Shown: one piece after another, positions 1 to 64,000 of the stretch | Layout: each line of letters opens with the position of its first letter | Numbering within the stretch: position 1 is the first letter of the stretch | Origin: Diadema setosum | Taxonomy: Eukaryota > Echinodermata > Echinoidea > Diadematoida > Diadematidae | Assembly (NCBI RefSeq): GCF_964275005.1 | Contig: NC_092701.1 | Span: 35,654,520-35,718,519, forward strand | Length of the DNA: 64,000 nt | Direction of reading: 5' to 3' | Translations under genes and position numbers: made by a program | Notes under the pieces: model-generated | Databases searched by the model: none | What the model saw: the letters and a program-made list of their open reading frames with translations, nothing else | What the model was told of the DNA's origin: nothing

Positions 1-84
1 TTTATTTTTTGTTCTATAAATGTCATCCATTTACATATTCATCTCAATGTATTTACCTGCATATACATCTTTCTATCTATCCTT

Positions 85-162
<78 letters not shown>

Positions 163-173
163 GATCGATCGAT
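85..173. repeat. (TCTA)n microsatellite with short (TCGA) end
   Basis: About 20 near-perfect tetranucleotide units, turning into TCGA units at 162-173. The Ser/Ile/Tyr-rich reading frames across it are repeat artefacts. Confidence 0.95.
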
Positions 174-2713
174 TCTTCTCTTTTTTATTTTTTTTCTCTT
201 CCGTAATCCGCCTTTTCGCCGTACATTCTATTGATGTATAGAAAAGAAAGTTGGCTGGAAAAAAAAAATCTTACGAACTGGTACAGGAAGGTCTTTTGGA
301 ATATCTTTGGTATCTGTATGATCCTCAACAAAAAACAAAAAAAGACAGATTAGGTACAAAAAAAAACCTACAATTATACAGAAGAGAACGTGAAAAGACC
401 ATGTAAACCATGCTATATATTACACGTTTATGATAATGACATTTTGTCAACTATTTCATTGTCTTGTGAGTGTGTCTGTTTGTGTGCGTTTGTCTGTGCG
501 TGTGTGTGTAGAGGGGGTCAAAGATGAGAGACAGGGAGAGAGAAAGAAAGAGAGGGAGAGAAGAAGCACAAATATTTCTTCTGACTCAAGACTCCTCCTA
601 AACTCAAGACAGTAGAGGTTCAGGAAGGTGGAAAGTACACACACGCACGCACGCACACACACACACACACACACACTTTTTTTCCTAGATATTTATTGAT
701 TTCATTCAAATCATTCATAAATCAACTCATTCTGGGTGTAACATGAACAAAAATCAGTACAAATGCAATTCAAAACACAAACCAAGCCATTTGTCAATTT
801 ATACTGCAAATAATCTCTCTTCAACATAAATAACTCGATTATAAAGTCAACCCTACTATATTTCTTCACGAGAAAGTTTTGACATGTACCAAAACCTATA
901 TCCCTTGAATATATTGAATCATGTAACTCCTTCTCACTTACAAAGGCATATACATAAGCAAAACAAATACATTATACAAATCTACAATGAAATCATTCAT
1001 AAGAAAAAAAAAAACACACACACACAAACACACACACACACACACGAGAAATGGAAGCTGTTGAGCGTGAGAATGACTATTACGTGATAGAGAACAAAAT
1101 AATCTGAGTCAGTAGGAATGACATGGTGAGAGTAATTACACACCCAGCGGGATTAGCGTGAGAAAAGTTGGGGAAAGCTACTGAGCAGGGGTACTCAAAA
1201 TAGCCCTTGCGGATTTGATGCCATAAGAGTCGAAAAGAGAACTGTTGGAGCACCTCCCCCTCTCAACCCTTTTGCCACTGTATTAAAATCATAGGGTCCA
1301 ATTCTGTGCATTCACATCTACTATTTGAATACAAAAAGCTTATTGTATCGTGTCATCCCATCAATTATATCTCCTCCAAAGTGGTAATATTTCGATATTA
1401 GACAGATGGTTTGTATTAAGATTTTTTTTTTTTTTTTAATCACAGGTATAGCATTTTGTTTCGCTAATAACTTTTATGTAGCTCACGCTGTTGCAACCAG
1501 ATCTGACGGTATAGTGCTGATACGCAGCAGTAAAAGTAATACAACTGGAATGCACTGGTCAAAACAGGGTAGAAAAAACAGTATGGGACAGAGCGTGTTA
1601 GAGGAACAATGGGATTATGGGATTGTGTGGAAATATCATTTCTAAAGTATATAGGTGAGGCCAATATCAGAAATCGACTGTTGTGACACTCGTAAAGATG
1701 TTCACATCTTTACAACAGTCTTCACGAATTAATGGTATACAGTCATGTGACAGTTCAACAAGTTGTGGCTGATGGTTCTGATCACGAATGAGGGACAACA
1801 GAGGAAGAATGGGAGAGGGGACAGAGGATGAGATGGAAATTGGAAGAAGAATGGACAGGGTAGAGAGATGAATCGTACAACGCAGGAAAGGACGTAGAGC
1901 GCTCTAGTAATCGGTGGGGAAAGGAGGGGGGGGGGGGTATGATGCAGATATAAACCACTACTGAGAATAGCTTTCAACTGTCAAGCCGTTGGGGACAGGT
2001 CACAATCTAGCCATCTCATCTTAATCAAGGTCAAAGGTCGCCAAGGTCACGCAGCAACGTCGACACGGGTCGTTCCAGTTTGACACGACTCGAGGTCAAT
2101 GACCTTTCAATCAGCAATGCGTTGCTGGAATCGTTCAAACTTGGCCACAAACTCAAGTTGAGACTCCACCCCAACCCCCTCCTTCTCTTCTCTGCTCTCG
2201 ATGGTTATCTGTGCGATATGTGTTGATATGTTTACTGCCGACTGACTGACACCGAACCATTTCATGGCCCTGTCCAACTCCAATTCACCCCACTGGCATC
2301 AATATCAAGGTGAAATGTCGTTTGGTTTGTTTTAGATTTAACGCCGCGATAAGTGATGTCAGTCCGTTTGATTATTGACGCTGATTTTTGACACTGACAT
2401 TGATGTAGTGCTTTTCTCGTATTCCCGGCTCACCTCTAGATTCCTGCCATTACCTCGATACGTCTGATATTTTATTCTCGTGAGATATGTCTCTCAATCA
2501 ATCTCGTCACCTTCGGCATTCCATCATTCTAGACTCTTGAATTCATTTTCAAGTTTATTCTCTATATCTGTCCATGTATTGGATGTTTGCTATACATTCG
2601 TTCTGTGAGTAATCCGCTATTCCCTCCATTGTGTCGTCACAAGCTACTGGAGCGATGTGATTTGACTCTGTGATATTGCAATAGAGCATGTGTGTTAGCA
2701 TACACACAAAAAA

Positions 2714-2815
2714 AAACAACAACCAACCAACCAACCAACCAACCAACCAAACAAACAAACAAACAAACAAACAAACAAACAAACAAACAAGCAAATAAAC
2801 AAATAAACAAACAAA
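2714..2815. repeat. (CCAA)n/(CAAA)n microsatellite
   Basis: CCAA units (2718-2748) pass into CAAA units with single-base variants to about 2815. Confidence 0.9.
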
Positions 2816-5800
2816 CTATATGCGTGTGTGTGCTTGTGTTACATCTTGCGATTCTCGTTCAGATGAGAGTCTTGACGGCAGGCTAGTAACAAGGACGCCA
2901 TCCCCGGTATAACACACCCTTGTTTGTCGTTTCGGCTTTCACACTCTTGTAAATGATAATGTGCCACATTATAACCCTGAAATAAGTTTACCAGTTTTAC
3001 CAGTTTCAAGTCCATGTTAAGTATTCACATGTTAGTATTGTTCTAAATGCTTGGAACGCTTCTTTTCTTTTCCTCGAGATATACATTACTTTTTTTCGAT
3101 GCGTCTAGTCACTGGGTAGAGTGCCGAGCGTAAACTGAGAACAGATGATGGTTTTATTGTGATTTCTGCTATCATAACGTTTGCTTGTATAATAACGTCG
3201 AATATTCCATGATTTCTTCGTAATTCTTGAATTAACGTGACATTTTTTCCAGCATGCCTCCAAATCCATCAGTCAAATTACAAAAGATGTAACGTGTATA
3301 GAGTCTGACATCAGCTCATCTGCGAGCGTGGAGTTGTGGAGGCCAACACAACGGTGCACATTGCAGTGAGGCTGCTGGGTGCTGCTAATCTATTTGGTTT
3401 ACGAATTCCTCTGATGAAATACAGCCACATGACTGAATAAGATTGATGGCAATCCAGACTGATAAATCACGCATGAACCAAACAATATATGCTATAAGGT
3501 ACCTCTATGGATGGGATCATTTATGTTGCCTCGCATGTATCAAGATATCAAACAGACATGTGATTACCTATACCGATATCATATTTGAATTTCAACAGAG
3601 TGTGAAATAAATACATCGAGGTGGATATTATGATTCTTTTTCTTTTAAACATGGAAGTCGAGAAAATAAAGAACTGATTCTTTCGACAGCCACTTCTCTT
3701 GGGCCTATAGAACTCACAGGGGAAAAGACAAGGGTAGCATGAAAAATAACTACGGTGCGTAACAATGAAGTAGCAAGTACATTTCCTTGGTTCACAGCCG
3801 AGTGGTCGTTACGCTAAAGGAGATATCACTCAACAACATCGCGACAACTTCTTTGCTTTTCAGTCGTATATGGCACCCCATTGAGGTGAAGTAAGTTGCC
3901 CATGTATAGTTTCTACATTAGGCTAGAAAAGAAGAAGGTAGAGAGAGAGGTTTCTGATGACAAAAATAAAACAACAGAGGTGTTCCAGCAATATGTGCAA
4001 AACCCAGATATCCTTCCCTTGAAGTCGGTGTAAAAGGGAAAGGTTTAGTACGTACTTGTGGTGTAGACATAAAGTCTCGAATGTCAAGGGTACTTCGTTC
4101 ACAGTGCAGCAAAACACCAAACAAACAAAACAAAACAAAACAAAATAATTTGTTCATGGTAAATGTACATCATCTTTGAGAAAGCAGGTCTGTACCTAAA
4201 CATCTTACATGTCTTAATTCAACGATGGAACGTTGTTGATATTTTTGCCTGGTGCAATTTTGCGGAAACCCGCTTGGCCTTTAAGGGGGGGGGGGGGTGG
4301 GGCTGATTCTTCTAGTGCAAGCTGGACTGCATTAGCGAGGCTAACATTCTTCTGACATTCATGTTTACACGACTCTGTTATTGATACGTTCTCATGGCTT
4401 GATTTGTTTGACGCGGGAGGGTCATTTCTGTCGCTCGAAGCGAGATTGGACATCAGTTTTCACGGCTCCACCACTCCTACTTCCTACCCCAACCCAACCA
4501 GCCCTCTCCTCTTTCCTCTCCTCCTCCCCCTCCCTCTCTATCTTCCCTCCTCTCTCTTCATTTCACTCATACCCCTTGATATTGTCCTTACAGTATTTCT
4601 GTTTACATAAGTAACAAAAGCATCTTCTGTATTACACTCAAGTGATAGTACTCCACCCCTTTTCAACGTTCCTCTTTTTTCTTTGTCTTTTTTCATTCTC
4701 GACTCTTTTGGATGTTGTTGATGTTAAGCAGAGGTGATAAGTGCTTGCAGGAGATAGATATCTGAAGAATGTCATCCATGTGAGCGCATCACAACGATTG
4801 TCGTTGCGTTGTGGGTGATATTGGAAGAGGAGACTTGACGTTGTTTGCCATCCCCCTCCCACTTCTCCCACCCCCTACCCTCCCTGAGTTCTGCGATGAC
4901 GGAGGACTCATTGAGTCAACAGTCAGCGTCTTCGCCAGTTTTGTTGCGAAAAATACTGATGGCGGAGACACATTGGAGACAAAAATCAAGGAGTTACGGG
5001 ACGAGCTAGTACCTACTTACAATTTCGTTTCTAAAAACTTTTAGCCAGGATGTCCTTATGCGCCGCGGAAGATTGAATGGCGTTGGCTTTGAGTAGCACT
5101 GCAGTGACCAATGCGTCCGGTTCGTGCACAAGTTCAGTGGTATATTTTGTGTGTGGTGAGGTGACCTTACATACATACACACAATTATGATGTCAATGAA
5201 AATGTCGTGCTCATGCAAGCTAAGAACGCTAAAGTGAGTCTGCTCACTTGTTTAACTAAACTTATGTTTCGTTGTTTACTTCATCAATCCTCTTGGGTAA
5301 TAGAGAATCTAAAGTGCGATCAGATAATGCCTAACGACCAACTTGAAAGGAACGCACCCACTTCAACACAAAAGCATAATAACAGATTTGTTATTTTGTA
5401 TATTGCACTAATAGGCCTACATAGGCACAAAAAAACAAGCACACACGATCATACGTAAGCACACGGAACGCACGTACACAAGGGATTCTTTTCGCCATGT
5501 GGTATCATATTTTTCTCAAACACTTTGAAGGTTTCCCCACTCACTGGATTTATGCAACGTATAAATACTCGGAGAACTCCACACAATCGTGACAATAACA
5601 GTAATACAGCTTCCTTCTGATTTCCTTCGTTCTATAGTTTTCACGAGTTTAATATTGTGGGCATGGGTGAGAGAGAACGCAATATATTACACAGGTCTGT
5701 TGGCTGCATGGCATATGGTACCAATGGTATTGTAATACTGCAAGACTAATAAATTTATTGCAATACATAATGAGGACTAGATAGATGGTTCATATCACTT

Positions 5801-6480
5801 TTTGAGTGAGTCTTCTTCATCTAGTACCCTTGAAGTACTAGGTGCTTGAAGTGTCATTTTTTTCCTCTTCATTTTGAAAAACAAAAAACAAAACCAAACA
5901 CTTGTGCTCGCTTCATTCCTTCCAGAGCACAAAAGTTGATAAATTTAATACATATCAGAATGTAACCAATACAGTCAGTCTAAATGCTAAGGTAATGTAA
6001 AAGAGAACTGCAATCCATACAAATAGGGGGACAGATTTAAATAGGGAAACATGGGTTAAAGTGGCGAAACCAAAATAGAAAAACCGCTTTAACCGAGAAT
6101 AACTGTTCCGCATGCCCACTGCGAAAAGCAAGGTCTTTTGGTTTTTGCGGACTGGCTCCGTATGTGACCACTCTGCGGCGTGTTTCAAGCCGAGGCAAAG
6201 CACAGCACTCTCGGAATGCCAGCAAGCTATCAAAACAGTTGCATCGCTTGTGAAAAATTGAAATTTTCCGTCATAGCTGACCAAACCAATTTACGTCCCT
6301 CCACACAAGGTTGTTTTGTCTGTTTTCCCCGTCCCTGTGCCTGAAATGTAAAACAAGTACATGGACTACCAAACTCGGGGCGGTGCTTTAACGTTTAAGA
6401 AATTTGAATAACAAAAACCATCAAAACTTTCCAAGTCATTTATCGACTTGTCCTGTGCAGAATTCCATGCCATATACTAC

Positions 6481-6545
6481 GTTTGTTTGCTTGTTTGTTT
6501 GCTTGTTTGTTTGTTTGTTTGTTTTTGTTTTGTTTTGTTTTGTTA
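6481..6545. repeat. (GTTT)n microsatellite
   Basis: Tandem GTTT/GCTT units followed by TTTTG units. Confidence 0.85.
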
Positions 6546-8063
6546 AGGACGTGACCAAATGAGGGTTGCACCACTATTAATTTTTGAGGTTTTAAGGTTT
6601 TTCTTTATCGTATAGAATTTGCTCAGATATACGACTGATCCTTTGATTCAATTCCATAAAAGTCATCGACAACCGCGTCTTGTAAGGCTCATGTTGTGTG
6701 AATAGAACGCTAACGATATATTTAAGTCTGATTCATGTCGAGAGGCAACTTTAAAGTGCAACAAACGGCAGCAGCGGCAGCGCCACAACGGTAAGACGAA
6801 GAGTTCACAATGTACACAGCTGTCTCGCGCATGTGCAGAACACTTTTTTTTTTTTTTTTTGCCTAAATATTAAGCGTCGTCTTAGCGTTCGCGTCGCAGA
6901 TCAAAAGCTCGCTTATGACGGCGGCAAAACGCGAGTCATCTGCAAGAGCGAAAAGTACTTTTATCCAAACAATTTTACAGAGGGCTCTGCAAATTTGACT
7001 GTGGCAGCGCCCTCGCCGATGAGCAGTCGCGCCAAGTATAATGCTTCAGTTGCTTAGAAGTTTCTCAGTTCCAATGAAGCATGGCATCGACGTTCATTTT
7101 TGTTCTTGCTTTAGAACTTGATTGCTTTTGGATGAAGAGTCGAACCTGACTTTGGTATTGTTATGGTGCATGCCTTCAAAACTTCCTTTCATTTTCTTTT
7201 TTCTTCAAGATGTCTGTCACATTAACAAAGTCTGTATAGCATAAAAACACATGTCGGATTTGCTCAACCTCTACCATCCTCCATCATCTTTAGTACGCAA
7301 GTACACTTATTTATGCTGTTATGATGATGATAATCTTCAAAGATTTGAACTCAAACACCCTACTTTTTGTCTCATTCTCTCTGTTGCAGTCAATATAAAC
7401 GATTGAGTTGTACTGCTTTTAAATGTAATGTGAAAACGTTCCGTGAACTCTGCGTCACCAGTATGCCAGCATACACATTATTAGGACCGTACTGCTGTTA
7501 TGATGATGGCGATGATGATGATGATTACGATTGTTAACATTTTTATCATTATCACCATTATTATTAACATCACAGTTTTTAAAAGTGAGGGGACACAGTT
7601 GGCACTTTGGATGACAGTTAATATGTGTCCCAAAAAGGATGAAAAAAAAAAAACAGAAAAGAGAAGGGCTAAACAGTTTCTGGTGCCACTTCCGGAATTA
7701 ACAGGCTGACAAAAAAAAAAAAAGTGGGTTTAAAATCAACATTTTCGGGTGTTTTCTGTTGCCACTTCCGGCCAGCAAAGAAAGAAAGAAAGGGGAAAAA
7801 AGGTCTTCACACTTTCACACTTCTGGATGCCATTTCTCTACCAAAATCGGCTGACAAGCTTCACAGTGTTTGATGCCACTCCTCTCACAGCATCGGCTGC
7901 TGACAAGCAAAATAAACAACAAAAAAGTCAAATCCTATATTTTCTTCATAAAAAGGGGCCCAAGCACCAAGTGGTAAGGCCGTGGTAAGACCCTTTTGTA
8001 TCATGCGAAAAACTGCATGGGGGGGGGGGGGGTCCTCTGGCACCCCGGTTGCACCGGCCCTGT

Positions 8064-8215
8064 ATCATCATCATCATCATCATCATCAATATTCTCATTG
8101 TTATCGTTATTACCATCACTACTACAAATTTTAATGTTATTATCATCATCATCATTACTACGTCATTATCATTATTGTTACGACGACTACTACTACTACT
8201 ACCACTTTTACGCTC
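8064..8215. repeat. interrupted (ATC)n/(TAC)n trinucleotide tract
   Basis: ATC, ATT and TAC triplet runs account for the Ile/Ser/Leu-only reading frames seen here. The preceding G-run and cacccc... stretch (8021-8062) looks like the end of an older repeat. Confidence 0.8.
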
Positions 8216-8350
8216 GGTTTTAAATCTTTAGTACATGATTGTAATGAACGACAACTTGACAGTGAGTTTTAAGATGACTGTCAGGACTGTGGCAATTTTA
8301 CAAAGATAAAGTGATGATGGGGTATCCAATGGATGGTCTACGCCTACTGT

Positions 8351-8506
8351 CAATTAAGGATGTCATTCGACTTGTGCGGTAGGATAGACGTTAATTGCCC
8401 TTGACAGTGATCGTTCGCCAGCGACGAAGAACCTATAACAAAAGAGACAATTAAAACAAAGAATCAACGCGATCGCGTTGCCTTTCCAGCGTATACGACC
8501 AATTAA
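8351..8506. promoter_or_regulatory. cluster of four CAATTAA homeodomain-type motifs just upstream of the Lhx2/9 homeobox exon
   Basis: The heptamer CAATTAA occurs at 8351-8357, 8448-8454 and 8500-8506 on the plus strand and as TTAATTG at 8391-8397. Four exact copies in 156 bases is far above chance (about one per 8 kb counting both strands at equal base use; somewhat more often in AT-rich DNA). YAATTA cores are the known preference of LIM-homeodomain proteins. A regulatory role, perhaps autoregulatory, is inference. Confidence 0.4.
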
Positions 8507-8620
8507 CGATGTTCATCAACCATGTGTGCGCAATGTTAGGAAAAGAACAAAGAAGAAATGAAAATGAAAGAAATGTGTCTCAACTCTTTCCTTCGTCTTT
8601 TGCTTTCTCCAACTCTGCAG

Positions 8621-8850
8621 GCATTGGCGATCCCGCCGACCCCCTGGGACCTCACGGACACCACCCTGGTCTCGACGGCGACATGTACTCGCAGCAGGCG
8701 GCTCCGCCCCGCACCAAACGGATGCGGACGTCGTTCAAGCACCACCAGCTGAGGACGATGAAGTCGTACTTCGCCATGAACCATAACCCGGACGCCAAAG
8801 ACCTCAAACAGCTAGCACACAAGACGGGTCTCACCAAACGGGTGCTACAG
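8621..8850 (+). CDS. Lhx2/9: Lhx2/9 penultimate coding exon (homeodomain helices 1-2 and start of helix 3)
   Basis: The exon has 230 bases: two bases of a split codon, then 76 codons. The first 30 residues (rich in Gly, Pro and His) are a linker preceding the homeodomain; the last 46 are homeodomain positions 1-46. Relative to vertebrate LHX2 only a few positions differ (for example Met in FAMNHN, His in QLAHKTG). The reading frame stays open upstream of the acceptor to 8509, but that part is the pyrimidine-rich splice-acceptor region, so it is not counted as coding. Confidence 0.93.
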
Positions 8851-10638
8851 GTAATTCATGATATTAATAATGACAGTAATGATGATAGTGGTGATAACGA
8901 TTTAAAAGTTGACGCGGATGAATGATGATTAATAATTGTTACAATGATGTCGCCAATGATTGCTAAAGATATAACTTAAAATAACAGTCACATTCACATT
9001 GTGGAACGATCTACTTCGGTTCGTCCGCATTTCCCCATCCCTTGATGTCTTCAAGAAGAATCTTAAGACTTTCCTTTTTGATGCTAATCTGTGACTGAAT
9101 TTTGTTGTGAAGTGCTGTGAAACCAGTCATTTACTGTGTAAGGGCGCTACATGCTATATAAATGATTCGATTGTATCATTTATCATTCAAATTCAATGTC
9201 ATTTTTCACCTAATGCTCAAGTTAAAAGAACAAAACAGCGAGAAGCGTTCGCCAAAAAGAATGTCAGTTGAGTGTTGAGGTTAACAGGAAAAAAAAGAAT
9301 GCATGCTACTGATGGCTTATTTTAAACATATAAAAAGTAGACATTGCTTTATTTGATAATTCATAGGTATACAATAACAGTTGGCAAAACATAAAGAAAC
9401 AAATTTGGCATGTTAAAAGTCTGAGAGACCTACCAAACTTTGCACCTGCAAAAGGAGACAATCTACCTTATGCAAGTGTTATGGTTGATTATGCATTTCT
9501 CTGAGGGGTTTTTACTATGTTGTGACATTAACGATTTATGACTTTGTATTATTCAACAAGAAGTGATGTACATATATATTCTATTTTTGCGGAAATAAAA
9601 TCAATCAATCAATCAATCAATCCATCCATCCATCCATCCATCCATCAATCGATCAATCAATCAATCAATCAATCAACGATACTAAAAGCCAAACATAGTA
9701 TTAATCTGAGGGCAATGATGACAAGGAAAATTAAAAACAAATGATTACAATCAAGTCCAGTGATGGTGGAAAGTGTTACTGTGTATGTATAAAATAACGA
9801 CACTGAAAAGAACTTGTGACCACTGCAAATGGGATGCGTAACGTCTCCCAAGGAGCATCAAGGAAACTTGGATGAGATTGTGTCAGTTTGTCTTCCATGT
9901 TTAGTCAAACTAATTTACTCTAGTCTATTCTAACACCTAATAATTCATGATAAAAGTCGTACATCTAAACCATCTCATGACGCTAATACACGACATTCCA
10001 GTCCATTTTGCTTTGTTTTTTTAATGTACATAATTATCTCTACTATTTAAATGCCTCCGAGATCATCGTTAGTGTTTGCAACATCTGATTGTTATGTCGA
10101 CGGCTGCCTTTACCGTGTACAGGTGTGGTTTCAGAATGCTCGTGCGAAATACCGACGGACAGTGACGAAGAAAGATGACGACAAGTCGGACAAGAATGCC
10201 TCCAACGGCTCCGAGGATCAGTCGGCGTCATCCCCGCCGGCCGACGAGCACGACAACAGCAGCAACAGCAGCAGCGGAGGCGGCGCAGGTGGTGGTGGCG
10301 GCGGCGGAGGGCACGGTTGCCTCATCCAGCCCGACACGCCGTCCTCGCACGATCCGGCCGCCGACACCAGCTACGATGAGGAGCACATGCTCGTCGATGA
10401 CATGGCGACATACAGCGAGTTGAAGACGGCCTCCCCAGCGCTCGCCGACGAGGTATCAACGATTGCGTCAATGCCGATGTCGGCGCGGAGCGACCTGACC
10501 ACCGCCACTACTGTCCACGCGGCCAGCGACCTATTACGAGCCGGCCTCCAGTACCGCGGCGTTGGTGGAACCACATCGCATATGAGTAGTGGAGGGCTTA
10601 TCATGTCCAGCGGTTTTGTTGAAATCTTCAATAAATGA
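8621..10638 (+). CDS. Lhx2/9: LIM-homeobox transcription factor Lhx2/9 (apterous class), last two coding exons
   Basis: Two exons, 8621-8850 and 10123-10638, encode the C-terminal part of a nuclear homeodomain transcription factor. The first follows a strong pyrimidine tract ending in CTGCAG, enters with two bases completing a split codon, and ends in phase 0 at VLQ|gtaatt. The second follows GTGTACAG and opens with VWFQNARAKYRR. The homeodomain occupies 8713-8850 plus 10123-10164. TKRMRTSFKHHQLRTMKSYF and NPDAKDLKQLA are nearly identical to vertebrate LHX2/LHX9 as I recall them; recognition-helix W48, F49, Q50 and N51 are present. The intron between homeodomain residues 46 and 47 is typical of LIM-homeobox genes. 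The tail has 158 residues after the homeodomain: a charged KKDDDKSDK stretch, a Ser/Asn run, a poly-Gly run, then Ser/Thr-rich sequence ending EIFNK. No LIM zinc fingers are encoded in this window, so the 5' exons lie upstream. Family certain; LHX2 versus LHX9 cannot be separated, and invertebrates usually have one co-orthologue. Confidence 0.95.
9002..9180 (+). mobile_element. 3' end of a LINE (non-LTR retrotransposon) in the Lhx2/9 intron
   Basis: 9002-9094 translates without interruption as WNDLLRFVRIS...LDVFKKNLKTFLF...NL followed by TGA. WN-LP-x(2-3)-R-x-S-x(2)-FK-x(2)-LK-x(2)-LF is the classic C-terminus of LINE ORF2 proteins. It is followed by a short 3' UTR ending gctacatgctatataaatga and an AT-rich tail. 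The copy is severely 5'-truncated, the usual outcome of target-primed reverse transcription. The exact clade (CR1/L2-like or Rex-like) cannot be settled from this fragment. Confidence 0.75.
9599..9677. repeat. (CAAT)n/(CATC)n microsatellite
   Basis: CAAT units, a central block of CATC units, then CAAT again; inside the Lhx2/9 last intron. Confidence 0.9.
10123..10638 (+). CDS. Lhx2/9: Lhx2/9 terminal coding exon
   Basis: Starts in phase 0 with the end of homeodomain helix 3 (VWFQNARAKYRR) and runs 171 codons to TGA at 10636-10638. Coding GC content is much higher than in the flanks, as expected for a real exon. The tail is low-complexity (Ser/Asn and Gly runs, then acidic and Thr/Ser-rich), the usual style of a LIM-homeodomain activation region. 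A hexamer AATAAA at 10630-10635 lies inside the last codons and touches the stop codon. Confidence 0.93.
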   Translation: MWFQNARAKYRRTVTKKDDDKSDKNASNGSEDQSASSPPADEHDNSSNSSSGGGAGGGGGGGGHGCLIQPDTPSSHDPAADTSYDEEHMLVDDMATYSELKTASPALADEVSTIASMPMSARSDLTTATTVHAASDLLRAGLQYRGVGGTTSHMSSGGLIMSSGFVEIFNK

Positions 10639-12900
10639 TGAATAATCAATGTAAACCTAAATACATGTCGTGAATTGCCATATCTATAAGCTCAGCAGAC
10701 TACCTTCTAATGCCGCCCATATTATTGTGTAATCACACCGAGCGTCGTTAAGCCACCTCGTCCCGTTAAATCACAATGCAACACAAATTGCAAAATCTAG
10801 CTATACAACATTAACAGCGCAAATTAGTATTCCTTGTTTTCAATCAAATTAATGCAGACTTGCGATTGATCGCCAAGTTTTCGTTAATGTTTGTGCACGC
10901 GTCATCAATGTGAGAACTGATCCTGTACATTTCAAACGAAGGATGAACCAATGATAATATCTTATCGTTCTCCTGGCAGAAGATAGGCATCCTTCTTATC
11001 TCAGAGTAAATTATTTGTACATATTTATAGACATGACATTATTGACGTCATGAATATAAGACAGTACATAATCTGCCAAATACTGTGGAAACGCTTACCA
11101 CTTCTTCCAACCTTATACTACCTGCGACTTGAGTAAGGTGAAACATTTTTTTTTTTTTAATCACAACGCCTCACACTGTGGAAACCTATTCCAAATTTTA
11201 CGTAAAGTTTCTGAAGAGATGGTATCCAGTTTGCGTTATCTCACCTAAAGATCTATACATTGTATTGTACACTGTTAGATTTCATTACTACGCGTTGTCT
11301 TTGTTCGATAAAACGTGCAGCATTCACTTTTAAGGGGTTAACAATTGATTAAACAGAACATAATTTTCAATGTTATTTTTAATGATGTTCAAAAAGTTCT
11401 TAGACTTCAACAGTCGAACTTGGCATCAGTTAGGCGAGCATTAGCTTATGTCAAAGCAAATTACACCTTGTCTTCATAATTGTAACTTCTTAAGGCAAAA
11501 ATTGTCGATGTCAAATGGTACTGATTTCGAAAGTTTTCCATGTAAATCCTATGTACTAATTATAAAAATCTGGTGTTTTGTGAAATGTGAAATGACGAAT
11601 TAGCAGAGGAGATTCGAATAATCCTCATCACGTTGTTTGAAAGAGCATACACGTTCAAAATTTCATAAAACTAAGTTCACGTTAGAATAATTTGAAATAT
11701 AAGTTACAGTAATCGTCTGGAAGACTTAGTAAGCATTAAACAAAATGGAAGAGCGATGAGCGCTTTTCATTTTTCATTTTGGCTCATCACATTTTTCGTT
11801 TGACGAATGATCGTGGAACAAATAGCGGATGATGTTGTTTCTCATTCTCTCAATCAGCTAAAAACAAAACAAAAAAAAAAACAGCCCTGTTGTGTACTTT
11901 GTTTTCATCACATAGTGTCACCTTGAGAAAAGTTGAAGGATCATCTTTGATGTACAAAGTGTACTAGTTTTCGCCCTAGGACCTTGATATAACAGTACAA
12001 TGTACATACAAAACTTCGTGTGTTGTTTTTTTTCCTTTTTATATTCTTGTCGTTCTTTGAAAGCTGCAGAGGTTGAATAATAATGAAGTACCGGTTTTGT
12101 TATCTTAAGGAGGAAGCAGAATCTCTGCTTTTCTGTTGCAGCTACTTCGCGAAGGAGATTACAGTTAGGAATGACTAGGAATCTATGGTCATCCACTTCC
12201 ACAAAATATTGAATTCAGAATGTGGTGTATTCAACAACAAACAAACGCGTTAGATTCAGGTATTAAAAGCATCCTTATCACAAGACAATCCATGGATAAA
12301 GAGAATTAATCTACAAGAGCCCTTTCACATTGTAAAACAATTTAAGGACGTTCATTAATAACTTGATTTTCTCTTTGAAGATTTACTTGAGAAAAGATTC
12401 TCGTGTTTCTGTGTGTGCAAAGTAAGTGAGAGGTAAGTAGTTGCATGACAGGGGGTGTTTCACAAAGCATGTAAAAGTTAAAATCAACTAAATTATGGTA
12501 CGTCATTGATTTCCCTGTTCTGCTTCATTTTTTTTTTTCAGAATCCTTTTCAGATTGACATCCAAATTAAGAGAAAAATTCTTTTGTCCCTAATTTTGTT
12601 TTGTGTATCAATGGCTGCATGTTCAAGTCTCAAAATTTTCCTTTTTAGTTGAAAGTTAGAACATTTTTGAAGACGCACACAATATACCATTATTTCAAGT
12701 TGATCGTAACTTTTAGGATTGAAACTTAGATTCTTTGTGAAACAACCCCCCCCCCCCCCCGTTCAGAACTAATTACACCTGGCTGTTGTCACAGTAACTG
12801 CAGTCACTGCGGCTCGAAGTTGCATAATCTCTTCACAAAACTTGCCCCAGCATGAATACTTTAAGATCCAGATGTTGAATAATTTCCTAAGAGATATCAA
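10639..12900. other. 3' flank of Lhx2/9, probably including its 3' UTR; no further gene seen
   Basis: AT-rich DNA with no protein-like frame. The first few hundred bases are probably 3' UTR, but I find no clear canonical poly-A signal other than the one overlapping the stop codon. A poly-C run lies at about 12747-12761. Confidence 0.5.
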
Positions 12901-12920
12901 GAAACGTCAAAATTTCTCGA

Positions 12921-13870
12921 AGTTCATTTCAAACAACATCCTGTCCTTGATGAAAGTCAGCGTGGGTTGATTTCAGAAGAAAAGTAAAGTTAATGAAGTG
13001 GGAAAACTTACATCGTGATTCGCTACCATTGAATAACAGTCTTTGCCAGCCCTTGCTGCAAACGTTGGGCTAAAGTACTATGAAACAGTAGTTTAAGCAC
13101 TATGTGACAGTGTTAGAGTCCTTGTATGTGGCTTCTTTATGTCAAAGATACCCTTATCTGTAGACTATTAAATGTCATTACTTTTCACATACTTCGATCA
13201 GAGTTTCGCAGATCCCTTGCTCCGATTTGATTCCAAACAACATTCTCTCCTTGACTGCTTGACAAAAGTCTGTGTGGGTTGATTTCGTAAGTACTGGAGT
13301 GGGATAACTTATGCCCCAGTCACATAGACATCCCGGATCACCCCGGACCACCCCGGATCTGATCCGGGGAGAGATCCGTGTTGACGCCGGGAGGCCAACA
13401 CGGCAACTTTTGGAGGTCAAAAACATCCGGCGTCATCCGGGGATTGCCGTGTTGGCAGAGCAATCCGGGGTGGTCCGTGTGGCTGCCGTTTAGCTGCCGT
13501 GTTGATCCGTGTAGATGCCGTGTTTGTCCGTGTAGACGCCGCGCTCTTCCAGCCTTATCCGTGTAGATGCCGTGTTGATACCATGTGTACAGTCATACGA
13601 AAATCCCGGATCTCCCCGGACGTCCCCGGATCTCCCCGGATCACCGTGTAGATCCTTGAGCATCCGTGTTTATATGTGACTGGGGCATTACATCGTGATT
13701 CGCTCTGAACAATAATAATCCTTGCCTTGCTGCAAACGGTTGGGATAAAAATAAAAGGCAAGTGTTATAAAAAAGCAGATTACTTATTATATATATATAT
13801 ATGAGTCCCTGTACTTGTCTTTTTATGGTAAAAATACCCTTGTATGTATAGTATTAATGTCTTATGTATT
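12921..13870. repeat. degenerate tandem duplication (about 250-bp unit) with a MITE in the second copy
   Basis: Copy 1 (about 12921-13175) and copy 2 (about 13223-13311 plus 13688-13870) share, in the same order, caaacaacat, gtgggttgatttc, acatcgtgattcgct, cttgctgcaaacg, gagtcc and atacccttatctg-like blocks. Copy 1 reads gggaaaacttacatcg where copy 2 is interrupted by the 13312-13687 element, so copy 1 is effectively the empty site. Function unknown; not coding. Confidence 0.75.
13312..13687. mobile_element. 376-bp MITE with TGCCCCAGTCACAT termini and TTA target duplication (PIF/Harbinger-like)
   Basis: Begins TGCCCCAGTCACAT and ends with the complement ATGTGACTGGGGCA. It is flanked on both sides by TTA, and the paralogous tandem copy has a single uninterrupted cTTAcatcg. 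A 3-bp TWA duplication is the hallmark of PIF/Harbinger. The interior is GC-rich and built from repeated tccgtgtagatgccgtgt and ccccggatc motifs, very different in composition from its surroundings. No transposase frame, so non-autonomous. Confidence 0.85.
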
Positions 13871-14253
13871 TATTTATGGCTCTTTGCAATTTGCGTATAG
13901 GAGAGTGGGTTAAAATGAAGCAAGAAGTAATGTGACTGTTTGTCTTATTTAATGTGTTGTATAAAAACCATGGCACACAAAAACTTTTTGTACAAAGGTG
14001 TAATTGTCTATTCCACAATGATGTCAGTGCTACGATGCCAGCTCTAGAGAAGATATTTGAATTTTATGGAATGAATTGTCACAATTAAATGTTGCTTCAG
14101 ATTTGAAGTATAATGTGTCGTAAATCTGTGTCGCCTCTAGTAAATCTTGTTGAATATTGTTTGTTGTGTGCAGCCACATGTTACAATACACAGAAAAGAA
14201 AAGAAGGAAATGTAAAACACACCACTCTCTTCCTTTAACGAGTTCACTTTCAG

Positions 14254-14351
14254 GGCGGTGAGTTGGCTCAGTCGGTAGCGCGTCTGCCTCACGATCACGC
14301 GGCCCGGGTTCGAACCCGAGTCTGGACTGAGCAATGTTGTGTGTAAACATA
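14254..14351 (+). mobile_element. tRNA-derived SINE, 5' (head) part
   Basis: Contains a good pol III A box (tggctcagtcgg, 14264-14275) and a perfect B box (ggttcgaacc, 14307-14316) at tRNA spacing, but the anticodon region does not fold into a normal 5-bp stem with a 7-base loop and there is no matching acceptor stem. It is therefore a SINE head rather than a tRNA gene. The body continues gcaatgttgtgtgtaaaca and is then interrupted at 14352 by a foldback element; the rest of the SINE is taken to resume after 15912. Confidence 0.75.
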
Positions 14352-14377
14352 GGGTTGCACGTCACGAGACCGACACC

Positions 14378-14489
14378 CACGAGTCATACAGCCCACAAGT
14401 CATACAGTTCACAAGTCATACAGCCGACGAGTCATACAGCTCACAAGTCATACAGCCCACCAGTTATACAGCCCACGAGTTCGACACTG
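14378..14489. repeat. seven tandem 16-bp units in the left arm of the foldback element
   Basis: Unit cacgagtcatacagcc with one to four changes per copy, in strict 16-bp register. Reading frames through it are not genes. Confidence 0.9.
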
Positions 14490-15547
14490 AGTGAATTAAG
14501 CCCATGAGTTCGACATCAAATAAAATAAGCCCACGAGTCATACAGCCCATGAGTTCGACATTACTCACAAAAGGCTCACGGGACCGACAAAAGAAAAAGG
14601 GCATGAGATGTTTCAACATTACTTTCGAAAGTGCCAAAACACCCTCGTTTCCCTATCTGCAAGGCCCAAATGATGTGGACATTCAAATCAACCAACTAGA
14701 AAAATATCCAGGTATGAAATGAAGTTAACTACAAGAAACTTATTCATAAAATGGTCAATGTTGTAGTGCACACCTGCTTTACATGATATGGGGGGGGGGG
14801 GGACTAGTCATCTGCAAATGTGTTGAAATAATAAAAAAAAATACAGAAAATAATGTAATCGTTAACAAGGCAGCGTTAAGAATTTGGAAAAAGAAGATGC
14901 ATCCATGAATGTAACTTTTCTATCATGAAAAATGTACTGTTTTGAGAAGAACAATTTTACAAACACAAGCTACTGAAATCGAGGTGAATCGCTGCGATAA
15001 AAAAAACCCCACTAAGACAAAACGTTTTTATCCGTTGAATTTCATATATTAAAGTTAAAGAGAAAATTACAAATTGAACTCTAAGCAGGCAGATAGGATA
15101 TGCTAATAAGGCCTACTTAACTTGTGAAGCGAGAAAAAAAAAAGGCGACAAAAAGTAGAAGTAAAGTCTAAGTAGAAATCAAGAAGCCTATCAAATATAG
15201 CATGATGGCATCAAAAAGTAAACCATTCATTGTTCTTGTTCTCTATCACTTTTTCATTATTTTTTTTTTTTTTGGGGGGGGGGGGGGAGGAGGTCCTATG
15301 AAGAGGACAATTCTATAACAAGAAAAAATGGTAACAATGTCGCTCCCCGTAGCGTGACTGCCCCCTAAAAGACACACGTGTAGAAATACATACTTAATGT
15401 CGTGGATATGTAGATGGTGCTGTTGTTAGTTAGTAATAATCTCTCGCTCGACAGCGTAACGAAATTGCACCCGCCAGTATGTAATTTTCCTCTTAATGGA
15501 ACACCCTGTACAGGAACATATTTGTAATTGACATGTAGTTGGCTGTT

Positions 15548-15790
15548 AATCCTGTCGGTCTCGTGACCCTTCTTTGCCTGGTGTCGGTCTCGTGGGCTTT
15601 CTTTGCCTAGTGTCGGTCTCGTCGGCCTTCTTCGTCTAGTGTGGGTCTCGTGGGCTTTCTTTGCCTAGTGTCGGTCTCGTGAGCCTTCTTTGCCTAGTGT
15701 CGGTCTCGTGGGCTTACGTTGCCTAGTGTCGGTCTCGTGGGCTTTCTTTGCTTAGTGTCGGTGTCGTGAGCCTTTTGTGCCTAGTGTCGA
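15548..15790. repeat. about eight tandem 29-bp units in the right arm of the foldback element
   Basis: Unit ctagtgtcggtctcgtgggc followed by tttctttgc, repeated in 29-bp register with point variants. It is the inverse complement of the single unit near 14565-14600. Confidence 0.9.
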
Positions 15791-15912
15791 ACTCATGGGC
15801 TGTATGACTCGTGAGCCGTATAACTCATGGGCTGTATGACTCATGGACCTATTTTTGATGTCGGTCTCGTGGACCGTATGACTCGTGGGTGTCAGTCTCG
15901 TGGGATGACCCC

Positions 15913-16195
15913 TAAAAATACCGTCCCCTAAAAATACCGTCCCCTCTATCAAGAGGCAAAACACTCTGTCCCTCGGATAGGACATAAAATGGAGGTCCCG
16001 TGTATGAGAGAGTCACAGCTCATGCACGTAAAAGATCCCTCTTCATTCATTCATCGCAAAGAGCAGGGTGTCTAACCCGGTGAAGTGGTCCCACCCCACA
16101 TCCAACTGGACCCCATGGAAGACCAGCTTAGTGTAGCTGAATATGGACTATCCAGCCATCTTCACAGATGGAAAATGAACAACAACAACAACAAC
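15913..16195 (+). mobile_element. tRNA-derived SINE, 3' (body and tail) part, separated from its head by the foldback element
   Basis: Starts with TAAAAATA and a 16-bp tandem duplication (taaaaataccgtcccc twice, 15913-15944). It continues through ctatcaagaggcaaaacact, cgcaaagagcagggtgtcta and gtgaagtggtcccaccccac to an (AAC)6 tail at 16178-16195. A simple-repeat tail is the usual 3' end of tRNA SINEs. Together with 14254-14351 this gives a SINE of roughly 370 bp. Joining head and body as one element is inference from the shared TAAAcATA junction. Confidence 0.65.
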
Positions 16196-19057
16196 TTTGA
16201 AAGAAGTTGTTCATAAATGACCCGTTTTCTGGGAGTGGACAAAATCAAACCTGTTCAATAAAATTAATAATTATTTGTAACCATGATTAGAAATCACACT
16301 GTCATAGCTACTAATCTTGTCTGCTGTTAGACTCGAAGTTGAACCAGTTAAAATTCTTTCCTCAAAGTATAGAAACAGTCACCCATCCTTATCCTCACAC
16401 TAACAGATACAAACGTTTGTATACAAACACACACACACACATTTACACACAAACACACCAGCATACAAACGCAAATACACAAATTGAGACACACGTTACA
16501 TGTTTCCACTCAAGCACTCTGCCATACAACCACACACACACACACACACATTACATTACATATCCACAGGCCAACAGTCACATGCAGACACACACAAAGA
16601 ACATACATTTTTATGTTTAGTATTATCAAATGACTACAATTCATATAAAAACTGTTCACCAATTTATATTTCCCACCGGTATGAAGTTGTAAAATTCTGT
16701 GAATAATTGCAAAATAATCAAAAAGTGTTTAAAAAACCTTAAACTGTAGTGTAATGGCGTATCATAAGAAACAAAATTGGTTAACTCATTAATAGAAACC
16801 GCAGTGCAGATTGAGAAACCACATTGAAGAGTAAAAGCAAAAGAAAATGGCAGGGAAAAAACCAAAACAAAACAAAACTGAGGAACGATCGGGTATTTGC
16901 TAATTCTTCAAACCTTCATAGGAGAAGTATTTATTCATATCTTTAGAGTAACAGTAAAATCTAAATGGAATCAAGAATTTTGATTCCTTGACTAAAACCC
17001 CTACAACATTATGAAATTGGGTAAAAGAAACCAAAGCTTTTCAACAAATATTATTGCCATTAGTCCCTGTTGTTCAACCAGCTTAAAATTGCAACACTGA
17101 AGAATGTTTGGAGGCGTTGGTGATGCCAGCACAATCCATCTTGTTTGCAAAAAATTTTTGATTGGTGTAAGCAAAGCGCCTGAAATTGAAAGTCACACTT
17201 TACATGGTTCTAAATATAATTTTCTCCACAATTAAGTCTCATTGCACACGTCATTCCAACACTTGTTACAACTGATAGCTAACAATAAAAACAGGTGTTT
17301 GGATAACAATAAAACAGGTGTCTGCATACATCTTGGAGAGTAAACACATTCCTATCTGTTTACAAAGATGTGTTTATTCCACATTTGCAGAAGGTGACAT
17401 GATTGAAATCTACAAGAAACAGGTGCTCACGACCAATAAACATTTGCCCACAATTTAGCCGAGAGTCAACCAATATTTGGACACTGGTAAAACATCTTGT
17501 TTAGATCCTCTCACCATTTTACAGAGGACTATATTCAGGACGAGGTATGGCGCTTTCATTTCTAACCACTACTGGGTCTTTGGATTAAATCTCATTGAAA
17601 ATGAAAACAAAGACATAGACAAAAGAATAAAGATAATTAAAAAAGATAGTAATTATACAATGTCCACTGACTGCCTCAAGTGTAATTTCACTATGTATTG
17701 GGGAAAAGCATTTTCACCACATTTGACTGAAACATTATAAATCAGTAGATGTATAAATTTCCCTGTGAAATTTAATTTTTGCAATATTATATAGCCCACA
17801 AAATGGCTTACACTGGCTCACACAGGTTACCAGTGTTTTCCCGGAGCTGTTTTTGCTAATGCTAAAATTAATTATATAGCCTGCCTTTGCTCACAGATGG
17901 CTGTGAGAAAGTTATAAAAATTTCTCAAAAAGGCCAGAATTCCTTTTTCTATCTGTGTTGTCTTTTCTTTCTCCCTTTTTTTCTTGCAGTCTATATAACA
18001 ATGGTCCTTGTCTCACATATTATTTCACATATTCTGATAAAATTTTACCAACATTTTCTTGTGAGGTAGTACAGAATGTGAGCTAAACTTATGATAATGC
18101 ATCCGTTCTGTTTGCATGAGGTGATCATGGTGATGAGTATAAATAAGTTCACGTCAAACGTCAGTATGTAATCCCAAATGCCCACGACTGCAAACTTTAA
18201 CGGCTTCTCAACTTTGTACCATTGCATTATGATATGTACTGATAGCTGCTTCTTTTGCTTACGCAATCATAGAAGAATCTCTCTCCCTCTCTCTCATGAA
18301 ACAGGCTGACATTAAGAAAATAATCTATCAGTCTCAGGGTACGTGTATGCTTGATTTGCAAACACAGTATCAGCACTTTGAAACGCTGATCCAAAACTGC
18401 ATTCATGGGGGTACTGTTTATACTCATTTTTTCTTTTTTGCGAGCTAGAGAAAGGCTAGAGAAAGAGCCAATTTCAGACATGCACTGCAGTGGCGGATCC
18501 AGAGGGGGGCGCACTGGGTGCGCATCCCCTCTTATTTGTTGTTAAAACAAAAGAAATAAAAAGAAAAAAAATGAGATGAAACCCAGAAGTAGCACCAGAA
18601 ATATTGTTTGTGCCCCCCTTTACGGATTTCCTGGATCAACCCCTGCACTGTGCATTGTTGAAAAAATATGAATCCTTATTATATTGTAGCAAGCTGTTCA
18701 GCGTACATGATTTTGTGTTTATGCCTTCCTAGTAAATGTGACTCAATAGAATCGTGATCGTAAATATGATTTGAGTTTATGCATGGAAACACACCCCTTC
18801 ATGCCCCTTGTGAATTGGCCTTTTTTGAAACCTTGTTTATACCAAAGTGAGTTGTGATGCAACAATGTTTGCATTAATCATATTTCAAAACGCTGGTTAT
18901 GTTCCAAAAAAGCGAAGCATAAGAGCACTCTTATTCAATTATGAAATCATCATGCCTGCATGTATGAAATTTCAGTGACATAAGAAAAACTTCATCTTAG
19001 ATGAGAAGACAAGAATCCCATATCATGACTATCAAGTGATTTGATGAGATGCCGTTG
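16196..19057. other. intergenic DNA between the SINE/foldback cluster and the 3' end of NDOR1
   Basis: No conserved protein seen. Holds CA-rich stretches (16426-16600), AT-rich unique DNA and one hAT-like MITE (18488-18645). The segment next to 19057 should include the NDOR1 3' UTR, which is on the minus strand. Confidence 0.5.
18488..18645. mobile_element. hAT-like MITE, CAGTGGCGGATCCAG family, copy 1
   Basis: Begins CAGTGGCGGATCCAG and ends CTGGATCAACCCCTG, flanked by CACTG on both sides. Interior has an A-rich tract and ttgttaaaacaaaagaaat. A second copy of the family lies at 39624-39794 with the same order of blocks. CAG...GGATCC...CTG termini are common among hAT-type non-autonomous elements. 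Confidence 0.65.
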
Positions 19058-37366
<18,309 letters not shown>

Positions 37367-38619
37367 TTTCTTTAGAGTGGAAATGATAACAATGGTGAAA
37401 TAGATAGTGAATAGAAAATATCTGTTGGTTGTGTGGGGCCAACCAGATTACAACCATACCGAACAGTTAACAAGAGGCCACTGAACAAGAGGCAAATTTA
37501 TTGCTAATTGGTCTCTAAGATGTCACTTCTTCATTCTTCCCCTTTTCACTCTCCTCTGCCTGGACTAGAGTAAATTACAACCACATGACGACAGATCTAA
37601 AGAAAAGTAGGATGAGAAAGTTTATGTTGGTTTAAAGATCAGCATGTGCATGCCTATAGTATAGGTATAAAATGGCTGCATGGGCTGGAATGCTCCTAAG
37701 CCAAGGCAAGGAGAGTGAGCACTGTCATTGCTGGTGGAAATTAAACGAAGTAAATTATCCAGTGTCGTGACCGGGATAATGTCATAACTTAGGGTGTCTA
37801 GTATAACGTTATAACACTCGCCTTTCCCTCGAGAACGGCGAGAACATGCTTGCCGAAACATCGGGATTGGGTAGGCCCTTTTCAGGGCCACACACTTACC
37901 CTAGTCCTAGAAAGAACACGTGGTGCATCGTGAAACCTTCCACCACCAAACAAATTTAATTAACATTTTTAAAGAACGTCATAAACGTGTTATTTAGACT
38001 GTTACATAACTAGAGCGGTCTAGAACTTAAATAAAGGGTCTAGCACTAAGTAGCAGTCTGGACATCTCATGACTAATGAGTCATGATCTAGCATGAACGA
38101 GATCGTAATTTTACTAGATTTTACCAGATCTAGATTCTAGATTTAATAGTTACACACTAAACACTAACCGCAGCAGCGACCCCAACACGTACACGTACAG
38201 CGCCCCGCGCCGGGGTTAACTAAACACAAATATTAACACTGGCTACACGCCCTACATAAAATATAATTAGTGGGACTACACACTGATCATTCCAGATACT
38301 TGGTGCAGGTATCATTCTTCGATCCGCAGTTTCGTTTCCCTGATCTGATGTTATGTTGAGTGTCCCTCAGTAACGTCATACATTTTGTTGAAATGAATGG
38401 ATATAAAGCGACTCCTGTAACATGCAAACTCGGTGAAATCAATCAAGATGATTTATTGTTACTAACCTCCGCTGGTAGCCTCGGTTTTTACTTTTTACGC
38501 TTGCTTATCGGCGAAAACCAAATGTGTGGAGCTAGCACAGATCAGTATTGCTACTGTTACTGCACACTGGTGGAGCATGCAATAACGCGTACGTGCAGCA
38601 GTGGAACGTGATTACGTGC

Positions 38620-38668
38620 CCCCCCCTCCCCCCCCCCCCTCCCCCCCCCCTCCCCCCCCCCCCCCCCG
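38620..38668. repeat. poly-C tract with interspersed T
   Basis: Nearly pure C runs separated by single T bases; the Pro/Gly-only frames here are artefacts. Confidence 0.95.
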
Positions 38669-38748
38669 CCCCACCCACGGCCACCCTCCGGAGCGCTCCG
38701 CTCCTATCTCCCGGCAAAGAGGTAGGTAAACCTCTTTGCTTCCCCGGT

Positions 38749-38988
38749 GGCGTTTTTTTTTAAAGACGGCACAGATTGGGGCATGGCGCGTGTTAAACCT
38801 ATGGGAAAAACGTTGGGTTAGGGTTTTTGGTTATGGTTATGGTTAGGGTTAGGGTTAGGGTTGGGGTTAGGGTTAGGGTTAGGGTTTGATGGTTAGGGTT
38901 AGGATTAGGATTAGGGTTAGGTTTAGTGATAGGGTCCCTGATAGATTTTTAGTTTCCCCAATCTGTGCCGTCTAAAAAACAACACGCC
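38749..38988. mobile_element. 240-bp inverted-repeat element with an interstitial telomere-like core
   Basis: 33-bp ends: ggcg-T(9)-aaagacggcacagattgggg at 38749-38781, and the inverse ccccaatctgtgccgtct..acacgcc at 38956-38988. The centre (38814-38934) is a run of GGGTTA units with some GGATTA and GGTTAT variants. A small hairpin gcaaagagg...cctctttgc (38714-38739) lies just outside. Non-coding. Confidence 0.75.
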
Positions 38989-39059
38989 GGTGCCCCCATC
39001 CCGAGCCCCTCCCCCCAAGCTGATGAGATGATCAGGGGCCGAGGGCATGCAATTAACAT

Positions 39060-39288
39060 CATGAAGCATAATTATGTCCGACAAAGTTGTCTCACAAACT
39101 CGCTCTCAGCCAGTCAGATGCAAGGATTTCAGTAGCTGGTAAGTTTGTCGGAAAAATATCCGACCAAAATGCTTATTTATATAAAATGGATATTTTTCTG
39201 ACAAACTGTTACAAGCTACTAAAATCCTTGCATCTGATTGGCTGAGAGCAAATTTGTCCGGCAACTTTGTCTGACAAAATGCTTCATG
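39060..39288. mobile_element. 229-bp hairpin MITE
   Basis: catgaagcataattatgtcc...ctctcagcca.tcagatgcaa is repeated inversely as ttgcatctgattggctgaga...ctgacaaaatgcttcatg. Nearly the whole element folds on itself, with a turn around 39165-39190. Confidence 0.8.
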
Positions 39289-39623
39289 AAATGCCTCAAG
39301 TACGCCTCATGCTCAGGTGAGCTAAAATCGGTGGAAATGCTCAGTTTACAAATCTAATCATACAATAACTTTACGTGGTTCGTCGTTTCCAAGGGTTCTT
39401 ATTCAGAAGGCTCGTTATTCCAAATGTTCGAGTATAAAATTGAATTAGGGGCCTTACAATTCAACTTTCGAACCAATGAATAGGCCTAGGCTATGGCAAG
39501 ATAGGCCTACATTTTTTTTTTATTCTGTAAAAAAAAAAAATGTGCTCATAAACACACATATGGGAGGTTATCGCAGTAAAAAAGAAGGGCTGAGAATATA
39601 TTCTTTAATCTGGTAAACCATGT

Positions 39624-39794
39624 AGTGGCGCGGCGGATCCAGCGGGGGCGCATCGGGCGCGCTCCCCCTCTTTATTTTTGTTAAAACAAAAGAAGTATTA
39701 AAAAAAAGAAAAAATGGGGGGGGGGAGGGTTTCACCACCCCCTTTAATTTTGTAAAGGCGCCTCCCCTTTACGGAATTCCTGGATCCGCCCCTG
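39624..39794. mobile_element. hAT-like MITE, CAGTGGCGGATCCAG family, copy 2
   Basis: Starts tagtggcgcggcggatccag and ends tggatccgcccctg. Shares ttgttaaaacaaaagaa and the C-rich right half with the 18488-18645 copy. Contains A- and G-runs. Confidence 0.65.
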
Positions 39795-40345
39795 TAAACT
39801 GGTATTATTATTATGATAATGATTACACATTAAAGCTCCCTAATAAATAACATAAGGGAGCAATTCACAATGATGACAAGTTGAAGAACTATCGTTCTTG
39901 TCACCTAACATTTAGAGGTTGTTTGTAGCGAAAACATGCTAAACTGAAATCCATTTTTACCTGCTTATCTCCTGTCTAATTTTCGTGAAAGTCACCTGCT
40001 GCCATTCTGCTTGTACGACTTTTCATTTTCCATTGTCACTATTCAGTAATCTGAACATCGCAGAGGAACATTCAAAGGGATAGTTGAATGCCCAGGCATG
40101 ATGATTATCATTACGATGGCATCATTACATCGTCGCTGCCATCGTAGCCACGTGTGGTATTATATCGGCACTTGCATCCACCTCCACTCTTGGTGATGAA
40201 GAGCGGCCCTTGCGGACATCTTTCACTTTCAGCGATCATGTACAGAGTGTACATCATCAGCGAGTAGTGGAGGCGCCACACGTGTGTGGAGCTCACGTGA
40301 CGTGTACGTACAGCTCAGCTAGATAGCTGAGCCATACGCCAGGCA

Positions 40346-40353
40346 TATATAAG
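40346..40353 (+). promoter_or_regulatory. candidate TATA box of the GBP-like gene
   Basis: TATATAAG lies 283 bp upstream of the ATG, preceded 40-60 bp by a cacgtgacgtgtacgtac stretch (E-box/CRE-like, 40293-40310). The position allows a transcription start near 40376 and a 5' UTR of about 260 bases. Sequence-based guess only. Confidence 0.35.
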
Positions 40354-40635
40354 ACATGAACCGCAGCTGAACGTCCATCCGAGGCGCCCCTTTTTAAAAC
40401 CTATTGGTGTGTGTTTGTCAGGGGAAAATTACCGGTATTTCGTAAAATTCACGCCTAACTTTCAATTATCACGACCAGTATGACCCTAATATTCTCCATA
40501 TATTCGACGTAATGGAATTTTGATTGAATACTGGCATTAATTTGAACGCGAAGTAACCGGTCCGGTAAACATTCTGACTGAGCTTCTGCAAGCCAGCCCG
40601 CACGCCCAGAAAGAGGAATCCATTTCGGCTTCACG

Positions 40636-40705
40636 ATGGCCGGCCGGTCAGCATCAATTTCTGTCTTCTCTTTCATCAGCTGTTTCAGTATTTTGCTGGA
40701 TATTG
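40636..40705 (+). CDS. GBP-like gene exon 1 (signal peptide)
   Basis: ATG at 40636 opens 23 codons ending in a split Ala codon at the donor G|gtaagac. The sequence is MAGRSAS then a hydrophobic core; exon 2 completes it with LVCAQD. A joint exon 1/2 signal peptide is supported by the exact phase match. Confidence 0.85.
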
Positions 40706-43700
40706 GTAAGACTTTTTTTTCTTTAGATAGAAAAGAGCTAATTAGCAATCATCAGTCATTTCTAGGTACGGTAGGCCTGCCATCAATAGTTGGTGGTGAT
40801 TGGTAAGGCAATATTTTTGTGAACAAAGTATGCATATTAATATTATTATTAATTTCCATTTATTATGAATATTTTACATTCATAAGAATAGAGAAATTAA
40901 CAGCCTGTTGCTTAATTGGCAAAATTGTGTTGTTAGCCCAAGATTCTCTCATGTTTGACATGTACACTATTTGGAGGAAAGGCCCCATGATAACAGCAGA
41001 TAAAGGAGTCCAAAAATTTTCCAGGTTTACTTTGTGCTACTGCATCATGTTTTAATCAGTTATAGGCCCTATTGTGTGTTAGTGTGTGTTTGCTTGCGTG
41101 TGCTTGTGTGTGCTCATCTCATTTCATGTGCAGGTTGCGGATTCCTATTCAAAAACACTCCTTACCATCTTTTATCCACAAATATTTGTATTGACAGCTT
41201 TAGTATGTGCCCAGGACAGCAAATCACAGGCAGTTCAGCCTGAAGTGGACCCCGACTTCCTTGGTCCAGGAAAGGATCCAAGATCAGGACCCACAGTAGC
41301 AACACAAGAACCTTCAGTGGGTCCTCCTGCAATCAATGGATCAAGGGAATTCTTCCATTTGCCTGAACAGCCACTGCAGCTAATAAGACCAGATGACTCA
41401 CATGAGAAACTTGTCCTGGTTAAAGAAAATGTCCAGGTGCGGTACTAGTAAAACTGTCCCATGTAAACTTGCTAATCTCTGACAAGGATTTCTCAACCTA
41501 CAATTTTGTACTAGCTCTGCATGTTTATTTCCCACTTTCCATTCATTAAGGTTTTCATCTCCTTTTGAGACATACAGTGGACTTTCATCACTGCTTTCCT
41601 TTAGAATTTAGACAAATATTTTGATGTCATTCAGCCTAATCAGTGGTTATATGTGGATGATTCTTTGGCTGTCTTGTGTGAGCTTGTGTGAAGTGGAGTG
41701 AACACCTGAACAACATGATCATGAATTGCATTTATGTAAAGGCCATCAGAGATTGATTGGTAAACATAAATTCAACTTTGCACTGGTGCCAGGGTCTTTC
41801 ATCTACATCTAGCTCTTTAATAAAGTGTATTTGTTGAATACAAAGTAAATTCTGCTTTCATCATTGCAGTTTTCAATTTTGACCATCATATATGATATAT
41901 TTATGGGTGTCTGTAGAATTGAAAATTACATTGCTTTTACTTCTAATGAAAAAGATCCATTCCTTCTTCTTTTTTTATTTTTTCCTTCATCTATTTATGC
42001 CCAAATCTGTTTTGTTTAGGACTTTGTGTTGTTCGTTTTCTTCAGTATTTGCTGAAGATGAACCAGTCTGTTGCAGTGGTTGCTGTTGTTGGCAAGTATC
42101 ACTCTGGCAAGTCCTTCTTGCTGAACCAGTTGATGGGCAAGAAGAGGAGTGTTGGGTTCAGGGTGGGCCCTTCCCTTAGACCTGAGACCATGGGTGTTTG
42201 GATGTGGGGAAAGGTATAGGAATACATCTCAAGTACATGATGACGTGTCTTGCTTCTCTTAATCAATGTACATCTCAATAGTTATACATTGTATTTTACC
42301 TTGTGGTCATTGTTATCCAGGTTTATGTATAAGCTTTTATCTTAGATCTTACATATGTTTGATATTTCATCTGATCTTTCAAATTTACTGTTTGCACTTT
42401 TATTTGAGAGAGCTAGAGCTTACAGAATGATAGCAGTTATGTTTGCCGACATTCTTTATGTACCTATTTTGGGGAAAAAACAAGCAAGCAAGAACATACT
42501 AGTGCGGACTTGGCAAGTAACTTAATGAAATTCAATACTGAATATTCATACTTAACCCTTTGTATGCTTTGAGTGTTGATTGGCACAGAAAACCCCATAG
42601 CATTGTACACACTGTCCAAAGTCCCTGGTCGAGAGAGTGTTAATGACAGCATTTGATCTACCCTACTAGCCTGCACAAATGACACTTGGCTCTGGGCAGG
42701 ATGTTGCCGTTATCTTCTTGGATACTGAAGGTAAGGAATTTGGATGATGCGCTGAGGGCATCATCTTGATAACATCACTAAGTTCATTCAGTCAGATTTA
42801 TAACCATTCAAAAGCAACTTTTTAATGTTCTAGATAAGAATGTTCCTTAAGGCAAGCATTGGGTTTTAATCCACCCAATAATGGCTGAGAAAAGTTGTGT
42901 ATTTTTTTTTCTCTTCATCAATATCAGCTCAAGATGTTTAAACGAAAAACTGCTAGAAGAAAAAGCATTATTAGTGGTAATACCCAAGTCTAACGCTGCT
43001 ATTGGTTGCATCAATCTTCTCCTTCCTCTTAGAAAAAAAAAAAGAGGAAAGAAAATGAATTGCTGGCATTGAAAAAAATGCTGAAAAACCTCTAAAATAC
43101 TTGCTTGTTTGCTTTATGACATGTTTAAATGGTTGGTATGCAGAGTGTTTGTTCCAGAAAACAGTTATTCTGTAAAACCCTTTTTTTCAGTCTCTTCCCT
43201 AAACAACACAAACAAGATCTATTTCTTTCATTGATTAAAGTCCAGTTGCTATTTCACATATGCTGTCTCCAGACCTCTTGTGCAATGTTTTCACCCATGT
43301 ATTGCTCACAGATTACCTGCTATCAAGCAAATCAATAAGAACCTGATATACTTGCAATTTTTGTTTCAGGATTTGCAGCCAATAATGTGTCCGAGACGTA
43401 CGACGCCAAGGTGTTTGCTGTCTCTGCCCTACTCAGTTCCTACCTGATCTACAACTCGGTCAAGATCATAGATCAAGCAGATTTGGACTACCTGGAGCTT
43501 CTGTCTCGCAGGACACAGGTAAGCAGGATTTGTCTGCCTGTCGGCCTGTAGTTTTGCTGAAGATGTAGAACATTAATGGAAGTACAGTCAAATCTGTCTA
43601 CAGCCGCCACCCAAGGGAGACAAAAAAGTGGCTGTTATAGACATGTGGTTCTTTAACATGCTGTTTCTCTCGGAAGTAATTGTTTTTAGTGGTTGTATAT

Positions 43701-46700
43701 GGCAGGTGATGGCTATAGACTATAGACTACAGATGGTGCTAATACATGATGTTTTAGCCAAATGAATAAAAGTATGGAGGCACATCTTATGATATTGATA
43801 GAAGTGGTAGTGGTAGTAGTAGTGGTTCCAGTAGTAGAAGGCAAAGCATATTGCTGATGTTTGTTATGGTAGTAATGTTAATGATTGTGATGACAATGAT
43901 AGTAATAGTAGTGATGATGATAATAATAAACAGAATGATTTTTTTTTAATGATACTTGTAGGACCTGCATTGATTCAGATTATCTCTTGTGTAAATAAAT
44001 TCTTCTCTGACAAGGCCTAGACTTCTTCTTTCATGTAGAAATTAAATGTCAAACATTTCTCTCCTCTACAGCTATTTGCCCTTAGATCTCAACTCTCTAG
44101 GGCCAAGTGGGCTCAAGACTTCAATCATGACCTCTTGACCTTTCCACCTCTACTATGGGTGAGTCCGATTGACCAGTATCTTTCATTGAACATTTTAATT
44201 TCCTTATCTTATTTTATTTTTTGGTTATTATGTTATCAATTTACTATGCTCAATGATCGAATTATATGATGCATCCAGAAGGCAATAAAGTTATCTGCCA
44301 ACCTGAAATTGAGCTAAATAGGTACAGAATGATTTCTTCACATTGAGTTACATGCTGATACTATGCAAGGTAGAGAATGGATAAATAAAGATTATGCCAT
44401 TTTGCACAATTCAAACTTTTGTGTAGCACTCTAGTGTAGAAGAGTCTGAAAACACTGAAGAAAACTGCTTGCAGGAATCTTAAATAAAAGATGCATCTAA
44501 ATGCAACATAAGCTTAATGGGAGCAGGTTTGCGAGTGAAACAAATATGATTATACTCATCGGAGACACAAATTTGAACAGTTGATGTGTTTCAATCATCT
44601 TTTGATTTTGGTATTTACGGTGACACTATTGTTGGTCATGTTGAAATTCTAGATTTTTTCATGGGTACTCATTCACTGTCAGGTAGTCCAAGATTTTGTC
44701 CAGTCCCTGGATGCTGACGATGCAGCGTCGCACCCGGCCCGCTGGCTGCGTCACATGATGCAGTCCATGGCCTGGGAGGGCGCCGATCATCGTATTAGCC
44801 TACTGGAAGTCTTCCAGCGTGTAGACTGTAAGACTCTCTTCTTCCCAGCCACGACAAAGGACTTGCTGCAAGATCTGTCGAAGGCAAGCACTGGATTAGA
44901 TCGATGTTAAACTCGGGGCTTGAACATGATTTCCATTGTGGTGTGATGAGGGATCAACAAACACAAACCTTGTGATTCATTCTCTTGGACGTATTTCACA
45001 TGCAACTCTTGTTAAGATTTCATTACATCACTTTGTCATCTACTGTCTGTTTATACACAGATTCCTCTCTAGGTATATTTCTACATTCTTCTGTTTAATG
45101 ATAATAAATGTAATTTTCTGGGAATGGTTGAAGAGAGCATTGAAAATCCCTCACTATGTCTTTTCTGCTGATATATTGTACGTACCCCGTGTGCCTACAC
45201 TGCTGTTCAGTTTAGTATCATATGTCGTACTGTATAAATCCCATGTTAGAAGAAAAGTGTTAAGCTGCAGTTTTGATGGCTCTCACAATCCAATATGATA
45301 CAGGCAATGAAAAAAAACAGATATTGATTCCTTGTGGCACATACATATTCTTCAAAAATCTTGTAGATTAATCATCATCAGTATCTGCTCAATTTCATTA
45401 CATGATTTCGATTGATATTCTCTCCACAAAAACTATCACTCAGAATCACACTGCCTTTATTATCTTGACATCCTGGGGCTATTTCTAAGAAAAATGATAC
45501 GTGATCTATTTCATAGGCAAAGGAAGAAGACTTGACTGAAGACTACAGACGAGAGAGGAATGAGCTGATAGAAGAGCTGAAATCTGGCCTGGTGCCAAAA
45601 GAGAAGAATGGTGAGAGTCATCCTTCAGTTCTTCATCTTCTCTTCAATGCTTTCCTTTATGATGTCACTAATCACCCAGTTTCCCCTTGTACCTACCTCC
45701 CAGTCTTATGCACCCATGTTTGAAAAACATACGTACCTAATTCATAGCTGGAAATTCAGTATTACACCAAAGAATAACATGCTGCCTGCACTCCCACCAG
45801 GTTAAAAAATTTATACCATAATCATCAACATCTTTAGACTGAAGGGTAGTGGAGTCGCCATGGTCATGTGGTGAAAACAAGGTTGACAGAAGAGAAACAT
45901 GCAGAAATGGGGGATGGAGGGGGGGGGGGGTGATTTTCTAACTTTATCCCTTCTGCTTGAATACTCATACTTGGCTAACATTTGTGGAGGATTTTCCTAT
46001 GATATCTCCATTTACTATGTTTCCATAGGGAAACCAATTCGAGGTCCAGAAATGGCATCCTTGCTGGACGTTCTTGTGACTGCCGCCAACGAGGGCTCCC
46101 TTTCACAGGTGACGTACCATTGCAGTAGACAGGATTACTACCAGCACCTGTAAACTTCATAAATCCTGTATAACAAAGGTTGTAGTCCTGACAACCAAAA
46201 GATATGCTACCAAGCAGGTCTATACTTGCTTACCATGTATTACTAAGGGATAAAGAGAATATAGTGGGGGGCCTTGCATGTGTTATTTTTGATTTTCAGT
46301 TCAAGTTGATGTAAAAGTTTAATTTTTGGTACCATTGTAAAGGTAATTGTCTATAGATCAATTTTGGTTCGAGTGTCAAGCACACAAGTAAGAAATACTC
46401 AAAATGGCAGCCAAAATCCAAGATGGCCGCCAACTTCTAGACTTTTGTCAAAAAATTGGATAAAACTCTCCATTTGAAGTGATTTAAGTGCTGAACCTGA
46501 TATTTTCAAGGGTAATGAGATTATTGGACACATTTATAAATAAAAACAATTAATGCCTTTTGCTTAATTTGTGAAAAATTTACATAAATTCAATTTTTTA
46601 AGCTTTTTTCCTTAAAAAAATACAATTATTTAGAGACAAAATGTATATGAAATATGAAATAATCACAAAGAAATGATAATGAGGAAAGAATTACAGCGAA

Positions 46701-49700
46701 ATCTTCCAGAAATGTCCTAAAATACATTTTCAGCACATCCGATGAATAGGGGGTCAATAGCTCCATGTTCTACAGAGGCATTATACCAAAAAGAAAGGTC
46801 TTGGAACTGCTAGCGCACCCATTTGAAGTGATTTAAGTGCTGAACCTGATATTTTCAAGGGTAATGAGATTATTGGACACAATTAGAAATAAAAACAATT
46901 AATGCCTTTTGCTTAATTTGCATAGATTTACATAAATTCCATTTTTTAAGCTTTCCTCCTTAAAAAATACAATTATTTAGAGACAAAATGTATATAAAAA
47001 ATGAAATAATCACTTTCAAAGCAATGTATCAATACATTGCTTTGAAAGTGATTGCTATACAGAATCAGAGCGTATGTGAGTTTTGTCCTGGCAGCTCATA
47101 TTACAGGATATAACGGTAGTTGTTGAATTCATGTTCATGGAATACAGCAGTGAACACAGAAATGTACACATGCACGTTACATGATCAGGAGTTGATATTT
47201 TCACATGTTGTTAGATTTGCGAATAGTACCCAGATCGCAGAATTCCTACAAATACTGTAGTAACCCCAGGAAAACAGGTACGGTATGAAGTCTCATTAAT
47301 AAAGATTGTCTTTGATGCGTTTGAGGTGACAAAAAATGATGTCAAGTATCAAAACTAAATGCAATTGTAGAATTTGCTTTGTGTTTGCTCTGTGTTGTGG
47401 GCTGCTCAGGTACAGCCCTGTCGCGATTTATACAGCGACTGGGCTGTGTATAGTTAGTGTACAGTGTATTTACATAATATGCACAGCCCTGTACAGTGTA
47501 TTTACATAATATGTGTATGCACAGGGCCTGTCACATCATTATCACAGCAAGTCATGACTGGTACTCTTAGTGGTCTCAGTCTGGTGGCCCCTGGCTGGGC
47601 CCCCTGCCTTGGGCCAGCACTTAGGCTCCTGGCCTCGGCCCGGTCATGGGCCCCATGAGCCCCTGGGCCCCCGGGCCCTGGGCCCCCGGGCCACCGGGCC
47701 CCCGGGCCTGGGCCCACTTGGGCTCTGGGCCCCTGGTTCTGGGCTAAGGCCCGTGGCCTTGGGTCCGGCCTTAGGCCCCGCCTTTGGCCCGGCTGTACTT
47801 TGTACATGGTCTATGTGAAATCAAGCTTGTCTGTAACTGTATAATTACAAATAATTACAAATAATCACAAATGATCAAGAGGTCCATACTATGAATATAT
47901 GAATATATAAATATATGAATATATGATTATATGAACATATGAATATATATGTGAATATATATATCATTATATATGATTATATAAATGTGATCAGGCATTC
48001 TGTTACGGTGTCAGATCTGCAGTCATTCATATATAGCAAATTTTATGCATGTATAAATGGCATACATTCATGTGTACAGTATGCTACACTACCGCTATGA
48101 AGTAACTTAATGCTCTACCGGGAAAACCGTTCCTTACTGGTAAAATATTGTCTTACCGATCTGCTTTCATTCAAGCATTACCGTTTGAAAACCGTTGCAA
48201 AGCTGACATGACTACCAGGAAAATACTCACGTAAAGAGAGGGCTTACCGTTGGCACAACTTTTACCATACCGTACCGTTGTTACCGTACCTTTACCGATA
48301 GCGCGCGAGTACTGCAGAGCGCGCGCTCGCGCGAGTACTGCAGAGCGCGCGCGCCCGCAAATCTGTACTTCTACCAAAGATAGTAGATAACAAGATACGA
48401 AGACGCGCGATAAAAATGGACACATTATGGCTACCCTACATGACGATACAAAAGAGAGCTAAGTACAAACTCAGTACACCTAGGAACATCATTCATTTCC
48501 AAAGGTAGTGGTATCTTTATTATCTTAAAAAGATTTAAAAATTAAAGTCGTAGCTTTTTTTCGATTAAGGGGATTATTTTGAAGAACGAGATTTTAGAGT
48601 AATAAGGATTATTTCGTGGAGGTAAAAATTTGATCAACATGATCTCACAATCAAAACGCTTGATAAACAACAACAACATCTTCAAAGACAGCGCGTCTCA
48701 GGCAAAAGACACACATCACCTGAGACGCGCTGTCCCTGAAGCCGCTGCTGCTGTTCATCAAGCGTCAAGGCAGCGCGTCTCAGGTGATGTGCGTAATAGT
48801 GATTTCTATAAGATTCCCAACATCGAACAGCAAAGGCATTGAGAGAGCAGAGGACTTGTCAAACAAACAGCCAGAATTTACACTCTGTGAATTTTTCATT
48901 GCTTGTAGGAAATGCTTTTAGAAAGGACATGCATCCTCTCATGGTATGACTTCATTTTTATAGAAAAGAAGAAAAAGAGTCAAAGGTATGGACACATATG
49001 TCAGACTCGTGCCATTTTAAAGGGACATTCCAGACGATTTTCATAATTTCACATCATGTAGTACATAAATCGACAACCCCACATACAGATTTGTGGAATT
49101 TATTGTGGTTCTTGAGCAGAGAAACAATACTTTGAAAAACCTTAAACAAATTAAAAACTGAACAAGGATGATGACATAGGAGGTTCACATATTTCAGAAA
49201 TGTAGCAGTGTAATTCCATTACAATACCGCTTGCTTGCGAGTTCACCTGTGTATAATCTATGCATGCCTTCTTCTTTTGTTCTGCTTCCTTGAGCCCCAA
49301 CTCATGCATTCTTATAGTGACTCTGCCATGTCATCATCCTTGTTCATTTCGATTTGTTATAAATTTTGAAAATATTCTTATTCTTCATCCCAATTATCAT
49401 AAATTCTGAAACTATGTTTTTTGTATCCGAGTATATCAGTAGTATGTGACATCACTGGCATTGCACTGTCACGTTTATGGACTATTAAAGATCTAGACAA
49501 TAAAAAAAAAATGGATTCCGTTTGATTAATTGCTGTAAAGAGATTAGGACAGTTGAAACTTTCAAATATTCAATTATGAATATAGTTAATAGGCCATGAA
49601 AATTCCAACATTTTCTATCAACTTCCTTTATGGTGCTTCAAGTTTACAGTGTGTTAATTTTCAGCCATGCTATTAAGGAAACCACTTTTAACTCCCATAT

Positions 49701-52700
49701 TTGCAGATTCCCAGTCGATGGTCATCTTTCATCCAGAATCTTGAGCAGTCATCGGTAGAGGACTGCTTGAAGTTCTATGATGCAGACATGAGTGTGTTGC
49801 ACGGTCTCCATGACAACGGCCCCATCAATGAAGCTGAACTTGAAGTAGGAATTGTCCTAGAGGGAATGTCCCTTATTTCCTTGTCAGGGGAGGTGGGTAC
49901 GTGGGCTGGGCTGGGAAGGGAGTGCGGACCTAAGAAAGGTGTCTTTTTTGTTGCCTTCATCAACTTGTACAGTAGACATTATTCTAGCTGAGCTTTGAGA
50001 GTAGTGGTCAAGTGTGCTAATATTAGTTCATATATTTCTGTCTCTTCTGATGCAAATTTCTAAAAGAAAAAGCAAGGTTTCTTTGAACAGAAACAGCAAT
50101 AAAAAGAGTATATGGTTTTTACTTGTAGAATATACTCTTCGTTAGCTATCGAGTAGATATGCCTAGTAAACCATATCTGAAATCTACTCCTGATGTGAAC
50201 GTATTGTAGGCCAGCTCAGACACGTTCACATTGAAAAGAAACAAAAGTCAGAATGGTCATCACTTCGCATGACACACAAGCAAGAATGTTTAATAAAAGA
50301 CACATTATGCAATTAGGGAGAAGCATTGTGTTTTGCAGCTTTGTGCTGTGTTTTGTGTTTGTGTATGTGTGTATGTGCATATGTGTACATGTTTTATTGA
50401 AGATGAAAATAGACTCTACAGTTCAGCCAGCGATCAAGTTCCCCCTAGATCGCGATCACGGGCGATCAGTGATCGCATACGCGATATGTCGCAATCAATT
50501 GATTGTATGCAATTCGGCATACAATCAATTGATCGCGTATGCGGTCACTGATCGCCCGTGATCGCAATCTAGGGGGAACTTGATCGCTGGCTGAACTGTA
50601 CTTCAATATCAGGAGCTGTGGTTTTGCTCTGTTCTTCTATGTCAAAGCAGCTGTTAACGGAACTGAATTTCCCTGCTTCACAGGCATGGCATGATCTTGC
50701 ATTTAACAAGACAACAAAACTCCTTCAACAAGTCTTGTTTGGGTAAGCTTGTCAAAATATTCTTTGAAGTGACTAATTAGGGAGTCCAGAGTCTTCTGAA
50801 GGTTAAACAATATTGTGGATGTGTTAGCAACCAATCGTTTTCATAGATTTTGAATTTAGAATGTTGCCAGACACTGTTGAGAGAGCTTAGAGTTCCAATG
50901 AACATCCCAATACTGGGTTTGAATTCCAGACCAATTTGATTTATTCATAAGGTGAACTTAACTGTCACCATATGTAAATATGTCCTAATTCCAATTTCAG
51001 TGAAACAACATGAATCTCAGAGGGGTAAATTGTATGCAGATTAACAGTTTTCATTTTCATGATTTCAATACTTGCACTAAAATATTCTATGTAATTGAGA
51101 CTGAAGATCTCCACCAACTTGTTTTTTTTTTTTTTATATTGTTGGCAAAGCATATCAAGTGTCAATTTCCTTTCATGGAATAAAACAAGGTGAAGTAAAG
51201 AAACTGTAATGATAGAATATCGTGCCATTGCTGTCTGGTAATGTATCGCTACTACATGTCCCCAGATTAAATGACATCTTGGATGGTGCATCCAGGTCAC
51301 TGACCCAGCAGCTGGTTGTGTCCTTTGAAAGAGCAAAGGACCTCAATGACAAGAAGGTCAGATTAGCCTGCAGCGAGGTACAACACAGGGTGGAGGTGAG
51401 GCCTTTTTCCACTCATTGGTATCTGAGTTCCAAAGCTGATGTTTGTTTGATTTTTTTAGTAAGCATTTTCATATACTTCACTTCTCTGTGCCCTGGAAGA
51501 TAGAATGAGAAAGATGGAAAATAAAAATGCTGGAGACTGCATGTATAGGTGCATTGTAAACAAAAATGGGATTTAATTGCGGTACACTGTCTTGCAAAAC
51601 TTTTGCAATGTAATGAGCACAGCTCCTTATCCAGCTCTGTTATTGAAAAGGAATGTAAGCATACCAGTAGTTGTGATGCATCTCCTTGCTTTGAAATGAT
51701 TGTGCATTTCCAATGGCTGCATACAAATTCTCTTGGTTTTACATTATTGAAAATTGACTTTTCTATCGTCTTCATAGATTTTTTTTTTTTTCAATACTGC
51801 CTACGGCTTTACAAGGCTCCGTAAAATCTGGTATCATTTGTCCATAATGCACACAGTTTGTGTAAGCCTCAAACTATCCCCACTTCTTTCTTTCTTCCCT
51901 GCTATAGTTGGAAGGTGAGGCACGTTTGTCGGGGCTTGACTTTCCCATGAGGAGCAAAGAGTTTGATCGTCTCTTTGTGTCTATCAGGAGTCAGTGTTCT
52001 TCTTCCTTTGAGGACCAGCTGAGAAAGTTCACCACAAGCCAGCACTTCAGGCAGCACCTTGGCAAACTCCAGGTAGGCCAGCTTGATCACTGCTAAAAAG
52101 TTGCTGAAAAGTTTTGGTTAAAAGTTTACATTGCATATACTCATAGCTCAGGTTACTTTGTGATCTTCCATGATGTTTATGAATTTTGATTGCCAGAACA
52201 ATCGATAGACTGTGTATCTGTCATGAAATTCTGCACCAGAGAGTTCCTAAATATGGAATAATTTTCTTGTAAAGGTGAATGATGCTGGTTGCCGAAAAAA
52301 AAAGGCAGAATGATTTCAAATTGAATTGCACCTTTAATGAACATGAGGTAGCTTGCATTCTTTACCACTACAGTACGTAATCTTCCAGCATGAAGCTGCA
52401 CTGAACGAAAGAAGAAGAGAAGAACATGTGTCCTGAATCTTACTGTCAGTAAATTATAATCCTCTTCATTCCTGTTGCCTCACAACCTTATTTGAGCCTC
52501 TCACATTCTTCTGTAATTTTTCCTTTCTCAATACCCAAACTGTTGGCAAAATTTGTTAGGTATTGTTCAAAGGATAAAAAAAATGCCTGGCAAGTTAGTG
52601 TGTTACAAGGCATTAGTATGCAGAGGGTCCAAATAGAGATATATTCTTCAGGGTAACATTGCTGTCGTAGCTAACAGATGATTTCAGGACGCAAGATAGT

Positions 52701-54270
52701 TTCCTGTACTATCAGTCATTTTCTTCATTACAAAAGAGTGCACCTTGTCTTATTTGTATTTTTGTCAACACTTCTTTTTATCAAAGGAGATTACTGTCAT
52801 GCCAGCACTGATTACATGTATTGTGTTATAGAAATGAATGTAGGCCAGCCCTGCAGTGAAACATCAATCTTTGTCTTGTGTAGAACAGTCTCCAGAAGCT
52901 TGGAGATTCCTTCACACTGAAGAATCAACGTGAGCTGGAAAACATTCTCTTGTCTGCAAGGCAAGAAGCGCTGGGTGAGACTGTGTTTGTTTGACTTTAA
53001 TCCTTTCTCTGTCAAGGGCTTCGTACAGTGTGTACAACACTTTGGGTATTTCTGAGCCAATCAGCACTCAGAACATACAAAGAGTTAAAGGTGCATAGTC
53101 CCAGTAGTGTAGAGGGCGCTGTTGATGATACTGCCGATCACTGTTAGCATTGATACAAAGAGTACCGAAGTTGAGCTGTCATCAAGAGTAAATACGTGCG
53201 TAGGTGTTGCTATTACGTAACGTTGCCTTCGTTGTCTTCTCTGCGCATCGCGCAGTCTGTAGTAATGCCAGGGTGCGTGCATATGTGCTTCTTATTATGA
53301 CATCACAAAAGAAGTTTGCTGAAGCTGTTATCCCCCTCAGCCGAATCATGAGCCGAACTGTGATTGGACCACTGACTACAGTGAATCGGACTTCTTCAGA
53401 CTCGGGGAAAGTGGGCCAAAGCGTAAGCGCCAAAGAGGAGTCAATAGCGTAGGTCTCTATAGGAAACTTGCGCCGTGCGCCCGCGTACGCATTTGACTAA
53501 AACACCGGGACCATGCACCTTTAAGGCTTCACTGCATCTGATATTATGGAATATGAAAATATAACATGTCTTAATGTAAGTATGTACTGCTAATAGGAAA
53601 TCTGTTCTTGAATTATATTATTTGCAGTCTGCCTGTACATGCTTGGCTCACTCTAATTAAGTTACTGGTAGCAGGTCCCCATAGTATTTCAGTAAACATC
53701 ACCCTAGGTGCTGTAGCATTGAAGTGGGCATTACATGGCTGAATTTATTGAAAATGGACAATAACCAAATAATTATTTTTTCTTAAATGTTTTATGTCTC
53801 ACAACTATTCCTCAATCTAACTGTAGAAGTTGTTATATTTTACAATGCACGTGCAATACAGAATTGTACCAAAAGATGACAGGTAACTCTGGTACGGAAC
53901 CAAGAACTGAGAAGGAGTTGAACAGGCAAAGCATGATGGGAAGGGAGAAATGTCATGAGCATTTCCTGCTGAAGGCAGCTCTAGCATCTGATGAACCCAG
54001 CCACAAGCTGCATACCAGTGCACTAGAGGTAGTACTACTGTATACTCTGTATATTTTGTGGTTTTTGTATTTCATGAGTCCATGTTTTTCTAGAATCTAA
54101 CAACACATGAAAGTCTCAGCTCTTATCCTGATCTGAATACAAACTAATGACCTCGTACATTCATCCATTCATTTACTGTGCTCTTGATATTGCAAATTTA
54201 AATGCTTGCGGAATTGTTTGGAAGTCCTGTTTCACAAAAAAAAAAAAAAAAAAAGATTTGCTAAATACAT

Positions 54271-54323
<53 letters not shown>

Positions 54324-57300
54324 ATACATGAGCATGAAGTGAAGTATGGCTCGCCTATTTTAATATGAAATTTAGAGAAAAAAAATCCACAAAGTAACAT
54401 TGTAAGGGCTGGGGATAATGATGTTTTGATATCGTTCACTATTGCTTTATTTTATTTTATTTTGTTTGTTTTGGTTTGGGGGATGGGCAGGGAGATACAT
54501 TTGCATGAATTATGGGTTCTCTTAAATGCTATACTTACAGGACACTGATCATGCACTTACACATATTTACTTTCTTTGACTTTGAAGCCAGAGTTGTGAC
54601 TCTTTTGCCCTTGACTTGGATGTACTCTTTGGACACTTTTTTATGTTCTGTGATCATAGGCAGAAATGAAGGAGGCAGATGAGAAAAATAAGATTGAGAA
54701 TGAAAATATCCTCAAGGCTACCTGTCAAAAAAAGGTAAGGACATTGATTGTCTACTCTTATCAGTGTGTTTGCAGGATATCCATTCGTATCTGGTTTGGC
54801 ATTAGGATAATCTAATTGTGGTCAGTAAATGGGATATTTTTATAACAATCCTAATCCATGAGTTGAAGTCAGGTAATTACTTCTAATACAGATTATGATA
54901 TCATTTAGTCACATGACGAAACAATGTTTGGTGTGGACCAACTAGAAATTAAACTTACTCACACATGAATAATCATTTAGTTCAAGTGCTGGTCAGTTAA
55001 GATCTCGTGCACATTGAAATCATTGCTATCATTTTATCATAATTGTTTTATAATCATTATTTGTATTAGCAATAGTTGCCAGTAGTGTTATACAACAGTC
55101 ATAATTACTACATGTGTATAACTGTTGTCGGTGTTCTCCATGTACCACCTTACTGAAAGCATTATGGTTCACATTCAGATCATTGTTTTCTTTTTTTAGT
55201 TAGTGTGATTGTACATACATCAGTGGAAATGATTTTCTGCTGTTCTATGAGAAGGAAATATTTACATCACTCTAATCAAACTTTTCTTTTAGTGTCAACA
55301 TTTGTCATTGTTTTACTTTTTTGCTGTAGATATTAGAAGTCATGACCACAGCAACAGAAAGAACCAGCAGTACTGTCATGAGCCTTCCTCTTAATGAAAC
55401 GGATTTAAATGAAAGGTAATTGACTTCTTCTTTGCCACTGCCATATTGAGACATCAATTTGAAGGATTCTAAAAGACAAATCTGCTCTAAGGATATATCA
55501 GGATTTGATAGAACCATAAAGGATTAAGACACAAAGACTGACAGTATCTGGAAACAAACATTATGGTGTTTGCAATCAGATGTAAGTAAACAAACACTAG
55601 ATGTGTATTTGCTGTGGTACTGAGAAATGAACGAAGCTTGTATTCCTGAGTCTTGTAAGACTCAATTACTATCACAGTCATATGCATTTTATTCATTCTT
55701 CAGTTATCTTTTACGTGCACATTTTGTTCTTTTACATGCCTGTTCATTTTCCCCATGAAGTGTTTCACAAAAAGATCATGAAAAACAAACAAGATGTTAT
55801 AAAGTAGAAAAAGAATGGAGTTAGTGATACAAGCTCTTATTTGATACCTCTACTTTTTATCATTAAAAATTCAAATGGCATAAGAGATTGATTTCTTATA
55901 TAGTGTTTATCAAGACCTTTGATTTCCATGATTATGAAATGCTGCTTTAAATTATTCACTTTCTGGTTCTTTTTCTTGCAGACTATTTAGAGAAGTAGAT
56001 CGTGCAAAGTCTTCATACAAGGAATATCTGGTAAGTTTAGAATTGAAAAGAGGGTGATGTGATATGGCGTACAGCCTGCTGGGTTTTTTTTTTTCCAAGT
56101 GTATACATGTTTGTAGAACCTTTTAAATAGGTGCTACTTCGTGAGGGATTTTCCAACCTTCATTTCCAATGATATGATGTGCCTTTACATACCAACGTAT
56201 CCTTCATAGTTGATATTTAGACAACTAAAAAGGATTTATCTGGACTTAATCACCAGACATCAAAATCATATTTTAGTCATCATAAAGTTTAATGAACATT
56301 GATTATTAGTTGAATGTTGAGGTCTTATTTTCATATAAAATTAGGACTTTGCCATGTGGTTTACATCTGGTTATACAAGTCGATGAAGCACTCTTGCCAA
56401 GACTGGATTCCATGTTTAGTGGTACTTTCTGATGATATTCAGTGCCTGCATTGTTTCAACCTTGTTTGAAGCTTGACTTCAGCAGTAGCCCAGCATTCCA
56501 CTCAGGTGTCATGGAGCTGGAACGGAGACTACAGGGTCTCTGTGCCCAGAGGAGGCAAGAGAACGTGGAGGCATACTCCAGAGAGGTGATGACTACATCC
56601 TATCAGTTGAATTCAAATTGTGACCCACTAAGATACACTCTCTATATCATATCTATTGATATGATTTGTGTATGACAGCATGTGTTTTACCTCACAACAA
56701 TGTTGTATGCAACTTTAAGAAGGGGAAAAAACACAAAAGAAAAGTGAATGTTTTTCAAGACCAGCTGAACAATTTTTACAATAGATCTTATCCAGCATAT
56801 GCTATCAGAAAGAGAGTGTACATTCCAAATTTTCTTACTGTTACTATTATTTCTTCTGGCAAAATCCTACATGAGTCATAACTCCTGAATCAAAACTTGA
56901 CATTTTGTAAGAGTTCACCTTGAGATACTTTACCATGAGAAGATTTTACTTGTGAATGGTTGACTTAACTTCAAACTGCCTATGCTCAACAACAATATAT
57001 TGAGTTCTTTATATGAACTATAGTCCATAATATTTAGGATGAAAATCAAACAAAGGAATTTTTAATGTAATATGGGAAGTGGTGTAAGCACTTTTAATCT
57101 TTAAGCTGGAATAAGAAATGACAGTGGATATGAATTCATCATTATAAGAGATTATATAAACATTTGATAATAAGTTCCATTAGACAAATGTCTGATTCTG
57201 TTAGGGTAGTAAACGTGACATACCTCTGAAAGAGTACGCTGATGTTGCCCTCTTACGATAGTGTCTACATTTATCTGAGTCTCCATTAAACACCAGTGAT

Positions 57301-58365
57301 TGTAATCCTACTTTAGCCCCAAAGTCTGCTTGGTCCCTGTCTGATTTTACATTCTCTTCATCTGCAGTATTTGCATCATTTCTCCTATTCTTATCACTGT
57401 CTATGACACGACAGGTTGAAGCTCCATTGCAGACAGCCAAGCGGGTTGCCCTCCTGTCGGTTGATAATTATGATACAGTCTTCAGTGTTACTAGATTTGT
57501 AAGTTGAATTTCTTGGTCATTGATCACTCATGTTTGAATCTAGAAATTAGACTGCTCTATAGTAGTGGCACACCATCTCAAAAATATACCTATCATGTCC
57601 ACAGAGACTCTTGAAAACGGATTACTGCTAGATTCTGGTGAAGTTTTCCTGCCCAATTTGTCATGAAAATTTGGATAGAAATTGAACTCCATCACTTTGT
57701 TCTGTGTAGTAAATACAGTTGAACCTCTCGTATCCGGACAAGTCGGGACCGGGGCTCATCCGGATAAGGGATTTGGCCGGATACGGGAGACTCAATGCTT
57801 TATACACGTACATATACATACACATGTACTGATGTAGCGAATTGTAGTACCACATGTAGTAATGTGTATACTGCAACCTTTCATTGTTACATTTGGGGAT
57901 GTTTGGGGATGTTAAAATGTCTGAAGGTAAGCAATTTGGAAGGAAATTTGATGTAATGTATCTTAATCATGTTCGAAGTAATATGTAATTCATGTGTGTT
58001 TGTGTAGGAGTTCTCAAGGAGTTAGGAATCCCCCTTTCCTCCCGTAATTATTAAATAAAAAATCACGGCGAGATTGCGTCCGTATAATAGAGAGATCCGG
58101 ATAAAGGAAGGCCGGATAAGAGAGGTTCAACTGTACAAAGGCACATATGCACAGGCAAATGCAGAAACCATCAGACAACGTAATCATTATATTGTTAGGT
58201 ACTATTAACAAGATTATCAGAGATTATGAATGATTTAAGCAATGCGTTTTCTTGTTTCTTAAATGCATTTTCTGCCCGTTTGTATGTCCAGTGGACTTTG
58301 TAGCCTTGAACAATCCTTTCCATACAAATAAAATGCCTTATACTAAGCGTTATCATATATTAAAT

Positions 58366-58400
<35 letters not shown>

Positions 58401-58923
58401 AACACAAGGATCAACTCTACAAACACTAGGTCATGTGCATACAGACATACAGACTCTAGAAAGACATTTATTTCATTTGTAAAATCTGAAGATTGAGAGA
58501 CTGTGACATCTCTCCCTAGATATCATACAGCGTATAAATCAATATCTAACATATTATACCCAAGACCTAGCATACAGAACAATAGTCTTTTTGACTATCA
58601 AAAGGATTGTAATGGTGTTATTTAAAGAAGAAAAAACAGTATCAGACAATAGGAAAGAAGAACAGAATGCACTTTTCAAAACTGATATATATTATATATA
58701 TATATATGTCTCTCTGTTCTTGCCCCTGCCCTAGATACGTCAGGTCTGCCTTTTGAACCTTAATGAGGGCAAGCCCAAGCATTGGTCCAGTGACCTCAAA
58801 GCCAGGATCATTGACCTCTTCATCCAGTCCGACACTGACCTCCAGAGGGTCATAAGGTCACGGGAGGGCCTCTGGTCCTCTCTTCGTGGTTTCTTCCAGT
58901 GGATTATGAGCCTCTTTGGATGA
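40636..58923 (+). CDS. GBP-like large GTPase with N-terminal signal peptide, 21 coding exons
   Basis: A GBP/atlastin (dynamin-superfamily) GTPase. Exons: 40636-40705, 41198-41436, 42046-42213, 42670-42730, 43370-43518, 44072-44158, 44683-44883, 45517-45610, 46029-46108, 49707-49844, 50684-50742, 51266-51395, 51908-52072, 52884-52974, 53862-54028, 54660-54734, 55330-55415, 55982-56030, 56472-56585, 57415-57498, 58735-58923. Phases all agree; about 831 residues plus TGA. Residues 1-28 form a signal peptide (hydrophobic ISVFSFISCFSILLDIALV, likely cut at VCA|QD). A Pro/Gly-rich linker follows, then the GBP G domain: P-loop GKYHSGKSF (119-127), switch region RPETMGVWMWG, DTEGF (177-181), SSYLIYNS, and VVQD (259-262) where GBPs have TLRD. 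About 430-830 is a mostly helical, charged C-terminal region like the GBP helical/effector domain, ending in an amphipathic WSSLRGFFQWIMSLFG. No CaaX box. Sequons: N70, N109, N185, N437, N680. The exon 7 donor is GC. The exon 19 start is uncertain (56472 or 56517). Family firm; function and location inferred. Confidence 0.93.
42552..42643 (+). mobile_element. 92-bp MITE, TTAACCCTTTGTATG family, copy 1
   Basis: ttaaccctttgtatgctttg...gattggcacagaaa...gtgttaa. The same sequence occurs inverted at 52997-53088, also in an intron of the GBP-like gene. Confidence 0.65.
43587..43735. mobile_element. fragment resembling a pogo/Tigger-type MITE
   Basis: Starts tacagtcaaatctgtctaca and contains gtggctgttatagacatgtg, phrases typical of Tigger-like ends (CAGTCAAACCTGTCTATA). 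The right end could not be found. Intron 5 of the GBP-like gene. Confidence 0.4.
46471..47012. repeat. two copies of a ~195-bp direct repeat, 349-bp offset
   Basis: 46471-46670 and 46820-47012 share catttgaagtgatttaagtg, gatattttcaagggtaatga and gacaaaatgtata blocks with few differences, so the duplication is recent or the family is young. In the 3.6-kb intron 9 of the GBP-like gene. Confidence 0.85.
47008..47053. repeat. perfect 22-bp palindrome with 2-base loop
   Basis: 47008-47029 (aatcactttcaaagcaatgt plus at) and 47032-47053 are exact inverse complements with only CA between them. Lies at the right edge of the second direct-repeat copy. Confidence 0.9.
47583..47797. repeat. GC-rich degenerate GGGCCC/CCTGGG repeat tract
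   Basis: About 215 bp of imperfect ggcccctggg and cccgggcc units in an otherwise AT-rich intron. Frames on both strands are Gly/Pro/Ala/Leu-only and not credible proteins. Confidence 0.85.
48303..48352. repeat. tandem duplicate of gcgcgagtactgcagagcgc
   Basis: Two 24-bp copies at 48303-48326 and 48329-48352 within a CG-alternating stretch; potential Z-DNA-like composition. Intron 9 of the GBP-like gene. Confidence 0.85.
48657..48764. repeat. hairpin with 46-bp arms and 16-base loop
   Basis: 48657-48702 and 48719-48764 are inverse complements at 38 of 46 positions; the stem nearest the loop (gacagcgcgtctcagg) is perfect. A third copy of cagcgcgtctcaggtgatgt lies at 48770-48789. In a GBP-like intron. 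Confidence 0.85.
49017..49500. mobile_element. probable worn TTAA-type MITE
   Basis: Starts TTAAAGGGACATTCC (49017), a common Kolobok-type end. It contains an inverted pair, aacaaggatgatgacat (about 49161-49177) and atgtcatcatccttgtt (49328-49344). The right terminus was not identified, so the end is approximate. Confidence 0.4.
50419..50598. mobile_element. 180-bp full-length hairpin MITE with TA target duplication
   Basis: Starts CAGTTCAGCCAGCGATCAAG and ends with the complement CTTGATCGCTGGCTGAACTG, flanked by TA on both sides. The arms pair over about 85 bp with only a few differences and one small unpaired insertion near the turn. Tc1/mariner-type target. Located 86 bp upstream of GBP-like exon 11. 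Confidence 0.9.
52997..53088 (-). mobile_element. 92-bp MITE, TTAACCCTTTGTATG family, copy 2 (inverted)
   Basis: Its complement reads tttaactctttgtatgttct...gctgattggctcagaaa...gtacacactgtac..., aligning along its whole length with 42552-42643. Confidence 0.65.
54272..54316. repeat. (TA)n microsatellite
   Basis: About 22 TA units; intron 15 of the GBP-like gene. Confidence 0.95.
57716..58133. mobile_element. 418-bp pogo/Tigger-like MITE
   Basis: Ends CAGTTGAACCTCTCGTATCC and GGATAAGAGAGGTTCAACTG, with TA at 57714-57715 and 58134-58135. TA duplication and CAGTTGAACCTCTC-type ends are characteristic of pogo/Tigger elements. Internal subterminal copies of tccggataa support this. No transposase frame. 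In the last intron of the GBP-like gene. Confidence 0.85.
58372..58399. repeat. (CA)n microsatellite
   Basis: About 13 CA units. Confidence 0.95.
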
Positions 58924-60020
58924 TTTCTTCTTTCGATCATGTTGGATGGATTTTGAAATACAGATACAAAACAAGAAAGAGTGAATATTTTGAGATAAAA
59001 GCTCTATGCAAATCTTGGATAGATTTGTGGTTAATTACCATGGATATTATCATAATTGGAAGCAATTAGCAAAAGTCAATTTACGTTCGTCACAAAATGT
59101 TCATCCCTGAAATTACCAACAGTCAATCTATGCTCACCACAAAATGTTCATCCCCAAAAGGGTTTAAATAACAAGTAATAGATTATTGATGGCACAAGCT
59201 GAATTGTGTATACATGCAATCTTACCTGAAATTGCAACTTGATTAAACAGCAAATGTTGTGAAGTCTCAGTAATAACCAACTTGCTGGATTTCTGAAATT
59301 CACCATTTTGTTCTCTGAACAGGTAGAAAAATGAAAGAATCAATAAATACCTTAATCATCGATTCTAAGAATAGAAACAGCAACAACTTAATCACTTGCT
59401 TGTGAGTAGTAGTGACCTTCCATTTCATTGTGGCATGTGAATGTATTCACTTTAATTTCTCTGTAAGAGTACTCAATAGTTATTGAATGTTCATGAAGCC
59501 CACAATATTATGGCTTAATCATGGCTGCCTATATTTTGTTATCAACCAACGGAATGATTTCTACTCTGATTAAGTTTTGCGATGATCTGAAAGCTTGATA
59601 CAAATTGTATGTAATATGACAGAAGGTGCCCAATCTCATTTTCTACAGTGAGAAACGATGCATCGGCATGAAATTTGTACTTCATCATCTCTTCTTCACA
59701 TGTGCATCGCTATATTATTGATCAGTGAAAGAAAAAGTCTCACTGACAAGATTTCTGAAAAGACCAATTCATTCACAACTAGATGTATGTGCTATACTGT
59801 ATGTGGTTATGCATATTTATACACACTATGATATACACAGGTCATTGGAATATTATACAAAGCCAAAGACTGCAACATCTGAAATCTGTATGTATGTCAA
59901 AACAGTTTGAACGATCAGTTTTTGATTTTCCAAAAATGTTATATATTGATGTGGTGCTGTATTAGTTTAATGAGTCTGAGTATGCATTTTGTATCACATT
60001 AAAGTCTTACTGACTCTTGT
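58924..60020 (+). other. probable 3' UTR of the GBP-like gene
   Basis: Directly follows the TGA. An ATTAAA hexamer at 59998-60003 followed by a T/G-rich stretch (60010-60040) is the best poly-A signal candidate. No coding potential. Confidence 0.5.
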
Positions 60021-60250
60021 ATTTGTTTGCTTGTTTGTTTCAATCCATATTCATGTAAGTCATGTGTACCTGTTTATTAAGACATTTAAGTTTTGTTTGA
60101 TGTTACTTTTTTTTTTCTTTTTGCGTCAGTGAGAATTCAATTTGTTTTGTTTTCACATGCGATGGGTGATGACAGTAAAGTTTCAGCCTGTAGAGAATAA
60201 GTACAATTATTGACCTATCTGCATATTAAGAGTGAGAATTTATATCTATC

Positions 60251-60443
<193 letters not shown>

Positions 60444-60692
60444 GAAGAGTTTGTTTGCAAAAACCGATAAGTCCATATTTGTCAAATGGAGATATTTACG
60501 ATTAAAGGTCAAGAAAAATAAAGAGAATAATAAGAACATTTTTGCTTCTTTTGACCATAACTTCAAAAATATACCTCTATATGTATAGTGACCAATATAT
60601 CATTTAAAAGGTATTATTTTGTACTGTATGACAGAGATCGTACTTCAAAATCTTCAAAAATGGACTTATTGGTTTTTGCAAACAAACCCTTC
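60444..60692. mobile_element. 249-bp MITE inserted in a TA microsatellite
   Basis: gaagagtttgtttgcaaaaa at 60444 and ttttgcaaacaaacccttc ending at 60692 are inverse ends of 32 bp with two mismatches. (TA)n runs border both sides, consistent with insertion at TA. Confidence 0.8.
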
Positions 60693-60693
<1 letters not shown>

Positions 60694-60756
<63 letters not shown>

Positions 60757-60858
60757 AGCTTAATACAAACATGTTTCGAAGCGCTTTACAATTATCAAAT
60801 TATCTCTCTCTCTACATATACGTGTATATATATGTGTATATATATATATATATATATA
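60694..60858. repeat. (TA)n microsatellite, two blocks
   Basis: 60694-60754 and 60820-60858, separated by unique sequence; right-hand flank of the 60444-60692 MITE. Confidence 0.9.
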
Positions 60859-61091
60859 CATTAGATATATAATAGAGAGAGATGGGGAGAGAGTGATATA
60901 CTACTCAAGTACATATACACTGAATGATTAGGGTGAAAGGGTATAGTTTGAAAAAAAGTGTAAATAATCCTATGTTGCTCATGAAATTGTTGAGAAGAGG
61001 GCTATTTTCTTTCAAGTGTTAGCGCTCAACCACTGCTATATATATATTTTTTTTTATCCATTTTTGTTCAAAATTCAATGTATTCTATTCT

Positions 61092-61244
61092 GGGCCCCAT
61101 TTCATAAAAGCTTGGTAGAACAGCAAATTCCCATATCAACGGCCAATCAGGAAACTTGATTCTTGCCATTTCCAAGACGATTGCCATTTCATCATAACAA
61201 GAGACAGGTTACGATCTACAGCAACTTTTCATGAAATGGGGCCC
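61092..61244. mobile_element. 153-bp MITE with GGGCCCCATTTCAT ends
   Basis: Begins gggccccatttcataaaag and ends cttttcatgaaatggggccc, inverted ends of about 20 bp. Non-coding. Confidence 0.8.
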
Positions 61245-62479
61245 CGGTGCATGCGTGACATGAAGAATTTAAGTCGAACTTAAAAGTTAAGATTGACTAG
61301 AAATGATGGTATGCTGTGTGTGTCTTCAATTTTGCTCATCTTTCTAGTTAATATGAGGATTTTTGAAACTTTTTTTTTCATGTAACGGTTAGCTATACTT
61401 GTAAGAATAATAATGGAATTATTCTGTCAATGTCGATGGTAATTTGAAGAGACGATAATTAAGGCTAATAAATTGACATGCCATAATGGTTTTTTTTTTT
61501 TTGTTCTTCTTCTTGCTGTTTTTTCGTGAAACGTACACCCCCAGGGGATTAGATTGGGGCTGACCAGAGGAGGCTGGAGGAGGCCTGTACAACAAAACAA
61601 TACGATCCGCAAGCGATCAAGCTGACCTAGTTTTCGATATCATTTCGGAAGAACATAAAAGAGCAGGTAGGTTCCTGTGTTGTTCATAGTTGTGGATGCG
61701 AACTACTTTTAGCGCTACTACACTGGTAAGTGATAATTTAAGTTCATGATGAAGTGTGTCAAGTAGCCATAAATGAGGGAGACAATCGCCTTGACAATGA
61801 TAACTTTTGAATAGATTCAGTGTTGGATCCGTTGCGTTGGCACAGTGGTGTTTTGTTCGACGGAAAGCTGAGCCAAATGTTTGTAGCCCAGTCGCTGTAT
61901 TTGTTTCTACATGCTTTGTGCACAGCGTCTAGTCGGGCTAAGCTGAAAAGAGTTACCACCCTCTACGAAGACGGTGCAACGTCCCGGGCAGGCGGCGGCG
62001 GCGGCTTGCAACCTGGCCTGCTGGGGGGAATCGGGCGCCGGGAGTCGTTGGGCGTGGGGAGAGTGGGTGGGTGCACAGAGCATGGCAAGTTATGTTTACA
62101 ATTACAAAGGTTAGCCAGTTAAAACCGGGTTTAAGTGCAATACAGTAGTAGACCTATAAACACTGGGATTCTTCCCCAAAACGATAGCCGATTGTAATGA
62201 CAGTCACAAAGAATTTTATGATGTCTGGACGTGCATGGTGCTGATGAAGAATGTGAAGAACACTGACCTAGCTGACACTGACAGTATAGTAACACTGATC
62301 TGTGTATATACGTTTAGTATAGTAGTGACAGTTTACGCAGCTACAGGTACAGTACCGGTACCGGTAATTGGTATACTAGACTCTATACTGGACAGCATGG
62401 TAATTCCAGATGGACGCGCACATTTCAGGCTACTAATGACGTTCATGATTACTATAGGACTTCGTAGGGGAAAATTGTG
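61245..62479. other. intergenic DNA, no gene recognised
   Basis: A GC-rich patch at 61975-62060 contains ggcggcggcggc. The frame 61820-62122 is open but low-complexity and matches no family I know. Confidence 0.4.
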
Positions 62480-63350
62480 AAATCGGCCCCACTACCCATA
62501 CCGCAGCAGTGCACGTGCACCTGTGCATTAGCAAGCAAGGTTAGGTTAGGGTTGTATTTATGGTTAAATTGGCCGTTAAATTAGTAGAGGGACATTAGAG
62601 AGTCCTTCCGAAAATAAAAAGTTGAAGACCAAAGAAAAAATGGGAGAAAGGGAGGACGAAAGATGCAATGCTGTGGAAATCGGCCCTGCCCTGCCACTGT
62701 ATCAATCTCGCGTAAATGCCACTTGGTGCATGGACTGGATTCATGAGTCATACTGTGGAAGAAGGCCCCATCACCGTGCTTATTTACCAATGAACGCCAC
62801 ACGGTTGGGCTAAATTCACGAGTATAAATAGGCGAGCCGCTGTAGTATCAGAACAGACACGCAGTGGTGGGGCCTATTTCACAAGTATATGCCTCACAGA
62901 GCCTGGTATACCAGGTTCCAGTGGACATATGATCAGTTGCTCCCACGGGAACCTGGTAGGCCTATAAGTCCTGCAAAACACAGCCTGAACGCCGAACGCA
63001 AAGCCACAGTAGGGGCCTATAACTATGTACAAGGAACGCCCCAGGGTTAGTAGGCCTATAGACCTCTACCACAGGTTCCCGTAAGGAACAGGTTAAAATT
63101 GTTTCTTGCAATTCTTTGTGGTCATAATAAATGTAAGAAAGGAAAAACAAAATCCGCAAAATCATGAAATTGGCCCCACCGCAGTGCACTTAAGGTAAGG
63201 GTTAGGGTTTAGGGTTAGGTTAGGGTTGTATTTATGATTAAATTGGCCGTAAAATTAGTCAAGGGACGGAGTCGCGAGTATAAACAGGCAAGCCACTGTA
63301 GTATTAATATGGACATGCAGTGGCGGGGCCTATTTCACGAGTATGCCACA
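62480..63350. repeat. duplicated segment with telomere-like motifs
   Basis: 62484-62592 plus 62812-62890 correspond to 63168-63350: shared ggttaggttagggttgtatt, ggttaaattggccgt, cgagtataaa.aggc.agcc and ggggcctatttcac blocks in the same order. GGTTAG/GGGTTA runs occur in both copies. Non-coding. Confidence 0.75.
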
Positions 63351-63402
63351 AAATCAAATCTAAATCATATCTAAATCAAATCTATAATGCTGTCCATTCT
63401 AT

Positions 63403-63494
63403 TAACCTGTTGAGGACGAGTCCCGAGTATACTTGGGCAAGCGTCCATGGGAAATGCATGTTCTAGCAAAATCAAACCGTCCTCAACGGCTTAA
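63403..63494. mobile_element. 92-bp MITE, CCTGTTGAGGACGAGT family, copy 2
   Basis: ttaacctgttgaggacgagt ... ccgtcctcaacggcttaa; related to 30926-31011 along the full length. Confidence 0.65.
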
Positions 63495-64000
63495 AACTGA
63501 ACAATAAAATAACTTTCATTTGTAATTGATGCACTGCTTGAACCACTGGCATGTCTGTCTTTATAGCCAGGTTGAGGTATTCACTGTTCATTTGCAGATT
63601 TGTGTTGAGGCAATTAAAACTTTGGGGATTACTGATGTCCTTAACAATGCAATGGAATCCTTTATGGTTGTAATGTTACTGAGATGTGATCTACCGGTAC
63701 CACTATGTACATTTAGAAAATGAATGTTATGTAGAAATCAATGTAGTGAAACGTGCTTTTGTCAATCCACTGTGTGACTTCACATGAACTGTACACTCCA
63801 TTCATAAAGTTTAGCAAACATGTGACAGAATGTGGATCAAACTGCCATCAGACATTGTTCTCTGTACAACTGTCAGCAAGTACCGGTAAAGCAAAGGAAC
63901 TTTGTTCAACATCTTTACAAGCACTAGTACCCGGTACTTTTGATCCAACAATGACACAGTATGCATGACTGATATCACTGTCAGCTAGGCCACGTGTTTG
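63495..64000. other. unassigned DNA at the right edge
   Basis: Short open frames (63526-63723, 63753-63968) have no recognisable domain and no convincing splice signals. Nothing else seen. Confidence 0.4.

Follow-up and report, generated by a model that had tools for sequence, protein, structure and literature searches.

A GBP-like gene of the sea urchin Diadema setosum, found in a 64,000-nt stretch of contig NC_092701.1 (hereafter the window), appears to begin with a leader that marks its product for the secretory pathway. With a little more than even confidence, and judging from the sequence, we propose that this GTPase is sent to the ER by its leader, is luminal or exported, and assembles with weak hydrolysis. 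In this proposal, a signal peptide of 28 residues would direct the 824-residue protein to the ER, and its cleavage would leave a chain of 796 residues in the lumen, to be retained there or exported. The GTPase-type domain would bind nucleotide and dimerise or assemble, probably without a fast cycle of GTP hydrolysis, because it lacks two residues of human GBP1, an arginine in the P-loop and a serine in switch I. The long C-terminal region, which closes with a short aromatic, hydrophobic tail, would probably serve self-assembly and contact with a membrane leaflet (luminal or outer) or with microbes. Human GBP-1 given an osteonectin leader is reported to reach the medium in high amounts (PMC5571548), so a GBP fold can evidently traverse the classical pathway.

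Gene model and surrounding sequence

The gene was modelled from the sequence as 21 exons on the + strand (40636-58923), and all 21 join in a single open frame up to the terminal TGA, giving 824 amino acids. The original prediction spanned 40636..41436, which holds exons 1 and 2 only. The features to which we refer are as follows.

40346..40353, + strand: possible TATA box TATATAAG, 290 bases before the ATG
40636..40705, + strand: exon 1, with the start codon, encoding the n-region and hydrophobic core of the putative signal peptide; residues 1-24, phase 1 out
41198..41436, + strand: exon 2, remainder of the putative signal peptide (predicted cleavage after A28, codon 41209-41211), then a Pro/Gly-rich linker and the beginning of the GTPase-domain region
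42046..42213, + strand: exon 3, P-loop GKYHSGKS at 42091-42114 and switch I P149-E150-T151 at 42181-42189
42670..42730, + strand: exon 4, G3 motif DTEG (D177-G180) from 42721, its last codon taking two bases from the start of exon 5
43370..43518, + strand: exon 5, GTPase domain
44072..44158, + strand: exon 6, GTPase domain
44683..44883, + strand: exon 7 (GC donor), G4 reading VQDF, with Q261-D262 at 44689-44694
45517-45610 and 46029-46108, + strand: exons 8-9, passing from the last part of the GTPase domain into the C-terminal region
49707-49844, 50684-50742, 51266-51395, 51908-52072 and 52884-52974, + strand: exons 10-14, long C-terminal region
53883-54028, 54660-54734, 55330-55415, 55982-56030, 56472-56585 and 57415-57498, + strand: exons 15-20, long C-terminal region
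58735..58923, + strand: exon 21, C-terminus with final residues LWSSLRGFFQWIMSLFG, TGA stop codon at 58921-58923

Splice sites were scored with matrices built from the other introns of the same gene. Nineteen of the 20 introns are GT-AG, and intron 7 is GC-AG, beginning with GC rather than GT at 44884. The lowest acceptor scores belong to exon 4 (-1.1) and exon 15 (-1.0). For exon 19, an acceptor at 56506 was rejected because it breaks the frame, and the site at 56472, chosen because it restores phase, scores low (2.1) and is among the least certain of the model. All three of these weak acceptors lie downstream of the leader and are thus not relevant to it. No paralogue of the protein was seen within the window; the 21 ORFs that match it, among 1712 of at least 25 amino acids, all fall on exons of this gene.

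Several other features of the window may be recorded here. Intron 9 contains a direct repeat of 184 bases (46470-46653 and 46819-47002, 78% identical), and intron 20 an inverted repeat with 26-base arms (57719-57744 and 57770-57795, 81% complementary). By eye, a motif like the latter recurs near 58100-58130, which could make the repeat part of a mobile element. Two arrays of TA dinucleotides lie 3' of the gene, at 60241-60443 (about 103 copies) and 60693-60754 (about 31 copies). Far upstream, a homeodomain is encoded over two + strand exons, 8716-8853 and 10114-10158 (PF00046, E 4.6e-12 for the first part and 0.0013, short of the curated cut-off, for the second), and we take it to resemble the LIM-homeobox LHX2/9 type. 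This homeodomain gene and the structure of the GBP-like gene both point to an animal host.

The start codon and the first exon

The leader depends on exon 1 and on its junction with exon 2. The ATG at 40636 stands in a good Kozak context, CACGATGG, and the two splice sites are of ordinary strength: the donor at 40705 (TTG/GTAAGA) scores 8.0 against a gene mean of 7.2, and the acceptor at 41198 scores 6.0 against a mean of 5.2. The two exons join in phase (phase 1), as originally claimed, to give MAGRSASISVFSFISCFSILLDIALVCA followed by QDSK; by chance such agreement would arise one time in three. Stronger sites exist nearby: two donors (40765, score 8.7, and 40802, score 9.3) and one acceptor (41134, score 7.1). 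The hydrophobic core is kept in the model as well as in four further splice variants that were examined with the ATG at 40636.

As alternative first exons we collected every ATG-donor pair within about 5 kb upstream able to join exon 2 in phase (n=68). A GTRAG donor is present in five of them, and exon 1 is the sole one of these to score above 3.5 as a leader (the others reach 2.85, 0.26, 0.26 and -0.58). Ten of the 68 pairs outscore exon 1 as a leader, all with other GT donors; six of the ten rely on the LVCA/Q supplied by exon 2 itself, and two are earlier donors within exon 1. After M1 the next methionine is M108, with none between. The best GBP alignments already begin at residue 82, so a start at M108 would cut the front off the GTPase domain. 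From 40370 onward the ATG is preceded by two short reading frames, of 10 and 3 aa, which count against a simple start. The TATA box was set aside as promoter evidence, since TATAWAAG occurs three times in the window against 6.9 expected, which is chance level.

The predicted leader

Residues 1-28 run from a brief basic stretch through a hydrophobic core to a VCA/Q end. The original prediction of a signal peptide cut after VCA is borne out as a sequence prediction, and with it entry into the secretory pathway is likewise supported as one. The best cleavage site falls after A28, with a score of 5.44 on a von Heijne-type matrix, for which the usual threshold is 3.5; 173 of 5000 whole-protein shuffles (3.5%) reach this value. 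On the same matrix, three control signal peptides score 6.85, 9.99 and 7.06, and three non-secreted proteins 2.09 (human GBP1), -2.25 and -6.22. Hydropathy over 19 residues (KD19) peaks at 2.34, a value that 12 of 20000 shuffled sequences attain somewhere in their first 45 residues. Mitochondrial targeting seems unlikely, because the leader carries one arginine and is very hydrophobic.

Beyond the cut, the Pro/Gly-rich linker of the original prediction is present: residues 29-80 hold 14 prolines and glycines among 52, compared with a later 52-residue maximum of 12 and a mean of 3.6. The five N-x-S/T sequons are also there. As evidence of secretion they carry no weight, however, with 4.1 expected and at least five in 38% of 2000 shuffles, and we accordingly discount them, at chance level, as a sign of glycosylation. 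Overall, a leader at the head of an open GBP-like gene makes a credible prediction.

The GTPase domain and its GTP site

Assignment to the GBP family rests on a GTPase domain that Pfam recognises at residues 93-346 (PF02263, E 1.3e-42, 146.2 bits where the cut-off is 21.1), in agreement with the original prediction. The best PDB sequences are GBP2, GBP5 and GBP1 (E 2.7e-32 to 1.8e-28, GBP2 at 2.7e-32), which align with the GTPase domain at 28-31% identity along some 330 residues; the next are the LOC432253 protein (7.5e-12) and then the atlastins (best 3.5e-8). By these matches the predicted protein is closer to GBPs than to atlastins. NCBIfam gave 12 weak matches on the GTPase domain, all far under their cut-offs.

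The C-terminal region is less easily placed. Alignments to the PDB sequences for GBP1 and GBP5 extend to residue 412, and residues 356-824 have no convincing match in Pfam or PDB. The one Pfam match there up to E 10 is RPN13_C (0.19, below cut-off), which we take as chance together with a polyketone reductase in PDB (0.0084). The C-terminal helical domain of GBPs is the family PF02841 (GBP_C). Two scans of viral contigs for relatives gave 13 and 50 candidate stretches, none of which was confirmed. One of 48 candidate stretches from prokaryote genomes was confirmed (L001), over 41 residues around the P-loop, and by reading of its ORF it seems to be an Era-like GTPase.

Aligned with GBP1, GBP2 and GBP5, the GTP site is partly kept and partly altered. 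The kept residues are the P-loop lysine and serine, the switch I threonine (T151), DTEG and the G4 aspartate, so that the P-loop pattern GxxxxGKS reads GKYHSGKS and DxEG reads DTEG. Six residues are named for the GTP site of human GBP1, and two of them are replaced in this one genome, H122 standing at the position of R48 and P149 at that of S73, with T75 kept as T151. In addition, Q261 takes the position of R183, so that G4 reads Q-D rather than the R-D of human GBPs. Because it is without the RD motif of G4 and the catalytic arginine of the P-loop (Q261-D262 and H122), we call the protein GBP-like and not a canonical GBP.

Read by reference to human GBP1, these replacements make it likely that nucleotide binding is retained and that GTP hydrolysis is weak. 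Since the residues replaced are those of hydrolysis, the supply of GTP outside the cytosol becomes less of a worry, and the replacements suggest a way round it.

Topology and alternative explanations

The charge is +2 before the hydrophobic core and -3 over the 15 residues after it. Under the positive-inside rule such flanks give an N-in, C-out orientation, and the GTPase domain is therefore predicted to be luminal whether the leader is cut or uncut. By hydropathy there is no C-terminal transmembrane segment, all 19-residue windows clear of the leader being at or below 1.39, and the C-terminus (LWSSLRGFFQWIMSLFG) has neither a CaaX nor a KDEL-type end. The open gene structure, the putative leader, the GTPase domain, its replacements and this anchorless C-terminus can be read in the sequence itself; from them we infer that the leader is cleaved, that the topology is luminal, that hydrolysis is weak and that the protein assembles, as well as any part it may have in defence or in shaping the ER.

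Three other explanations were weighed. The leader might only target the ER, leaving the GTPase domain in the cytosol behind an N-terminal anchor or hairpin, as in an ER-bound GBP or an atlastin. We consider this unlikely, although GTP is plentiful in the cytosol and published work on leader-bearing relatives leans the same way. AtGBPL2 of plants is placed at the ER and called an atlastin counterpart (PMC12034427), a review calls proteins of its clade cytosolic (PMC12489281), and the authors of a proteinase K assay on DdGBP of Dictyostelium conclude that its GTPase domain is cytosolic (PMC12040241). In that assay GFP was reportedly placed before the leader or after the predicted transmembrane segment (PMC12040241). 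In our view the assay does not exclude a luminal domain for DdGBP. If DdGBP were a type I protein, its C-terminal tag would face the cytosol, and both tags would be open to digestion even with the natural GTPase domain in the lumen. For the Diadema setosum protein the charges of +2 and -3 predict the opposite arrangement, and since it has no C-terminal transmembrane segment, unlike DdGBP and AtGBPL2, placing the domain in the cytosol would take an N-out anchor.

It is less probable again that exon 1 is wrong, or is one of several first exons, and that another first exon gives rise mainly to a GBP-like protein of the ordinary cytosolic sort. Exon 1 is predicted from one genome, and the ten higher-scoring pairs, the one-in-three phase agreement and the chance-level TATA match all leave room for this. 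Against it, exon 2 itself supplies LVCA/QDSK, a typical signal-peptide end, beside an ordinary acceptor, and exon 1 alone passes 3.5 among the candidates with a GTRAG donor. Least probable of the three, and improbable in our estimate, is a fully secreted defence factor of the body fluid that would coat microbes as soluble human GBP1 coats bacteria. The signal peptide, the lack of a later transmembrane segment and the lack of a KDEL-type end would all suit it, yet extracellular GTP is scarce. Secreted human GBP-1 is reported in cerebrospinal fluid (PMC5571548), and human GBP1 is described as polymerising on bacteria (PMC12091997), both of which favour such a factor. A luminal or exported GBP-like protein with weak hydrolysis thus remains the explanation that we prefer.

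Beyond this single gene, it is conceivable, if doubtful, that animals, like plants and amoebae, retain an old lineage of GBP-like proteins that are luminal or secreted. In it the GTPase domain would act on the luminal or outer face of membranes, and nucleotide-bound assembly would have replaced fast hydrolysis. If so, GBPs of the lumen or the secretory pathway may have come first, and the leader would have been lost from the cytosolic GBPs that interferon induces in vertebrates.

Comparison with known GBPs

The suggestion that the protein represents an undescribed topological class does not hold, as signal peptides have already been predicted for DdGBP (PMC8565484, PMC12040241) and for the AtGBPL2 clade (PMC12489281). 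In addition, human GBP-1 has been reported as a secreted GTPase without a leader (PMC5571548). According to a 2022 review, the presence and function of GBPs in invertebrates are unclear (PMC9005921). Among the papers listed by our literature searches we noticed none on an animal GBP with a signal peptide, which is weak evidence of absence; one of those listed, a cnidarian antiviral study (PMC8476169), contains both terms. GBPs are studied as cytosolic defence proteins, and an animal case beside those of plants and Dictyostelium weakens the dismissal of such leaders as prediction errors. The side of the membrane on which leader-bearing GBPs act thereby becomes a testable question.

DdGBP (gnbp, Q54TN9, DDB_G0281639) is by description similar, with a predicted signal peptide, a GBP GTPase domain, no CaaX and a total length of 796 aa, compared with 824 aa here (PMC12040241). 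Its human-type helical part is described as replaced by a long sequence without predicted motif (PMC8565484), as in Diadema setosum, and a later paper reports an extended helical portion in the AlphaFold model (PMC12040241). Unlike the sea urchin protein, in which hydropathy finds none, it has a predicted C-terminal transmembrane segment (PMC12040241). Similarly, the AtGBPL2 clade (AT2G38840, tomato SlGBP3/4) shares the predicted signal peptide (PMC12489281), but AtGBPL2 is reported to have about 600 aa and three C-terminal transmembrane helices (PMC12034427, PMC12489281), whereas the Diadema setosum protein is longer and has none. The GTPase of AtGBPL2 is described as required for its gain-of-function phenotype (PMC12034427); the sea urchin protein is without two of the hydrolysis residues. 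AtGBPL1 also has altered G motifs and is called a pseudo-GTPase, but it is described as nuclear and without the G2 threonine (PMC12489281), which the Diadema setosum protein keeps.

The atlastins are detectable relatives in the GTPase domain and are linked to the ER, but their match is far weaker (3.5e-8 against 2.7e-32). They have a transmembrane hairpin, which is absent from the Diadema setosum protein. The closest solved relatives of the GTPase domain remain GBP1, GBP2 and GBP5, which we take to be the human entries in PDB; they carry R48, S73 and R-D where this protein has H, P and Q-D, and to our knowledge they are cytosolic and without a leader. Secreted human GBP-1 is also extracellular, but it is described as leaderless and as taking a non-classical, caspase-1-dependent route (PMC5571548).

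Compared with the leader-bearing GBPs already described, what would be new here is the animal host, the absence of a C-terminal transmembrane segment and the replaced GTP-site residues, including the change from Arg to Gln in G4. The protein is probably best regarded as a variant of a little-studied kind, with a leader, without a C-terminal anchor and with a probably weakened GTPase site.
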